A stretch of 64,000 bases of DNA from Tyzzerella sp. An114 (GTDB lineage Bacteria; Bacillota; Clostridia; Lachnospirales; Anaerotignaceae), in the NCBI RefSeq assembly GCF_002161055.1, contig NZ_NFLT01000006.1, positions 124,001 through 188,000 on the forward strand, in the 5' to 3' direction. Below, in pieces: positions 1 through 64,000 of the stretch (position 1 is its first letter; every line of letters starts with the position of its first letter). Made by a program: the position numbers and the translations under genes. Below the pieces are notes generated by a model. It was given only the letters and a program-made list of their open reading frames with translations. It did not search any database and was not told the DNA's origin.

Positions 1-527
1 TAAAAAAAGGTGCAAGACTTTTAAACTATGCAAGAGGGGAACTTGTTGAGACAGAAGCGTTAATTGAAGCATTAAATGACGGTACATTATCATGCTATGC
101 AACAGACTTCCCTATGAGAGAACTTATTGGAATGAAAAATGTAATAACAACTCCTCATCTTGGAGCATCAACTCCAGAAAGTGAAGAAAACTGTGCAGAA
201 ATGGCAAGTAAAGAGCTTATAAACTTCCTCAAATACGGAATTATCAAAAACTCTGTAAACTTCCCTAACTGTGATGTACCATACACAGGAAAAACAAGAA
301 TTTCAATTGCAAACAGAAATGTTCCAAATATGATTGGTTCAATAACAGCTGTATTTGCAAAAGAAAATCTTAATATCGACAATATGATTAATAAGAGTAA
401 AGGTATGTGGGCATACACTCTTATTGATACAGATAACATTGATGGAAAAGCTGAAAGTGTTATTGAAGAACTTAAAAAAATTGACGGTGTAGTTTCCGCA
501 AGAGTTGTAATTAAAGAAGCTGAATAA
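1..527 (+). CDS. serA: D-3-phosphoglycerate dehydrogenase, C-terminal part (5' end outside window)
   Basis: The open frame runs from the window edge (frame 3) to TAA at 525-527 and lacks its start. The first visible residues (KKGARLLNYARGELVE) are the end of the Rossmann domain of D-isomer 2-hydroxyacid dehydrogenases. They are followed by the substrate-domain segment ending in TPHLGAST, which carries the conserved catalytic His. The last ~75 residues form an ACT domain (RISIANRNVPNMIGSITAVF onward), which binds serine for feedback inhibition in this family. The enzyme oxidises 3-phosphoglycerate in the first step of serine synthesis. The ACT domain separates it from plain glycerate or lactate dehydrogenases. 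A strong hairpin terminator follows directly. Confidence 0.9.
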   Translation, partial: KKGARLLNYARGELVETEALIEALNDGTLSCYATDFPMRELIGMKNVITTPHLGASTPESEENCAEMASKELINFLKYGIIKNSVNFPNCDVPYTGKTRISIANRNVPNMIGSITAVFAKENLNIDNMINKSKGMWAYTLIDTDNIDGKAESVIEELKKIDGVVSARVVIKEAE

Positions 528-529
528 TA

Positions 530-569
530 AAAAAAGTCCTGATTACAAATTGTAATCAGGATTTTTTTT
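530..569. terminator. Bidirectional rho-independent terminator between serA and the convergent dehydrogenase gene
   Basis: A near-perfect dyad (TCCTGATTACAA at 537-548, TTGTAATCAGGA at 550-561) is flanked by an A-run on the left and a T-run (562-569) on the right, so it can work in both directions. The stop codon of the minus-strand gene (543-545) lies inside the stem. Confidence 0.85.
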
Positions 570-1469
570 ATTCAAAAAATCTTTTATATTTTTTAAAAAT
601 ATATCAAAAAGTCTTCTATGATTTCCTTCTCCAACAAAAGAATTATGAGGGGTAATTATAACATTATCAAAATCCCAAAATTCACTATCAATACTTAAAG
701 GCTCATCATAAAAAACATCGAGAACAGCACCTAATATTTTTCTTTCTTTTAATACACATTTAAGTTCATATTCATCTATAATTCCACCTCTTGCCATATT
801 TACAAACACAGTATTATTATTCATAATATCAAAACACTTCTTATCAATAATACCTTTGGTGTCTGATTTTAATGGTATTAAAGTAATAATAATATCAGAT
901 TGTGGAATAAAATTTTTAAAATCATTTATAGAAACACATTTTTCAAAACCTTTAGCAGGGTGTCCGGTAGTATTTACACCTATAACATCAACACCAAAAG
1001 CAGTAAGTCTCTTTGAGGTTTCACGACCTACATTTCCTGTCCCTATTATAAGAGCTTTTTTACCATAAAGCTCCATAAGATTTCTTTGTTTCTCCCATAA
1101 ATGTTTTTCAGCAGACTTAAAAAAATTAAAAGATTTTTTATAAATTTGAAGTATTCCTAAAATAATCATCTCAGCCATAGGAACACTGTATGTATAATCA
1201 GCATTATATATTTTAATATTATGTGATTTAATATATTCAATGTCTATTCTATCCATTCCTGCACTTGTAAGCTGTATAAATTTTAAATTACTAAATTTTT
1301 TAATATCGTTCCATAAAAATAATCCATTACATACAATCCCATCATAAATATGAGGTTTTTCAACAATATCTTTTTCATATTTATGAAAAAATATCTCAAT
1401 ACCCATATTTTTTAAAATATCAATTTCAAAATCAGATATTTGAAAAACTCCTGTAACAAGAAGTTTCAT
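543..1469 (-). CDS. D-isomer-specific 2-hydroxyacid dehydrogenase family protein
   Basis: About 308 residues. The NAD-binding motif GTGNVGRE lies near residue 145 and is followed by the family signature region (DIIITLIPLKSDTKGII, then VFVNMARGGIIDE). The catalytic-His segment ITPHNSF is near the C terminus. These enzymes reduce 2-keto acids to D-2-hydroxy acids with NAD(P)H; the substrate cannot be read from the sequence. The start at 1469 is chosen because GGAGGT lies 7 nt before that ATG, while the longer frame (ATG at 1484) would place this Shine-Dalgarno sequence inside its own second codon. There is no ACT domain, unlike the convergent serA. It is the last gene of the minus-strand run from 6230. 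Confidence 0.85.
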   Translation of the reverse strand: MKLLVTGVFQISDFEIDILKNMGIEIFFHKYEKDIVEKPHIYDGIVCNGLFLWNDIKKFSNLKFIQLTSAGMDRIDIEYIKSHNIKIYNADYTYSVPMAEMIILGILQIYKKSFNFFKSAEKHLWEKQRNLMELYGKKALIIGTGNVGRETSKRLTAFGVDVIGVNTTGHPAKGFEKCVSINDFKNFIPQSDIIITLIPLKSDTKGIIDKKCFDIMNNNTVFVNMARGGIIDEYELKCVLKERKILGAVLDVFYDEPLSIDSEFWDFDNVIITPHNSFVGEGNHRRLFDIFLKNIKDFLNKKNPDYNL

Positions 1470-1490
1470 AGACAGTACCTCCATTACATA

Positions 1491-2108
1491 TTAAACCATA
1501 ATATAAAAAATATTCATTATCATTAAAATTATAGAAATTACAGGTATTAAAACATACCCCAAATCTCTCATAAAAATATAAAGTTCAGAAGGTTCTCCAC
1601 CTTTTACCCATAAATATTTTCTTCTCTCAAAAAAGTATAAAGGCTCTGTAATATTAATATAATTTATAATGTTGAACATTACAACAGCCACCAATAAAGG
1701 CAAAGCTAATACAGTATATGATTGTTCTTCATGGGCTATTGTTATAATATCAAAAGCTTCAAGACTATTGTTATTATCTAATTTTTCATCTTTATTAGTA
1801 GTTAATATTTTCTCACCATTTTTATAGACTTCAATATCATTGACACTGTTAAAATAATATTCTGTCACTTTATTATAATTTACATACTGTATATTATAAG
1901 TTCCATCTTGATTATTTTTAACAGTATAATAAATATTTTCACCTTTAAACTCTCTGCTATACTTCACAACATTTTCAGAGACAATATCCTTTTTAAAAAA
2001 CTCTTCATCTATGTAAATTCCCCTTAAAGAAATACCTATAAAACAATAAATAGCAAAAACAATAACACAAATAATATTTACAATTTTTACTGTCTTCTTG
2101 TTAAACAT
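1491..2108 (-). CDS. Uncharacterised membrane protein, ~205 aa
   Basis: I do not recognise a family. The frame has a clear Shine-Dalgarno (AAAGGAAG) 7-9 nt before the ATG. Three hydrophobic segments are visible: residues ~10-28 near the N terminus, ~130-152 (ALPLLVAVVMFNIINYI) and ~182-204 at the very C terminus. A polar domain of ~100 residues between the first two is rich in Asn, Tyr and Lys and probably faces outside. No cysteines or catalytic motifs stand out. It sits between the peroxiredoxin and dehydrogenase genes with short spacers, so it is probably co-transcribed with them. Confidence 0.6.
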   Translation of the reverse strand: MFNKKTVKIVNIICVIVFAIYCFIGISLRGIYIDEEFFKKDIVSENVVKYSREFKGENIYYTVKNNQDGTYNIQYVNYNKVTEYYFNSVNDIEVYKNGEKILTTNKDEKLDNNNSLEAFDIITIAHEEQSYTVLALPLLVAVVMFNIINYINITEPLYFFERRKYLWVKGGEPSELYIFMRDLGYVLIPVISIILMIMNIFYIMV

Positions 2109-2123
2109 AAGCTTTCACTTCCT

Positions 2124-2585
2124 TTAAATAAGCTCAAAAAACTTAGCTATCTCCTCACCATGTTCTGCAGCTTTAACTTTAGGATAAGCCTTTATAACTG
2201 TTCCTTCCTCATCAACAATAAATGTACTTCTTATAATTCCCATAGAAACTTTACCATAAAGTTTCTTTTCACCGTAAGCACCGAATTTATCAGCAACACT
2301 TTTATCTTCATCAGAAAGAAGTATAAAAGGAAGTTCATATTTTTCTTTAAATTTAATCTGGTTAGACTGTTTGTCTGGGCTTATGCCTATAACATTTATA
2401 CCATTACTTATAAGCATATCATAAACCCTCTGAAAAGACTGTGCCTCTTTTGTACAACCAGGTGTATTACTTCTTGGATAGAAATAAATTACAGTCTTTT
2501 TACCTTTTATGCTTTCATTTGTATATATATTTCCATCATCTCCCAAAAGAGAAAATTCAGGTATTCTATCTCCTTCTTTTAACAT
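2124..2585 (-). CDS. bcp: Thioredoxin-dependent peroxiredoxin, Bcp/PrxQ type
   Basis: 153 residues with the AhpC/TSA thioredoxin fold. The peroxidatic motif is FYPRSNTPGCTKEAQ at about residues 35-49, with Cys near 44 and the catalytic Thr and Arg of the family present. It reduces hydroperoxides, using thioredoxin or another thiol for recycling. The resolving cysteine usually found five residues after the peroxidatic one (CTxEAC) is Gln here, and there is no other cysteine in the protein, so it must work as a one-cysteine enzyme. The gene sits 13 nt downstream of the FAH-family gene and 15 nt before the membrane-protein gene. Confidence 0.9.
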   Translation of the reverse strand: MLKEGDRIPEFSLLGDDGNIYTNESIKGKKTVIYFYPRSNTPGCTKEAQSFQRVYDMLISNGINVIGISPDKQSNQIKFKEKYELPFILLSDEDKSVADKFGAYGEKKLYGKVSMGIIRSTFIVDEEGTVIKAYPKVKAAEHGEEIAKFFELI

Positions 2586-2598
2586 AAAAATGCCTCCT

Positions 2599-3480
2599 TT
2601 ATAATATAGTATTAGTTATTGAACCTATTTTTTCTATTTCACACTGAACCACATCACCGGATTTCAAAAATTTAGGTGGAACGAAGCCCATTCCAACACC
2701 GGCAGGAGTTCCCATAGATATTATAGTTCCAGCTTTAAGAGTCATTCCTTTTGATAATTCACTTATTACATGGGCAATTCCAAATATTAAAAGGTCTGTT
2801 GAACTATTCTGTCTAAGTTCTCCATTAACCTTTGATGATATTTTTAAAACTGGTGGATTATTAAATTCATCAGCAGTAACAATCCATGGTCCCATAGGTG
2901 TAAAACCATCAAGACTTTTACCAAAATACCACTGTTTATGCTGTGTCTGAAGATTTCTAGCACTTACATCATTAATTATAGTATAGCCTAAAACATAATC
3001 AAAAGCATCTTCCTCAGAAACATTTTTGGCATCTTTTCCTGTAACAACAGCAAGTTCAGCTTCATAATCAAGACTATCTACAATATCAAAATGGCCATCT
3101 ATAAAACCACCGTCTCCAACTGCCTCATCAACTCTTTTTGAAAAATACACCGCAAAAGGTCTATCTCCTCCAAAGGCTTCTTTTTTATATCTAGCAGACT
3201 CCTCAGCATGAGCCATATAATTTATACCAAGACATATAATATCCTGTTTTGGAAAAGGAATAGGAGCACAAAGTTTTACAGAATTAATATTTAAACCCTC
3301 TTTTGAAGCTTGTGAAAGCTTTTTAACACTATCAATAACATTTTCATCAGCAAAGTCAATAAAAGAGCCTATATCATCAAATTCTTTGCCATCAACAGAT
3401 ATTTTTATAACTGTTTGTTCATCATCAGACAACACACCTGCTTTTCTTACACCTTCATACTCAAATGTCAAAAGTTTCAT
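2599..3480 (-). CDS. Fumarylacetoacetate hydrolase (FAH) family protein
   Basis: 293 residues. An N-terminal domain of ~70 residues is followed by the FAH C-terminal fold: the CLGINYMAHAEES segment near residue 82, the acidic metal-binding motif DYEAELAVVTG near 139, NDVSARNLQ near 167, KSLDGFTPMGPW and MGTPAGVG. These match the hydrolase/isomerase branch that includes acylpyruvases, 2-hydroxyhepta-2,4-diene-1,7-dioate isomerases and oxaloacetate decarboxylases, which need Mg2+ or Mn2+. The exact substrate cannot be told. It is the last or middle gene of a run whose upstream members are glycosyltransferases, so context does not explain its role. Confidence 0.85.
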   Translation of the reverse strand: MKLLTFEYEGVRKAGVLSDDEQTVIKISVDGKEFDDIGSFIDFADENVIDSVKKLSQASKEGLNINSVKLCAPIPFPKQDIICLGINYMAHAEESARYKKEAFGGDRPFAVYFSKRVDEAVGDGGFIDGHFDIVDSLDYEAELAVVTGKDAKNVSEEDAFDYVLGYTIINDVSARNLQTQHKQWYFGKSLDGFTPMGPWIVTADEFNNPPVLKISSKVNGELRQNSSTDLLIFGIAHVISELSKGMTLKAGTIISMGTPAGVGMGFVPPKFLKSGDVVQCEIEKIGSITNTIL

Positions 3481-3502
3481 AATTAATTCCCCCTAAAAAA
3501 AT

Positions 3503-3907
3503 TTATCTGAAAACCCAAAATTTATCAGCTATATAATTAAAACCTATCATCATACAAGTAGCTGGAATTTTAGCCATTATTGGTGTCAAATTAAATATAT
3601 TTTCAAAAAGTCCAAGCATAAAAAGAGAAACTCCAAGATAGCAACATTTAACTACAATATATTTACCTATCTCCTCACGCTTAACCGGATTTTTCTTTTC
3701 AAAAGTCCAATATTTATTACATATAAAACTATTTATAGTAGCAATTATAAAAGAAAGAACCTGAGCAATATATCCTCCTATACCAAGCACTACATTTAAA
3801 ATAAAGAAACTTATAACGTCTATAATAGTATTTAAAACTCCTACCATTCCAAACTTAATAAACTTCTTTATATCAAAAAGAATTATAAGTTTTTTTATAA
3901 AATCCAT
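3503..3907 (-). CDS. GtrA-family membrane protein (putative lipid-linked sugar flippase)
   Basis: 134 residues with four hydrophobic segments and the GtrA signatures: FIKFGMVGVLNTIIDVISFFIL at the N terminus, NSFICNKYWTFEKK in the middle and FNYIADKFWVFR at the C terminus. GtrA proteins are thought to move undecaprenyl-phosphate-linked sugars across the membrane. It lies directly downstream (6 nt) of a polytopic GT-C-like protein and a polyprenyl-phosphate glycosyltransferase, the standard three-part arrangement for glucosylation of a cell-surface polymer. Confidence 0.85.
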   Translation of the reverse strand: MDFIKKLIILFDIKKFIKFGMVGVLNTIIDVISFFILNVVLGIGGYIAQVLSFIIATINSFICNKYWTFEKKNPVKREEIGKYIVVKCCYLGVSLFMLGLFENIFNLTPIMAKIPATCMMIGFNYIADKFWVFR

Positions 3908-3913
3908 TTAAAA

Positions 3914-5515
3914 TTACTCCCATCTAAAAATGCCATAGCCATTTTCATCATACACTATACCATTTATATTTTCTCCTGATATAACATACTCTTTATCCCC
4001 TATTTTTTCAGCATTAACTTCAACCATTTTTCCATCATCATAAAATAAAAGTTTATCAAAACTTTCAATAGCATTTATATCACTGTTATAAGGTCTATAA
4101 ATATAAGTATCTAAAGACAAAGGAACAGGCTGTGGAATATCAAACTTTTTAGCATAATATCTGCAACAGCCTAAAAAAGACCATTCTCCACCTGTAACAC
4201 CTGCAATATGCTCATGGAAAGTATAATTTGAATTATCAATATTAACTTCATTGAGATTAAAAACCCCAATTCTCAAATCACTATCAAAATTTTCAGTAGT
4301 ATTAATATAAGCAGTTGCAGCCTTTTTATCTTCAATATAATTCTGTCTATAATCATGTATTTCAGAAACTCCAGAAATAGAAAAAACAAAGGCAATTACA
4401 CAATTAATAACACCTTTAATATTTGTATTTCTTATACATAAATTAAATATTGTATCAACAAATATTCCAAGTCCAACAAAGGAAACAACAGCACCTCTAA
4501 ATGAAAACCATGGATTGCCCAATATTAAAAAAGGTGTAATAGGTGCAATAAAAAGAAGTATACCAAATATAAAAGCTATTACACTTCCTTTTAATTTAAC
4601 TTTTTTTTCAAAAATATTAAGACTTAAACAAAGTAAACTTATAAAAATCAAATATACAAAAGATTTATCATCAAATATTATATCTACGCCTCTTAAAAAT
4701 CCCTTTACTATGGTATAAACATTACCATATATAAAAACCTCTTTAAACTGGCTCAAAACTTCAGGAATAAAAACATCAAAATATCCTTCTTTTTGAGGAA
4801 GCATAATTTCCATCCTTGAAGAATAAAGAGAACTACTTTTGAAATATGATGTGAAAAGAGCAAATATTATAACATTAATAAATGTCATAAAAGCAAAAAG
4901 AGTTCTTTTACCCTTAGAAATAAATTTAACAAACATAATTAAAAATGTTGCTGTTATTGAAAAAACAATAACCTGTTCATAAAATCCAAAGGATAAAAGC
5001 TGAAAAACAATAAAAAGAATTAAATTTATATATTTTCCTTTTTCACAATAACATGAAAAAAAATACACACCAAGAGAAGCCAAAAACATTCCAACAACAA
5101 TTCTTGAAGATGCACTTACCCAGTATGTACCCTCAAATCCCAAAGGTAATAAAGTATATACTATTATAAATATATTTCCAACAGTAAATATTTTAGAGAA
5201 AGCACTTTTTAATAAAAAAGCTGAAGCTGTATACATTACAGATATTATAAAAACTCCCCAAATCATATTGGTATTAAAAAAATAATTCCAAATAGTAATA
5301 TCCATAAGTCCCGCCAAAGGTCTCGCAGATAAAAGCCCTAGTTTTTGAATTATTTCAGGTATTGTTCCCAAAAATTGTCTGTAACTGTAATACTGTATAT
5401 AATCGTCAAGTTGAGGATAATAGTTAAAACCATAATATATAAATCTCATAAAAACAAGGAGAAAAACAATACACATAAATATAATGTCTCCCCTATGTTT
5501 TGAAACATAATTCAT
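3914..5515 (-). CDS. Polytopic GT-C-like glycosyltransferase of a gtr cluster
   Basis: 533 residues with an N-terminal membrane anchor (~residues 12-30), about ten further hydrophobic segments up to residue ~390, and a soluble C-terminal domain of ~130 residues. The first outer loop has the acidic motif YPQLDDYIQYYSY, typical of GT-C enzymes that use polyprenyl-phosphate sugars. I infer that it transfers the sugar supplied by the neighbouring GT2 enzyme and GtrA flippase onto an extracytoplasmic acceptor. The family is too divergent for me to name more precisely; GtrII-like glucosyltransferase is the nearest guess. The gene starts 1 nt after the GT2 stop, which implies coupled translation. 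Confidence 0.65.
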   Translation of the reverse strand: MNYVSKHRGDIIFMCIVFLLVFMRFIYYGFNYYPQLDDYIQYYSYRQFLGTIPEIIQKLGLLSARPLAGLMDITIWNYFFNTNMIWGVFIISVMYTASAFLLKSAFSKIFTVGNIFIIVYTLLPLGFEGTYWVSASSRIVVGMFLASLGVYFFSCYCEKGKYINLILFIVFQLLSFGFYEQVIVFSITATFLIMFVKFISKGKRTLFAFMTFINVIIFALFTSYFKSSSLYSSRMEIMLPQKEGYFDVFIPEVLSQFKEVFIYGNVYTIVKGFLRGVDIIFDDKSFVYLIFISLLCLSLNIFEKKVKLKGSVIAFIFGILLFIAPITPFLILGNPWFSFRGAVVSFVGLGIFVDTIFNLCIRNTNIKGVINCVIAFVFSISGVSEIHDYRQNYIEDKKAATAYINTTENFDSDLRIGVFNLNEVNIDNSNYTFHEHIAGVTGGEWSFLGCCRYYAKKFDIPQPVPLSLDTYIYRPYNSDINAIESFDKLLFYDDGKMVEVNAEKIGDKEYVISGENINGIVYDENGYGIFRWE

Positions 5516-5516
5516 A

Positions 5517-6230
5517 TTACAAATGCCCCTTTATTCTACTTTCAGTAACAATTCTTACCTTTATAATATCTCTAAACATTTTAATACTGTCTTTTAATAT
5601 ATTAACCTTTGAGTCTCTATGATTTATAACAGAGACACCTATTTCAGAAATTTTAAATCCCATTCTTTTTGCAACAAGCATAGCTTCAAAATCAAAAGCA
5701 AATCTATCTATAACACAATTTTCAAATATAGAAAAAGCAGCTTCTCTCCTAAAGCCTTTAAAACCACACTGAGTGTCATAGGAAAGACCAGATATAGTTC
5801 CAGTTATAAAAGAAAATATTTTTGATGCCACAAGTCTAATAAAAGGATAATTTTTATATCCTTCCTTTGATAATTTTCTTGAACCAATAACCACATCAGA
5901 ATTTTCTCTTTTCATTTTTCTATATCCTTTTTTAATAACGTCAATTCCATAGGCAAGGTCTGCATCTGTAAAAAATATATAATCTCCCTGTGATGCAAAA
6001 ATACCCTGTCTAACAGCATAACCTTTTCCCATGTTAGGATTGTATGAAACTATTTTAAGGTTATCAATATCCATATTGGAAACTGTATTTTTCATATCAT
6101 CTGTACTTCCATCATCAACAACTATTATTTCATAGGATTTAAAAGTTTTTGAAAGAAATTCATCTGCTTTTTTGACTGTATATTCTATTATTAAATTTTC
6201 ATTGTAAGCTGGTATTATAAGCGTTATCAT
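5517..6230 (-). CDS. Family 2 glycosyltransferase, polyprenyl-phosphate glucosyl/mannosyltransferase-like
   Basis: 237 residues. The GT-A fold motifs are clear: LIIPAYNE at the N terminus, EIIVVDDGSTDD near residue 34, YIFFTDADLAYGI (the DxD motif) near 85, then VIGSRK and TQCGFKGFRR. This pattern resembles ALG5/DPM1-type enzymes, which load glucose or mannose from a nucleotide sugar onto a polyprenyl phosphate at the inner membrane face. No C-terminal membrane segments are present. It is the first gene of the minus-strand run. A GAGAGG Shine-Dalgarno lies just upstream, preceded by AT-rich sequence with TATAAT-like hexamers near 6270. Confidence 0.85.
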   Translation of the reverse strand: MITLIIPAYNENLIIEYTVKKADEFLSKTFKSYEIIVVDDGSTDDMKNTVSNMDIDNLKIVSYNPNMGKGYAVRQGIFASQGDYIFFTDADLAYGIDVIKKGYRKMKRENSDVVIGSRKLSKEGYKNYPFIRLVASKIFSFITGTISGLSYDTQCGFKGFRREAAFSIFENCVIDRFAFDFEAMLVAKRMGFKISEIGVSVINHRDSKVNILKDSIKMFRDIIKVRIVTESRIKGHL

Positions 6231-6334
6231 AATTTACCTCTCAAACAAAATAGAAATTAAACTAAATTATAGTATAGCATATTTTAAACTTTATTCTACA
6301 AAATTATTGAAATTTATTAATTAAAGGTTTCCAT

Positions 6335-6362
6335 AAAAAAAGCCGTGACATTTAGTCACGGC
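6335..6362 (-). terminator. Rho-independent terminator of the flavodoxin operon
   Basis: Stem GCCGTGAC (6342-6349) and GTCACGGC (6355-6362) with a 5-nt loop. Read on the minus strand it is followed by seven T (6335-6341). It lies 80 bp past the flavodoxin stop and separates this operon from the gtr cluster. Confidence 0.9.
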
Positions 6363-6442
6363 ACACAAACAAAATGAGGGATATTGTTTGCAAAATTATA
6401 AAACTATTTTATCGGCAAAAAAGCGTATTTTTATTTATTTAA

Positions 6443-6865
6443 TTAATATGCTGCAAAATTCTTTCCAAACTCTTTACAAATTTCTTTTCCATCATCGTCA
6501 GGCATACCATTAATCATAAGACCTGTATCATAGAGATTTGCATTTTTATCATTAACTCTTTCTTCCCAGTCTCTCATCCACTGGCCATCGCCCCAACCAT
6601 AAGAACCAAAGAGAGCAATTTTCTTTCCTGAAATATCATTTTCAATACTCATAAAGAAAGGCTCAAACTCAGCTTCTTCAAGAACTTCATCTCCCATAGC
6701 AGAGCAACCAAAAGCAACTTTATCATAATCCTTTATACTTCCAGAAAATTCATTAACAGAGAATAAAGAAACCTCTCCACCATTTTCTTTTGCACCATCA
6801 GCAATAGCCTCTGCCATAGCTGCTGTATTACCTGTACCACTCCAATAAATAACTGCAATTTTCAT
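6443..6865 (-). CDS. Flavodoxin
   Basis: 140 residues. The N-terminal FMN phosphate-binding loop reads IYWSGTGNTAAMAEAI, followed by the FGSYGWGDG segment near residue 87, which contacts the isoalloxazine ring. Length and motifs fit short-chain flavodoxins, cytoplasmic electron carriers that replace ferredoxin when iron is scarce. It is the last gene of a three-gene operon with DUF3793 and DUF2325 proteins. That grouping, together with the operator-like dyads upstream, suggests metal-controlled expression. Confidence 0.92.
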   Translation of the reverse strand: MKIAVIYWSGTGNTAAMAEAIADGAKENGGEVSLFSVNEFSGSIKDYDKVAFGCSAMGDEVLEEAEFEPFFMSIENDISGKKIALFGSYGWGDGQWMRDWEERVNDKNANLYDTGLMINGMPDDDGKEICKEFGKNFAAY

Positions 6866-6885
6866 TTTTATATTCCTCCTTAAAT

Positions 6886-7455
6886 TTAGGAAACGCCAAG
6901 AATACTTAAAACAGAAGTTCCCGCATTTCTCTTATTTTCCATTACTTCTTTACATTTACGGTACTGCCAAAATGTTTTTTCAGCTTTCTTTTCATCACCG
7001 TAAACTTTCCAGTATCCATAAAACTTATAGTTTTTGCCACTGTTTTTTATATATTCAAAAACATCTTCCTTTGGATAACCGAGAAAGAAACCTACTTCAT
7101 GTGGAAATTCTTCACACCCATTAATTCTTTTTCCCAAATAATTTAATGCACTATCTACACCCTCAATATTTTCAGGTATAGTGTATCCTTCTTTTTTCAA
7201 GAAATAAGCCACTTTTCTATCGGTTATATATGAAAACATTTTTGTTTTGCGATAAACAAGTATAAATATTCTATTTTGACATTTATAAAGTATTTTGAAA
7301 TATATATCTTTAGAATTTAAAAGACTATTATACATATTCATTTCATTTATAATACTTTCACTGTCCTCTATTGGACATGAAAAAAGATTTGATTGTTTTA
7401 TACCCAACAATGTTGGTGCACAATAAAGTATAAGCATATTTTCAAAGGAATTCAT
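6886..7455 (-). CDS. DUF3793 family protein
   Basis: 189 residues. The N terminus (MLILYCAPTLLGIKQSNLFSC, near residues 6-27) carries the two cysteines and the CAPTL motif characteristic of DUF3793. Further family features are FKILYKCQNRIFILVYR near residue 53 and GFFLGYPKEDV near 125. The function is unknown. In clostridia such genes are often found beside flavodoxin and DUF2325 genes, as here, so I infer a role linked to metal or redox handling. The GGAGGT Shine-Dalgarno before the ATG at 7455 is strong. A GTTAG-N6-CTAAC dyad lies just upstream, between this gene and the DUF2325 gene. Confidence 0.8.
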   Translation of the reverse strand: MNSFENMLILYCAPTLLGIKQSNLFSCPIEDSESIINEMNMYNSLLNSKDIYFKILYKCQNRIFILVYRKTKMFSYITDRKVAYFLKKEGYTIPENIEGVDSALNYLGKRINGCEEFPHEVGFFLGYPKEDVFEYIKNSGKNYKFYGYWKVYGDEKKAEKTFWQYRKCKEVMENKRNAGTSVLSILGVS

Positions 7456-7471
7456 AATAAAACCTCCATTT

Positions 7472-7487
7472 GTTAGTTAAATCTAAC
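7472..7487. promoter_or_regulatory. GTTAG-N6-CTAAC dyad, putative repressor site (copy 2)
   Basis: Perfect inverted repeat GTTAG TTAAAT CTAAC in the 38-nt gap between the DUF2325 stop and the DUF3793 start. The arms and spacing are identical to the dyad at 7798-7813. The form resembles DtxR/MntR-type metal-repressor boxes, but that assignment is inference. Confidence 0.55.
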
Positions 7488-7493
7488 TTTTAA

Positions 7494-7772
7494 TCATAAA
7501 TTATTTTCAAGTATTCTTTTTAAAGCACAAGAACTGCTACTATGACAATGAACCATAGGAATATTATTCTTTTTGGCCTCTTGAACAGCTCCTGAAACCA
7601 TTTTGTGAGAAACCGTATTAGTAAAAAGTACCATAAGGTCGGCCCTCCCTATTTTATTTTTAAAATCAGCAGGCATCTGTGTGAAAACTTTAGCTTTACA
7701 TTTAAAACATTTACATATATCCATATACTGCCTAACCATTCGGTCATGACCACCAACTATTACAATGCTCAT
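7494..7772 (-). CDS. DUF2325 domain-containing protein
   Basis: 92 residues from the ATG at 7772. This start has GGAGG 5 nt upstream, whereas the longer frame to 7805 would run through an operator-like dyad. The sequence begins MSIVIVGGHDRM, has CKCFKCKAKVFTQ near residue 22, VLFTNTVSHKM in the middle and MVHCHSSSSCALKRIL at the end, all typical of DUF2325. The fold is thought to be Rossmann-like; the Cys/His-rich segments could bind a metal. The function is unknown. It is the first gene of the operon with the DUF3793 protein and flavodoxin. Confidence 0.8.
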   Translation of the reverse strand: MSIVIVGGHDRMVRQYMDICKCFKCKAKVFTQMPADFKNKIGRADLMVLFTNTVSHKMVSGAVQEAKKNNIPMVHCHSSSSCALKRILENNL

Positions 7773-7797
7773 AGGTTCCTCCTTCAAATATTTATTT

Positions 7798-7813
7798 GTT
7801 AGCATTAACTAAC
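7798..7813. promoter_or_regulatory. GTTAG-N6-CTAAC dyad at the promoter, putative operator (copy 1)
   Basis: Perfect inverted repeat GTTAG CATTAA CTAAC, placed a few bases downstream of the predicted transcription start of the DUF2325 operon. A repressor bound here would block transcription. The same arms recur at 7472-7487. Confidence 0.6.
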
Positions 7814-7823
7814 TTACAAAAAG

Positions 7824-7852
7824 ATGTTACCATATGATTTTTAAACTGTCAA
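7824..7852 (-). promoter_or_regulatory. Sigma-A-type promoter of the DUF2325-DUF3793-flavodoxin operon
   Basis: On the minus strand, TTGACA (7847-7852), 17-bp spacer, TAACAT (7824-7829). The start of transcription is expected near 7817, directly before the dyad at 7798-7813. Confidence 0.7.
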
Positions 7853-7863
7853 TAATAAATATT

Positions 7864-7903
7864 TAAAAAAAATACTGTTGATAACATTTATCAACAGTAT
7901 TTT
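7864..7903 (-). terminator. Terminator of aspS
   Basis: A 14-bp perfect stem (AATACTGTTGATAA at 7871-7884, its complement at 7888-7901) with a 3-nt loop. On the minus strand it is followed by a T-run (A-run 7864-7872 on the plus strand). Confidence 0.88.
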
Positions 7904-7912
7904 AAAAATTAA

Positions 7913-9676
7913 TTAGTCTTCTTTTTTAATATCAATTTTAATGTGTACATCGCTGAGCTGTTTTTCAGAAACTTCAGCAGGAGCACCCATCATAACGTCC
8001 TGAGCAGACTTATTCATTGGGAAAGGTATAATCTCTCTAATACTTTCCTCTCCAGCAATAAGCATTACCATACGGTCAACACCAGGAGCAATTCCAGCAT
8101 GTGGTGGAGCACCATAACAGAATGCATTGTACATAGCAGGGAATTTAGCTTTAACGTCATCTTCACCAAGACCAACAATCTCAAAAGCTTTAACCATTAT
8201 TTCAGGGTCATGGTTACGAACAGCACCAGAAGAAAGCTCAACACCATTACATACAAGGTCATACTGATATGCATATATATCAAGAGGGTCTTTCTCCATA
8301 AGGTCCTTCATACCGCCCTGTGGCATAGAGAATGGATTGTGGCAAAATTCAAGTTCACCTGACTCCTCACCTATTTCATACATAGGGAAGTCAACAACCC
8401 AACAGAATTCATATCTTTCTTTATCCATATGTCCTGGAACAGTATTTCCAAGTATTTTTCTAAATACACCAGCTGTTTTCTGTGCAACACCTTTTTTACC
8501 AGCAGCAAGGCCTACAAAGTCACCAGGTTTAAGTCCAAGAGCCTCTGTAACAGCTTCTTTTCTATCATTAAGGAATTTAGCTATACCACCAGCAAAGTTT
8601 CCGTTTTCATCAACTTTAAACCAGAATGCTTTATTTCCTGTCTGAACTTCAACATCAGCACACATTTTGTCTATAACTTTTCTTGTCTCTTTACAGTCGC
8701 TTACAACAACAGCTTTAATTACATTACCTTCAAATGGACCAAATCCGCAATCCTGCATACATTCTGTTGCGTCCTGTAAAACAAGGTCAATTCTAAGGTC
8801 TGGCTTGTCTGAACCGTAAATTTCCATAGCGTCATTAAATGAAACACGTCTGAAAGGAACAGTTGAACCATTTTTATATTTGCCGTATTTAGCAAATATT
8901 GGAGGAAGAACTTCTTCAAGAACTTTGAATACATCTTCCTGAGTAGCAAAAGCCATTTCCATATCAAGCTGATAGAATTCTCCTGGAGAACGGTCAGCAC
9001 GAGCGTCCTCATCTCTGAAACAAGGAGCAATCTGGAAATATCTATCAAAACCAGATGTCATAAGAAGCTGTTTAAACTGCTGTGGAGCCTGTGGGAGAGC
9101 ATAAAATTTTCCTGGGTGATTTCTTGCAGGTACAAGATAATCTCTAGCTCCTTCAGGAGAAGAACAAGTAAGTATAGGAGTTGTTATTTCTAAAAAGCCC
9201 TGTTCTGCCATGCTCTTTCTAAGTTCTGAAACAACATTACATCTTAATATTATTTTATCCTTTACAGCAGGATTTCTTAAATCAAGATAACGATATTTAA
9301 GACGAGCGTTTTCATCAGCATCTTTTGAGTGATTTATCTCAAAAGGAAGCTCATTATATTTACATCTTCCTAAAAGAGTTATGTCACTAGGCACAACTTC
9401 AATTTCACCAGTTGCAATATTATTGTTTTTGCTGGAACGTTCTCTAACAACACCAGTTATTGAAAGTGTTGACTCACAGTTAATTCCTGAAAGTTTAGAC
9501 ATCATTTCTTCTGTCTCGATAACAACCTGAGTTGTTCCGTAAAAATCTCTTAAAACAAGGAAACCGAGAGTTTTACTAACTTTTCTTAAATTTTCATACC
9601 AGCCTACAATAGTAACTGTTTCTCCGACATTGTTTATACGTAACTCATTACACGTATGTGTTCTTGACTGAAACAT
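7913..9676 (-). CDS. aspS: Aspartate--tRNA ligase
   Basis: About 587 residues. The N-terminal OB-fold anticodon-binding domain (VTIVGWYENLRKVSKTLGFLVLRD) is followed by class II motif 2 (FRDEDARADRSPGEFYQLDMEM near residue 215) and motif 3 (APGVDRMVML near 528). The GAD insertion domain of bacterial AspRS lies between (~residues 300-410). The enzyme charges tRNA-Asp with aspartate in the cytoplasm. The ATG at 9676 is preferred over the one at 9691 because a GAGAGGTG Shine-Dalgarno lies between them, 5 nt before it. It forms a single-gene unit with its own promoter and terminator. Confidence 0.96.
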   Translation of the reverse strand: MFQSRTHTCNELRINNVGETVTIVGWYENLRKVSKTLGFLVLRDFYGTTQVVIETEEMMSKLSGINCESTLSITGVVRERSSKNNNIATGEIEVVPSDITLLGRCKYNELPFEINHSKDADENARLKYRYLDLRNPAVKDKIILRCNVVSELRKSMAEQGFLEITTPILTCSSPEGARDYLVPARNHPGKFYALPQAPQQFKQLLMTSGFDRYFQIAPCFRDEDARADRSPGEFYQLDMEMAFATQEDVFKVLEEVLPPIFAKYGKYKNGSTVPFRRVSFNDAMEIYGSDKPDLRIDLVLQDATECMQDCGFGPFEGNVIKAVVVSDCKETRKVIDKMCADVEVQTGNKAFWFKVDENGNFAGGIAKFLNDRKEAVTEALGLKPGDFVGLAAGKKGVAQKTAGVFRKILGNTVPGHMDKERYEFCWVVDFPMYEIGEESGELEFCHNPFSMPQGGMKDLMEKDPLDIYAYQYDLVCNGVELSSGAVRNHDPEIMVKAFEIVGLGEDDVKAKFPAMYNAFCYGAPPHAGIAPGVDRMVMLIAGEESIREIIPFPMNKSAQDVMMGAPAEVSEKQLSDVHIKIDIKKED

Positions 9677-9748
9677 GAATACACCTCTCACTTTATTTAT
9701 TTGATTTTGACTGTCAAATATAGATTTCTATTATAATTTAGCCTAATA

Positions 9749-9777
9749 ATTATAATATAAAGCTAAATTTTGTTCAA
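9749..9777 (-). promoter_or_regulatory. Promoter of aspS
   Basis: On the minus strand, TTGAAC (9772-9777), 17-bp spacer, TATAAT (9749-9754), about 75 bp upstream of the start codon. No T-box elements are visible in the short leader. Confidence 0.65.
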
Positions 9778-9906
9778 TAAGAAACCAATATTAATCAGCC
9801 TTTTTTGTTTTTGTGTCAAAATATATCTAACTAAGATAGTATACCATTTTTAAATTAAATTTTCTACATTGGTAACTTTAAAATAATAAAAACATAAGTT
9901 TTTGAA

Positions 9907-9935
9907 TTGTAAATAACTAAAAAAAATGATACTAT
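9907..9935 (+). promoter_or_regulatory. Candidate promoter of the hybrid histidine kinase gene
   Basis: TTGTAA (9907-9912), 17-bp spacer, TACTAT (9930-9935), about 50 bp before the start codon. It matches the consensus only partly in very AT-rich sequence. Confidence 0.4.
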
Positions 9936-9987
9936 TATCAAAGACATAATAATTCATATCCATATTTAGGGAGTGGTAAACTTTTTT

Positions 9988-12504
9988 ATGAATGAAAGAA
10001 TAAAAAATAATATGAAAAAAAAGAGTAAATTTACAATATTACTTTTTTTAATATTTGCAATATTATCATCAACAAGCATATTTATATTACAAAACAAAAT
10101 GCTTGATAATGCACAAATTATGGGACAGGAAGTTGCAAAAAGTTTCGCTGTTGCTGAAAACGCAAATATTTATGCCTATGAATTACTATTAAAAAATGCA
10201 TCACAGCTTTTGGAAAGCCAAATGGAGTCAGAAACAAACATATCAGAAATACAAAAATGGATGGAAAATTATTCAGCATATATTAAAGATAATCTAAATT
10301 CAAAAGCTGTTGATATGTATGCCTCTATAAACGGTAAAATAGTAGCCGCCAATTACTGGGAAGGTGACGATACTTTCGACCCAACTAAAACAGAATGGTA
10401 TAAAGGAGCTTTAGAAGCTAATGGAAAACTATCATATACTGATGCTTATATGGACGCAGTAACAGGTGATTATGTAATAACACTATCTCAAAAAATACCT
10501 AATTCTGATTGTGTATTAGCTATTGACCTTTATCCACAATACTTTAAATCTTGGGCAACAATGGAATCTTTACCTGAAAACAGCTCATTTTTTCTCTGTG
10601 ACACATCAGGCACTCTAATATATTATGAAACAATATCAGGAATAGAAATTGAAAACGTTCAAGAATATGTTGATAACTTAAATGTTTCTCTTGAAAAAGG
10701 TGAATTTGACGACCCAAAATCATTTATATATGACCAACAAGGCCAAAAAAGGGGAGTTTATTATAACATAGCTGAGAATGGTTGGACAACAATAATAACA
10801 ATTCCCTATGAATATCTATTAAATGACCTTAGTGATATTATATTTTTGTATGCAAGTATATTTATAATTTTCATAATAATAACATTCCTTATGTATATTA
10901 GAGAGTCAAAACTTAATAAACAAGTTGAGCTTACAAACGAGACTGTTAGAGTATTAGGAAATTCATATTATGCTATTTACAGAATAAATTTTCAAACAGA
11001 ACAGTATACAATGCTTAAAAGCTCTGATTATATGCGTTCAAAACTTAATGTAACGGGAAATTATGAAGATTTTTTAAAAAGTCTTGGAGAAGTAATTGAA
11101 AAAAATGCATATCAAGAATTTGTTAAAAGCTTTTCAATAGAAAGTATACAAAATCTTGTTAAAAGAAAAGTTCGAGACTATGGAGGAGACTTTTTAAGAC
11201 TTTTCAATGGAGAATATAAATGGGTTAATGTAAGACTTCTTTTTGATGAGTCTTTAGATTTAGATGAAGCAATATTATGTTTTAGAGAAGTTGACGAAGA
11301 AAAACAAAAACAACTTCAACATATAAAACTTCTTGAGGAGTCTCTTGAAGCTATACAGCATAATACAGACCAAAAAAATCTCTTTTTCTCAAATATGTCC
11401 CATGACATGAGAACGCCTTTAAATGCCATAATAGGAATGTCAGAGCTTGCAGAAAATCATCTTTCAGACCCTGAAAAAACAGGGGACTATTTAAGAAAAA
11501 TAAATACATCAAGTAAACATCTTCTTGAGCTTATAAACAATATACTTGAAGTTTCAAAATTTGAACAAGGTAAAATGAAAATAGAAAGCAAACCTTTCTT
11601 TATAAAAGAAAGTGTTGATGAATGTGTTGATATATTTAAAATACAAGCTGCAAGAGAAAATAAAATTTTTAAAACTCACTATAATATAAAAAATAACAGT
11701 GTATCGGGAGACTTTTTCAGAATACAACAAATATTAAATAATCTTCTTTCCAATGCCTTCAAGTTCACTCATGAAAATGATACAATATCAATTTCAGTTA
11801 CACAGCTTGACAGTGAAGATTTCTCAAAATACAAAATAGTTGTAGAAGATACAGGTGTTGGAATGTCAAAAGACTTTCTCAAAAAAATATTTATTCCATT
11901 TGAGAGAGAAACTCGTTTTGGTGCAAAAAATATTAATGGTACAGGTTTAGGAATGCCTATTGTATATAACATTGTACTTCAAATGGGAGGAAGTATATAT
12001 GTTGAAAGCGACCTAGGAAAAGGAAGTAAATTTACAGTTGTACTTCCTTTAGATATAAAAACACATACAGAAAATAAAATTATAAAACAGGATAAAAATG
12101 AAAACACAAATTTTGATTTATCCGGAAAAAATATACTTATAGCAGAGGACAATGAACTTAATATGGAAATAGCCTCAGAAGTCCTTGAAATGAAAGGTAT
12201 AAATGTTACAAAGGCATGGAATGGAAAAGAAGCCTTTGAAATATTTAAAAACTCAGAGGAAGGCACTTTTGATGCCATATTAATGGATATGCAAATGCCA
12301 GAAATGAATGGTTGTGAAGCTACAACAGCAATAAGGGCATTAAACAGAGAAGATGCCAAAAACATACCTATAATAGCTGTAACAGCCAATGCCTTTACCG
12401 AAGATATTGCAGCCACAACAAAGGCTGGTATGAACGCTCATATATCAAAACCAATCGACTTTGACACTTTAGAAAAAACATTAAACAGATATTTAAACAG
12501 ATAA
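9988..12504 (+). CDS. Hybrid sensor histidine kinase / response regulator with dCache-type sensor
   Basis: 838 residues from the ATG at 9988; a GTG at 9973 is possible, but it overlaps the GGGAGTGG Shine-Dalgarno. A membrane segment (~residues 14-33) is followed by a large outer sensor region to ~280 with Cache-like motifs (WYKGALEANGKLSYTDAYMD) and a second membrane segment at ~285-305. Next come a PAS-like linker, HisKA with the phospho-His at ~472 (SHDMRTPLN) and HATPase_c with N, G1 and G2 boxes (NLLSNAFKF, EDTGVGMS, GTGLGMP). A C-terminal receiver domain has its phospho-Asp at ~767 (ILMDMQMPEMNG). There is no HPt or DNA-binding domain, so it must relay to a partner encoded elsewhere. It probably senses a small molecule outside the cell. 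It is alone on this strand. Confidence 0.9.
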   Translation: MNERIKNNMKKKSKFTILLFLIFAILSSTSIFILQNKMLDNAQIMGQEVAKSFAVAENANIYAYELLLKNASQLLESQMESETNISEIQKWMENYSAYIKDNLNSKAVDMYASINGKIVAANYWEGDDTFDPTKTEWYKGALEANGKLSYTDAYMDAVTGDYVITLSQKIPNSDCVLAIDLYPQYFKSWATMESLPENSSFFLCDTSGTLIYYETISGIEIENVQEYVDNLNVSLEKGEFDDPKSFIYDQQGQKRGVYYNIAENGWTTIITIPYEYLLNDLSDIIFLYASIFIIFIIITFLMYIRESKLNKQVELTNETVRVLGNSYYAIYRINFQTEQYTMLKSSDYMRSKLNVTGNYEDFLKSLGEVIEKNAYQEFVKSFSIESIQNLVKRKVRDYGGDFLRLFNGEYKWVNVRLLFDESLDLDEAILCFREVDEEKQKQLQHIKLLEESLEAIQHNTDQKNLFFSNMSHDMRTPLNAIIGMSELAENHLSDPEKTGDYLRKINTSSKHLLELINNILEVSKFEQGKMKIESKPFFIKESVDECVDIFKIQAARENKIFKTHYNIKNNSVSGDFFRIQQILNNLLSNAFKFTHENDTISISVTQLDSEDFSKYKIVVEDTGVGMSKDFLKKIFIPFERETRFGAKNINGTGLGMPIVYNIVLQMGGSIYVESDLGKGSKFTVVLPLDIKTHTENKIIKQDKNENTNFDLSGKNILIAEDNELNMEIASEVLEMKGINVTKAWNGKEAFEIFKNSEEGTFDAILMDMQMPEMNGCEATTAIRALNREDAKNIPIIAVTANAFTEDIAATTKAGMNAHISKPIDFDTLEKTLNRYLNR

Positions 12505-12517
12505 TTAAAAACAACTC

Positions 12518-12551
12518 AAAAAAGCATCTAAAATATATTAGATGCTTTTTT
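12518..12551 (+). terminator. Terminator of the histidine kinase gene
   Basis: Stem GCATCTAA (12524-12531) and TTAGATGC (12538-12545), 6-nt loop, six T after it and six A before it, so it could act in both directions. Confidence 0.88.
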
Positions 12552-12556
12552 AATAT

Positions 12557-12587
12557 AAAAAATACCCATACAGTAAACTGTATGGGT
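12557..12587 (-). terminator. Terminator of rplM-rpsI
   Basis: Stem ACCCATACAG (12564-12573) and CTGTATGGGT (12578-12587) with a 4-nt loop. On the minus strand it is followed by a T-run (A-run 12557-12562). It lies 23 bp past the rpsI stop. Confidence 0.88.
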
Positions 12588-12610
12588 AATAAATTGCATA
12601 AATAAAGAAA

Positions 12611-13003
12611 TTATCTCTTTGAGAACTGTGGAGCACGTCTCGCTGCTTTGAGACCGTATTTCTTTCTTTCTTTCATTCTTGGGTCTCTAGTAAGGAAACC
12701 TTCTTTCTTTAAAGCTGGTCTGTAATCTGCATCAGCTTCAAGTAAAGCTCTTGAAATACCGTGTCTGATAGCACCTGCCTGACCTGTGAAACCACCACCG
12801 TAAACGTTAACTAAAACGTCGAATTTAGCTGTTGTTTCTGTAAGCTCAAGTGGCTGACGAACGATAAGTTTTAATGTTTCAAGACCGAAATATTCGTCGA
12901 TATCTCTTTTATTTATTGTAATTTTTCCGCTGCCTGGTACTAAATAAACTCTAGCTACGGATGATTTTCTTCTACCTGTACCATAGTATCTAGCTGCTGC
13001 CAT
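12611..13003 (-). CDS. rpsI: 30S ribosomal protein S9
   Basis: 130 residues, the usual bacterial length. It begins with the [18 protein letters not shown] motif, has [20 protein letters not shown] in the middle and ends in the conserved [17 protein letters not shown], whose C-terminal Arg reaches the P-site tRNA. It is the second gene of the rplM-rpsI pair, 22 nt after rplM, with a GGAGG Shine-Dalgarno. Transcription comes from the rplM promoter and ends at the hairpin at 12557-12587. Confidence 0.97.
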
Positions 13004-13025
13004 TTTGCTTCCTCCTCTCGTTTAA

Positions 13026-13463
13026 TTAAAATTTTAAATCTAATACTTCAGGTTTCTGAGCTGCATGTTTGTGGTCTGGACCTGCATATACATGAAGCTT
13101 GCTAAACATCTTTCTTCCGAGAGCATTCTTTGGAAGCATACCCTTTACAGCGTGTTTGATAACCTCTTCAGGTTTCTTTTCAAGCTGTTTTTTAAGAGTA
13201 ATAGTTTTTAATCCTCCGATGTAACCTGTGTGATGTGTGTAAACTTTCTGGTCTAATTTCTTACCTGTTACAGCAATCTTGTCAGCGTTAACAACGATTA
13301 CATAGTCACCTGTGTCAACGTTTGGTGTGTAAATTGCTTTATTTTTACCTCTTAAAACTTTAGCAACTTCTGATGCAAGACGTCCTAATGTCTTATCAGT
13401 AGCGTCTACAACGTACCATTTTCTTTCAACTTCTGCAGCTTTTGCGATAAAAGTTGTTCTCAT
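13026..13463 (-). CDS. rplM: 50S ribosomal protein L13
   Basis: 145 residues. Conserved segments are [18 protein letters not shown] at the N terminus, [12 protein letters not shown] near residue 50 and [22 protein letters not shown] near 107. It is an early-assembly protein of the large subunit. The gene starts a two-gene operon with rpsI, as in most Firmicutes. It has its own consensus promoter and a ~175-nt leader with two strong hairpins, where L13 autoregulation is known in other Firmicutes. Confidence 0.97.
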
Positions 13464-13637
13464 TGTTTTTACCTCCCTTAAATAACATTAAATTGACTCT
13501 TTGACTTTACTTTTTCTTTGGGAAAAGGAAAAGTAATCTCCACCATATATTTATTTTTCAAAATATATGCCTTATTGAGTCCCATATTGAAACATATATA
13601 TTTTAAAGCCAAAAGGCTCTAAAGTCTTTACATAACG
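13464..13637 (-). promoter_or_regulatory. rplM 5' leader with two hairpins (candidate L13 leader)
   Basis: In the RNA, a 9-bp hairpin (arms TTTAGAGCC and GGCTTTAAA, loop TTTT) lies near the 5' end, and a 13-bp, one-mismatch hairpin (TTACTTTTCCTTT ... AAAGAAAAAGTAA, loop TCCC) ends about 35 nt before the AAGGGAGG Shine-Dalgarno. An L13-binding leader is established for Bacillus-type rplM operons. Whether this RNA belongs to that family needs a covariance-model search. Confidence 0.5.
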
Positions 13638-13643
13638 GTATAT

Positions 13644-13672
13644 ATTATATTACAGCAAATTTGTTTTGTCAA
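13644..13672 (-). promoter_or_regulatory. Promoter of rplM-rpsI
   Basis: Perfect sigma-A consensus on the minus strand: TTGACA (13667-13672), 17-bp spacer, TATAAT (13644-13649). Confidence 0.88.
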
Positions 13673-13675
13673 CAC

Positions 13676-13715
13676 AAAAATATTGATTTTACCTTAAAAA
13701 CAAGGTTTTTCAATA
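13676..13715 (-). terminator. Possible weak terminator of truA
   Basis: Interrupted stem on the minus strand (TATTGA ... TCAATA enclosing ACCTT ... AAGGT) followed by TTTTTG. It overlaps the truA stop codon and abuts the rplM -35 box, so some read-through into rplM is likely. Confidence 0.4.
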
Positions 13716-14447
13716 ATATATTTTCATAAGAGTAAGCCCTTCCGGTCCGGCAGTCTTTCCAGCTCTTGTTCTGTCACAGCTTTCTATTATATCTCCCATT
13801 TCATCAGGATTTATTTTTGAAAGTCCAACATATATCAAAGTTCCTGCAATTATACGAACCATATTATATAAAAATCCGTCTCCAGTGACATATATTTCAA
13901 CAACATCATTAATTTTTTCAACAGAAATATCAAATATAGTTCTAACTGTGGATTTAACTTCTGTCTGAGCTGAACAGAAACCTTTAAAATCGTGAGTTCC
14001 CTTAAAATATTCACAAGCCTTTTTCATTTTTTCAACATCAAGTTCTTTATATACAAACTCTGTATAATATCTCTCAAGGGGATTTCTATATTCACCGTTA
14101 AAAATTCTGTATATGTAAGTTTTTTTTACACAGTTATATCTAGGGTGAAAATCATCTGAAACAATTTCAGCACAATTTACAACAATATCCTGTGGAAGAA
14201 ATGAGTTTAAGGCTCGTGGTATTCTCTCAACAGGAATATTTGTGTCAACATCTAATAAAACTCTCTGTCCCAGAGCATGAACTCCTCTATCTGTTCGGCT
14301 TGCCCCTATTATCTCAAATTCTTTTCTAAAGAGAGAATAACAAGCCTCATATATTTTCTGTTCAACAGTTACAACAGGGTCTCCCTTCTGCCTTTGCCAA
14401 CCAAAATAATTTGTACCGTCATAGGCAACAGTCAAAAGAATTTTCAT
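13710..14447 (-). CDS. truA: tRNA pseudouridine(38-40) synthase TruA
   Basis: 245 residues. The N-terminal motif AYDGTNYFGWQRQ and the catalytic-Asp motif GASRTDRGVHALGQ (near residue 55) are diagnostic. The second half has FKGFCSAQT and GDGFLYNMVRIIAGTLIYVG. It converts uridines 38-40 of the tRNA anticodon arm to pseudouridine. Its ATG overlaps the stop of the upstream acyltransferase gene by 4 nt, so translation is probably coupled. It stands between the ECF transporter genes and rplM, as is common in Firmicutes. Confidence 0.96.
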   Translation of the reverse strand: MKILLTVAYDGTNYFGWQRQKGDPVVTVEQKIYEACYSLFRKEFEIIGASRTDRGVHALGQRVLLDVDTNIPVERIPRALNSFLPQDIVVNCAEIVSDDFHPRYNCVKKTYIYRIFNGEYRNPLERYYTEFVYKELDVEKMKKACEYFKGTHDFKGFCSAQTEVKSTVRTIFDISVEKINDVVEIYVTGDGFLYNMVRIIAGTLIYVGLSKINPDEMGDIIESCDRTRAGKTAGPEGLTLMKIYY

Positions 14448-15484
14448 AAAACTTTTCTCCTCTCTTTAAATTTTATATAAACATAAGAAATAGCAAAAAC
14501 AATGCCATAAGTACCTACAAATTTAGATATAAAACTAAATGACAAATCAGTTATAAAATGTCTCCACATATAGTGAGTTGACTCATATACAATTATACAG
14601 TGATAAAGATATATATAAAAACTTAAACTGTCCACACCTCTCAAAAGTGTAAAACTGTCCATAATTTTTTCACCAAAAAGTTTTCCAAACATAAGTACAA
14701 AAAGTATAGCAGAAAAAATATACATTGTATGAATATCCTCAACAAAATTTACTTTTAAAGCACCTGTTGAATTAAAATAGCTAAATATTCCGTCACCTAA
14801 AAGCATAACAACAAATATAAGCGTAATAACAGCTTTATTTTTCATTATTCTTTCAAAGAATTTGTCATAATTAGCACCTATATAGCAACCACAAACCCAA
14901 TAAGCAATATATGAAGTAAACACTCTATCATTATATATAAAGTCAACCGAAGGCATAGCAATAGAAATCAAAGAAGGCAACCATTTATGACAGAATATCA
15001 TAATAAGTATTGAGAAAGGCACAGCTATAAACACATCTATTTTCTCTGTCATTTTAATCCATAAAGGCATAAGCAAATAGAACTGGAATATTATAATAAC
15101 AAAATAGAAGTGACTTACCATATTTCCCAAAAGTATGGCTTTTACAAGCTCATAAATATTAAAAGTTTCATAGTAATTATTGTATATAAAATATATGTAA
15201 TAGACAGTAACACTTATAATATAAGGTATAAGTATCTTTTTTATTCTTGAAAAAATAAATTTAAAATAATCAAGTTTTTTATTTTTAAATCCCATAAAAA
15301 ATTTAACACTGCTAAGAAGTATAAAGCCTTGAACAACAAAGGCTGAAAGTCTCCAAGGCATGAATATGCCCATATAAAAAATACTTCCCTTATCAAGTTC
15401 ATTTACAGATGATGAACATATATGTATAAGCATTACAAGTATACATAAAAGTACATTTACAAATGAAAGTTCTTTTTTTCTCAA
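14444..15484 (-). CDS. Membrane acyltransferase, acyltransferase-3 family
   Basis: About 346 residues with some ten hydrophobic segments. The N-terminal segment (SFVNVLLCILVMLIHICS) carries the conserved His of acyltransferase-3 proteins after the first membrane helix. These proteins move acetyl or other acyl groups onto surface sugars. The start is most likely TTG at 15484, because GGGAGTGG lies just before it and no ATG is suitably placed. It is an unusual gene between ecfT and truA, which are neighbours in most Firmicutes. The acceptor is unknown; the gtr cluster nearby is one possible link. Confidence 0.75.
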   Translation of the reverse strand: MRKKELSFVNVLLCILVMLIHICSSSVNELDKGSIFYMGIFMPWRLSAFVVQGFILLSSVKFFMGFKNKKLDYFKFIFSRIKKILIPYIISVTVYYIYFIYNNYYETFNIYELVKAILLGNMVSHFYFVIIIFQFYLLMPLWIKMTEKIDVFIAVPFSILIMIFCHKWLPSLISIAMPSVDFIYNDRVFTSYIAYWVCGCYIGANYDKFFERIMKNKAVITLIFVVMLLGDGIFSYFNSTGALKVNFVEDIHTMYIFSAILFVLMFGKLFGEKIMDSFTLLRGVDSLSFYIYLYHCIIVYESTHYMWRHFITDLSFSFISKFVGTYGIVFAISYVYIKFKERRKVL

Positions 15485-15521
15485 AAATACCACTCCCAAA
15501 ACACACTAAATAACAACATAC

Positions 15522-15551
15522 AAAAGACCTTGATATTTCACAAGGTCTTTT
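15522..15551 (-). terminator. Terminator after ecfT
   Basis: An 11-bp stem (AAAAGACCTTG at 15522-15532, CAAGGTCTTTT at 15541-15551) with an 8-nt loop. It has a short T-run in both orientations. It would separate ecfT from the acyltransferase-truA unit. Confidence 0.7.
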
Positions 15552-15562
15552 TAAATTTAATA

Positions 15563-16366
15563 TTAAAAAATATATCTAAGCACAAAACTTAAAACAGTAT
15601 ATATAATAACAACAACTAAGGCTTTATAATCCCTACTCTGAAAATGCATAACATTCATTCTTGTTCTATTTTCAGCACCATTATAGCATCTTGCCTCCAT
15701 AGCCATAGCAAGTTCATCAGCACGTCTAAAAGCTGATATAAAAAGAGGAACAAGTATAGGAACGAGACTTTTTGCCTTTTGAATTATATTTCCAGTGTCA
15801 AAGTCTGCACCTCTAGCCTGTTGAGCCTTCATAATTTTATCTGTCTCATCAAGGAGAATTGGAATAAATCTTAAAGCTATTGTCATCATCATAGCTATTT
15901 CATGGGAAGGCACACCAATTTTTTTAAGTGGTCTAAGTATATACTCAATGCCGTCTGTAAGCTGTATAGGAGTTGTTGTAAGTGTCATAAGTGAAGAACC
16001 TACAATGAGAAGTACAAGCCTTAAACACATTAATACAGCCATATAAACGCCCTTTGATGTTATTGTTATAAAACCAGCTTTAAATATAACATTTCCCTCA
16101 GTAGTTGTAAAAACATTCAAGAAAGCTGTAAACAGTATAATTATAAAAATACTCTTTATACCTCTAAGCATAAATGATAAAGGTACTTTTGAAGATTTTA
16201 TAACTAAAGCCAACGCCAATATAACAAATCCATAGGCAATAAAGCTATCCATTATAAAAAGTGAAATAATATATATAAAAGTTGCAATAATTTTTATTCT
16301 CGCATCAAGTATATGAATTATAGAGTCAACAGGATAAAACTGACCTATTGTAATATCTCTTATCAT
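15563..16366 (-). CDS. ecfT: Energy-coupling factor transporter transmembrane protein EcfT
   Basis: 267 residues with five or six membrane segments. The family's paired coupling motifs are present: ALRFIPILLDETDKIMKAQQARGAD (near residue 160) and FISAFRRADELAMAMEARCY (near 208). These A-R-G/A helices dock on the two ATPases. It forms the shared module that powers uptake of vitamins or metals bound by separate S components. Its start overlaps the end of the ATPase gene by one base. Confidence 0.93.
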   Translation of the reverse strand: MIRDITIGQFYPVDSIIHILDARIKIIATFIYIISLFIMDSFIAYGFVILALALVIKSSKVPLSFMLRGIKSIFIIILFTAFLNVFTTTEGNVIFKAGFITITSKGVYMAVLMCLRLVLLIVGSSLMTLTTTPIQLTDGIEYILRPLKKIGVPSHEIAMMMTIALRFIPILLDETDKIMKAQQARGADFDTGNIIQKAKSLVPILVPLFISAFRRADELAMAMEARCYNGAENRTRMNVMHFQSRDYKALVVVIIYTVLSFVLRYIF

Positions 16367-18186
16367 TAGTTTTCTCCTCCTTTTTCAGAAAGAAGTTTAT
16401 AAAGGACATCAGCAGCCTCATCAGTTGTATACACGTCTTTAGGAACACTGATACCAATATTATTAAGTTTTTCAAAAACATAACTTATCTGAGGAGCAGC
16501 CAGACCCATTTTTTCAATCTCATCAACACGAGCGAAAACCTCTCTAGGAGTTCCAGTCATTACACATCTACCTCTATGCATAACAACAATACGGCTAACT
16601 AATTTAGCTACGTCCTCCATAGAATGAGAAACTAAAATAACAGTTATACCAAGTTTCTCCTGCATTTTTTTGACAGCGTCAAGTATTTCATCTCTACCTT
16701 TAGGGTCAAGACCAGCAGTAGGCTCATCTAAAACAAGAACTTCCGGCTCCATAGCCAATACACCAGCTATTGCCACACGTCTTTTCTGTCCTCCTGAAAG
16801 CTCAAAAGGAGACTTCTCATAATATTTCTCAGAAAGTCCAACAGTCTCAAGGGCAGATTTAACACGGCGTTTAATTTCATCTTCTGGAAGTTTCATATTT
16901 GTAGGACCAAAAGCCACATCTTTATATATAGTCATCTCAAAAAGCTGATGTTCAGGATACTGGAAAACAAGACCAACTCTCTGACGAACTGATTTAAGTT
17001 TTGTTTTATCAGCAAAAATATCAGTGCCATCAAGGAATATACCGCCATTAGTTGGAGTCATAATAGCATTAAGATGCTGTATAAGTGTTGATTTTCCTGA
17101 ACCTGTATGACCTATAATTCCTATAAACTCTCCTCTTTTTATTGATATATTTACATCATCAAGAGCTTTTTTCTCAAAGGTTGTTCCTGGGTTATATATA
17201 TGAGTAAGATTTTTAATCTGTATACCGTCAAAATTTTCACTGCCGTCAAAACGTTCTTCAGCCTCTTTTTTAAGGGCGTCTGTATCAAGAGGAACATCTC
17301 TCTTAATTTCAGACAAATTAGCTTCAATACCTTTAATACGGCATATTTCAGATACCATATCATCAACGTTTAAAACATCTTTAGCAATATCAATCCCCTT
17401 TTTAGAGAGCATATTTGAAACCTCAGTAACCTGAGGAACATCAAGACCATATCCCTTAAGTTTATCAACCTGACAGAATATTTCTTTAGGAACACCCTCC
17501 ATTACAACATCACCGTCATCAATAACAAAGACTCTATCAGCACGAACAGCCTCGTCCATATAGTGAGTTATAAGTACAATAGTTATTCCTTCCTCTCTGT
17601 TAAGTCTCATAACAGTTTCAATAACATCTTTTCTTCCAAGAGGGTCAAGCATAGCAGTAGGCTCATCAAGAACGATACAATCAGGCTTCATTGCCAAAAC
17701 TCCTGCAATAGCAATTCTCTGTTTCTGACCACCTGAAAGTTTTGAAGGAGAATTTTTTCTGTACTCCTGCATACGAACAGTATCAAGAGCACTATCAACT
17801 CTGTTATGTATCTCTTTAGAGTCAAGACCAAGATTTTCAGGTCCGAAAGCTATATCCTCCTCAACAACAGTAGCAACAAGCTGATTATCAGGGTTCTGAA
17901 AAACCATACCTGCACTCTGACGTATATCCCAAACAAACTCATCATTTTTAGTATCAAAGCCCTTTATCCACAAAGTTCCCTCTGTTGGCTTTACAAGAGC
18001 ATTTATATGTTTTGCAAACGTAGACTTACCAGAACCATTATGTCCCAATACAGCTACAAATTCGCCTTTTTCTATGGCAATATTAACATTTTTAAGGGCG
18101 AGAAATTTTTCCTCTTTTGTACCCTCATCAGTGTCAACCATTCTTTTATATTCATAGGTTAAACCCTTTGCTTTAACCATATCCAT
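16366..18186 (-). CDS. Fused ECF transporter ATPase (EcfA1-EcfA2 in one chain)
   Basis: 606 residues holding two complete ABC ATPase domains. Domain 1 (~1-280) has Walker [10 protein letters not shown] at 48-56, signature LSGGQKQR and Walker [13 protein letters not shown]. Domain 2 (~325-606) has Walker [10 protein letters not shown] near 358, signature LSGGQKRR and Walker [13 protein letters not shown]. Firmicutes usually carry these as separate genes ecfA1 and ecfA2. Here they are joined by a linker of ~45 acidic residues with no stop or frameshift. Both ATP sites look intact. It precedes ecfT, as the separate genes would. Confidence 0.93.
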
Positions 18187-18257
18187 TAAATTTCACCGCC
18201 TGATTTTTTTAAGTCTGTGGCATATAAAAAAGCTCACAGCTATTGAAATAATAATTT

Positions 18258-18296
18258 AAAAAAGGCGAAATGTCAACGTTTTAATGACAATTCGCC
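18258..18296 (-). terminator. Terminator after the 99-aa membrane protein gene
   Basis: Stem GGCGAA-TGTCA (18264-18275) with TGACA-TTCGCC (18285-18296) and one mismatch. On the minus strand it is followed by six T (18258-18263). It lies 19 bp past the stop of the upstream gene. Confidence 0.8.
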
Positions 18297-18314
18297 TACT
18301 AATTAATTTCAAAA

Positions 18315-18614
18315 TTATTTACCACTATATTTTTTATGCATATACTTGCCATAGCCAAATATACAAGCTGCAACAGCAATATAACATACAAGTCCCTGTG
18401 TACCTAAAAGTATTCCGTTAGTATTAAGATATCCCATAACTATTATAAAAACACCAACAGCAACAATCATTGCACCTGTTTTAAAGGAATATTCCTTTCT
18501 ATATTGAGGTGGTATTTTTTCCATAGCACTTTTAGAAACAAAATACTTTTCATTTTTCATACACACAATACCTTCAATAATAATTATAATACCAAAAATT
18601 AAAGCTGTACTCAT
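18315..18614 (-). CDS. Uncharacterised small membrane protein, 99 aa
   Basis: I do not recognise the family. There are three hydrophobic segments: residues ~3-19, ~48-63 and ~73-90. A positively charged, aromatic loop lies between the first two (YFVSKSAMEKIPPQYRKEYSF), which suggests a short cytoplasmic hairpin. The AAGGAGATTG Shine-Dalgarno before the ATG is good. It is bracketed by terminators at 18681-18705 and 18258-18296, so it appears to be its own transcription unit between rplQ and the ECF genes. Confidence 0.65.
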   Translation of the reverse strand: MSTALIFGIIIIIEGIVCMKNEKYFVSKSAMEKIPPQYRKEYSFKTGAMIVAVGVFIIVMGYLNTNGILLGTQGLVCYIAVAACIFGYGKYMHKKYSGK

Positions 18615-18680
18615 AAAAACAATCTCCTTTGAAGATAATAGACTGTGTATATTATATCATTAAAACATATCAGTAACAAC

Positions 18681-18705
18681 AAAAAAGCGGTGGAAAATCC
18701 ACCGC
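18681..18705 (-). terminator. Terminator of the ribosomal superoperon after rplQ
   Basis: Stem GCGGTGG (18687-18693) and CCACCGC (18699-18705), 5-nt loop. On the minus strand it is followed by six T (18681-18686). Confidence 0.9.
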
Positions 18706-18758
18706 TAATATCTTCACAACACAAAATTAAATTTATATACGAATTATAATTTAAAAAA

Positions 18759-19301
18759 TTATACTAATTCGATAATTACTTCTGGAGCACCGTCACCTTT
18801 ACGAGGTCCGATTTTGATGATTCTTGTGTAACCACCTTTACGGTCAACGTATTTTGGAGCGATTTCATCGAAAAGTTTAGCACACATATCTACTTTCTTT
18901 GTGAGCTTTCTAACTTTCTTTCCATCAGCTGGAACTTCTGTTACAGGGTAAAGAACGCTTAACATTTTACGTCTAGCGTTTAAACGACTTGGGTTGTCTT
19001 TTTTGATTGTTTTCTTAACTTCATCAAAAACAGTAACTTTTTTGCCGTTTACAGTTTCTTTAACTCTCTTACCGTTAGCATCTTTTTTAGCAACTTTAGC
19101 TGTTACTTCAACTTCTGTAAAGTTGTCTTTTTCTTTAACTGCAAGAGTGATGAGCTTTTCAGCAAGTCTTCTTACTTCTTTAGCTCTAGCCTCTGTTGTT
19201 TTGATTTTTCCATGATATAAAAGATTAGTTACCTGGTTTCTTAAGAGAGCTTTTCTCTGTGCTGATGTTTTACCAAGTTTTCTGTATCCTGAACCTGTCA
19301 T
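18759..19301 (-). CDS. rplQ: 50S ribosomal protein L17, long form
   Basis: 180 residues. The N terminus ([41 protein letters not shown], in part) is typical, and the C terminus [16 protein letters not shown] is conserved. L17 is normally ~115-130 residues. The extra length is a Lys-rich insertion at about residues 62-110, as in other Lachnospiraceae-type L17 proteins. It is the last ribosomal gene of the superoperon; the terminator at 18681-18705 follows. Confidence 0.95.
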
Positions 19302-19410
19302 TATTACAAATCCTCCTTGTAATCCTCTACAGGGCTATTGTAGGGTAATAACTCTTCGGTCTTACATTACTCTGCACCCTGTACAACTATATGCAACAAT
19401 AAAAAATTAA

Positions 19411-20364
19411 TTATTCATCGCTTGGTCTTAAAGCAAGGCCAAGGTCAGCCATTTTGTTTAAAACTTCTTCAAGAGACTTACGACCAAGATTTCTAACCTT
19501 CATCATTTCGTCTTCTGTCTTATTAGCAAGGTCCTCAACAGTGTTGATGCCTGCACGTTTTAAACAGTTATATGAACGAACTGAAAGGTCAAGCTCTTCA
19601 ATGCTCATTTCAAGAACTTTTTCTTTCTTACCTTCTTCTTTCTCTACCATAATTTCAGTGTTCTTTGCACTGTCTGATAAGTCAATGAAAAGGTTTAAGT
19701 GTTCGTTAAGAATTCTTGCTCCAAGGCTTACAGCGTCATCAGGAGCAATAGTTCCATTTGTCCATACCTCAAGTGTCAATTTATCGTAGTCAGTAATCTG
19801 TCCTACACGTGTATTTTCAACAAGGAAGTTAACTCTTGTTATAGGAGTGAATATAGAGTCAACAGGAAGCATTCCTATTGGCTGGTCATCTTTTTTGTTC
19901 TTGTCGGCACCAATATAACCTCTGCCTTTCTGAACAGTAATCTCCATATAAAGTTTACTGTTAGGGCCACCGCTTAAAGTAGCGATATGGTGGTCTGGAT
20001 TTAAAATCTCAATGTCACCATCTGCTTTGATGTCAGAAGCCTTAACTTCGCCTTCGCCTTCCATATCAATGTAAACGATTTTAGGCTCATTTCCTTCACT
20101 TGTGTTTTTAATGGCAAGTCCTTTAAGATTAAGAATGATTTCTGTAACATCTTCCTTAACTCCTGGAATTACTGAGAATTCATGAACTACACCATCAATT
20201 TTTACATTACTTACAGCCGCACCAGGTAAAGATGAAAGAAGAATTCTTCTTAAAGAGTTACCAAGTGTAGTTGCGTATCCTCTTTCAAGAGGAGATACGA
20301 TAAAACGACCATAAGAGCCGTTTATCTCGTCAATTTCAATACGAGGTTTCTCAAACTCAATCAC
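19411..20364 (-). CDS. rpoA: DNA-directed RNA polymerase subunit alpha
   Basis: 317 residues, starting at GTG (20362-20364) with GGGAGG upstream. The N-terminal assembly domain has the conserved [22 protein letters not shown], and [11 protein letters not shown] lies near residue 185. The C-terminal domain (~245-310) has the helix-hairpin-helix segment [24 protein letters not shown], which contacts UP elements and activators. It has an extra promoter and a leader hairpin of its own inside the superoperon. Confidence 0.97.
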
Positions 20365-20412
20365 TTATTTTAAACCTCCCTTTGGATATTAAAGTGAGAC
20401 TATGACAACCGT

Positions 20413-20439
20413 AGGGAACGGCAAAAAAATACGTTCCCT
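20413..20439 (-). promoter_or_regulatory. Hairpin in the rpoA leader
   Basis: Perfect 8-bp stem AGGGAACG / CGTTCCCT (20413-20420 and 20432-20439). On the RNA, the loop holds the U-run rather than the 3' side, so it is not a standard terminator. It lies between the internal promoter and the rpoA Shine-Dalgarno. Confidence 0.55.
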
Positions 20440-20457
20440 AGGTTTATTACAAAATAT

Positions 20458-20485
20458 ATTATACACGATTTTGGCCTTTCGGCAA
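20458..20485 (-). promoter_or_regulatory. Internal promoter upstream of rpoA
   Basis: On the minus strand, TTGCCG (20480-20485), 16-bp spacer, TATAAT (20458-20463), in the 139-bp gap between rpsD and rpoA. Confidence 0.65.
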
Positions 20486-20503
20486 GTCTCAAATTTAAAA
20501 AAA

Positions 20504-21106
20504 TTATTTTGAGTACAACTCAACGATAAGTGTTTCTTCAACTGGAACATCAATCTGTTCTCTCTGTGGTTTAGACATTACAGTTCCTTTTAAACCTTCA
20601 TGGTCAGCCTGTAACCATTCTGGAACAATTCTTGAACCTGTTACTTCAAGAATGTCTTTGTATCTCTGCATATCTTTGTATTTTTCTTTAACTTCGATAA
20701 CATCTCCAACTTTTACAGCGTATGATGGGATGTCAACTGGTTTACCATTTACTAATACGTGTTTGTGGCGAACAATCTGTCTAGATTCTTTTCTTGTTCT
20801 ACCATATCCAAGTCTGAACATTACGTTATCAAGACGCATCTCTAATAACATAAGTAAGTTTTCACCAGGGATACCTTCTTTTTTAGCTATTTTTTCAGCT
20901 TTAGCATAGTATCCTCTGAACTGTTTTTCAAGTACACCGTAGATGAATTTAGCTTTCTGTTTTTCTCTTAACTGAAGTCCGTACTCGCTCATTTTCTTTC
21001 CGGCTCTAAGTGACTGTTTTTTTGATTTTTTGTCAATTCCTAAGTAGATTGGGTCAAGGTCAAGTGATCTACATCTCTTAAGAACTGGAACTCTATCTCT
21101 TGCCAT
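20504..21106 (-). CDS. rpsD: 30S ribosomal protein S4
   Basis: 200 residues. The S4 RNA-binding domain (~90-150) contains [27 protein letters not shown] (in part) and [17 protein letters not shown]. The C terminus ends in [10 protein letters not shown]. It is a primary 16S rRNA binder at the 5' domain. Only one Cys remains in the N-terminal region, so this is the non-zinc form. It lies between rpsK and rpoA in the alpha operon and has the usual Firmicute length. Confidence 0.97.
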
Positions 21107-21128
21107 TTATTAAGCACCTCCTATTAGA

Positions 21129-21530
21129 TTAGACTCTTCTGCGTTTTGGTGGTCTACAGCCGTTGTGTGGTACAGGTGTTACGTCTTTGATAAGTGTTAC
21201 TTCAAGACCAGCTGCCTGTAAAGCACGGATAGCTGCTTCACGTCCTGAACCAGGACCTTTAACGAAAACTTCAACTGTCTTTAAGCCATAATCTGAAGCT
21301 GCTTTAGCTGCTGTATCAGCTGCCATCTGAGCTGCGTATGGAGTAGACTTTCTTGAGCCTCTAAAACCTAACTGTCCGGCACTTGCCCATGAAAGAGCGT
21401 TTCCTGCTGCGTCAGTAATAGTTACTATTGTATTGTTAAATGTGGACTGGATATGAGCCTGGCCACGTTCTACACGTCTTTTGTCACGGCGTCTACGGCT
21501 AGACGCTTTTTTAACAGCTTTCTTTGCCAT
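21129..21530 (-). CDS. rpsK: 30S ribosomal protein S11
   Basis: 133 residues. The Lys/Arg-rich N terminus is followed by [28 protein letters not shown] and [14 protein letters not shown], and the protein ends in [18 protein letters not shown], all highly conserved. It sits on the platform of the small subunit near the mRNA exit. It lies 20 nt after rpsM and 22 nt before rpsD. Confidence 0.97.
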
Positions 21531-21550
21531 TATTCAAACCTCCCTATTTC

Positions 21551-21919
21551 TTATTTCTTCTTGTTAGCTACTGTTTTTCTAGGACCTTTTCTTGTTCTAG
21601 CATTTGTCTTTGTCTTCTGTCCTCTTACAGGAAGACCTTTTCTATGACGAATTCCACGGTAGCAGCCGATTTCCATAAGGCGTTTGATGTTAAGAGCTAT
21701 TTCTCTTCTTAAATCACCTTCAACTGTCTGTGAACGGTCGATAACTTCACGAATTTTAGCAACTTCGTCGTCTGTTAAATCTCTTACTCTTGTATCAGGG
21801 TTAACGCCAGCTTCTTTAAGAATTCTAACAGCGCTTGAATGACCGATACCATATACATAAGTAAGACCTATCTCTATACGTTTCTCTCTTGGTAAGTCTA
21901 CACCAGCAATACGTGCCAT
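21551..21919 (-). CDS. rpsM: 30S ribosomal protein S13
   Basis: 122 residues. [26 protein letters not shown] at the N terminus and [28 protein letters not shown] (in part) near the C terminus are diagnostic. S13 contacts tRNA and the large subunit at the head of 30S. A good GGAGGTG Shine-Dalgarno precedes the ATG. It is separated from rpmJ by a 211-nt structured spacer, which is unusually long for this operon. Confidence 0.97.
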
Positions 21920-22130
21920 GTATATTTACACCTCCTGAATTATTCAAACTTAATATCTATTTATCAAAAAACATTGCCCATTGGGTATACAAACAGATTG
22001 CACAGACCGTCAGCCTGTGTGCGGAGTCCGCTTTTAACTGTATACTCCTCCCGGCAGTTGACGGATTTATCGATGATTTGCGGAGGCTCCTGACCTCCTT
22101 CATAACCATATATAATAAACCGCAGATTTA
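21920..22130 (-). promoter_or_regulatory. Structured, GC-richer spacer upstream of rpsM
   Basis: This 211-nt gap has visibly more G+C than its surroundings and several pairing blocks: GCGGA-C-TCCGC, GGAGG...CCTCC, a GTATAC pair that could close a multi-branch region, and a CCGTCA/TGACGG long-range complement. No clear sigma-A promoter is visible. It may be a protein-binding leader for the S13-S11-S4 genes. A 48-codon frame crosses it but has no family features. Confidence 0.5.
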
Positions 22131-22244
22131 TCAGCCTTGTTTCTGTTTATGTTTTGGATTTTCACAAATGACCATTACACGACCTTTTCTTTTGATAATT
22201 CTGCATTTTTCACACATTGGTTTTACAGATGGTCTAACCTTCAT
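22131..22244 (-). CDS. rpmJ: 50S ribosomal protein L36
   Basis: 37 residues, ATG at 22242-22244 and TGA at 22131-22133. The sequence starts [19 protein letters not shown] and ends HKQKQG. The four zinc ligands are present (CEKC, then C and H in ICENPKH), so this is the zinc-containing form. It lies 27 nt downstream of infA, the usual place in the spc/alpha junction. Confidence 0.95.
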
Positions 22245-22271
22245 TGTGATCGCTCCTTTCTTAATGCCTAC

Positions 22272-22490
22272 TTATTTAGCTCTCCATATAATTCTACCTT
22301 TTGTAAGGTCATATGGAGACATTTCAACGAGTACCTTATCTCCAGGAAGAATTCTTATAAAATTCATACGAAGTTTTCCTGAGATATGTGCTAATATCTG
22401 ATGCCCGTTTTCAAGTTCAACCTGAAACATGGCATTAGGTAATTTTTCTAATACGGTTCCTTCTACTTCTATAACATCGTCTTTTGACAA
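22272..22490 (-). CDS. infA: Translation initiation factor IF-1
   Basis: 72 residues, a single OB fold: [45 protein letters not shown] and a C terminus with [15 protein letters not shown]-1 blocks the 30S A site during initiation. Translation starts at TTG (22488-22490), with GGAGG 9 nt upstream; no ATG is available at the conserved N terminus. It lies between the KOW-domain gene and rpmJ. Confidence 0.96.
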
Positions 22491-22519
22491 GGCCTAGAAC
22501 CTCCTTAAAATATGTTACA

Positions 22520-22783
22520 TCAATTATTTATATATTTCTTCAAAGCCTTTACTATGTCAGCATCAAGAATATAACTTCCATTTTCAATTTTATCCTTAAT
22601 ACCATCATCAACATAGTTAGTTTTCTGAACGTGCTTTATTTTTTTTCTTTTTGGTTTTTCAAGTGTTCTTCTCTTACCATCAACAATATAAAGGAATTCT
22701 TCTTCAATGTCAATAACTATAAATGCTCCTCCTTTATCATGACCGCTTTTTGAGAACACAATCTGTCCTGCTGTAAATTCCAT
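22520..22783 (-). CDS. KOW-domain RNA-binding protein (L14e/L6e/L27e-like)
   Basis: 87 residues. The N-terminal KOW-like segment FTAGQIVFSKSGHDKGGAFIVI is followed by a basic stretch (KRRTLEKPKRKKIKHV). Proteins of this type are found in many clostridia between map and infA and are annotated as eukaryote-like L14e/L6e/L27e RNA-binding proteins; the function is not established. Its position in the superoperon suggests a ribosome- or translation-linked role. The Shine-Dalgarno is weak, so it may depend on translation of map. Confidence 0.8.
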   Translation of the reverse strand: MEFTAGQIVFSKSGHDKGGAFIVIDIEEEFLYIVDGKRRTLEKPKRKKIKHVQKTNYVDDGIKDKIENGSYILDADIVKALKKYINN

Positions 22784-22812
22784 GGGATATCACCACAACT
22801 TTTCATCAAAGT

Positions 22813-23559
22813 TTATAAAGTAAGCAGTTCAGGCTCACCGTCAGTTATAAGAACAGTGTTTTCATAATGTGCAGCCCATAAACCATCTTTTGTAACAACA
22901 GTCCAACCGTCATCAAGAACATTTATTTTATATGTTCCCATATTAACCATAGGCTCAATAGCAAGAACCATACCTTTTGCAAGTTTTGGCCCTCTGCCTG
23001 TTGTCTTATAGTTATATACGGCAGGGTCTTCATGAAGATTTTTTCCTATTCCATGACCAACATAGTCACGTACAACAGAAAATCCGTTATCTTCAACATA
23101 TTTTTGAATAGCAGCACCGATTTCATTTAAGTGACAACCGGCTTTTGCAAATTTTATGCCTTCAAAGAAACTCTGTTTTGTAACATCTATAAGTTTTTGT
23201 GCCTCCGGTGAGATATTTCCCACAGGATATGTCCTTGCACAGTCTCCGTGGAAACCGTCAATGTAGGAGCCCATATCAATACTTATAATGTCGCCATCTT
23301 TCAAAGTTTTTATACCGGGAATTCCGTGTATTACCTCTTCATTTACAGAGGTACATATTGAACCTGGGAAACCAGCATATCCTTTAAAGGAAGGCACAGC
23401 TCCACAGCTTCTTATATAATCTTCAGCAATTTTATCAAGATGTTTTGTTGATACACCAGGCTTAACCTCGCTGGCAAGTATTTTATCAAGCTCAGCAAGT
23501 ATTTTTCCGGCTTTACGCATTTTTTCAATCTGTTCCTGTGTCTTTATTGTTATAGCCAT
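22813..23559 (-). CDS. map: Type I methionine aminopeptidase
   Basis: 248 residues, the short bacterial form without N-terminal zinc extension. Metal and substrate residues are in the expected order: the SFKGYAGFPGSICTSVNEEVIHGIP region, DGDIISIDMGSYIDGFHGDCART with two Asp ligands, VGHGIGKNLHEDP with His ligands, LAIEPMVNMG and the final HYENTVLIT with Glu. It removes initiator Met from new proteins. The gene follows adk with 2 nt between. Confidence 0.97.
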   Translation of the reverse strand: MAITIKTQEQIEKMRKAGKILAELDKILASEVKPGVSTKHLDKIAEDYIRSCGAVPSFKGYAGFPGSICTSVNEEVIHGIPGIKTLKDGDIISIDMGSYIDGFHGDCARTYPVGNISPEAQKLIDVTKQSFFEGIKFAKAGCHLNEIGAAIQKYVEDNGFSVVRDYVGHGIGKNLHEDPAVYNYKTTGRGPKLAKGMVLAIEPMVNMGTYKINVLDDGWTVVTKDGLWAAHYENTVLITDGEPELLTL

Positions 23560-23561
23560 TT

Positions 23562-24200
23562 TTAAGCCTTCTCTCCTAACCCTGATATGATGGATTTTGT
23601 AACCTCATCAATATCCATGAGTCCATTTACTTCAAAAAGAAGATTTTGCTTTTTATAATAATCTACTAAAGGTTCAGACTGTTCGTGGAAAGTTTTAAGT
23701 CTAGCTTTTCCAGCTTCCACTGTATCGTCTTTTCTCTGTGTAAGTTTCTCGCCACATGCGTCACACACTCCAGCAACCTTTGAAGGAAGTGAAAGTTTAT
23801 TGTAAGTAGCTCCACATTTTGGACAAGTTTCTCTTGCTGTAAGTCTCTGAAGCATAACCTCATCAGGAGCATTTATAAATACTGCTCTGTCAATGTGACC
23901 GATGATTTCATCAAGTTTCTCAGCCTGAACAACAGTACGTGGGAAACCATCAAAAATAAATCCGTTTTTACAATCATCCTCAGCAATACGAGCTTTTACA
24001 ATCTCGATAATAAGGTCATCAGAAACAAGTCCTCCAGAAGCCATAACGCTTTTTACCTTTTCACCGAGTTCAGTTCCTTTACTTATTTCCTCTCTGAGCA
24101 TATCCCCTGTTGATATATGTGCTATGTTGTAATGCTCAATTAATCTTTTTGCCTGTGTTCCTTTACCAGCGGCAGGAGCACCAATAAGTACCAACTTCAT
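23562..24200 (-). CDS. adk: Adenylate kinase, zinc form
   Basis: 212 residues. The P-loop GAPAAGKGTQA is at residues 7-17, the AMP-binding region has ISTGDMLREEI, and FDGFPRTVVQAE follows. The LID domain (~125-165) has four cysteines (CPKCG ... CDACG), the structural zinc site of Gram-positive Adk. It interconverts ATP + AMP and 2 ADP. It lies between secY and map in the spc operon, as is typical. Confidence 0.97.
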   Translation of the reverse strand: MKLVLIGAPAAGKGTQAKRLIEHYNIAHISTGDMLREEISKGTELGEKVKSVMASGGLVSDDLIIEIVKARIAEDDCKNGFIFDGFPRTVVQAEKLDEIIGHIDRAVFINAPDEVMLQRLTARETCPKCGATYNKLSLPSKVAGVCDACGEKLTQRKDDTVEAGKARLKTFHEQSEPLVDYYKKQNLLFEVNGLMDIDEVTKSIISGLGEKA

Positions 24201-24225
24201 ATAACAGCCCTCCTTGACTTACAAC

Positions 24226-24262
24226 TAATCCCCCAGGGAATGCTCTGCATTCCCCAAAGGAT
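24226..24262 (-). promoter_or_regulatory. Intergenic RNA hairpin between secY and adk
   Basis: Stem GGGAATGC / GCATTCCC (24236-24243, 24247-24254) with a 3-nt loop, extended by flanking complementary bases (AATCC ... GGATT in the RNA). No T-run follows, so it is more likely to affect mRNA processing or adk expression than to terminate. Confidence 0.5.
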
Positions 24263-24267
24263 TTTTA

Positions 24268-25530
24268 TTAATTATTTAAAAAACCTTTGTAGTGTCTCAT
24301 AAGCAACTGTGATTCCAGAGCCTTAACGAGGTCAAGACATACACCAACAACGATTATAAGTGTTGTACCTCCGAAACCTACGTTCATTTTAAATATCCAC
24401 TGTAAAAGTATAGGCACCATAGCTATAAGTGCATAGCATATTGCACCTACAAAAGTGATACGGCTAACTGTTTTTGTTATATAGTTGCTTGTCGGCTGGC
24501 CTGGTCTAATACCAGGAATAAATCCGCCGTTTTTCTTCATGTTCGCAGCAATCTCATTTGGATTTATAACTATTGAAGTATAGAAATATGTGAAGAAAAG
24601 TATAAGTACAATGTATAATACAAATCCCACAGGATGAGTCATTCTAAGCACTTCAATAACCTTCTGGAAAGTACCGGAAGGATGAACAAATTGAGCTATT
24701 GTTTCTGGGAACTGAAGTAAAGAAATTGCAAAGATGATTGAAATAACACCTGAAGTGTTAACCTTTATAGGCATGAAAGTATTTCTTCCACCAACACTTC
24801 TTCTTCCCACCATTTTTGATGAGTACTGAACAGGAATTCTTCTTTCACCATTGTTTGCAATTACTATGAAAACAATTACTGCAAGTAATATTACTAATAA
24901 TCCTACTATTTTAAGGATACCTGTAACCTCTCCACCTTTAGCATAATAGTAAAGACTAGAAATACCCATTGGAAGGTTTGAAACGATATTTACAAAGATA
25001 ATCATTGAAGAACCGTTTCCGATACCCTTTGCTGTAATCTGTTCTGCGAGCCACATAATAAATGTAGTTCCACATATTAATGATAACACAGCTATAATAT
25101 ATATCCAAGCACTTTGTGTAAGGAACATATTTTTATAACTTAATGTTAAACCGATACCTTGGATAGCTGCAAGAATAACAGTTATGTTTCTTGTGTAGGC
25201 TTGGATTTTTTTACGTCCATCCTCCCCTTCTTTTGCAAGCTGTTCCAATTTCGGTATAGCCACACGGAGAAGCTGCATAATGATTGATGATGTAATGTAA
25301 GGTCCAATACCCATTGCCATTACTGACCATCTTGAATTAGCACCACCGGCAATTATGTTATATAAAGTACCAGTTGAGGCAGCATCTCTTGCCGCTTTTA
25401 CAGCAGCAACGTCAATTCCCGGAATTGCAATGTGGGAACCAAGTCGCACTATGGCAAGTATCAATAAAGTATAAAGCATCTTTTTACGGATGTCTTTAAC
25501 TTTCCATGCATTCTTGAATATGCTGAACAA
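24268..25530 (-). CDS. secY: Protein translocase subunit SecY
   Basis: 420 residues, ten membrane segments. Typical features are RLGSHIAIPGID near residue 30, the plug-region Gly/Ser stretch, YITSSIIMQLL near 83, GERRIPVQYS near 228 and GFIPGIRPGQPT near 340. It forms the channel for secreted and membrane proteins with SecE and SecG. Its start codon directly follows the rplO stop, so the two are translationally linked. Confidence 0.97.
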   Translation of the reverse strand: MFSIFKNAWKVKDIRKKMLYTLLILAIVRLGSHIAIPGIDVAAVKAARDAASTGTLYNIIAGGANSRWSVMAMGIGPYITSSIIMQLLRVAIPKLEQLAKEGEDGRKKIQAYTRNITVILAAIQGIGLTLSYKNMFLTQSAWIYIIAVLSLICGTTFIMWLAEQITAKGIGNGSSMIIFVNIVSNLPMGISSLYYYAKGGEVTGILKIVGLLVILLAVIVFIVIANNGERRIPVQYSSKMVGRRSVGGRNTFMPIKVNTSGVISIIFAISLLQFPETIAQFVHPSGTFQKVIEVLRMTHPVGFVLYIVLILFFTYFYTSIVINPNEIAANMKKNGGFIPGIRPGQPTSNYITKTVSRITFVGAICYALIAMVPILLQWIFKMNVGFGGTTLIIVVGVCLDLVKALESQLLMRHYKGFLNN

Positions 25531-25971
25531 TTAGATCACCTCTGCTTTTCCGCCTGCAGCTTCGATTTTTTCTGCAGCGGATTTGCTAAACTGGTTTACT
25601 CTAACTGTTAACTTTCTTTCAATTTCTCCTACACCAAGGATTTTAACTCCGTCTTTAGGGTTGCTTACAAGTCCAGCAGCCTTTAAAGCGTCTATATCTA
25701 CAACAGCACCATCTTCAAATACATTTAAGTAATGTAAGTTGATACCGATAATTTCTTTAGAGTTTCTGCATTTGAAGCCTCTCTTTGGAAGTCTTCTGTA
25801 AAGTGGCATCTGACCGCCTTCAAATCCGTTCTTTCCGCCGCTTCCTGAACGAGCTCCCTGTCCTTTATGTCCTCTACCGGCTGTTTTACCGTTACCTGAA
25901 GCGTGGCCTCTACCTCTTCTCCAAGCTTTAGCATTTGAGCCTTCAGCAGGTCTTAATTCGCTTAAGTTCAT
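25531..25971 (-). CDS. rplO: 50S ribosomal protein L15
   Basis: 146 residues. It begins [22 protein letters not shown], has the Gly/Arg-rich [21 protein letters not shown] stretch (in part), then [18 protein letters not shown]. It ends [19 protein letters not shown]. It joins late in 50S assembly. It lies between rpmD and secY with standard spacing. Confidence 0.97.
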
Positions 25972-25996
25972 TTTGGCACCTCCTTAATATCAATAA

Positions 25997-26176
25997 TTAA
26001 ATTTCTTCTACCTTTACAAGGTGGCTTACTTTAGCTATCATTCCTCTGATAGCAGCATTATCTTTCTGAATAACAGAGCTCTGTGTCTTTTTGAGACCTA
26101 AAGCCTGAACGATTTTTTTGTGATTTGGCTTAGCACCAATTGTTGATTTAGCTAATGTGATTTTTAAATCTGCCAT
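25997..26176 (-). CDS. rpmD: 50S ribosomal protein L30
   Basis: 59 residues, ATG at 26174-26176 and TAA at 25997-25999, the usual length. The N terminus [20 protein letters not shown], then [11 protein letters not shown] and [17 protein letters not shown], match L30. A GGAGG Shine-Dalgarno precedes it. It stands between rpsE and rplO, the conserved position in the spc operon. Confidence 0.95.
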
Positions 26177-26189
26177 TTTTACACCCTCC

Positions 26190-26693
26190 TTATCCTAAGA
26201 GCTTCTCTACGCTGATACCACGTAATCTAGCTACTTCTTCAGGAGTTTTTGTTCTGCTTAATCCCTCAATTGTAGCACTTACAACGTTTCTCTTGTTGTT
26301 TGAGCCTAAGGATTTTGTTCTGATATTTCTGATACCAGCAAGTTCAAGAACGGCACGAGCAGGGCCACCTGCTATGATACCTGTACCTTCAACAGCTGTC
26401 ATTAATAATACGCTTGCACTACCGAACTGACCTGTGATGTCGTGGTAGATACTGTCTACATCGTTTCTTTCAACATAAATAAGGTTTTTCATAGCGTCCT
26501 CTTTACCTTTACGGATAGCGTCAGGAATTTCTGATGCTTTTCCGAGTCCGCATCCAACGTGTCCGTTTTCGTCACCTACTACAACTAATGCAGCAAATCT
26601 GAAAGTACGTCCACCCTTAACAACCTTAGTTACACGGTTGATAGTAACTACTTTATCTTTAAGATCTAAAGTACTTGGATCGATTCTTTTCAC
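26190..26693 (-). CDS. rpsE: 30S ribosomal protein S5
   Basis: 167 residues. The S5 N-terminal RNA-binding domain ([30 protein letters not shown], in part) is followed by [20 protein letters not shown] and the C-terminal [22 protein letters not shown]. It helps translational accuracy and mRNA unwinding at the entry site. It is placed between rplR and rpmD. Confidence 0.97.
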
Positions 26694-26710
26694 TTTTCTT
26701 CCTCCCCGCC

Positions 26711-27079
26711 TTAGAATTTTAATCCGGCTTCTCTTGCTGCTTCAGCAAGTGCTTTGATTTTTCCATGGTATACGAAACCGCCACGGTCAAATACTACTTC
26801 AGTAATACCTTTTTCGATTGCTTTTTTAGCGATAGCTGTTCCAACAGCTTCAGCAGCAGCTACTGTTGATGTAAACTCAACTGTGCTAGCTATTTCAGAT
26901 TCCATTGTTGATGCTGCAACTAATGTGTTACCGCAAACATCATCAATAATCTGAGCATACATATGTTTATTTGATCTAAAAACTGCCAATCTTGGTTTCT
27001 GTGCAGTACCGTTGATTTTATTACGGATTCTGTAATGACGTTTCATACGGGCAGCCGCACGTGATGGCTTATTTATCAT
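26711..27079 (-). CDS. rplR: 50S ribosomal protein L18
   Basis: 122 residues. The 5S rRNA-binding protein features are [34 protein letters not shown] (in part), the middle [13 protein letters not shown] and the C-terminal [24 protein letters not shown]. It lies 102 nt after rplF; that gap contains a small TATGCAG...CTGCATA hairpin. Confidence 0.97.
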
Positions 27080-27181
27080 ATGGATTTCACTCCTTTGCTC
27101 TTTCTTCTAAATTAGTCACTTTCTGATATAAATATATAAAAGCCTTATGCAGCATATAAATACTGCATATTAAGACTTAAA

Positions 27182-27724
27182 TTATTTCTTACCAGTCTTA
27201 CCAACTTTACGTCTGATTGTTTCATCAGCATATTTGATACCTTTACCTTTGTAAGGTTCTGGTGGTCTTTTTGTTCTGATTTCAGCAGCAAACTGACCAA
27301 CTTTTTCTTTATCTATACCTTTAACAGTGATTTTGTTCTGTCCTTCAAGAACTGTTTCAATTCCTTCTGGATCCATCATCTCAACTGGGTGAGAGTAACC
27401 AAGTGTTAAAGTTAATTTTTTTCCTGATTTAGCAGCTCTGTAACCAACACCGTTGATTTCAAGAACTTTTTCATAGCCTTTAGTAACACCGATAACCATG
27501 TTGTTAAGAAGTGTTCTTGTTAAGCCGTGTAATGATTTATGTCTTTTTAAATCGCTTGGTCTTGTAACAACAATCTGACCAGCTTCTACTGCGATGTTCA
27601 TGTCATCAGCCATTTTACGAGTTAAAGTTCCTTTAGGTCCTTTTACAGTAACAAGGTTGCCTTCGCCAACTGTTACTTCAACACCAGCTGGAATTTCAAC
27701 AGGTAATTTACCTATTCTTGACAT
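27182..27724 (-). CDS. rplF: 50S ribosomal protein L6
   Basis: 180 residues from the ATG at 27724, which has AGGAGG 8 nt upstream; an earlier GTG overlaps that Shine-Dalgarno. [17 protein letters not shown] begins the first of two similar domains. The second ends with [20 protein letters not shown], the conserved contact to 23S rRNA near the sarcin-ricin loop. It lies between rpsH and rplR. Confidence 0.97.
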
Positions 27725-27764
27725 GTTCTGCACCTCCTGAATATTCTATATACTTATTTATTAA

Positions 27765-28166
27765 TTACCAAATGAAAGCGATTACTTCGCCACCAACACC
27801 AAGCTCTCTAGCTTCTTTGTCAGTCATAACACCTTTATTTGTAGAGATGATAGCTGTTCCAAGTCCACCAAGAACTTTTGGAAGCTCATCTTTACCAGCG
27901 AAAACTCTAAGACCAGGTTTAGAAATTCTCTTGATACCTGTAATTACTTTTTCGTTTTTATCTTTACCATATTTTAATGAAATACGAAGTGTAGCTTTAA
28001 CTCCGTCTTCAATAACTTCATATCCTTTAACGTAACCTTCGTTAGTTAATATATCAGCAATTGCCTTTTTCATCTTTGATGAAGGCACATCTACTGTGTC
28101 ATGTTTTGCAGTATTGCCATTTCTGATTCTTGTGAGCATATCTGCGATTGGATCACTCATTGACAT
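27765..28166 (-). CDS. rpsH: 30S ribosomal protein S8
   Basis: 133 residues. [16 protein letters not shown] at the N terminus, [26 protein letters not shown]-like middle, and the C-terminal [26 protein letters not shown] are diagnostic. S8 binds the 16S central domain and in other bacteria represses the spc operon by binding the rplE region. It lies between rpsN and rplF. Confidence 0.97.
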
Positions 28167-28186
28167 TTGTGTTGTCCTCCTTTCGT

Positions 28187-28372
28187 TTACCAGCTAGCTT
28201 TCTTTACTCCCGGAATCTGTCCTTTGTAAGCTAATTCACGGAAGCAAATACGGCATATTCCATACTTTCTGAGTACAGCGTGTGGTCTACCACATACTCT
28301 ACAACGTGTGTAAGCTCTTGTTGAGAACTTTGGTGCTCTCTGCTGCTTAACAACCATTGACTTTTTAGCCAT
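28187..28372 (-). CDS. rpsN: 30S ribosomal protein S14, type Z
   Basis: 61 residues, the short zinc-binding form. Two CxxC motifs are visible (CRVCGRPH and [10 protein letters not shown]), and it ends [11 protein letters not shown]. Type Z S14 is the usual form in Firmicutes; zinc-independent versions are longer and lack the cysteines. It lies between rplE and rpsH. Confidence 0.97.
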
Positions 28373-28386
28373 ATCTATTCCCTCCC

Positions 28387-28926
28387 TTATTTTGCGAATG
28401 GCATTCCGAATAATCTTAATAATTCTCTTGCTTCTTCATCAGTGTTTGCTGTTGTAACGAATACAACGTCCATACCTCTGATTTTGTCTACCTTATCATA
28501 TTCGATTTCAGGGAAGATGAGCTGTTCTTTAATACCCATTGTGTAGTTTCCTCTACCGTCGAAAGAGTTAGCTTTAACACCTCTAAAGTCACGTACACGT
28601 GGAAGTGCAAGATTTATAAGTCTGTCAGCAAACTCATACATTCTGTCTCCACGAAGAGTAACTTTACATCCGATTGGCATACCTTCACGAAGTTTGAAAG
28701 CAGCTACTGATTTTTTAGCTCTTGTGATTACAGGTTTCTGACCTGAGATTATTGTAAGGTCTTTAACAGCTCCGTCAAGAACCTTAGCATTTTCTTTAGC
28801 TTCACCAACACCCATGTTGATTATGATTTTTTCGAGTTTTGGTACAGCCATTTTATTTGTATATGAAAACTTTTTAGTCATTGCGTCAACAACTTCTGAT
28901 TCATAGAATTCTCTTAATCTGTTCAT
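28387..28926 (-). CDS. rplE: 50S ribosomal protein L5
   Basis: 179 residues from the second of two adjacent ATGs, which is better spaced from the AAAGGAGG Shine-Dalgarno (6 nt versus 3). Conserved parts are [46 protein letters not shown] and [30 protein letters not shown] (in part). It binds 5S rRNA and contacts the P-site tRNA. Confidence 0.97.
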
Positions 28927-28949
28927 CATTTACCTCCTTTCACAGGTTA

Positions 28950-29258
28950 TTAGTCGATAACTTCGCCTGTCTTTTTAGCAATTCTTACTTTCTTTCCGTC
29001 TTTAATCATAGCACCAAGTCTTGTTGCTTTTCCGTTATGAAGATACATAACGTTTGAAGCATGAATGTATGCTTCTTTAGTAACAATTCCGCCCTGCTGA
29101 TTCATAGCGTTTGGTTTTGTGTGTTTTGTTACCATGTTGATACCTTCAACGATAACTTTGTTGTGTTTTCTATCTACATTGAGGATTTTTCCCTCTTTAC
29201 CTTTATCTTTACCAGCGATAACAACAACTTTGTCGCCTTTTTTTAATCTCATTGACAC
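28950..29258 (-). CDS. rplX: 50S ribosomal protein L24
   Basis: About 102 residues. A KOW domain begins [21 protein letters not shown] and is followed by [21 protein letters not shown]. It starts 50S assembly with L4. The start is chosen at GTG 29258, 8 nt after GGAGG. This gives the N terminus MSMRLKKGD, similar to MSTMKIKKGD-type starts in related species. ATG at 29252 is the alternative. Confidence 0.93.
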
Positions 29259-29272
29259 CCGAAACACCTCCA

Positions 29273-29641
29273 TTATAATACTTCAGGAGCAAGAGATAAT
29301 ATCTTCATGAAATGTTTCTCTCTAAGCTCTCTGGCTACTGGTCCGAATATACGAGTACCTCTTGGGTTTTTGTCGTCTTTGATTATAACCGCTGCGTTTT
29401 CATCAAATCTGATGTAGCTTCCGTCAGCTCTTCTTACTCTCTGTACTGTTCTTACTACTACTGCTTTAACAACATCACCTTTTTTAACAACTCCGCCAGG
29501 TGTTGCGTCTTTAACTGCAGCTACTATTATATCGCCAACTCCTGCATATCTTCTTGTAGAACCACCAAGTACTCTTATGCAAAGGAGTTCTTTTGCTCCT
29601 GAATTGTCTGCTACTTTTAATCTGGTTTCCTGCTGAACCAT
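29273..29641 (-). CDS. rplN: 50S ribosomal protein L14
   Basis: 122 residues. [42 protein letters not shown] and [24 protein letters not shown] are near-invariant. It forms an intersubunit bridge and binds the ribosomal silencing factor in stationary phase. It lies between rpsQ and rplX. Confidence 0.97.
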
Positions 29642-29670
29642 ACTTGATTGCCTCCTTTCGTAACAGCTTA

Positions 29671-29928
29671 TTATTTAGCTTTTTCTACGATTGAAACAAG
29701 TCTCCATCTTTTATCTTTTGATAATGGTCTTGTTTCCATAACTTTTACTCTGTCTCCAACGTGACACTCATTGTTTTCATCATGAGCTTTAAGTTTGTAA
29801 GTTCTGTTTACGATTTTTCCATATAATGGATGTTTAACTTTATCTTCAACAGCAACAACGATTGTTTTATCCATCTTGTCGCTAACTACTCTACCAATTC
29901 TAGTCTTACGAAGATTTCTTTCTTCCAC
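29671..29928 (-). CDS. rpsQ: 30S ribosomal protein S17
   Basis: 85 residues, an OB fold. [32 protein letters not shown] (in part) and [30 protein letters not shown] (in part) match S17. It is a primary 16S rRNA binder. It lies between rpmC and rplN. Confidence 0.97.
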
Positions 29929-29960
29929 GAGGTGTGCCTCCTTTCACTGACTGTTAGAAA

Positions 29961-30170
29961 TTATTCAGCTGTTCTCTGATTCTGTGTAATAACAGTCTGA
30001 ATTCTTGCTATATTTTTACGAACTTCCTTGATTCTTGCAGTATTATCCAACTGATTTGTTGCGTTCTGGAATCTTAAGTTGAATAATTCTTTCTTTGCAG
30101 AAACAAGGTCTTTATTTAATTCATCAATTGATTTTGCTCTTAAGTCCTTAACGTAACCTTTAGTTTTCAC
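29961..30170 (-). CDS. rpmC: 50S ribosomal protein L29
   Basis: 69 residues from GTG at 30170 ([20 protein letters not shown]...), with GGAAGG 8 nt upstream; an earlier GTG at 30179 is closer to that Shine-Dalgarno. The [22 protein letters not shown] segment is diagnostic. L29 lies at the peptide exit tunnel and helps dock trigger factor and SRP. Its start overlaps the end of rplP by about 11 nt, implying coupled translation. Confidence 0.93.
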
Positions 30171-30606
30171 TGCTTTCACCTTCCATTTCCGCCTGCTGTT
30201 CTGCCTTGGAAACTATTTTACATTTGATTGGCAACTTGTGAATAGCAAGTCTTAACGCCTCTCTAGCTGTCTCCTCAGCAACTCCGCCGATTTCAAACAT
30301 TACTCTGCCAGGTTTTACTACTGCTACCCAGTATTCTGGTGTTCCTTTACCGGAACCCATACGAGTTTCAGCAGGTTTTGCTGTGATTGGTTTGTCTGGG
30401 AAAATTTTGATCCAAACTTTACCACCACGTTTGATATATCTAGTCATAGCGATACGGGCTGCCTCAATCTGGTTTGATGTTACCCAGCTTGGCTCAAGAG
30501 CCTGGATACCGAAATCGCCGTATGTTACCTTATTTCCTCTGAGGGCTTTTCCTTTCATTCTGCCTCTCATCTGTTTACGTCTTTTAACTCTTTTTGGCAT
30601 TAACAT
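30160..30606 (-). CDS. rplP: 50S ribosomal protein L16
   Basis: 148 residues. [19 protein letters not shown], the [26 protein letters not shown] stretch (in part) and [27 protein letters not shown] (in part) are conserved; the latter reaches the peptidyl transferase centre. A C-terminal tail of ~12 residues ([15 protein letters not shown]) is acidic and longer than in many L16 proteins. It lies between rpsC and rpmC. Confidence 0.97.
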
Positions 30607-30608
30607 AA

Positions 30609-31268
30609 TTACTCAGCTCCTCCTTCCTTTTTAGCTGCTTTAACAGGAAGAACCTCACCTTTGTAAATCCAAACTTTTACGCCAAGCTTTCCGTATGTTG
30701 TGTCAGCTTCTGCAAATCCGTATTCGATATCTGCACGTAATGTCTGAAGTGGAATAGTTCCGTCATGGTAAGTTTCTGTTCTAGCCATATCAGCTCCGCC
30801 TAAACGTCCTGAAACAGCTGTTTTGATACCTTTAGCACCAAATTTCATTGTTCTTCCCATAGCCTGCTTCATAGCACGACGGAAAGTAACACGGTTTTCA
30901 AGCTGTAATGCAATATTTTCAGCCACTAACTGAGCGTCAAGCTCTGGTCTTTTGATTTCTTCAACGTTGATTGCAACGTTCTGTTTTGTTAATTTCTGAA
31001 CTTCTGATTTAAGTTCTTCGATTGCAGCACCGTTTCTTCCGATAACGATACCTGGTTTTGCTGTATTTACAGTAACTTTAACTCTGTCTGCTGTTCTTTC
31101 GATAGCGATTTTTGAAACACCAGCTGTGTAAAGTTTCTTTTTAATATATTCTCTTATTTTAACATCTTCAACTAAGTAGTTAGCAAATTCTTTTTCAGCA
31201 TACCATTTAGTATCCCAATCTTTGATAATGCCAACTCTTAAGCCATGTGGATTTACTTTCTGTCCCAT
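30609..31268 (-). CDS. rpsC: 30S ribosomal protein S3
   Basis: 219 residues. [24 protein letters not shown] begins the protein; the KH domain (~40-110) has [16 protein letters not shown] with the GxxG-type loop. The C-terminal domain has [12 protein letters not shown] and [33 protein letters not shown] (in part). It lines the mRNA entry tunnel. It lies between rplV and rplP. Confidence 0.97.
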
Positions 31269-31279
31269 TTCGTACCTCC

Positions 31280-31669
31280 TTATCTCTCATTGAGGATTAT
31301 GGATATATGACTGCTTCTCTTTAAGATTCTATATGCTCTACCCTGTGCTCTTGGGCGAATTCTTTTCATTGTAGGACCCTGTCCTGCTATTACTTCTTCA
31401 ACATATAATTTGCTGACATCCATACCTAAATTATTTTCTGCATTTGCTACTGCTGATTTTAATACTTTTCCGATTATATCTGCTGCAACTCTTGGAGAGT
31501 AGTTTAACATAGCTGCTGCTGTAACTACGTCTTTGCCCTTAATCTGGTCTAAAACGATTTTAGCCTTTGAAGCAGGAATTCCAACATATTTGGCTGTTGC
31601 CTGTGGGCGTTTGTCCTTAGTTGCTATATTTCTTTCCTTTTTAATTTGGCTTCTATGTCCCTTTGCCAT
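31280..31669 (-). CDS. rplV: 50S ribosomal protein L22
   Basis: 129 residues. The conserved part is [25 protein letters not shown] and the tunnel-lining hairpin with [30 protein letters not shown] (in part). The N-terminal ~20 basic residues ([21 protein letters not shown]) extend beyond the shortest L22 forms, as in other Lachnospiraceae. The hairpin Lys/Arg positions where macrolide resistance arises look normal. It lies between rpsS and rpsC. Confidence 0.96.
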
Positions 31670-31697
31670 GAACGAAACCTCCTTCCAATAAATCTAA

Positions 31698-31982
31698 TTA
31701 ACGAACTCTTGATTTCTTTTCTGCGTCTTTTCCGTGACCTCTGTAAGTTCTTGTTAAAGCGAACTCACCAAGTTTGTGTCCAACCATATCTTCTGTTATA
31801 TATACAGGCACGTGTTTTCTACCGTCATGAACAGCGATAGTGTGTCCGATGAATTCTGGGAAAATTGTTGAGCGGCGTGACCATGTTTTAACAACTTCTT
31901 TTTTGTTGTCAGCGTTTAACGCATCGATTTTCTTTAAAAGATGGTCATCTGCGAAAGCTCCCTTTTTGAGTGATCTACCCAT
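31698..31982 (-). CDS. rpsS: 30S ribosomal protein S19
   Basis: 94 residues. [20 protein letters not shown], then [30 protein letters not shown] (in part) and [29 protein letters not shown] (in part). It forms the 30S head with S13. A small GCGGC/GCCGC hairpin lies in the 66-nt gap from rplB. Confidence 0.97.
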
Positions 31983-32048
31983 TTTCTAGTCCTCCTTTTA
32001 CCTATGATGCGGCATTAAGCCGCTATACGAAAACAAGCTTTTCTAATA

Positions 32049-32879
32049 TTACTTATCTCTTCTTCTGATGATAAGTTTGTTTGAAGCTTTGTGTTTATTT
32101 CTTGTCTTATAACCCATTGCAGGTTTGCCCCAAGGTGTCATTGGAGATGGACGTCCGATAGGTGCTCTACCTTCACCACCACCGTGTGGATGGTCATTAG
32201 GGTTCATTACAGAACCTCTTACTGTTGGTCTGATACCCATGTGACGTTTTCTACCTGCTTTACCGATATGAACAAGTTCATTATCGATGTTACCAACCTG
32301 ACCGATTGTTGCTTTACAATCAATAGGAAGTAATCTCATTTCGCCTGAAGGTAATTTTACTGTAGCGTATTTTCCTTCTTTAGCCATAAGCTGTGCAACG
32401 TTACCAGCTGAACGAACAAGCTGTCCACCTTTTCCAACTTTCATTTCGATGTTGTGGATGTTTGCACCAACAGGAATATATCTCATTGGAAGAGCATTAC
32501 CTGTTCTAACTTCTGCTTCAGCACCACTCATTACAGTGTCGCCAACCTTTAATCCATAAGGTGCGAGAATGTATGATTTTGTACCATCAGCATATACGAT
32601 AAGAGCAATGTTTGCTGTTCTGTTTGGATCGTATTCAATAGCTGTTACTTTTGCTGGAATACCGTCTTTATTACGTTTAAAGTCGATAATTCTGTATTTG
32701 ATTTTAGCTCCGCCGCCTTTGTGACGAACAGTTATTTTACCCTGATTGTTTCTACCTGAATTTTTCTTTAAATGAATTACTAATGATTTTTCAGGTGTGG
32801 ATTTTGTGATTTCATCAAATGTTGACACTGTCATGTGTCTTCTGGAAGGTGTATAAGGCTTATATCTTTTAATGCCCAT
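32049..32879 (-). CDS. rplB: 50S ribosomal protein L2
   Basis: 276 residues from the ATG at 32879, 8 nt after GGAG; the frame could extend 3 codons to a [45 protein letters not shown], and the C-terminal [34 protein letters not shown] (in part), which holds the His near the peptidyl transferase centre. It is essential for subunit joining. It lies between rplW and rpsS. Confidence 0.97.
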
Positions 32880-32956
32880 GTGTTCCACTCCTTTCGATTC
32901 GGTTTCAAATATATTCTACACACAGCCGTGTGTTTTACTCAACGATTAAAAATTAA

Positions 32957-33256
32957 TTACATACCCTGGAAAATTTCGATTTCCTTGCTGTCTGCTGTAA
33001 GTTTTACAATAGCTTTTTTGAATTTAGCTGTCTTACCCCAAACCATTCCTCTTCTTTTTGGTTTTCCTGAGTAGTTCATTGTGTTTACAGATGCAACTTT
33101 TGCTCCGTCGAACATTTTTTCAACTGCATCTTTAATCATAGCTTTGTTAGCTTCTGGGTGAACGAGGAAAGTATATTTCTTTTCGTCCATAATTGACATA
33201 CTGTTTTCAGTGATAACAGGTTTGAGTATTACGTCATAATATTTAAGGTCTGCCAT
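32957..33256 (-). CDS. rplW: 50S ribosomal protein L23
   Basis: 99 residues. [33 protein letters not shown] (in part) and [23 protein letters not shown] are typical. L23 is the main docking site for trigger factor and SRP at the tunnel exit. Its start overlaps the rplD stop by one base (TAATG). Confidence 0.97.
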
Positions 33257-33876
33257 TATGCGTACACCTCCTCAATTTTAGCTACAGCATCTTTTGTAAC
33301 TACAAGTGTGTTGTATTTTAATAAATCATATACATTGATTGTACTTACAGAAGCTGTTTTAACGCCCTCTATGTTTCTAGCTGAAAGCATAACGTTTTTG
33401 TTAACACCATCCATTACGATAAGAGCTTTTTCAGCTTTGATGTTTCCTAAAACATTAACCATAGCTTTTGTTTTAACTTCGTCTAATTTTAATTCATCTA
33501 AAACGATGATGCTGTTTTCAGCAACTTTTGTTGAAAGAGCTGATTTAAGAGCAAGTCTTTTAACTTTTTTGTTAAGTTTGAAAGAGTAGTCTCTTGGCTT
33601 TGGAGCGAATACTACGCCACCGCCAGTCCACTGTGGAGCACGGATAGAACCCTGTCTAGCATGACCTGTTCCTTTCTGTCTCCAAGGCTTTCTTCCGCCG
33701 CCTCTGACTTCTGAACGAGTTTTAGCACTCTGTGTGCCCTGTCTCTGGTTAGCAAGGTACTGTACTACTGCCATGTGCATAGCATGTTCACTTGCTTCTA
33801 ATCCGAAAATGTCGTCGTTAAGGTCGATTGTACCAACCTGCTCGCCGTTCATGTTATATAATGCAACATTTGCCAT
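33256..33876 (-). CDS. rplD: 50S ribosomal protein L4
   Basis: 206 residues. The extended loop [46 protein letters not shown] (in part, residues ~45-90) reaches the exit tunnel. The globular domain has [12 protein letters not shown]-like and [20 protein letters not shown]. In proteobacteria L4 represses its own S10 operon. It is 27 nt after rplC. Confidence 0.97.
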
Positions 33877-33903
33877 GTGTGTTATCCTCCTTTCGTAAAG
33901 AAA

Positions 33904-34533
33904 TTAAGCCTTTACGCTGTCTTTAATTACTAAGATTGAACCTTTTGGTCCTGGAACAGCACCTTTAACAAGGATAATGTTCTTTTCTGCATCAGCACGT
34001 ACAATTTCAAGGTTCTGAATTGTTACGTTAACGTGACCCATATGTCCAGGCATTTTTTTACCTTTTTTAACACGACCTGGTGTAGTACCTGAAGACATAG
34101 AACCTACAACTCTATGTGATTTAGAACCGTGGCCCATAGGTCCTCTCTGAGCATTGTATCTCTTAATTGTTGACTGGAAGCCTTTACCTTTTGTGATACC
34201 GCTAACGTCAACTTTATCTCCTGCAGCAAATACGTCTGCTTTAATTTCTGCACCTACTTCATAGTTTTCAGCATCTTCAAGTCTGAACTCTTTTAAGTAT
34301 CTTTTTGCAGTAACACCAGCTTTGTCAAAATGACCTTTTTCTGGTTTGTTAACAAGTTTTTCTCTTATTTCTGTGTAACCAACCTGAATAGCAGCGTATC
34401 CGTCGTTTTCTACTGTTTTCTTCTGAACAACAACGCATGGACCTGCTTCAAGAACTGTTACTGGAACGAATACACCGTTATCTGTGAAAACCTGTGTCAT
34501 TCCAACTTTTTTTGCCATAATAGCTTTTTTCAT
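33904..34533 (-). CDS. rplC: 50S ribosomal protein L3
   Basis: 209 residues. [32 protein letters not shown] (in part) at the N terminus and the extension [36 protein letters not shown] (in part) reaching the peptidyl transferase centre. The start at 34533 adds five residues (MKKAI) and is supported by GGAGG 9 nt upstream. The 156-nt gap from rpsJ is longer than most in the operon and carries weak secondary structure. Confidence 0.96.
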
Positions 34534-34689
34534 TCTCTTGCACCTCCTGATTTTCTACAGCGGATTGCCCTTCTCGAAAATTCTTTCTTACGGGTAATCA
34601 TTCTAGTTTAATATAAGTTGCGTTGGTGTGTTTCCCTTATATAAAACCATTCTTTTGGATAATTTCCTAATTTGTTGTACTTTTTTTTA

Positions 34690-35001
34690 TTACATAAGTT
34701 TTAATGTGATATCAACACCAGCTGGTAAATCAAGTCTGCTTAAAGCATCAACTGTTTTAGCGTTTGGTGTAAGAATATCAATAAGTCTCTTATGTGTTCT
34801 CATTTCGAACTGCTCTCTAGAATCTTTATATTTGTGCACAGCTCTTAATATTGTAACTACTTCTTTTTTAGTAGGGAGTGGAATAGGTCCACTTATCTGA
34901 GCACCTGTTTTCTTTGCAGTTTCGATTATCTGAACTGCTGACTGATCGATTAACTTATGATCATACGCTTTGAGACTGATTCTGATTTTCTGATTTGCCA
35001 T
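34690..35001 (-). CDS. rpsJ: 30S ribosomal protein S10
   Basis: 103 residues from the ATG at 35001 ([19 protein letters not shown]); the frame is open further upstream into the leader but without the family's sequence. [40 protein letters not shown] (in part) is diagnostic. S10 also acts as NusE in antitermination. It is the first gene of the superoperon, with GGAGGGG upstream and a ~240-nt structured leader. Confidence 0.97.
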
Positions 35002-35244
35002 AAAAAAAAGTCCCCTCCTTTTCGCACTTAATTGTTTCAGTACGACAAGTGGTGACTGCACACTTATCCGGGTGTATCTACACACTTATAGACACACTCA
35101 TCGCCCTAATGACGATTTCCTACCCTTATATTCTGTACAGTGACCTTGTCGCCCGGTTTCTTGAACTGGACATCGCTCTGCAGAAAAACCTAAGTCATTG
35201 GGTAACTTAGCAACCTTCTGCTTCATCGCTCTTATGTCACAACA
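35002..35244 (-). promoter_or_regulatory. Structured 5' leader of the S10 operon
   Basis: About 240 nt of RNA with several hairpins. Near the 5' end, GCAGAA...TTCTGC encloses CTAAGT...ACTTAG. Further on, GTGT-CTA...TAG-ATACAC forms another. It has markedly more G+C than the sequence beyond the promoter. A long structured leader here is expected for autoregulation of the S10 operon, but I cannot assign it to a known RNA family by eye. Confidence 0.6.
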
Positions 35245-35250
35245 TGGATT

Positions 35251-35279
35251 ATTATATACTATAAACTTTATTTTGACAA
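35251..35279 (-). promoter_or_regulatory. Promoter of the S10-spc-alpha superoperon
   Basis: On the minus strand, TTGTCA (35274-35279), 17-bp spacer, TATAAT (35251-35256). Between it and the tuf terminator, 35280-35510 is very AT-rich and carries only a small dyad (TTTTATGCA...TGCATAAAA near 35467-35489), which has no T-run. Confidence 0.82.
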
Positions 35280-35510
35280 GAGTTTTTTATAAAAAAATTC
35301 GTGTTTTTTCTTGGATTTTCAATAAAAATTTAAACTCTTTAATTAAATTTTTATATGCATATTGTATAATACCTCTAAAACAAATGTCTTTTTAAAAGGT
35401 CTTATACTTAAAAATCATTCAATATTTTTGTGCAATATTAATTTATACTTTAACCATAAATCCGTTTTTTATGCAAAAAATGCATAAAACTCAAAAAATA
35501 TTTAAAAACA

Positions 35511-35542
35511 CAAAAACACCCTGAAGGCGAACCTTCAGGGTG
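35511..35542 (-). terminator. Terminator of tuf
   Basis: Stem CACCCTGAAGG / CCTTCAGGGTG (35517-35527, 35532-35542) closed on the RNA by a UUCG loop, then five T on the minus strand. Confidence 0.93.
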
Positions 35543-35598
35543 AATATCTTCCGGACACAAATTTATATAAAATTAAGTTTAAACTTTCTCAGTTAAAA

Positions 35599-36792
35599 TT
35601 ACTCGATGATTTCAACAACTGAGCCAGCTCCAACTGTTCTACCACCTTCACGGATAGCGAATCTAAGACCAGGAGCCATAGCTACTTTTGTGATAAGTTC
35701 GATTGTCATTTCAACGTTGTCACCAGGCATACACATTTCTGTTCCTTCTGGAAGAGAGATAACACCTGTAACGTCTGTTGTTCTGAAGTAGAACTGTGGT
35801 CTGTAGTTGTTGAAGAATGGTGTATGACGTCCACCCTCTTCTTTACTTAATACGTAAACCTGAGCTTTGAATTTTGTATGAGGTGTGATTGAACCTGGTT
35901 TAGCAAGAACCTGTCCTCTTTCGATTTCGTTTCTCTGAACACCACGAAGAAGAACACCGATGTTGTCACCAGCTTCAGCCTGGTCAAGGAGTTTTCTGAA
36001 CATTTCAACGCCTGTTACAACAACTTTTCTTGGTTCGTCAGCAAGACCAACGATTTCAACTTCATCAGATACTTTAACTACACCGCTTTCAACTCTACCT
36101 GTAGCAACTGTACCACGTCCTGTAATTGAGAATACGTCCTCAACTGGCATAAGGAATGGTTTGTCAACATCTCTTTTTGGTTCAGGGATGTAAGCTTCGA
36201 TTTCGTTGAAGAGTTCAAGGATTTTGTCTCCCCATTCGCTTGATGGATCCTGAAGAGCCTGGAAAGCAGAACCACGGATGATTGGTGTGTCATCTCCTGG
36301 GAATTCATACTCGTTAAGGAGTTCTCTGATTTCCATTTCAACAAGGTCAAGAAGTTCTTCGTCGTCTACCATGTCACATTTGTTCATGAATACTACGATG
36401 TAAGGAACACCAACCTGTCTTGAAAGAAGGATATGTTCTCTTGTCTGAGCCATAGGACCGTCTGTTGCAGCAACAACAAGGATAGCACCGTCCATCTGAG
36501 CAGCACCTGTGATCATGTTTTTAACGTAGTCAGCATGACCTGGGCAGTCTACGTGAGCGTAGTGTCTGTTAGGTGTTTCATATTCAACGTGAGCTGTAGA
36601 GATTGTGATACCTCTTTCTCTTTCTTCTGGAGCTTTATCGATGTTTTCGAAAGCAACTGCTTCACCGATGTTGTATCTTTCGTGAAGTGTTTTTGTGATA
36701 GCAGCTGTTAATGTTGTTTTACCATGGTCAACGTGTCCGATTGTACCAATGTTCATATGTGGTTTAGTTCTTTCAAATTTAGCCTTTGCCAT
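35599..36792 (-). CDS. tuf: Elongation factor Tu
   Basis: 397 residues from the ATG at 36792, with AAGGAGG 10 nt upstream; the upstream frame lacks family sequence. GTP-binding motifs are GHVDHGKTT (residues ~19-27), DCPGHADY and NKCDMVDD. Domains 2 and 3 follow, with the C terminus [21 protein letters not shown] (in part). It carries aminoacyl-tRNA to the ribosome. It has its own promoter downstream of fusA and a strong terminator. Confidence 0.98.
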
Positions 36793-36887
36793 TTTTAAAC
36801 TTCCTCCTTTAGGTAATGAGAGCATAAGCTCTCCAAAATTAATGAAGATTCAATAAATTAGCTTATAAAGCTTATAAATCAAATATA

Positions 36888-36916
36888 ATTATATTAAAAA
36901 TAATTGTTTTTGGCAA
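36888..36916 (-). promoter_or_regulatory. Promoter of tuf
   Basis: On the minus strand, TTGCCA (36911-36916), 17-bp spacer, TATAAT (36888-36893). Its -35 box lies inside one arm of the dyad at 36903-36936, so fusA termination and tuf initiation share sequence. Confidence 0.7.
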
Positions 36917-36936
36917 TAGTTATTGCCAAAAACAAT
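36903..36936 (-). terminator. 15-bp perfect dyad between fusA and tuf, probable fusA terminator
   Basis: Arms ATTGTTTTTGGCAAT (36903-36917) and its exact complement (36922-36936) with a 4-nt loop, followed on the minus strand by TATTTTTA. It is the only strong hairpin in the gap. Being perfectly symmetrical, it could also be a protein-binding site. Confidence 0.65.
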
Positions 36937-36952
36937 ATTCTATTATCAGTTA

Positions 36953-39046
36953 TCAGTCTTTAGCAGCTTTTCCTGCAAGAACTTTCTCCTGAATGTTCTT
37001 TGGACAAGGTTCATAGTGGTCAACTTCCATTACGTAAGTACCACGTCCCTGTGTCTTAGAACGAAGGTCTGTTGAGTATCCAAACATTTCAGCAAGTGGA
37101 ACGAATGAATGAACAACCTGTACACCACTTCTTGCTTCCATACCTTCGATACGTCCACGACGTGAGTTAATGTCACCAATAACGTCACCCATGTATTCTT
37201 CAGGAACAGAAACTGTAACCTTCATGATAGGCTCAAGAAGAACAGCGTCACCTTTCTTCATAGCTTCTTTGAATGCCATAGAACCGGCAATCTGGTAAGC
37301 TGTTTCAGATGAGTCAACTTCGTGGTAGCTTCCGTCATAAACTTCAGCTTTAACACCAAGTACAGGATATCCACCAAGGATACCACTCTGCATAGCCTGC
37401 TGTATACCTTTGTCGATAGCTGGGATATATTCTTTAGGAATAGAACCACCAACTGTGCTGTTTACGAACTCGTAGTTATGTTCAGCATCTGTACCGATAG
37501 GATAGAATCTAACTTTACAGTGACCATACTGTCCACGACCACCAGACTGACGTACGAATTTACCTTCTACGTCAACAGCTTTACGGAATGTTTCTTTATA
37601 TGAAACCTGAGGAGCACCAACGTTAGCTTCAACTTTGAACTCTCTTAAGAGACGGTCAACGATGATTTCAAGGTGGAGCTCACCCATACCAGCGATGATA
37701 GTATCACCAGTATCCTGGTTTGTATATGTTTTGAATGTTGGGTCTTCTTCTGCAAGTTTTGCAAGAGCAATACCCATTTTATCTCTACCAGCTTTTGTTT
37801 TAGGCTCGATAGCAACCTCAATAACTGGTTCTGGGAATACCATTGATTCAAGGATAACTTCGTCATCTTCAAAACAGATTGTATCACCAGTTGTAGTGAA
37901 CTTAAGACCTACAGCAGCAGCGATGTCACCAGCATAAACCTTGTCGATTTCTTCACGGTGGTTAGCATGCATCTGAAGGATACGTCCAATACGTTCTTTT
38001 TTACCCTTTGTTGAGTTGTATACATAAGAACCTGCATCACAAGTTCCTGAATAAACTCTGAAGAAAGCAAGTTTACCAACGAATGGGTCGTTCATAATCT
38101 TGAATGCAAGAGCTGAGAATGGTTCTTCATCTGATGCATGTCTTTCGATTTCTTCATTAGTATTAGGGTCGATACCCTTTATAGCAGGGATATCTGTTGG
38201 AGCTGGCATGTATTCGATAACGCCATCAAGAAGTTTCTGTACACCTTTGTTTCTGTAAGCAGAACCACAGAATACAGGAATAGCTTCACAAGCGATACAA
38301 GCTTTACGAAGAGCAGCTTTAAGTTCAGCTTCTGTGATTTCTTCTTCGTTGAAGAATTTTTCCATAAGTTCTTCATCTGTTTCACAGATAGCTTCAACCA
38401 TTTTTGCTCTGTATTCTTCAGCTTTATCCATGTAATCAGCAGGAATGTCTTCTTCATCGATTTCTGTTCCTGTTTCATTTTCATAGATGTAAGCTTTCAT
38501 TTTCATAAGGTCGATAATTCCTACGAAGTCACTTTCAGCACCGATTGGAAGTGTAACAGCGATTGGATTACATCCAAGTCTGTCAACCATCATCTGAAGT
38601 ACATTGTAGAAGTTAGCACCCATAATGTCCATTTTGTTTACAAATGCCATTCTAGGTACGTTATAGTTATCAGCCTGTCTCCAAACAGTTTCTGACTGAG
38701 GCTCAACGCCGCCCTTTGCACAGAATACACAAACAGCACCGTCAAGTACACGGAGTGAACGCTCAACTTCTACTGTGAAGTCAACGTGTCCCGGTGTATC
38801 GATAATATTAATTCTATTGTCAAGCCAATGGCAAGTTGTAGCGGCAGAAGTAATTGTTATACCTCTTTCCTGTTCCTGCTCCATCCAGTCCATTGTAGCT
38901 GTACCTTCGTGAGTATCACCGATTTTGTAGTTACGGCCTGTGTAGAAAAGAATACGTTCTGTTAATGTAGTCTTACCTGCGTCAATGTGGGCCATAATAC
39001 CAATATTTCTAGTTCTCTCAAGAGGATATTCTCTTTTTGCAGCCAC
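36953..39046 (-). CDS. fusA: Elongation factor G
   Basis: 697 residues from GTG at 39046 ([19 protein letters not shown]...), which has AAGGAGG 6-7 nt upstream and matches the usual N terminus; the frame continues upstream without family sequence. G motifs are [17 protein letters not shown] and NKMDIMGA. Domain IV has SGGRGQYGH near residue 505 and ends [31 protein letters not shown] (in part). It drives translocation on the ribosome. It is the last gene of the str operon here. Confidence 0.98.
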
Positions 39047-39199
39047 TTGTACTCCTCCTTTTTTCCATATTTCAAACGATTGTATTATCCCTTGCGGGTT
39101 CAATTTTCACACATAAATTTTTTTGAAAATCCAAATAACCAACATATGGGCGAAAACTTTAAAAGTTTCGCCCCTATAAAGATTTTAAGATTTTCAAAA

Positions 39200-39670
39200 T
39201 CACCATTTGTAATGTGAGAAAGCTTTGTTAGCTTCTGCCATTTTATGTGTTTCGTCTTTCTTCTTAACAGCACCGCCGGCGTTGTTTAAAGCATCTAAGA
39301 TTTCACCTGCTAAACGGTCAATCATAGTCTTTTCGCCACGTTTTCTGCTGTATACTGTTAACCAACGAAGACCAAGTGTACGTCTTCTTTCTGGTCTAAT
39401 TTCCATTGGTACCTGGTAAGTAGCACCACCAACACGGCGAGCTTTTACCTCAAGTACAGGCATGATGTTGTTTAAAGCTTCTTCAAAAGCCTCTAAAGCC
39501 TCTTTACCTGTTTTTTCTGATACTTTTTCGAATGCGCCGTAAACTATTTTTTCGGCAACACCTTTTTTACCGTCAAGCATTATGCTGTTGATAAGCTTTG
39601 TTACAAGCTTGCTATTGTATAATGGGTCTGGTAAAACTTCTCTTTTTGCAACATGTCCTTTTCTTGGCAC
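39200..39670 (-). CDS. rpsG: 30S ribosomal protein S7
   Basis: 156 residues from GTG at 39670, 8 nt after GGAGG, giving [26 protein letters not shown] (in part), the exact family N terminus and length. [24 protein letters not shown] and the C-terminal [11 protein letters not shown] are conserved. It nucleates the 30S head. In E. coli it represses the str operon by binding the S12-S7 gap, and the gap here is long and structured. Between rpsG and fusA a 12-bp hairpin (GGGCGAAACTTT arm) lies near 39145-39173. Confidence 0.96.
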
Positions 39671-39832
39671 GATTCTTCCCTCCTTAATGAATAAATATAT
39701 TCTCGGTACTCGCACATACTAAATTGTGCGTACATGCCTTAATACTATATCTTAATCTATACCGGCAATCAGCAGATTGTATTGATTTGTATAAGGCATA
39801 ACCTATTTTTCAAAAATTAAATTAAATTAAAA
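39671..39832 (-). promoter_or_regulatory. Structured rpsL-rpsG intercistronic region (candidate S7-binding site)
   Basis: In the RNA, ATGCCTTATAC near the start pairs with GTATTAAGGCAT further on. A second hairpin (GTAC-GCACA...TGTGC-GAGTAC) sits just before the rpsG Shine-Dalgarno. The position matches the known S7 target of the E. coli str operon, although the sequence is not comparable by eye. Confidence 0.5.
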
Positions 39833-40255
39833 TTATTTTTTAGCTGCTTTAGGACGCTTAGCACCGTATTTAGAACGAGCCTGCATTCTCTTAGCAACAC
39901 CAGCTGTGTCGAGTGTACCTCTGATGATGTGATAACGAACACCAGGAAGGTCTTTAACTCTACCACCTCTTATAAGAACAACAGAGTGTTCCTGAAGGTT
40001 GTGTCCTTCACCTGGGATGTAAGCTGTAACTTCGATACCGTTTGAAAGACGAACTCTGGCGATTTTTCTTAAAGCTGAGTTAGGTTTCTTAGGTGTAGAA
40101 GTTTTAACTGCAGTACAAACACCACGTCTCTGTGGAGAAGAAATATCTGTTGATTTCTTCTTTAAAGAGTTGAATCCTTTCTGAAGAGCAGGAGCAGTTG
40201 ATTTTTTCTCTACTGTCTGTCTACCTTTTCTTACTAACTGATTAAATGTTGGCAT
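39833..40255 (-). CDS. rpsL: 30S ribosomal protein S12
   Basis: 140 residues. [13 protein letters not shown], then [28 protein letters not shown] (in part) and [21 protein letters not shown]. The Lys residues in KKPNSA and GGRVKDLPG, whose changes give streptomycin resistance, are wild type. It is the first gene of the str operon, with a TTGACT/TATGAT promoter about 100 bp upstream and GGAGGTG before the start. Confidence 0.97.
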
Positions 40256-40358
40256 TTAATTGCACCTCCTTACAAATTAATACGTTTCTGCCATTGCATT
40301 ATCTGCAAAATATATATCTTTGAACACACTAAATAAGCCTGCTCACAGACACTCAAAA

Positions 40359-40387
40359 ATCATATCATCTAAATAATTAAAAGTCAA
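40359..40387 (-). promoter_or_regulatory. Promoter of the str operon (rpsL-rpsG-fusA)
   Basis: On the minus strand, TTGACT (40382-40387), 17-bp spacer, TATGAT (40359-40364). Confidence 0.8.
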
Positions 40388-40536
40388 GGCATTTTTCCAA
40401 AACTTAACCTTAAAAAAATGTAGAAAATTAAGGATTTTCCAAGTTTTTTTCCACAAAATTGACATAATAAAACTTTGTTTTCAAAAAAATGCAAAATGAT
40501 AAATTAAAAGAAATCAAATTTTATGGTAAAAATGAT

Positions 40537-40562
40537 AAAGGCACAGACAAATGTCTGTGCCT
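40537..40562 (-). terminator. Terminator of rpoBC
   Basis: A 10-bp stem GGCACAGACA / TGTCTGTGCC (40540-40549, 40552-40561). On the minus strand a broken T-run (TTTATCATTTTT) follows. It lies 12 bp past the rpoC stop. Confidence 0.75.
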
Positions 40563-40574
40563 AAAAATCATAAA

Positions 40575-43500
40575 TTACATTTCATCATCTTCATCATCAG
40601 AAGCATCACCAGAAGGAACAATATCAATATCACGATATCTATTCATACCTGTACCAGCTGGTATAAGCTTACCGATAATAACGTTTTCTTTAAGACCGAT
40701 AAGAGGGTCAACTTTGCCTTTGATAGCAGCTTCAGTAAGAACTCTTGTTGTCTCCTGGAATGAAGCAGCTGAAAGGAATGAGTCAGTAGCAAGAGATGCT
40801 TTTGTGATACCAAGAAGTACACGACTTCCCTTAGCAGGCTCTTTTCCTTCTTTTTCAAGAGCTTCGTTTGTATTTTCGAATGTAAGCCAGTCAACAAGGC
40901 TTCCTGGAAGGAAATCTGTGTCGCCATTTTCTTCGATTTTAACTCTCTTAAGCATCTGACGAACAATAACCTCGATATGTTTATCGTTAATCTCAACACC
41001 CTGAAGACGATAAACTCTCTGAACTTCCTGTATCATGTAATCCTGAACACCACGAAGTCCTTTAATCTTAAGAATGTCATGTGGGTTAACGCTACCTTCT
41101 GTTATTTCGTCACCGGCTTCAATACGGTCACCGTCATAAACTTTTATTCTTGAACCGTAAGGTATAAGATAATCTTTAACTTCACCTGTTTCAGGATTTG
41201 TTATAACAACCTCACGTTTTTTCTTTGTATCATTAAGTGTTACAGTACCACCAAACTCAGCGATAATAGCAAGTCCCTTAGGTTTTCTTGCTTCAAAAAG
41301 CTCCTCAACACGAGGAAGACCCTGTGTGATGTCATCTCCGGCAATACCACCAGTATGGAAAGTACGCATTGTAAGCTGTGTACCAGGCTCACCGATAGAC
41401 TGAGCAGCTATGATACCAACAGACTCACCGATACGAACTGAACGACCACTGGCCATGTTTGCACCGTAACATTTTGAACAAATACCGATTTCAGAACGAC
41501 AAGTGAGGACAGTTCTAATAAGAACTTCTTTAACTCCTGCTTTTTCAACTTTTTCAGCAAGGTCAGGAGTAATCATACTGTCTGCATGAACGATAACTTC
41601 ACCTGTTTCAGGATGAAGAATATCATTAACAGACCATCTTCCTCTAATTCTATCCTGTAATCCTTCGATAACTTCGTTACCGTCAACAATAGCTCTAACA
41701 ACAAGACCTGGAGCTTCTTTTTCGCTGTCTGCACAACAATCCCATTCACGGATAATAATATCCTGAGAAACGTCAACAAGACGACGTGTAAGATAACCAG
41801 AGTCGGCAGTTCTAAGAGCTGTGTCAGTAAGACCTTTTCTAGCACCGTGAGCAGAAATGAAATACTCAAGAACTGTAAGACCTTCACGGAAGTTAGACTT
41901 AATAGGGAGCTCGATAATACCACCAGATGGGTTAGCCATAAGACCACGCATACCGGCAAGCTGTTTAATCTGGCTGTTAGAACCACGGGCACCAGAGTTA
42001 GCCATCATGAATATGTTATTGTATTTACCAAGTCCTTTAAGAAGAGCATCTGTAATCTTATCGTTGGCAATGTTCCAAGCTTCAATTACTTTGTTATGAC
42101 GTTCTTCATCAGTCATAAGACCACGTCTAAATTTCTTTGTGATAACTTCAACTTTGTCTTCAGCTTCTTTAAGGTATTCGCCTTTTTCTTTAGGAATTTC
42201 CATATCAGAAACAGAAACTGTAAGAGCAGCTCTAGTTGAGAATTTATAACCGAGAGCTTTAATCTTATCGAGAACAACAGCAGTTTCAGTTGAACCACAT
42301 TTATTTATACATCTATTTATAATTTTACCAATTCCCTTTTTATCTACAAGGAAATCAATTTCATATCTAAATTTATCTTCTTCGTTTGTTCTATCAACAT
42401 AACCAAGGTTCTGAGGAATAGCTTCATTAAATATTATGAAACCAACAGTTGTAGGAACAATTCTTGTTTCTTTAACACCGTTAAATTCCATAGTTTTTCT
42501 AACTTTGATACGAGCATGAAGTGAAACTTCATGGTTATCATAAGCAAGAAGAGCCTCGTTTTCATCTTTAAACACTTTACCTTCACCAGGCTCACCGTCT
42601 TTAGTGAGTGTAAGATAGTACATACCTAAAATCATGTCCTGTGAAGGAACAGTAACAGGAGCACCATCAGAAGGTTTTAAAAGGTTGTTTGGTGAAAGAA
42701 GAAGGAAACGGCATTCTGCCTGTGCCTCAACAGAAAGAGGAACGTGAACAGCCATCTGGTCACCGTCGAAGTCAGCATTGTAAGCTGTACAAACGAGTGG
42801 GTGAAGTTTAATAGCTCTACCTTCAACAAGTTTAGGTTCAAATGCCTGAATACCAAGTCTGTGAAGTGTAGGTGCACGGTTAAGCATAACTGGGTGTTCT
42901 TTGATAACATCTTCTAAGACATCCCAAACTTCAGTCTGTAATCTTTCAACCATTCTTTTTGCTGATTTAATATTATGTGCAAGACCGTCTTCAACAAGTT
43001 TCTTCATAACGAAAGGCTTAAATAATTCAATAGCCATTTCTTTAGGAAGACCACACTGATAAATCTTAAGGTCAGGACCTACAACGATAACAGAACGTCC
43101 GGAGTAGTCAACACGTTTTCCGAGAAGGTTCTGACGGAAACGTCCCTGTTTACCTTTAAGCATATCTGAAAGAGATTTAAGAGGTCTGTTTCCAGGACCT
43201 GTAACAGGTCTACCACGACGACCATTATCAATAAGGGCGTCAACAGCTTCCTGAAGCATTCTCTTTTCATTTCTAACGATAATATCAGGAGCACCAAGCT
43301 CAAGAAGTCTTTTAAGACGGTTATTTCTATTTATAACACGTCTATAAAGGTCATTAAGGTCACTTGTTGCAAAACGTCCACCGTCAAGCTGTACCATAGG
43401 ACGAATGTCTGGTGGAATAACAGGGATTGCATCAAGTATCATCCATTCAGGTTTGTTATTTGAAGTTCTAAATGACTCAATAACCTCAAGTCTCTTTATA

Positions 43501-44132
43501 ATTCTAATTCTCTTCTGACCTGTTGTATCAACAAGCTGTTTTTTAAGCTCAACAGACTCTTTTTCAAGGTCAATATCCATAAGGAGCTGTTTAATAGCTT
43601 CAGCACCCATACCAACTTTGAAAGTATTACCCCATCTGTCATAAGCATCTCTGAATTCTTTTTCAGTAAGAAGCTGTTTATAAGTAAGGTCAGTATCTCC
43701 ACTGTCAAGTACAACATATGAAGCAAAGTAGAGAACTTTTTCAAGAGCTCTTGGGCTCATAGAAAGTATGAGACCCATTCTTGAAGGAATACCTTTAAAA
43801 TACCAGATATGTGACACAGGAGCTGCAAGCTCGATGTGTCCCATTCTCTCACGACGTACCTTTGACTTTGTAACTTCAACGCCACATCTGTCACAGACAA
43901 CGCCTTTGTATCTTATTCTTTTATATTTACCACAGTGACACTCCCAATCCTTGTTTGGTCCGAAAATTCTTTCACAGAAAAGACCGTCCTTTTCAGGTTT
44001 GAGTGTTCTGTAATTTATAGTTTCAGGTTTTTTAACCTCTCCTCTGGACCATTCACGGATTTTTTCAGGAGAAGCCAGACCGATTTTAATAGAATCGAAA
44101 ACTATACCCTGTTCTGTATTCTGTGTTGCCAT
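40575..44132 (-). CDS. rpoC: DNA-directed RNA polymerase subunit beta'
   Basis: 1185 residues, the compact Firmicute form. The N-terminal zinc site has [23 protein letters not shown] near residue 60. The catalytic Mg motif [12 protein letters not shown] is near 458. The second zinc site ([14 protein letters not shown] with upstream Cys) is near 890, and the trigger loop segment [19 protein letters not shown] near 920. The C terminus ends in a short acidic run ([10 protein letters not shown]). It starts 16 nt after rpoB. Confidence 0.98.
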
Positions 44133-44148
44133 GGTTCAATCTCCTTTC

Positions 44149-47100
44149 TTATTCCTCGTCAAAATCCGAAAAATCATCATCAAGACTTAAATCATCTGAT
44201 AAAACATCATCAGAATAATCGTCTTTTAAGAATGCATCATCAGACATATCATCTCCAAAGATAAAGTTTGAAATTTTTTCATCTTCATCTTCCTCAGCAC
44301 TCTGATATTTACCTTTGTAGTAATCATCGTCGTCATCGTCTCTTTCGAAACCATCGATTTTTACATTAAGATCATCAACGTCATCAATAGACTCTTTAAT
44401 TTCAACTTCTGTATTGTCGTCACGAAGAACTCTTATATCAAGAGCAAGTGACTGAAGTTCTTTAAGAAGAACTTTGAATGACTCAGGAACGCCAGGTTCA
44501 GGGATATTTTCACCCTTAACAATAGCTTCATAAGTCTTAACACGACCAACGATGTCGTCAGATTTAACAGTAAGTATTTCCTGAAGTGTGTAAGCAGCAC
44601 CATAAGCTTCAAGTGCCCAAACCTCCATCTCTCCGAAACGCTGTCCACCAAACTGTGCTTTACCACCAAGAGGCTGCTGTGTAACAAGAGAGTAAGGACC
44701 TGTTGAACGAGCATGGATTTTATCGTCAACAAGGTGGTGGAGTTTAAGGTAGTGCATGAAACCTATTGTAACTCTATTATCAAAGAATTCTCCAGTACGT
44801 CCGTCACGAAGTTTAACTTTACCATCACGGCTTAACTGAACACCTTTCCATTCTTCTCTATGGTCTCTGTTTTCCCAGAGTTCTTCATAAATATCACCGT
44901 CAAGGAGTTCTTTCCATTTTTCGGAGAACTCGTCCCAATCAAGATTTACATAATCGTTTGCCATTTCGAGAGTATCCATAATGTCAATCTCGTCAGCACC
45001 GTCAAATACAGGTGTAGCAATCTTCCAGCCAAGAGCTTTTGCAGCAAGGCTTAAGTGAGTTTCAAGGACCTGACCGATATTCATACGAGAAGGAATACCA
45101 AGTGGGTTAAGAACTATATCCAAAGGTCTACCGTTTTCAAGGAATGGCATATCCTCTTTAGGAAGAACTCTGGAGACAACACCTTTGTTACCGTGACGTC
45201 CGGCCATTTTATCACCAACAGAAATCTTACGTTTCTGAGCAATATATACACGAACAAGCTGGTTTACACCAGGTCCAATATCGTCGCCATTTTCTCTTGT
45301 AAATATTTTTACATCTACAATGATACCGCTCTCACCATGAGGAACACGGAGTGAAGTATCTCTAACTTCTCTCGCTTTCTCTCCAAAGATAGCACGGAGA
45401 AGTCTTTCTTCTGCTGTAAGTTCAGTTTCACCCTTAGGTGTAACTTTACCAACAAGAATATCGTTTGCACGAACCTCAGCACCAATACGGATAATACCTC
45501 TTTCGTCAAGGTCACGAAGTGCGTCCTCACCTACGTTAGGTATATCTCTTGTGATTTCTTCAGGTCCGAGTTTTGTATCTCTTGCTTCAGCTTCAAATTC
45601 ATTTATATGAACAGATGTGTAAACATCTTCCTGAACAAGTCTTTCACTAAGAAGAACGGCGTCCTCGTAGTTATAACCTTCCCAAGTCATGAAACCTATA
45701 AGAGGGTTTTTACCGAGAGCAAGTTCTCCGTTTGATGTAGAAGCACCATCAGCAATAATCTGACCAGCTTTTACATTATCACCAAAGTTGATAATAGGTC
45801 TCTGGTTAAGACAAGTTGACTGGTTACTTCTCTGATATTTAATAAGTTTATATTTATCTCTCTTACCTGTTTCTGTTTTAATAACGATTTCGTCGGAAGA
45901 AATTCTTTCAACAACACCGTCATTTTTAGCAATAACACAGATACCAGAGTCTTTAGCTGTTTTATATTCCATACCTGTTCCGACAATAGGTGAGTCTGTC
46001 ACTAAAAGTGGCACCGCCTGACGCTGCATGTTAGAACCCATGAGGGCACGGTTAGCGTCGTCATTTTCAAGGAAAGGAATAAGAGCAGTAGCAACTGAAA
46101 CCATCTGTTTTGGAGAAACGTCCATAAGGTTGATTTGTTTCTCGTCAACTTCTATTGTATCGTCACGGAAACGACCAGCTACTTTCTTGTGAACGAAATA
46201 TCCGTTTTCATCAAGAGGTTCATTAGCCTGTGCAACCATGAAGTTTTCTTCTTCGTCAGCTGTTACATATATAAATTCATCTGTAACACGTGGTCTTTCT
46301 CCAGAGTGGTCAACTACTCTATAAGGAGCTTCAATGAAACCATACTCATTTATTCTTGCGAATGTTGCAAGGGAGTTAATAAGACCGATGTTAGGACCTT
46401 CAGGAGTTTCGATAGGACACATTCTACCGTAGTGAGAATGGTGAACGTCACGAACTTCGAAACCAGCTCTCTCTCTTGAAAGACCACCAGGACCGAGGGC
46501 TGAAAGTCTTCTCTTATGAGTAAGCTCTGAAAGTGGGTTATTCTGGTCCATAAACTGTGAAAGCTGTGAACTTCCAAAGAACTCTTTAATAGCAGCTGTT
46601 ACAGGCTTAACATTAATAAGGTTCTGAGGAATAGCAGCATCTATATCCTGAGTAGTCATTCTTTCACGAACAACTCTCTCCATTCTTGTAAGACCAATTC
46701 TGAACTGGTTCTGTAAAAGCTCACCTACTGAACGAATACGTCTGTTTCCTAAGTGGTCGATATCGTCCACATTACCGAAACCGTAGTCAAGCTGCATAAC
46801 ATAGTTTATTGAAGCCATAATATCTTCAAGAGTAATATGTTTTGGAACAAGTTCATGCATATTTTCCTTAATAGCTTCTTTAATTTCCTGTGGATTTTCA
46901 TATTCCTCAAGAATTTTAGCAAGTACAGGATAATATACTTTTTCTTTTATATTAAGGTCTTTAGCTGTAAGACCATATTCACTTATGAAGCAATCAATAT
47001 CAACAACCTGATTTGTAAGTATTTTGATATTTCTCTCTTCACCTTCAACTGTAATATAAACGAAAGGAATACCAGTATTCTGAATATCCTCACAGTTTTC

Positions 47101-48045
47101 CATAGTAAGTTTTGTACCTGCCTCACAAACTATCTCACCTGTAAGTGGGTCGATAACATCCTCTGCAAGTTCAGCACCTGCAATACGGTTTTTAAGGGCA
47201 AGTTTTTTATTAAATTTATAACGTCCAACCTTAGCAAGGTCATAACGTTTAGGGTCAAAGAACATACCTCTTAAAAGAGTTTCTGAACTTTCTACTGTTG
47301 GTGGCTCACCTGGACGGAGTTTTTTATAAATCTCAATAAGACCTTCCTCATAAGATTTACTTACGTCCTTTTCAATAGTCGCAAGAATTTTAGGCTCTTC
47401 GCCAAAAAGTTCAACGATTTCAGAGTCTGAACCGATACCTAAAGCTCTTATAAGAACAGTAACAGGAACTTTTCTTGTACGGTCAACACGTACATAGAAA
47501 ACATCATTTGAATCTGTCTCATATTCAAGCCAAGCTCCACGGTTAGGAATAACAGTTGAAGAAAGAAGTTTCTTTCCTACTTTGTCAAAGTCTGAAGCGT
47601 AGTATATACCGGGTGAACGTACAAGCTGGCTTACAATAACACGCTCTGCACCATTTATGACAAAAGTACCTGTCTCTGTCATGAGAGGGAATTCTCCCAT
47701 AAATATTTCCTGCTCTTTAATTTCATCGAGCTCTTTGTTTATAAGTCTTGCCTTAACTTTAAGGGAAGCTGCATAAGTTGCATCTCTTTCCTTACATTCT
47801 TCAATAGAATACTTAGGCTCTGAATCCAAAGAAAAGTCGGTAAAACGAAGAATGATGTTACCGCTGAAATCAGTTATAGGGTTTATGTCGTCAAATACTT
47901 CTGAAAGACCTTCCTCTAAAAACCACTTGTAACTTTCTTTCTGAACTTCAATAAGGTTTGGCATTTCAAGAACTTCATTTATTCTTGAGTAGCTTTTCCT
48001 TGCTCCGTCACCGTACTGGACAGAGTGAATTCTGTTTTTTTCCAT
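44149..48045 (-). CDS. rpoB: DNA-directed RNA polymerase subunit beta
   Basis: 1298 residues from the ATG at 48045, preceded by GAGGGGTGA; the 5-codon longer frame starts at TTG and overlaps that site. The rifampicin region [34 protein letters not shown] (in part) looks wild type. [15 protein letters not shown] and [24 protein letters not shown] are conserved active-site parts. The last ~70 residues form an Asp/Glu-rich tail (runs such as DDDDDD and [15 protein letters not shown]) beyond the conserved core. No rplJ-rplL genes lie upstream; rpoB begins its own unit here. Confidence 0.98.
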
Positions 48046-48383
48046 AAAGTCACCCCTCAAAAAATTTAAAAACTATCTTAACGTAAAAAAATTAGAGCTG
48101 CCTAAACAAAGCTAGACCTTTGAACAAACTGTCTTTAATCAACAGCCTGAAACAAAAGCCGCAAAATTTAAGAAATTCTAATGAAATTTTACTTTTCTTA
48201 CAAAAAAGAAAAGATACTGTGTAAAATTACAAAATAATCACCAAAAGGCAATTTATATTAGTTACAATTTTTTAATGTATTTTACAACACATAAATTTTA
48301 ACCAAAAATATATGTTGAAATATAATTTGCATTGTGCTATAATAAATCCAAAGCAATGTAATGTTTGTATCATAGCGTTATGT
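48046..48383 (-). promoter_or_regulatory. Long 5' leader of rpoBC
   Basis: About 340 nt between the predicted start of transcription and the rpoB start codon. It has no gene and contains a hairpin with arms CTTTTCTT and AAGAAAAG (48192-48199, 48206-48213). Very AT-rich. Length and position would allow post-transcriptional control, but no known motif is visible. Confidence 0.5.
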
Positions 48384-48428
48384 TTCATAATTTTAGCATA
48401 TCAAGACCTTTTTGTCAAGGTCTTTTTG
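48350..48428 (+). ncRNA. Candidate ~80-nt plus-strand RNA opposite the rpoBC promoter
   Basis: A plus-strand promoter match (TTGAAA at 48315-48320, 17-bp spacer, TATAAT at 48338-48343) faces into the region. About 60 nt later a terminator-like hairpin follows: AAGACCTT / AAGGTCTT (48403-48410, 48417-48424) and then TTTGTTTT. Nothing else on this strand explains either signal. The transcript would be antisense to the start of the rpoBC leader and cross its promoter. Such promoter matches can arise by chance in AT-rich DNA, so confidence is low. Confidence 0.35.
48390..48418 (-). promoter_or_regulatory. Promoter of rpoBC
   Basis: On the minus strand, TTGACA (48413-48418), 17-bp spacer, TAAAAT (48390-48395). 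The -35 box overlaps the loop and arm of the plus-strand hairpin at 48403-48424. Confidence 0.72.
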
Positions 48429-48512
48429 TTTTGCCCTTTTTTAAAAAAGCCTTTAAATACAAGCCTTCCCCCTTATTTAATTATTTCAATATAATTTTTG
48501 GAAATTTTTTTC

Positions 48513-48556
48513 AAAAACAATAAATGCTTTTTAAAGCATTGCCCTAAAAAGCATTT
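48513..48556 (-). terminator. Probable terminator of the CD1247-like gene
   Basis: An 11-bp stem AAATGCTTTTT / AAAAAGCATTT (48522-48532, 48546-48556), followed on the minus strand by ATTGTTTTTG. An alternative inner hairpin uses 48523-48540. It lies 130 bp past the gene. Confidence 0.5.
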
Positions 48557-48685
48557 TATAAACATATTTTCAAAAAATACACAATAGTTATAATATTTTT
48601 ACACCAAAATTTTTGCTAAAAATACAACAAAAAAATTTTCAAAAAATTGCAATTTCGTCACTTTTTATTTACATATATTTACAAA

Positions 48686-49018
48686 TCAGTCTTCAAAGTC
48701 CTCATCAGTGAAATCTGTGGCACAAACAGGTATCATATTTCCACATTTAGGACATGGAATTTCTTCTTCTTCCTCAAAAACTTCCTCAGAAACTTCTATC
48801 TCCTCACCACATTCAGGGCATATAAAAGCATACTCATATGTAGCTTCCCCATTACCGTCTTCACCAAACTGTTCAAGTATTCCATCAAGAAGCTCTCCCA
48901 TATCATCAAGAACATCAGCAAAGGCAGCAAAAACTTTACCCTCTTTTGTATCCTCTGAAAAACCGCTTTCTTTACAGAAATTTCTTAAATAATCAACTTT
49001 GTCCTTAAAATAATCCAT
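48686..49018 (-). CDS. CD1247-type zinc-ribbon protein
   Basis: 110 residues. The N-terminal part (DYFKDKVDYLRNFCKESGFSEDTKEGKVFAAFADVLDDM, in part) resembles the CD1247 N-terminal domain of clostridia. The C-terminal half is a zinc ribbon with CPECG and CPKCG, separated by a very acidic stretch. The function is unknown; such ribbons often bind nucleic acid or protein partners. It follows efp by 64 nt, but the efp terminator lies between them, so expression may need read-through. Confidence 0.7.
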   Translation of the reverse strand: MDYFKDKVDYLRNFCKESGFSEDTKEGKVFAAFADVLDDMGELLDGILEQFGEDGNGEATYEYAFICPECGEEIEVSEEVFEEEEEIPCPKCGNMIPVCATDFTDEDFED

Positions 49019-49032
49019 AAATTTTACCTCCT

Positions 49033-49067
49033 AAAAAAATAAGGTGCAGAATAATTTTTTCTGCACC
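49033..49067 (-). terminator. Terminator of efp
   Basis: Stem GGTGCAGAA / TTCTGCACC (49043-49051, 49059-49067), loop of 7. On the minus strand it is followed by TTATTTTTTT. Confidence 0.85.
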
Positions 49068-49082
49068 AAAAATTTAAAATAA

Positions 49083-49640
49083 TTAAGCTCTACCTAAGTA
49101 TTCGCCTGTACGAGTATCAATCTTGATAACTTCACCCTGATTGATGAAAAGAGGTACCTGAACACTAGCACCTGTCTCAACAACAGCTGGTTTTGTAGCA
49201 CCCTGTGCTGTATTTCCTGCAAATCCTGGTTCTGTTTCAGTAATTTCAAGCTCTACAAATAATGGAGGCTCAATACCGAAAACCTGTCCTTCGTAAGAAA
49301 GTATTTTAACCATTTCATTTTCTTTAACGAATTTAAGAGCATCTCCAACATCAGATGCATTAACAGCAATCTGGTCAAATGTCTCTGTATTCATAAAGTG
49401 GAAAAGGTCGCCATCTGTGTAAAGATACTGCATATCAAGTCTATCAATATGTGCTCTAGGCATTTTTTCAGTTGGTCTGAAAGTTTTTTCTACAACTGCT
49501 CCTGTTTTAAGATTTTTAATTTTTGTACGAACGAAAGCTGCTCCTTTACCTGGTTTAACGTGCTGGAACTCAAGAATAACGTAAATTTCGCCTTCGTATT
49601 CCATTGTTACACCATTTCTAAATTCACCTGCTGAAATCAT
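49083..49640 (-). CDS. efp: Elongation factor P
   Basis: 185 residues, three beta-barrel domains. The tip loop of domain I reads [12 protein letters not shown], with Lys at the position (~32) that is modified in some bacteria. Domain III ends [24 protein letters not shown] rescues ribosomes stalled at proline runs. It has a promoter at 49678-49706, GAGGAGG before the start and its own terminator. Confidence 0.97.
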
Positions 49641-49677
49641 TAGTTTTCCTCCTCGTTAATAAAACAAATCATCTACT

Positions 49678-49706
49678 ATTTTAAAATAATTTTTTATATT
49701 TTTCAA
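49678..49706 (-). promoter_or_regulatory. Promoter of efp
   Basis: On the minus strand, TTGAAA (49701-49706), 17-bp spacer, TAAAAT (49678-49683). Confidence 0.65.
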
Positions 49707-49742
49707 TATAAAGTTTTGATTTTAGGCAAAATAAGGGGTTTT

Positions 49743-50267
49743 TCAGTTAATTTTAAAAGGTTTTATGCCCTCACGTCTGAAATAAAATCCCATAACAAAT
49801 CTTTCCATTCCTCTTTTAACCTTTGTTATAAGCTGGTCTCTTTTACATATTGGTGATGTAAGTATAGACAAAGCACCGGCTCTGTTTCCGCACCAAACAT
49901 CTGTAAAAGCTTGATCTCCAATCATAGCTGTTTCTTCAGGTAAAGCATCAAATCTTTTCATAACAGCACGAAGTTTTTTGATACCAGGTTTACCTGCTTT
50001 ATATACAGCCAGTGTTCCCAAATTTTCATTAAATATCTCTATTCTCTCTTTATTATTGTTGGAAAGTATTGAAAGTTTAAAGCCTTGCTTTTTTAAAAAT
50101 TTTAAAAGCTCCACAATATCATCATCAGGCTTTGCAACATCAAAAGGAGCAAGAGTATTATCAATATCAAAAACAAGAACTTTTATACTTCTTTTTTTAA
50201 GTTCATCAATAGGAAGCTCATAAACAGACCTTACATACATATCTGGGAAAAATCTGTCAAAAATCAC
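49743..50267 (-). CDS. YqeG-family HAD-IIIA phosphatase
   Basis: 174 residues from GTG at 50267, placed 8 nt after GAGG. The N terminus then reads IFDRFFPDMYVRSVYELPI, as in YqeG proteins. HAD motif I is VLVFDIDNTLAPFD near residue 32, motif II is LSILSNN, and motif III/IV is MIGDQAFTDVWCGNRAG. It is likely a Mg-dependent phosphatase related to mitochondrial PGP phosphatases; the substrate is unproven. Its promoter lies at 50300-50328. Confidence 0.88.
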   Translation of the reverse strand: MIFDRFFPDMYVRSVYELPIDELKKRSIKVLVFDIDNTLAPFDVAKPDDDIVELLKFLKKQGFKLSILSNNNKERIEIFNENLGTLAVYKAGKPGIKKLRAVMKRFDALPEETAMIGDQAFTDVWCGNRAGALSILTSPICKRDQLITKVKRGMERFVMGFYFRREGIKPFKIN

Positions 50268-50299
50268 AAAAAACACCTCAATCAAAAATTCTTTAAAAA

Positions 50300-50328
50300 A
50301 TTATATCAAACCTCTATGATATTGTAAA
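50300..50328 (-). promoter_or_regulatory. Promoter of the YqeG-family gene
   Basis: On the minus strand, TTTACA (50323-50328), 17-bp spacer, TATAAT (50300-50305). Confidence 0.65.
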
Positions 50329-50337
50329 GAAAAAGCC

Positions 50338-50955
50338 TTATCCTCTCATAAAAGGATTATTTTTTCTCTCATAATCAAGAGTAGTTGAAGGGCCATGTCC
50401 TGGAAAAACTTTATAATCTCCCTTAAACTCAGAAAGCTTTTTAAGTGATTTTATAATTTCTTTATAATCCCCTGTCTCAAAATCTGTTCTTCCACAGCTT
50501 CCCTGAAAAAGTGTGTCTCCTGATATTATACAATCACCTATTAAAAGACAAATACTTCCCTCTGTATGTCCTGGTGTATGCATAACTTTAAAACTCATTT
50601 CTCCAACAGTGAAAGTCTCACCATCTTTCAACAAAACATCAGGTATAATACTTACATCTCCCCCCATATAACAAGAAAGATTTATAGCTGGGTCTTGTAA
50701 AACTCTTGTTTCATGCTCTCCCGCACAAACCTTACAGCCATATTTTTCTTTAATCTCATCAACAGCACTTATATGGTCTCCATGACCATGAGTAAGTATT
50801 ATGTATGAAGGCTTTATATTATTTTTTTCAAAATAATCTTCAAATATTCCAGCATCACCCTCACAATCAATAATAACACAGTTTTTTTCACTGTCTGTAA
50901 GAACATAACAGTTTGTTCCACCATTACCCATAACAAAACATTTCATTTCTATCAT
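50338..50955 (-). CDS. MBL-fold metallo-hydrolase, glyoxalase II-like
   Basis: About 205 residues from the ATG at 50955, ~10 nt after AAGGAGAG. The metal-binding motif THGHGDHIS is near residue 58, with further His in HTPGHTEGS, the Asp ligand in SGDTLFQGSCGRTDF and the last His in FPGHGPSTT. This pattern matches the YcbL/glyoxalase II-like branch. The CYVL and VIIDCEGD N-terminal features agree. It hydrolyses thioester-like or unknown substrates. It appears to be a single gene. Confidence 0.88.
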   Translation of the reverse strand: MIEMKCFVMGNGGTNCYVLTDSEKNCVIIDCEGDAGIFEDYFEKNNIKPSYIILTHGHGDHISAVDEIKEKYGCKVCAGEHETRVLQDPAINLSCYMGGDVSIIPDVLLKDGETFTVGEMSFKVMHTPGHTEGSICLLIGDCIISGDTLFQGSCGRTDFETGDYKEIIKSLKKLSEFKGDYKVFPGHGPSTTLDYERKNNPFMRG

Positions 50956-51165
50956 TAATCTATCTCTCCTTATTATCACAATTATACTTTAATATGAATA
51001 TTATAATCATAAAGTCATTTATCTATCAATATTTTTATATTCCAAAAATATTTTTAATACTTTTGTTCTAAAGTAGCGTATATTTACATATAGATAACAT
51101 TACCTAAATATTTTTATAACAGGTTTATGATATTTATTATATATAAGATGAAAGGAGATGATAAT

Positions 51166-51264
51166 ATGAAAAATACTATAACAGTAAACACAGCTAACAC
51201 AACAAATACAGTTAATACAATTCCTGTGGAGGTATTAGAGGAATGTCTTTATCTTATAGACTAA
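51166..51264 (+). CDS. Putative 32-residue Thr/Asn-rich peptide
   Basis: ATG at 51166 with a near-ideal AAAGGAGATG Shine-Dalgarno 8 nt upstream. The frame ends in three consecutive in-frame stops (TAA TGA TAA) and is followed 10 bp later by a strong terminator. The N-terminal half is a Thr/Asn/Val repeat-like run (TVNTANTTNTVNT); the C-terminal half is IPVEVLEECLYLID with one Cys. No family is recognised. It is not hydrophobic enough for a type I toxin. It is the only plus-strand gene here and stands alone between an MBL hydrolase and a GGDEF gene. I see no confident promoter. It may be a signalling or modified peptide, but this is speculative. Confidence 0.6.
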   Translation: MKNTITVNTANTTNTVNTIPVEVLEECLYLID

Positions 51265-51273
51265 TGATAATAT

Positions 51274-51322
51274 AAAAAAAGAGAGTATTTTATTTTTAAA
51301 ATAAAAAAATACTCTCTTTTTT
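51274..51322. terminator. Bidirectional terminator between the 32-aa peptide gene and the GGDEF gene
   Basis: Arms AAAAAAGAGAGTATTTT and the complement ending in CTCTCTTTTTT form a long stem with A- and T-runs on both sides. It serves both convergent genes. Confidence 0.88.
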
Positions 51323-51328
51323 ATTTGT

Positions 51329-52513
51329 TCAAAAATTCAAATCATCAAAAAACATAAAATTATTTTTACCATTATTTTTAACATAATAAAGTGCCTTATC
51401 AGCCTTTTCAAAAATATCATTCCAAAGTGTATATTTATATACCTTTTCAGTATGTACACCTAAACTTATAGAAAGATTTACATTTTCAATAGCAGTAGGA
51501 ATATTCAAATTTCTTATAGAATTAAGAAGTACACAACTTAAATTTTTTGCATCCCCTTTTTTCATATTAGGTACTACAACACAAATTTCCTCGCCACCAT
51601 ATCTAACAGCATAACCATATTTTATATTTGAAATTATTGTTTGTGATACAATTCTAAGTATATCATCACCTTTTTGATGACCAAAATAGTCATTAAAAAG
51701 CTTAAAATTATCAATATCAATAACAAATATAGATATATAACCATAACCTACAGCTACACTTTTAAATATATTATCTATATTTTCATCAAAAAATCGTCTG
51801 TTATAAAGACCTGTAAGAGAGTCATGTTCCAAAAGATTTTTTAACATTTTATTTTTTTCTTCTATCTCATTTTTTTGAGATATTATTATTTTCTTTTCAC
51901 AAAAACTTTGTCGCTCTCTAGAAAATTTATATACACTTATAAATATAGCTGAAAAAGCTATACAAATTGTAGATACCATAGCACCATAATGCTGGCTGCC
52001 TGTGGTTTTATCAAATATATTAAGTGCAACAACAAACAAAATTGCAGGTATAGAAAAAATAAAAACAGCCTGTATAGGTGTCATATATACAAGTAAACCT
52101 ATAAACATCATACCTGTAACATACTGAGATATATTATTCCCTACACGTTGGTCATAAAGTGTAACAGATGCAATCCAAAATATATAAAAAAAAGAAAAAA
52201 CAAACTGAAGATTTATAATACCTCTATAATTGGATTTATCCATATTTACACCAATTAATATAACAACCAAAGACACAATAAGCATTATTATATAAAACAC
52301 TGTATAAACTTTACTAGCAACACTTCTAAGTGTAAAATCAGTGTATATAAGTGTATGTATTATATTATAAATTTGAAATACAGGTATAATGAACAAAATA
52401 AATTTCATATATTTAATTATTTTTTTAGACTCTTCAATAAGAAATTCCTTTTCCATTTCTTCATTTAGGTATGCCATGTTAAAAAAACTTTTAATAGTAT
52501 CAAATAAATTCAT
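51329..52513 (-). CDS. Membrane-bound diguanylate cyclase (GGDEF domain)
   Basis: 394 residues from the ATG at 52513, six nt after GGTGGGG; the longer open frame runs back through the tRNA-Arg gene and is not real. Six membrane segments fill residues ~35-215. A short coiled coil (EIEEKNKMLKNLLEHDSLTG) leads to the GGDEF domain, with DIDNFKLFNDYFGHQKGD and the active-site loop RYGGEEI. The usual fifth residue Phe is Ile. No RxxD inhibition site is seen at the usual spacing before the loop. It probably makes cyclic di-GMP. No EAL domain or ligand-binding motif is visible. Confidence 0.85.
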   Translation of the reverse strand: MNLFDTIKSFFNMAYLNEEMEKEFLIEESKKIIKYMKFILFIIPVFQIYNIIHTLIYTDFTLRSVASKVYTVFYIIMLIVSLVVILIGVNMDKSNYRGIINLQFVFSFFYIFWIASVTLYDQRVGNNISQYVTGMMFIGLLVYMTPIQAVFIFSIPAILFVVALNIFDKTTGSQHYGAMVSTICIAFSAIFISVYKFSRERQSFCEKKIIISQKNEIEEKNKMLKNLLEHDSLTGLYNRRFFDENIDNIFKSVAVGYGYISIFVIDIDNFKLFNDYFGHQKGDDILRIVSQTIISNIKYGYAVRYGGEEICVVVPNMKKGDAKNLSCVLLNSIRNLNIPTAIENVNLSISLGVHTEKVYKYTLWNDIFEKADKALYYVKNNGKNNFMFFDDLNF

Positions 52514-52564
52514 AAAATTCCCCACCAAAATAAAATTTAAATTTATTATACTATATGAGAACAT

Positions 52565-52598
52565 AAAAAAAACAGCTTTGCAATAGCAAAACTGTTTT
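52565..52598 (-). terminator. Terminator of tRNA-Arg
   Basis: Imperfect stem AACAG-C-TTTGC / GCAAA-A-CTGTT with an AATA loop. On the minus strand it is followed by eight T (52565-52572), which lie just upstream of the GGDEF gene's TATAAT-like -10 box near 52547. Confidence 0.75.
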
Positions 52599-52604
52599 AA
52601 TTGA

Positions 52605-52678
<74 letters not shown>

Positions 52679-52708
52679 ATATTCACATTACTTATCAGAA
52701 CGAATTAT

Positions 52709-52737
52709 ATTTTAACTAAAAATAATGCTTTTGTCAA
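52709..52737 (-). promoter_or_regulatory. Promoter of tRNA-Arg
   Basis: On the minus strand, TTGACA (52732-52737), 17-bp spacer, TAAAAT (52709-52714), about 30 bp before the tRNA 5' end. Confidence 0.8.
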
Positions 52738-52756
52738 CACTTTTTTTAAAAAATTT

Positions 52757-52782
52757 AAAGGCGGTATAAACCGCCTTTTTTT
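52757..52782 (-). terminator. Terminator of ridA
   Basis: Stem AAAGGCGG / CCGCCTTT around a 6-nt loop. On the minus strand it is followed by TTTAAATTTTTT. The plus-strand T-run is actually longer, so it may work both ways. Confidence 0.75.
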
Positions 52783-52789
52783 ATAAAAA

Positions 52790-53173
52790 TTATTTACCGA
52801 TATATGCTATCATTTCAATTTCAACCATAACATCTTTAGGAAGTCTTGCAACCTCAACACAAGCTCTTGCTGGTTTGTGTTCATTGAAATATTCACCGTA
52901 AACAGCATTTATTGCACCGAAATTATTCATATCAGAAATAAATATTCCAGCTTTAACAACATCTTTTACAGTAGCACCACATGATTTAAGTATTGCAACA
53001 CAGTTTTCAAGAGACTGTCTTGTCTGAGCTTCTATACCCTCAACAATAGTATTTGTAGCAGGGTCAATAGGGATTTGACCTGAAATAAAAGCAAAATCTC
53101 CAGCAACAACAGCGTGTGAATATGGTCCGAGAGCCTCAGGTGCATTTTCAGCAGTAATCATTTTTAAACTCAT
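52790..53173 (-). CDS. ridA: RidA-family reactive intermediate deaminase
   Basis: 127 residues from the ATG at 53173, 8 nt after GGGAGG; the longer frame has no family sequence. [28 protein letters not shown] (in part), the catalytic-Arg segment [26 protein letters not shown] (in part) and length are typical of YjgF/RidA. It hydrolyses 2-aminoacrylate and related imines, protecting PLP enzymes. It is a single gene with its own promoter and terminator. Confidence 0.93.
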
Positions 53174-53219
53174 TTGAAAAACCTCCCATAAAATTATAAT
53201 TTTTGCATTACCTAATTTA

Positions 53220-53248
53220 ATATTAGTTGTTGAAAAGGTCATTGTCAA
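53220..53248 (-). promoter_or_regulatory. Promoter of ridA
   Basis: On the minus strand, TTGACA (53243-53248), 17-bp spacer, TAATAT (53220-53225). It is divergent from the cotJ promoter 31 bp away. Confidence 0.7.
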
Positions 53249-53278
53249 GTAAAAAATGTATTTTACCGGCGGACAATC

Positions 53279-53305
53279 ACAAATTTAAAAATATAACATA
53301 AACTA
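53279..53305 (+). promoter_or_regulatory. Sigma-K/sigma-E-like promoter of the cotJ operon
   Basis: AC (53279-53280), 16-bp spacer, CATAAACTA (53297-53305). This fits the mother-cell sigma-K pattern (AC, 16-17 bp, CATANNNTA) and is one or two bases from the sigma-E -10 box CATACANT. No sigma-A-type pair is evident. Established knowledge: cotJ is mother-cell expressed in Bacillus subtilis. Confidence 0.5.
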
Positions 53306-53336
53306 CTGTTAAAGAGACAAAAGGAGATTTTAAAAT

Positions 53337-53621
53337 ATGGAAGAATGTTTTAGAAATTATATTGGTAAATACTCAAAAAACAACGTAAATACAAGGAATT
53401 GTAATGATACAAACACAAATCCTGACACAGATATAACCTTCACAAATTGCAACAGATGTGTTATAGAAAAGATAGGATATGCTCAGGCTTATGTGCCATA
53501 TCAGGAAGACACCAGTACCGCCAGTGAAGGACAAAGCCTTTTGACAGGCACAGTTTTTTCAGCTCTCGAAATGCCCTATGAAAAAGGTTCAGCTTTAAGA
53601 AGATTTAGTGTAAAGGAGTGA
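53337..53621 (+). CDS. cotJA: Spore coat-associated protein CotJA
   Basis: 94 residues. The conserved C-terminal half reads AQAYVPYQ ... SEGQSLLTGTVFSALEMPYEKG, the signature of CotJA. The N-terminal ~40 residues are Asn/Thr/Cys-rich and variable. CotJA, CotJB and CotJC form an inner spore coat module in Bacillus and clostridia. The gene starts 31 bp after the predicted mother-cell promoter with AAAGGAG upstream, and is followed 4 nt later by cotJB. Confidence 0.9.
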   Translation: MEECFRNYIGKYSKNNVNTRNCNDTNTNPDTDITFTNCNRCVIEKIGYAQAYVPYQEDTSTASEGQSLLTGTVFSALEMPYEKGSALRRFSVKE

Positions 53622-53625
53622 TTTT

Positions 53626-53886
53626 ATGACAAGGGACGAATTATTAAAAAGCCTTATGGAACTTGACTTTATGGCTGTTGATATAGGACTTTATCTCAAC
53701 ACCCACCCAACAGATAGTGTAATGATTGAAGAATACAACAAAGTTGTAACAGCCGGTCAGACTTTACGTGAAAAATTTGAAAATCTTTATGGTCCTCTCT
53801 GTTCTTTCAGGTCTTATGCTCAAAAAGGATGGGAATGGATAGACAATCCTTGGCCATGGCAGCCTTCTGCAAATTTTAATTTATAA
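53626..53886 (+). CDS. cotJB: Spore coat protein CotJB
   Basis: 86 residues. MTRDELLKSLMELDFMAVDIGLYLNTHPTD at the N terminus (in part), then EEYNKVV, LREKFENLYGPL and the Trp-rich end WEWIDNPWPWQ are diagnostic for CotJB. It is a small coat protein of unknown biochemical role that interacts with CotJC. GGAG lies 7 nt before the ATG. It is followed 20 nt later by the 5' segment of cotJC. Confidence 0.93.
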   Translation: MTRDELLKSLMELDFMAVDIGLYLNTHPTDSVMIEEYNKVVTAGQTLREKFENLYGPLCSFRSYAQKGWEWIDNPWPWQPSANFNL

Positions 53887-53906
53887 TCGAAAGGAGATAT
53901 TGAAAA

Positions 53907-54101
53907 ATGTGGATTTATGAAAAAAAACTTGAATTTCCTGTAAAAATTAAAAAGCCCGACGGAAGGCTTGCAAAAATAATGATTGAACAGTATGGGGGTT
54001 CTGACGGAGAACTGGGAGCAGCTTTAAGATATTTAAGCCAAAAATTTACTATGGTTACACCAGAGGCAAAAGCAACATTAAACGATGTAGGTAGTTCGTG
54101 A
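53907..54101 (+). CDS. cotJC: 5' segment of interrupted cotJC (spore coat Mn-catalase-like protein)
   Basis: ATG at 53907 with AAAGGAG upstream. The first 62 codons encode the normal CotJC N terminus (MWIYEKKLEFPVKIKKPDGRLAK, in part; then EQYGGSDGELGAALRYLSQKFTM) up to ATLNDVG. They include the first metal-ligand Glu in GGSDGELGA. The frame then enters foreign sequence (SS) and stops at 54099-54101. The rest of the gene is at 56322-56741. The junction falls at TAGGTA (54088-54093). As it stands, this segment makes a 64-residue fragment without most of the metal site. Confidence 0.92.
   Translation: MWIYEKKLEFPVKIKKPDGRLAKIMIEQYGGSDGELGAALRYLSQKFTMVTPEAKATLNDVGSS
54088..54093 (+). repeat. 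Left junction core (attL-like) TAGGTA
   Basis: Six-base direct repeat at the left edge of the element. cotJC sequence (AACGATG) lies to its left and element sequence (GTTCGTG) to its right. Confidence 0.85.
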
Positions 54102-54113
54102 TAAAAATTTAAT

Positions 54114-54139
54114 AAAAAAGCGGATATATAAATATCCGC
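54114..54139 (-). terminator. Terminator of the aminotransferase gene
   Basis: Stem GCGGATAT / ATATCCGC (54120-54127, 54132-54139) with a 4-nt loop. On the minus strand it is followed by six T (54114-54119). It lies just inside the element's left end and could also stop transcription coming from cotJ before excision. Confidence 0.87.
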
Positions 54140-54147
54140 CTAAAATT

Positions 54148-55320
54148 TTATTTTTTAATTATTCCACTCTTATCAATAGCATCAATAAGTTCTTCTATTT
54201 TCTCAACAGGTAAAACAAGAGCAAATCTTACATGACCCTCTCCAAGAGAGCCAAAGCTTGAACCCGGAGTACATATAACACCTGTTTTCTCTAAAAGTTC
54301 CATACAAAATTCTTCTGAGTTTGTATATCCCTTTGGTAATGGTCCCCATGCAAACATAGTGCCTTCTGAGTCTGGTACATTCCAACCTATTTTTCTAAGA
54401 CCACCACAGAGGGCATCACGTCTTTTTTGATATTCTAAACGGTTTCTTTCAAGTATATCCTGTGGACCATTTAAAGCTGCAATAGCTGCTTTCTGTACAG
54501 GAATGAAAATACCATAGTCAATTTGTGTTCTTATATTTTTAAATTTGCTTATTATCTCTTTATTTCCCAGAGCAAAAGAAATTCTTGCACCTGTAAGATT
54601 ATAACTTTTTGAAAGAGAATTAAATTCTATTCCAACATCTTTTGCACCTTCAAATTTTAAGAATGAAGTTCCCTGTCTTCCGTCAAATATAATTTCAGAG
54701 TAAGCATTATCATGGATAATAATGATATTATATTTCTTAGCAAAAGCAATAAGTTTTACATAAAACTCATCAGGAGCTGTCTTACAGACTGGATTTGCTG
54801 GGAAAGATACAATCATAACTTTAGCTTTTTTAGCAAGTTCTTCATCAAAATTATCAAGGTCAGGAAGATAATTATTTTCTTCCACAAGCTGATAGTATTC
54901 AAGTTTTGCACCAGCTAAAAATGGAGCTGTACTAAATATAGGATAACATGGGTCTGGAACAAGAACAGTATCCCCCTCATTACAGAGAGCAAGACAAACA
55001 TGAGTAATACCCTCTTGAGAACCATAAACAGACATAATTTCATCAGTTTCAAGAGTTACATCATATCTTCTCTTATACCAATTCTGAACAGCCTCCAAAA
55101 GTTCAGGCATATCAGCCAAAGCATATTTATAGCTATCAGGATTTAATGCAGCCTCTGAAACAGCCTGCATAACATGAGCATCTGGTTTAAAGTCAGGAGT
55201 ACCAACCGAAAGATTATAAACAGTTTTACCCTCTTTAATCATCTGATTTTTTTTCTCATTGAGAACAGAAAATATATTAGGCTTAAAGCTTTCTTCTCTA
55301 TCAGAAAAAACAAAATTCAT
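54148..55320 (-). CDS. PLP-dependent class I/II aminotransferase carried in the element
   Basis: 390 residues from the ATG at 55320, 8 nt after GGGGG. The fold-type I motifs are NLSVGTPDF near residue 33, YGSQEGITHVC (phosphate-binding region) near 93, PNPCYPIF-like PDPCYPIF, SFPANPVCKTAP near 172, and the PLP Lys in SLSKSYNLTGARISFALGN near 236. The end has GTMFAWGPLPKGY and HVRFALV. It resembles LL-diaminopimelate/aspartate-type aminotransferases; the exact substrate is unknown. G+C looks like the host, unlike the AT-rich recombinase. A TATAAT box (minus strand, 55360-55365) suggests vegetative expression. It would be lost from the mother-cell chromosome on excision. Confidence 0.88.
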   Translation of the reverse strand: MNFVFSDREESFKPNIFSVLNEKKNQMIKEGKTVYNLSVGTPDFKPDAHVMQAVSEAALNPDSYKYALADMPELLEAVQNWYKRRYDVTLETDEIMSVYGSQEGITHVCLALCNEGDTVLVPDPCYPIFSTAPFLAGAKLEYYQLVEENNYLPDLDNFDEELAKKAKVMIVSFPANPVCKTAPDEFYVKLIAFAKKYNIIIIHDNAYSEIIFDGRQGTSFLKFEGAKDVGIEFNSLSKSYNLTGARISFALGNKEIISKFKNIRTQIDYGIFIPVQKAAIAALNGPQDILERNRLEYQKRRDALCGGLRKIGWNVPDSEGTMFAWGPLPKGYTNSEEFCMELLEKTGVICTPGSSFGSLGEGHVRFALVLPVEKIEELIDAIDKSGIIKK

Positions 55321-55400
55321 AAATAATTCCCCCTTATTTTTCATTTTGATATGTGGAAAATTATAATACAAATTTTTAAAAAAGGATAGAGAAAAACCGT

Positions 55401-55426
55401 ATAAAATTAAACAAAAAACATAAATA
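55401..55426 (+). promoter_or_regulatory. Candidate sigma-E-like promoter of the recombinase gene
   Basis: ATA (55401-55403), 15-bp spacer, CATAAATA (55419-55426), close to the mother-cell sigma-E pattern (ATA, ~16 bp, CATACANT). The start codon is ~33 bp downstream. The match is partial and the region is AT-rich. Confidence 0.35.
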
Positions 55427-55459
55427 TTAATAGTAAATAAAAATAAAGGATTATTTTAT

Positions 55460-56326
55460 ATGAAAAAAGCAGCAGTATATTGTCGTGTATCAACAGAAAA
55501 AACCGACCAAATAAACTCACTACAATCACAAAAAAATTTTTTTACAGATTACATATCAAAATCAGATAACATAGAACTTTATAAAATATACTGTGATGAA
55601 GGGAAAACAGGAACAACAGTATCAGGAAGAAAAGAATTTATGAAAATGATAAATGAAGGGCTAAAAGGAGAATATGACATAATACTTACAAAAGAAATAA
55701 GCCGTTTTGCAAGAAACACTTTAGACAGCATAAAATACACAAGAATACTAAAATCAAAAGGAATAGGAATATATTTTATAAATGATGGCATATACACCCT
55801 TGAAAATGACTCAGAACTTCGTCTTGCAATACTTTCATCAATAGCACAGGAGGAAAGCCGAAAAACCTCTGAGAGAGTACGCTTTGGACAAAAAATAAGT
55901 ATGGAAAAAGGTGTTGTCTTTGGAAGAAGTCTTTTAGGCTATGATGTTAAAAACGGAGAAATGCATATAAATGAAGAAGGAGCAAAAATTGTACGTTTAA
56001 TATTTTCAATGGCAAAACAAGGCATGGGAAGTTATAAAATATCAAAAAAACTTATGGAAATGGAAATTCCATCTTTTAGTGGCAATAATATATGGCATAA
56101 TTCAATGATACATAAAATATTGAGAAATGAAAAATACACAGGAGACCTTGTACAACAAAAAACATACACAACAGACTACCTAAACCATAAAAGAAAATAT
56201 AATAAGGGAGAAAGAGAATTTATAATAATAAGAAATCACCATGAGCCTATAATAGACAGAGAAACATTTTTAAAAGTACAAAAAATACTTGATAAAAGAA
56301 AAAAATCATCACCCAATAGGTACTGA
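55460..56326 (+). CDS. Short large-serine-type recombinase of the cotJC element
   Basis: 288 residues. The resolvase domain has AVYCRVSTEKTDQ (nucleophile Ser near residue 11), DEGKTGTTVSGRKEF and KEISRFARNTLDS. The Recombinase domain follows (FGRSLLGYDVKNG ... IHKILRNEKYTGDLVQQK ... HHEPIIDRETFLKVQKIL) and the protein stops at once. Typical large serine recombinases such as SpoIVCA are ~450-550 residues and add a zinc ribbon with CxxC pairs and a coiled coil; both are absent. The final codons AGG TAC TGA lie across the right core, so the stop codon is made of cotJC sequence. It is very AT-rich with many ATA and AGA codons. It is the likely excisionase of the element. Confidence 0.92.
   Translation: MKKAAVYCRVSTEKTDQINSLQSQKNFFTDYISKSDNIELYKIYCDEGKTGTTVSGRKEFMKMINEGLKGEYDIILTKEISRFARNTLDSIKYTRILKSKGIGIYFINDGIYTLENDSELRLAILSSIAQEESRKTSERVRFGQKISMEKGVVFGRSLLGYDVKNGEMHINEEGAKIVRLIFSMAKQGMGSYKISKKLMEMEIPSFSGNNIWHNSMIHKILRNEKYTGDLVQQKTYTTDYLNHKRKYNKGEREFIIIRNHHEPIIDRETFLKVQKILDKRKKSSPNRY
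56317..56322 (+). repeat. Right junction core (attR-like) TAGGTA
   Basis: Second copy of the six-base repeat. Element sequence (CACCCAA) lies to its left and cotJC sequence (CTGAGGAATTAGC) to its right. It overlaps the recombinase 3' end. Confidence 0.85.
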
Positions 56327-56741
56327 GGAATTAGCACACCTTGAAATGATGGGAACAATAGTAAAACAGCTTACACAAGGTCTTAGTGATAAAGAAATAA
56401 AAGAAGCAGGACTTGACCCTTATTATGTAGCCCACGGTTTAGGAGTATATCCATCATCAGCGGCCGGAGTTCCTTGGACAGCATCATATATGCAGTCAAA
56501 GGGAGACCCTATAACAGACCTTTACGAGAATATGGCAGCAGAACAAAAAGCTCGCTCAACCTATGAATATTTAATGGATTTAACAGATGACCCAGATGTT
56601 TTAGCACCTTTAAGATTTTTAAGAGAAAGAGAAGTTGTTCATTTCCAGCGTTTCGGAGAAGCCTTAGGAATTGTAAGAGATTATATGAATGAAAACAGAT
56701 TTTTCAAAATGGGAAACACTAAAAATATAAAATGGAGATAA
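56322..56741 (+). CDS. cotJC: 3' segment of interrupted cotJC
   Basis: 139 codons in frame with the 5' segment after removal of 2,229 bp. The sequence continues TEELAHLEMMGTIVKQLT, AAGVPWTASYMQSKGDPITDLYENMAAEQKARSTYEYL (in part), and LREREVVHFQRFGEALGIV. The EELAHLE and EREVVHFQ motifs supply the remaining Glu and His ligands of the di-manganese site. No stop, frameshift or decay is visible, which argues that the gene is still under selection. It has no start codon or Shine-Dalgarno of its own at the junction. The rejoined protein would be 201 residues. Confidence 0.92.
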   Translation, partial: TEELAHLEMMGTIVKQLTQGLSDKEIKEAGLDPYYVAHGLGVYPSSAAGVPWTASYMQSKGDPITDLYENMAAEQKARSTYEYLMDLTDDPDVLAPLRFLREREVVHFQRFGEALGIVRDYMNENRFFKMGNTKNIKWR

Positions 56742-56748
56742 TAGAAAT

Positions 56749-56770
56749 AGGGTGTCATAAGACACCCTTT
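56749..56770 (+). terminator. Terminator after cotJC
   Basis: Stem AGGGTGTC / GACACCCT (56749-56756, 56761-56768) with an ATAA loop. The T-run is short on both strands; it also lies at the end of ftsH, which converges. Confidence 0.7.
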
Positions 56771-56774
56771 AATA

Positions 56775-58667
56775 TTAAAATTCAATATTAACTTTTTCTT
56801 TTTCATCATTAGAATTTTCACTTTCAAGTATTTCCATAAACTCTTTACCTGTTATAGTTTCTTTCTCAATAAGGAAAGCGGCTATTTTATGGAGAACACC
56901 CTCATTTTTCTTTAAAATATCAATAGCATTTTTGTGACAATCTGTTATAATTTTAAGAACTTCACTGTCAACTTCTGCTGATGTAACTTCGGCACAGTTT
57001 CTTACATTTCTTCCATCAAGATATTTATTTTGTATGCTTTCAAGTCCCATCATATCAAATCTATCACTCATACCATATTGAGCAACCATAGCTCTAGCCA
57101 TTGCTGTTGCTCTTTCAATATCGTTTGAAGCACCTGTTGTCACAGTATTGAATATAACTTCCTCAGCAGCACGACCAGCTAAAAGAGTTGTTATCTGTTC
57201 AATCATTTCTTCTTTACTCATAAGATATTTTTCTTCTTCAGGCATCTGCATTGTATAACCTAACGAACCCATTGTCCTTGGAACAATAGTTATTTTCTGT
57301 ACAGGCATTGTATTTTTCTGTAAAGCAGTTGCTAAAGCGTGTCCAACTTCGTGGTACGCTACAATTTTCTTTTCTTTTTCAGTAAGAATACGGTCTTTTT
57401 TCTCTTTACCAGCTATAATGACCTCAATAGCCTCCATAAAATCACTTTGATTTACTTTATCTCTGCCAAGTCTTACAGCTCTTAAAGCCGCCTCATTTAC
57501 TATATTAGCAATATCAGCGCCAGCACAACCACTTGTACCTAAAGCAATAGCATTAAGGTCAACATCATCACCAAGTTTTACATCTTTAACATGAACCTTT
57601 AAAATATCCTCACGACCTTTAAGGTCAGGTTTTTCAACAATAACACGTCTATCAAAACGTCCCGGTCTTAAAAGGGCCTTGTCCAAAACTTCAGGTCTAT
57701 TTGTAGCACCTAATATAACAACACCTTTTGATGAGTCAAAACCATCCATCTCAGATAAAAGCTGATTGAGAGTCTGTTCTCTCTCATCATTTCCACCCAT
57801 TTGGTTATCTCTACTTTTACCTATTGCGTCAATCTCATCAATAAAAACAATACATGGAGCATTAGCCACAGCCTGTTTAAAAAGGTCTCTAACTCTTGAA
57901 GCACCAACACCAACAAACATTTCAACAAAGTCAGAACCTGAAAGAGAATAAAAAGGAACGTTTGCCTCACCTGCAACAGCTTTTGCAAGGAGTGTTTTAC
58001 CTGTTCCCGGAGGTCCTACAAGAAGGGCACCTTTTGGAAGTTTAGCACCTATTGCATTATACTTTTCAGGCTGATGAAGGAAGTCAACAATCTCATTTAA
58101 AGACTCTTTTGCCTCCTCCTGACCTGCAACATCAGCAAAAGTTACACCAGTTTCTTTTTGGGCATATATTTTTGCTGTGTTTTTTCCAAAACTCATAGGT
58201 CCACCGCCTCCGCCCATTTTCTTGGCAACAGAACGCATAAGCAGAGTAACAACAATATATATAAGTATACTTGGAAGTACCCAAGAAACCATAAACTCAT
58301 ATATAACAGAATTATTTTCAACATTAGAAAATTGTACAGCACCAGACTCTATAATTCTATCTGTAAGTTCAGGGTCATCAACAGCACCTACAATATATGT
58401 GTTATGTTTTTGATACAATCCCACCTGACTTTCATCATCAACTTTTTCAGTTACAATAAGTCTATCAGACTGTCTCTCAACAGTAGCAACTTTTTTATCA
58501 TCAAGCATTTGTAAGAATTGTGTATATGATATTTCTTGAGTTTGTCTTGATGTTACAGCAGACATAAATATATTTATTACCGAAGTAAATATAACTGCCA
58601 TTATTATAAAGGACATCAAAGTTTTTGTGTCATTTCCATTACCTTTAGGCTCTTTACCAGTAGGCAT
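56775..58667 (-). CDS. ftsH: ATP-dependent zinc metalloprotease FtsH
   Basis: 630 residues from the ATG at 58667, 9 nt after GGGGAG. There are two N-terminal membrane segments (~20-40 and ~115-135) with a small outer domain between. The AAA domain has Walker A GPPGTGKT near 217, Walker [13 protein letters not shown] and the second region [13 protein letters not shown]. The zinc site is HEVGH near 438, with Val instead of the more common Ala, and the third ligand Asp lies further on. It degrades membrane and regulatory proteins and affects sporulation in Bacillus. It sits convergent to cotJC. Confidence 0.96.
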
Positions 58668-58785
58668 ACAAATCATCTCCCCTTTTGTATTTTTTATTTT
58701 TATATTTGAATATTTGTATATCTGTTAAATTATACGACAAAAATATGTAGTTGTTTGAAAAATTACGTTTTATTATAAAACTTTT

Positions 58786-59772
58786 TTAATTCACATTAAC
58801 AGCTTCAGAAATAAGTTTCGCCAAGTAATACATAGAATTTTTAGCTTCTTCCTTTGTATTAGTCTGAGCCCCAACCTCAACAAGCATTGAAAGAGGTTTC
58901 ATATGTAAACTATATCTGTAAGCATTTACATATATTTTTCTTGTAAAATCACTATACTGTTGAGAAAGACTTTGCAATCTAAAACTCAAAGCAAGATTTT
59001 GTTCTATATAAGGATTTGGAAGATAACTTATATTATTTAGACTTCCATTTTCATAAAGACGGCACATACCATTAAAAAACATTATTTTAGCACATTTTTT
59101 GCCATCAATTTCAGTTACAAGATGAACATTTTCAGGTACGCCATCTCTATGTAAGTCAATGACCATTTGTATAGAAGGATTTTCATCAAGAATTTTTTGT
59201 ATAGAAGGCTCCATTCTCTCATAAGCTCCCAAAACTTGACCTTTACCATTTACAATGTCATATCTTCCTGTGTCGTGCATAACCTCAACACCCATAGTTT
59301 TTTCAAGATACTCTTTTAAAACTTCACCAACGCCCCATATACCATCTTCCACATTTCCATTACTATCAGCATACATTTCATTTGAATGGGTATGAAATAT
59401 AAGTATTTTAGGGCCTTCCATACTATTATCAATGGATAAATCCATTGTCATAAATTTTTCTGCATCTATATCGGAAGGTAATAAATCTGTACGTTTATCA
59501 ATAGTATAAAAAGCACTTTTAATTGATTGAAAATCTCCATAATCAACATTTGGAACAGGTGCTATATTATCCTCTTGAAATGTTATATCATCTATACCAA
59601 CAACTCCACCATCACCCATAGGAGCATTTATAATATCTGTATTATTAATACTATTAAAAATATTTTCTCCTTTTCCTGAATAGGCAAGAAATGAAAAAGC
59701 CATAATTGTTGCCATGAATGATGCAGTATTCTTTATTATAAAACTTTTTCGAGAAGTTTTGTCCATTCCCAT
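58786..59772 (-). CDS. spoIIP: Stage II sporulation protein P (SpoIIP)
   Basis: 328 residues from the ATG at 59772, ~8 nt after GAGG. One membrane anchor (~15-33) is followed by a linker. The SpoIIP amidase/endopeptidase domain (~120-320) has ILIFHTHSNEMYADSNG, VGEVLKEYLEKTMGVEVMHDTGRYD (in part), YERMEPSIQKIL, VIDLHRDGV and the C-terminal VEVGAQTNTKEEAKNS. The His and Glu residues of the zinc site are in place. It acts with SpoIID and SpoIIM to thin septal peptidoglycan during engulfment. Its presence supports a spore-forming host. Confidence 0.93.
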   Translation of the reverse strand: MGMDKTSRKSFIIKNTASFMATIMAFSFLAYSGKGENIFNSINNTDIINAPMGDGGVVGIDDITFQEDNIAPVPNVDYGDFQSIKSAFYTIDKRTDLLPSDIDAEKFMTMDLSIDNSMEGPKILIFHTHSNEMYADSNGNVEDGIWGVGEVLKEYLEKTMGVEVMHDTGRYDIVNGKGQVLGAYERMEPSIQKILDENPSIQMVIDLHRDGVPENVHLVTEIDGKKCAKIMFFNGMCRLYENGSLNNISYLPNPYIEQNLALSFRLQSLSQQYSDFTRKIYVNAYRYSLHMKPLSMLVEVGAQTNTKEEAKNSMYYLAKLISEAVNVN

Positions 59773-59857
59773 TATAACCACCTCTTTTTAAAATATACTG
59801 CTTTACAATTATATTTTTAAAAAAGGAGTTTAATTCTTTATTTATAACAACTACACA

Positions 59858-59888
59858 TAAAAAGGTACAGGCATAATGCCTGTACCTT
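59858..59888 (-). terminator. Terminator of ileS
   Basis: Stem AAGGTACAGGCAT / ATGCCTGTACCTT (59862-59874, 59876-59888), closing on a short loop. On the minus strand it is followed by TTTTTATG. It lies 18 bp past the ileS stop. Confidence 0.87.
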
Positions 59889-59905
59889 AATAACAAAATT
59901 AAATA

Positions 59906-62900
59906 TTATTTTTTAACTACAACAATATTTACTTTTTCGCCATTGATATTCCATTCTTTAGCGTATCCCTCAAATGTACCTTCAACAATTTCATCAGCAA
60001 GGACATCTGTCTTGATTTCTTCAGCATTTCTCTCAACAACACCTTTTAAGAGGTCACTACCTTCAAAACCAACTTTAATTCTGTCCATAACCTCAAAGTC
60101 AGCTTCTTTACGCATTGTCTGGATTTTGCTTACGATTTCACGAACAAAACCTTCCTCAATAAGTTCAGGTGTAAGATTTGTATCAATAACAACAGTTATT
60201 CCTCTGTCTTCCTCTGTAACAAATCCACCTTTTTCAGCTGTCTCAATTAAGAGGTCACTTTCAGCAAGTTCAACATCTGTTCCTTCAATATTAAATTTAA
60301 CTGTTCCATTAGCTTTAAGCTCATTCATGAAAGCTGTTCCGTCAACTTCTCCAAGATAAGCACCAATCTTTGGAACAAGTTTTCCGTATTTTGGTCCTAA
60401 AGTTCTAAGCTGTGGTTTAAATTTATATGTTGTAAAGTTAGCAACATCATCAGAGAATATAACTTCTTTAACGTTAAGTTCTTCTGAAACGATAGCTGTA
60501 AACATTTCTGGAAGAACTTTTGGAGCTTTTACAAACATCTGACCCATAGGCTGTCTATTTTTGATGTTAGCAGTATTTCTTCCAGCACGTCCAAGAATAA
60601 CGATGTTGAGAACTTCATCCATATTTTCTTCAAGCTCTTTATCAATCCATTCTTCTTTAGCAACTGGGAAGTCACAAAGGTGAACACTTTCAGGTGCATC
60701 GCTGTATGAATTGAGAACAAGGTTTCTATAAATTTCTTCTGCCATAAATGGTGTAAATGGAGCAGAAATTTTGATAACTGTTTCAAGAACAGTGTAAAGT
60801 GTCATATATGCATTAACTTTATCCTGTGGCATATCTTTGCCCCAGAAACGTTCACGGCTTCTTCTTACATACCAGTTTGAAAGCTCATCAACAAATTCCT
60901 GAATAGCTCTAGCAGGCTCTGTAATTCTGTAATTTTCAAGACCTTCATCAACTGTTTTAATAAGTGTCTGAAGTTTTGAGAGAACCCATTTATCCATAGG
61001 AGCAAGTTTATCATATTCAAGAGTATAATCCTTAGGATTGAAGTTATCTATATTAGCATAGAGTACATAGAAAGCATAAGTATTCCATAATGTACCCATG
61101 AATTTTCTCTGTCCTTCACTAACAGCTTCATCATAGAAACGGCTTGGAAGCCATGGAGCTGAATTTGTATAGAAATACCATCTTACAGCGTCAGCACCCT
61201 GTTTATTTAATACACTCCAAGGGTCAACAACGTTTCCTTTATGTTTACTCATTTTCTGACCGTTTTTATCCTGAACGTGTCCCATAACGATACAGTTCTG
61301 GAATGGAGCCATGTCAAATATAAGTGTTGAGATAGCCATAAGTGTGTAGAACCAACCTCTTGTCTGGTCAACAGCTTCACTTATGAACTGTGCTGGATAG
61401 TTTTTCTCAAAAAGCTCTTTATTTTCAAATGGATAGTGATGCTGAGCAAAAGGCATACTTCCTGAGTCAAACCAACAGTCAATAACTTCTGAAACTCTTG
61501 TCATCTGTTTTCCACATTCTGGACACTTAATATGAACAGCGTCAATGAAAGGTTTGTGAAGTTCTATATTTTCAGGACAATCATCGCTCATTTCTTTAAG
61601 CTCTGCAATACTTCCTATTACATGTCTATGACCACATTCACATTCCCAAATTGGAAGTGGAGTTCCCCAGTATCTTTCACGAGAAAGACCCCAGTCAATA
61701 ACATTTTCAAGGAAGTTACCAAAACGACCTTCCTTAATATTATCAGGAAGCCAGTTTACAGTTCTATTATTAGTAACAAGTCTATCTCTAACTTTAGTCA
61801 TTTCAATGAACCATGTATCTCTTGCATAGTAGATAAGTGGTGTATCACATCTCCAGCAGAAAGGATAACTATGTTCAAATGGTAAAGCAGCAAAGAGAGT
61901 TCCTTTTTCTTTTAAGTATTCAAGAACGTATTTGTCACCATCTTTTACAAACATACCAACCCAAGGAGTAACATCTTTTGTAAAGTTACCCTGTGGGTCA
62001 ACATACTGACGGAAAGGAAGACCATTTGCACGACCAACACGGGCGTCATCTTCACCGAATGCAGGAGCAATATGAACTACACCTGTACCGTCTGTAAGTG
62101 TTACATAGTCATCTGTAACAACTTTGAAAGCTTTATCATCATCAGCAACGAAATCAAATAAAGGCATATATCTAAGACCTTTGTAATCGTCACCTTTCTT
62201 AGTTTCAACAACTTCATATTCAGCCTCATCACCGAGAACTGTTTTTACAAGAGCCTCTGCAAGTATATAATACTCATCACCTGTTTTAATTTTTACATAT
62301 GTTTCAACAGGGTTCATACAGAGACCAACGTTTGAAGGAAGTGTCCATGGAGTTGTTGTCCAAGCAAGAATATATGTGTTTTCTTCTCCTCTTACAGCAA
62401 ATTTTGCAATAGCAGAAGTTTCTTTTACATCTTTATAACCCTGTGCAACTTCGTGGCTTGAAAGAGCAGTTCCACAACGAGGGCAGTAAGGAACAATTTT
62501 ATGACCTTTATAAAGAAGACCTTTATCCCAAATTTTCTTTAATGCCCACCATTCAGACTCTATATAATCATTGTGGTATGTTACATAAGGGTGGTCCATG
62601 TCAGCCCAATAACCAACACGGTCACTCATTTCACGCCATTCATTTTCATATTTCCAAACGCTCTCTTTACATTTCTGAATGAAAGGTTCAACACCATAAT
62701 CTTCAATCTGAGGCTTTCCGCTTATTCCGAGCATTTTTTCAACTTCAAGCTCAACAGGAAGACCGTGTGTATCCCAACCAGCTTTTCTGAAAACTTTATA
62801 ACCTTTCATAGTTTTATAACGAGGAATAATGTCTTTTACAGCTCTTGTTATAATATGACCGATATGAGGTTTACCGTTAGCTGTTGGAGGTCCATCATAG

Positions 62901-63028
62901 AATGTAAACTGAGGACTACCTTCTCTAATTTCTATACATTTGTCTGCAATTTTGTTTTCTTTCCAAAATTTCATTATCTCAAGTTCTCTATCTACGAACT
63001 CAAGATTTGTTGAAACCTTATTGTACAT
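59906..63028 (-). CDS. ileS: Isoleucine--tRNA ligase, type 2-like
   Basis: 1040 residues. Class I motifs are PHIGHIITRA (HIGH, near residue 56) and KMSKHKGNVVDPW (KMSKS, near 600). The editing domain sits between (~200-400) with TWTTTPWTLPSN and GTGVVHIAPAFGEDD. Zinc-like cysteine pairs occur at CPRCGT and CPECGK in the middle. The length and the lack of a C-terminal zinc finger (it ends NINGEKVNIVVVKK) fit the eukaryote-like type 2 IleRS, which is generally less sensitive to mupirocin; that trait is inference here. Expression is under an isoleucine T-box. Confidence 0.95.
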   Translation of the reverse strand: MYNKVSTNLEFVDRELEIMKFWKENKIADKCIEIREGSPQFTFYDGPPTANGKPHIGHIITRAVKDIIPRYKTMKGYKVFRKAGWDTHGLPVELEVEKMLGISGKPQIEDYGVEPFIQKCKESVWKYENEWREMSDRVGYWADMDHPYVTYHNDYIESEWWALKKIWDKGLLYKGHKIVPYCPRCGTALSSHEVAQGYKDVKETSAIAKFAVRGEENTYILAWTTTPWTLPSNVGLCMNPVETYVKIKTGDEYYILAEALVKTVLGDEAEYEVVETKKGDDYKGLRYMPLFDFVADDDKAFKVVTDDYVTLTDGTGVVHIAPAFGEDDARVGRANGLPFRQYVDPQGNFTKDVTPWVGMFVKDGDKYVLEYLKEKGTLFAALPFEHSYPFCWRCDTPLIYYARDTWFIEMTKVRDRLVTNNRTVNWLPDNIKEGRFGNFLENVIDWGLSRERYWGTPLPIWECECGHRHVIGSIAELKEMSDDCPENIELHKPFIDAVHIKCPECGKQMTRVSEVIDCWFDSGSMPFAQHHYPFENKELFEKNYPAQFISEAVDQTRGWFYTLMAISTLIFDMAPFQNCIVMGHVQDKNGQKMSKHKGNVVDPWSVLNKQGADAVRWYFYTNSAPWLPSRFYDEAVSEGQRKFMGTLWNTYAFYVLYANIDNFNPKDYTLEYDKLAPMDKWVLSKLQTLIKTVDEGLENYRITEPARAIQEFVDELSNWYVRRSRERFWGKDMPQDKVNAYMTLYTVLETVIKISAPFTPFMAEEIYRNLVLNSYSDAPESVHLCDFPVAKEEWIDKELEENMDEVLNIVILGRAGRNTANIKNRQPMGQMFVKAPKVLPEMFTAIVSEELNVKEVIFSDDVANFTTYKFKPQLRTLGPKYGKLVPKIGAYLGEVDGTAFMNELKANGTVKFNIEGTDVELAESDLLIETAEKGGFVTEEDRGITVVIDTNLTPELIEEGFVREIVSKIQTMRKEADFEVMDRIKVGFEGSDLLKGVVERNAEEIKTDVLADEIVEGTFEGYAKEWNINGEKVNIVVVKK

Positions 63029-63109
63029 AATTTTTACCTCCGAATAAAATTAAAAAAAGATATGTTTAATACATATAATTGCCATACAGATAAAAAGTAA
63101 AACAAAAAT

Positions 63110-63401
63110 AAAAAAACCTTCGTCCGAAAAAAATAACAGGACGAAGGTTACCGCGTTACCACCTGAATTGTCGTTTGTAAACAAAAAACGACCTCTCAAA
63201 AAATCCCTTTAACGGCGGAAAACCGTCAGAAGCTACTAAATAAAAAATTTTTCACTCTGCCACTTAGGGGTGATATTCATCAAAAATCTAATCGCACCGG
63301 ACTCTCACCATAACCGGCTCGCTTTTGCTTTCAATAAAAGACTACTGTCCCCGTCATTGTGTTTAACTTTATCTGTATATAAAATAAAATTATACCAATA
63401 C
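63110..63401 (-). promoter_or_regulatory. Isoleucine T-box riboswitch upstream of ileS
   Basis: On the minus strand, the conserved T-box AGGTGGTAACGCGG lies at 63151-63164. It is followed by a terminator (AACCTTCGTCC / GGACGAAGG, 63110-63149) ending in seven T. Stem I contains AATGACGGGGA near its base and GAATATCACCCC in the specifier loop, whose ATC codon reads isoleucine. The start lies near 63401, from the promoter at 63408-63436. Uncharged tRNA-Ile would stabilise the antiterminator and allow ileS transcription. Confidence 0.93.
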
Positions 63402-63407
63402 GGTGGT

Positions 63408-63436
63408 ATTATACAATACCCCCTTTATTTTGTAAA
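63408..63436 (-). promoter_or_regulatory. Promoter of the ileS T-box transcript
   Basis: On the minus strand, TTTACA (63431-63436), 17-bp spacer, TATAAT (63408-63413). A second TATAAT at 63389-63394 could serve as an alternative -10. Confidence 0.72.
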
Positions 63437-63455
63437 GAACTTTTGTAAAATTAAA

Positions 63456-63484
63456 TTGAATTTAGATTTATTTTTGTGTATAAT
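63456..63484 (+). promoter_or_regulatory. Promoter of the nicotinate phosphoribosyltransferase gene
   Basis: TTGAAT (63456-63461), 17-bp spacer, TATAAT (63479-63484), 64 bp before the start codon. A loose dyad (AGTAT...ATACT) lies between promoter and gene. Confidence 0.72.
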
Positions 63485-63547
63485 ATCCCTAATAATCACA
63501 TTATCGGTAGTATTTTTCAACATACTGTTACGAAAGGAAGCGTAGTT

Positions 63548-64000
63548 ATGAATTTTAATGAAATGTCTCTGCTCACAGACCTTTATGAGCTTACAATGAT
63601 GCAGGGATACCATTCAACAGGAATTACAGAAAAAACTGTTGTTTTTGACCTTTTTTATCGCAAAAATCCAAGTGGAAACGGTTTTGCAATATGTGCCGGA
63701 CTTGAACAGGCAATAGATTATATCAAAAATCTTCGTTTTTCAAAAGAGGATATTGAATATTTAAAAAATCTCAATATATTCAATGATGAGTTTATAAAAT
63801 ATCTTGAGAATTTCAGATTTTCAGGGGATATTTATGCAATACCTGAAGGTACTGTTGTTTTCCCTCATGAACCACTTATGAGAATAACAGCACCTATAAT
63901 GGAAGCACAGCTTATTGAGACAGCACTTTTAAATATTATAAATCATCAAAGTCTTATAGCAACAAAAGCTGCTAGAGTTGTTTGGGCAGCAGAGGGAGAC
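63548..64000 (+). CDS. pncB: Nicotinate phosphoribosyltransferase, N-terminal part (3' end outside window)
   Basis: ATG at 63548 with AAAGGAAG upstream; 151 codons are visible and the frame is open at the window edge. The N terminus has SLLTDLYELTMMQGYHSTG, VFDLFYRKNPSGNGFAICAGLEQ and later FPHEPLMRITAPIMEAQLIETALLNIINHQSLIATKAARV (in part), all typical of the NAPRTase family. The enzyme joins nicotinate and PRPP to start NAD salvage. The catalytic C-terminal domain is beyond the window. A NadV-type enzyme is unlikely given the LTDLYELTM motif. Confidence 0.92.
   Translation, partial: MNFNEMSLLTDLYELTMMQGYHSTGITEKTVVFDLFYRKNPSGNGFAICAGLEQAIDYIKNLRFSKEDIEYLKNLNIFNDEFIKYLENFRFSGDIYAIPEGTVVFPHEPLMRITAPIMEAQLIETALLNIINHQSLIATKAARVVWAAEGD

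Follow-up and report, generated by a model that had tools for sequence, protein, structure and literature searches.

The window analysed here, a 64,000-nucleotide stretch of DNA from Tyzzerella sp. An114, contains a reading frame of 32 codons that is very probably a real gene, judging from its sequence and that of its relatives. Its product appears to belong to a well-supported family of 16- to 52-residue proteins with representatives in at least three families of clostridia, and we regard the existence of both the gene and the family as almost certain. What the protein does can be addressed only at lower confidence: taken as a whole, the reading that we favour, namely a genuine, monocistronic gene whose small product is soluble and cytoplasmic, docks on a larger partner through its core and has a thiol that matters, is an evenly balanced proposition.

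A short frame with its own expression signals

The frame, the Shine-Dalgarno sequence, the three in-frame stops and the strong terminator that an earlier sequence-only reading of this DNA had described were all found as described, and their coordinates are collected in Table 1 together with the parts of the encoded peptide. A longer frame of 45 codons opens upstream at ATG 51127, but the Shine-Dalgarno sequence and the relatives point to 51166 as the true start; a context like that of the window gene, AAAGGAGATGATA, also lies ahead of the starts in three related genomes (G002, G037 and G056). The hairpin has a folding energy of -17.8 kcal/mol (z -5.3 against 200 dinucleotide shuffles) and folds equally well on the minus strand (-17.3 kcal/mol). 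Because it is nearly symmetrical and folds on both strands, and because a convergent GGDEF-like gene (51329-52515, named by eye) ends at 51329, the terminator is probably bidirectional and shared with that gene. On the other side lies a divergent gene of metallo-beta-lactamase type (50338-50979, by eye), and a tRNA-Arg is encoded on the minus strand at 52603-52679. No sigma-factor model was significant for the promoter of the window copy, the plus strand showing just 9-of-12 sigma-70-like matches; the upstream block listed in Table 1 is a possible promoter or operator region.

Table 1. Features of the small gene and its flanks (positions in the window)
Feature	Position	Strand	Basis
Small-protein gene, 32 codons + TAA, MKNTITVNTANTTNTVNTIPVEVLEECLYLID	51166..51264	+	ATG 51166, stop TAA 51262; homologues, selection
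Shine-Dalgarno sequence AAAGGAG	51151..51157	+	7 contiguous matches to the reference; ends 8 bases before ATG 51166
Residues 1-18, variable Thr/Asn/Val-rich extension	51166..51219	+	Alignments: poor conservation even inside the genus
Residues 19-32, IPVEVLEECLYLID, conserved family core	51220..51261	+	Alignments; helix 21-31 in the model
Stop codons TAA TGA TAA, three in frame	51262..51270	+	Read from the sequence
Hairpin terminator, nearly symmetrical, T-rich tail	51275..51322	+	Folding energy, both strands
Upstream block TATATTTACATATAnATAACATTACyTAAATATTTwTATAAC, common to genus relative G002	51079..51122	+	Side-by-side comparison by eye

To see how often such a frame arises by chance, we counted ATG frames of 15-60 codons that lie wholly outside ORFs of at least 150 codons and are preceded by at least six contiguous Shine-Dalgarno bases. 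Two frames in the window passed, the one at 51166 and a 59-residue frame at 25997-26176, which looks like ribosomal protein L30; when the 16,463 bases not covered by long ORFs were shuffled by mononucleotide, 1.5 frames passed on average, so that there is no excess at the six-base threshold. Under the stricter threshold of at least 32 codons and seven matching bases, as in the window gene, the shuffles gave 0.05. What decides for a real gene is that other genomes conserve the frame.

Several other features of the window were recorded in passing. The spore-coat gene cotJC is split into two parts (53907-54101 and 56289-56741) by an element at about 54097-56318; the first part ends ...gatgtaGGTA and the second resumes after ...cccaataGGTA. 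Between the parts lie a serine-recombinase-like gene (55460-56326) and an aminotransferase-like gene (54148-55371), both named by eye. Since the intact cotJC of the genus relative G002 (L049:8032-8637) reads through the split point, the insert resembles a skin-type element, here interrupting a coat gene; known cases include sigK, spsM, gerE and yabG. G002 has a close relative of the aminotransferase-like gene outside cotJC (L049:5737-6909), flanked by an ftsH-like gene and by a 317-residue ORF that adjoins cotJC, and the element thus appears to have picked up a host gene from beside it. An ordinary T-box leader (63134-63366) and an S10-Clostridia ribosomal-protein leader (35146-35234), both on the minus strand, scored above the Rfam gathering thresholds.

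A syntenic frame in the same genus

G002, one of two other genomes of the genus analysed (the locus is evidently on contig CALWGF010000002.1, an uncultured Clostridia bacterium MAG), has a frame for the 36-residue peptide MKSHHVILTTPEKENPTNTTTSVPVEVLEECLYLVE, flanked by a tRNA-Arg and by the metallo-beta-lactamase gene also seen in the window, and is thus syntenic with the window. The last 14 residues read VPVEVLEECLYLVE in G002 against IPVEVLEECLYLID in the window; the first halves show no such similarity. Within the final 18 codons, the two copies show 5.5 synonymous differences at 12.7 sites and 7.5 others at 41.3 sites, and the selection signal of this pair alone (pN/pS about 0.42) appears modest, weaker than that of the family described below. 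The intergenic block upstream of the small gene also looks conserved between the two. The GGDEF-like gene is missing from the G002 interval between the small gene and the tRNA-Arg (L049:9835-10016), and would have been either inserted in the window, beside the tRNA, or lost in G002. The third genome of the genus analysed, G001, gave no match to the peptide, nor to the locus and its neighbours, an empty answer that does not establish absence.

A family of very small proteins in clostridia

We searched for further relatives in the taxonomic family of the window genome (f1; 58 genomes, 17 genera) and beyond. A tblastn search of the 58 genomes with the 32-residue peptide found only the peptide itself and the genus relative; the BLAST low-complexity filter was on in this and the other direct peptide searches (phages, plasmids), possibly masking the repetitive half. 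Applied to the order (392 genomes), a two-row profile matched 20 genomes at E<=0.1, with 18 matches besides those in the genome itself and in G002. Three of the eleven that we read were real (in G037, G031 and G039, all in f1), and the seven unread ones sit in frames of 125-1115 residues. The three new members are complete minute ORFs with strong Shine-Dalgarno sequences (MNDSIPQDIIEECLYLLG, MITIPQEVIDECLLLIG and MTITQELIEECLYLID). A 32-column profile then matched 13 f1 genomes across the order, plus one chance match.

With iterated profile searches, a tiny stand-alone ORF of 16-36 residues was found in 14 of the 58 f1 genomes and 6 of the 17 genera, one copy in each genome (two of three genomes in g1, five of five in g7, the only one in g9, both in g11, all three in g13 and one of two in g17). 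Thirteen of these members matched at E<=1.1e-6, the next match (E 0.009) lying inside a 224-residue frame; the fourteenth, MNNNDLLLELELIEECLLLLD in G046, has an E-value of 0.64 and was taken in for its own ORF, its Shine-Dalgarno sequence and its synteny with G047. No copy was found in the other 44 genomes, some of whose assemblies are incomplete: 31 gave no match even at E<=1, and the matches in the other 13 fell in frames taken as chance, some of which we read. Because 44 of 58 genomes yielded no copy, the gene would be either dispensable or diverged past detection in much of the family.

All 14 members end with the conserved stretch, five residues past a single Cys, and 12 of them begin shortly ahead of this tail and have only 16-21 residues. 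The Thr/Asn/Val-rich first half by which the sequence-only reading had characterized the peptide is indeed present in the window copy, yet it is lineage-specific and no signature, the conserved core being IPVEVLEECLYLID. Conservation of a strikingly repetitive frame can thus stem from its plain-looking tail.

Beyond f1, the f1-only profile gave four further matches among 391 genomes of the class at E 0.0018-0.0088 (cut at E<=0.01), which is about the number expected by chance. All four fell in one other family, f64, and all are short Shine-Dalgarno-led ORFs (for example MENNFIITKEVIEECLEECFDESSHKSNKKEKINSISNK). Only the ORF form common to these first matches and the later expansion make the homology of the f1 and f64 sets convincing. 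At E<=0.05, a profile that took in these f64 members had matches in 54 of the family's 146 genomes and in 18 of its 46 genera, with up to three per genome. We read all but one of the 87 matches, the exception sitting within a frame of 389 residues. Of the 86 read, 85 were short frames whose start codon is close to the core, and one (L205) was dropped for want of a usable start. Depending on the start chosen, f64 members range from 20 residues (MEIKFEIPIDVIEECLVYLD, close to the f1 form in length and ending) to 52. A 40-row profile run over 376 genomes of the class gave 14 matches at E<=0.01: the genome itself, eight in f64, four in a further family, f50, and one chance match, in G724, that lies inside a dnaX-like gene. 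The f50 copies, LNKGTFLVTPSVIEECLGESFDASEKKHPEHDKTQKTWK and close variants, come from four genomes of one genus. Compared directly, the f1 and f64 profiles matched with a probability of 96.6 over 12 columns. The f1-only profile also placed 74 of 80 distinct f64 peptides above every one of 1,600 shuffled decoys (1,327 of them scored), in a test that is partly circular, since the f64 members had been gathered with a profile containing f1 sequences; statistics are in any case weak for a core of 12 to 18 residues.

Two observations concern the f64 set itself. In G775, two copies (MNKEEIFVITIDVIEECLSECLD and MNKEEILVLTGDVIEECLSECLD; L129/L179) share a strand at a distance of some 500 bases, in what looks like a recent tandem duplication. 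Many C-terminal tails fall into types (...VS[SDN]R/K, ...K[KR]xLK and ...K[RK]IA/KRSA), suggesting paralogue groups that may have separate roles.

Could the window frame nonetheless be a chance ORF and its similarities coincidental? The core is short and the single-profile E-values between families are modest, as such an explanation would have it. Against it stand the syntenic orthologue with the same tail in G002, the 13 f1 matches at E<=1.1e-6 (the window's own included), the profile-profile match and, subject to its circularity, the decoy test. A chance frame is thus extremely improbable and for practical purposes refuted. Lack of conservation of the frame, which the sequence-only reading had named as the outcome that would speak against a gene, is the opposite of what we observed, as the frame is conserved across genomes and the family is under purifying selection (see below).

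Conserved core, selection and expression signals

For the analyses of the whole family, L205 and two duplicates were removed from 101 f1 and f64 entries, leaving 98 distinct members; the four f50 members stand outside the neighbour, selection, promoter, Shine-Dalgarno, decoy and hairpin counts. The core reads [FIV]-x-I-[TP]-x-[DE]-V-I-[ED]-E-C-L. Its C and L occur in 98 of 98 members, an invariance that is partly ascertainment because the profiles demand both residues, while the E before the C occurs in 95 and the I at -3 in 93. The window copy has IPVEVLEECL, with L for I at one place, in a short Shine-Dalgarno-led ORF like those of the other members. The Cys is the only one in 45 of the 98 members, and the remainder have more.

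Pooled over 28 non-overlapping pairs (equal length, at least 60% identity, at least two differences, identical pairs excluded; 27 from f64 and one from f1), pN/pS was 0.28 and dN/dS 0.23. The family is under purifying selection, and the product under selection is very likely the protein rather than an RNA. At least five contiguous Shine-Dalgarno matches precede 92% of the 98 members compared with 6.2% of 14,520 background ATG/TTG codons, the former figure being favoured by those entries whose start was chosen partly for its Shine-Dalgarno sequence. A terminator-like hairpin follows, within 80 nt, in 10 of the 14 f1 members (1.2 expected) and 21 of the 84 f64 members (1.5 expected); the scan found none within that distance for the other 63 f64 members.

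Promoter models for sigma-A reached p<=0.05 in 19 of 98 members (about 5 expected), with at least eight exact TTGACA-17-TATAAT arrangements, while the models for sigma-K, sigma-E, sigma-G/F and sigma-H stayed near chance, with 7, 7, 5 and 2 members at the same cut-off against the same expectation of about 5. Three g13 genomes (L106, L109 and L110) have in common a CACACAAA-N13-GCATATA block that fits a sigma-K promoter (p 0.016-0.049), where the promoters of other members are sigma-A-like or unassigned. In three g213 loci (L098, L116 and L117) the small gene is preceded by ATAATATGGAATATxTTTC, and in two g7 loci (L107 and L108) by the inverted repeat GCAGAAA...TTTCTGC; both are candidate operators.

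Genomic neighbourhood

Neighbours were called mechanically as the next ORF of at least 80 codons around all 101 entries, with L205 and the duplicates still counted. Of 97 downstream neighbours, 80 run antiparallel to the small gene, a count that is no clean binomial because related species are not independent, and the 17 same-strand ones begin at least 144 nt away; upstream ORFs are evenly split between the strands (45 and 45). As judged by eye and by clustering, neighbours are common to related species and mostly differ between genera. Those recognized by eye as limited to a group include YbaB and an amidase in g7, a dtxR-like gene and a cardiolipin-synthase-like gene in g13 and, within f64, an amino-acid ABC permease in 16 loci and a peptidase-T-like gene in 5. 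Inspection by eye and clustering showed no sensor, exporter or modifying enzyme recurring beside the gene across genera. The picture is one of free-standing genes in housekeeping surroundings, neither leaders nor members of operons. The isolation that the sequence-only reading had remarked on therefore holds for the gene's context and fails for its ancestry, since the gene has many homologues.

Searches of family libraries, structures, phages and plasmids

The impression that the peptide resembles no family was borne out, in that no catalogued family matched the window peptide or any relative scanned at E<0.001. Among the members scanned, no model in Pfam, NCBIfam, PHROGs (five peptides) or PADLOC (26 of 36 rows, those under 20 residues left out) reached its curated cut-off or E<0.001; the best library match of any of them was one f64 peptide to phrog_36618 (E 0.0023), and the window peptide found nothing below E 0.16. 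Profile searches of the PDB yielded at first a single match (E 0.17), put down to chance, and later nothing. The motif strings DVIEECL, EVIEECL, VIDECLEES, LEECLYLID and IEECLYLID were not found in the literature searched. The family is thus apparently uncatalogued in the libraries searched, beyond which large small-protein catalogues exist. The reason may be that many members fall under the length at which genes are called.

In phages and plasmids the window peptide had no match at E<=10 with the low-complexity filter on; the f64 peptides had none in plasmids apart from a chance match in Natrinema (E 3), and the one f64 peptide run against phages had none. Pattern scans matched 491 stretches in genome contigs, one of them confirmed, and 36 in viral contigs, none confirmed; both are weak negatives, as confirmation was by tblastn with the first row only.

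Alternative explanations

The sequence-only reading had proposed a small signalling or modified peptide, for which we obtained no positive support. A pheromone or other exported peptide that is cut, or a RiPP modified in trans, might be expected to have this size and an invariant Cys, and the conserved stretch followed by a variable tail in many f64 members has the look of a leader plus a core peptide; one member even gave a very weak NCBIfam match to the darobactin precursor (NF038004, E 0.21), at 11.7 bits against a cut-off of 45. Yet the 14 f1 members stop at the conserved stretch, with no core peptide after it, no hydrophobic signal segment was apparent on direct reading of the sequences, and no modifying enzyme, AgrB-like protease, exporter or receptor was seen to recur alongside, by eye or by clustering. 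AgrD-type autoinducer precursors are likewise short peptides, with one Cys followed by hydrophobic residues as in the window copy (CLYLI), but they have an N-terminal membrane helix that is lacking here, no AgrB-like gene was recognized by eye beside the copies read, and a Cys ring segment followed by a cleaved C-terminal tail is not what f1 members have, ending as they do five residues after the Cys; the short members lack a processing tail, and other members have ECLECLD or ECLSECLD. A precursor is thus quite unlikely. Type I toxins combine a hydrophobic membrane-spanning segment with an antisense RNA; direct reading of the sequences here found no hydrophobic segment of that length. We consider a dual-function or regulatory small RNA that acts by base pairing, the peptide being secondary, to be improbable to a like degree: the short free-standing unit with its strong terminator would suit it, and convergence with the next ORF in 80 of 97 loci makes 3' transcript overlap conceivable, but the codon frame is conserved (pN/pS 0.28 over 28 pairs), the convergent neighbour changes between genera, and nothing at the window locus matched Rfam at gathering score.

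Attenuator leader peptides are also very short ORFs close to a hairpin terminator, and the Thr/Asn-rich stretch of the window copy could recall one whose translation controls a downstream gene. Such leaders have a same-strand regulated gene just downstream, however, whereas the downstream gene in the window is convergent, 80 of 97 loci have an antiparallel downstream ORF and the other 17 one that starts at least 144 nt away, and it is a peptide sequence, not a run of one codon, that is conserved; this explanation is very improbable. A late-sporulation protein of the mother cell or the spore is unlikely, though less far-fetched. Spo0A_C is present in 57 of the 58 f1 genomes, the cotJ operon is some 2 kb from the window copy, and the g13 genomes have their sigma-K-like block. 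Being near-universal in f1, however, Spo0A does not discriminate, and the sole f1 genome lacking a Spo0A_C match (G039, 71% complete) carries the small gene; across the 98 members it is sigma-A and not the sporulation sigma factors whose models exceed chance, and most neighbours recognized by eye are not spore genes. The closest parallels in kind may be SpoVM, Sda and MciZ, stand-alone small-protein regulators of Firmicutes, each a tiny cytoplasmic protein with its own gene that binds a larger partner or surface. No sequence relationship to them was noticed, and they differ from the family described here in that its members, most of them no longer than these regulators, have an invariant Cys-Leu pair.

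Predicted structure and possible mode of action

Returning to the reading that we favour, a small soluble protein that acts on a partner, we infer from the sequences and a structural model that the gene is translated and that its product is a soluble, cytoplasmic strand-helix protein. A single-chain AlphaFold2 model made from 36 members has strands at residues 4-8 and 16-20 and a helix at 21-31, with a mean pLDDT of 94 over residues 21-30 and a pTM of 0.41. Within the core, F-x-I corresponds to a strand and [TP]-x-x-[DE] to a helix cap; an acidic amphipathic helix follows, in which V/I, C/L and a third pair would lie on one face.

The working part would thus be a short beta strand followed by an N-capped acidic amphipathic helix with the invariant Cys-Leu pair, and the lineage-specific N- or C-terminal extensions would be disordered decoration. 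From the shape of this free, soluble and conserved element, binding to a larger protein is the likeliest role. The peptide would dock on a larger conserved cell protein, its strand adding to a sheet and its helix packing the V/I-C/L face into a groove, and would thereby modulate that partner; the chances that this mechanism applies seem to us about level. The invariance of the Cys suggests that the thiol itself matters, giving the residue a chemical role (metal, disulfide or redox). A bolder version, in which these are 'thiol micropeptides' with the mid-helix Cys as their active group (for a metal, for redox chemistry or as a covalent partner site) and in which each paralogue, by its tail, tunes or reports to a different partner, is speculative and rather unlikely.

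At 16 residues, the smallest member, MTITQELIEECLYLID, is unusually small for the product of a conserved protein gene. With about 100 members, paralogues, this minimal form and an invariant Cys, the function of the family is experimentally accessible.
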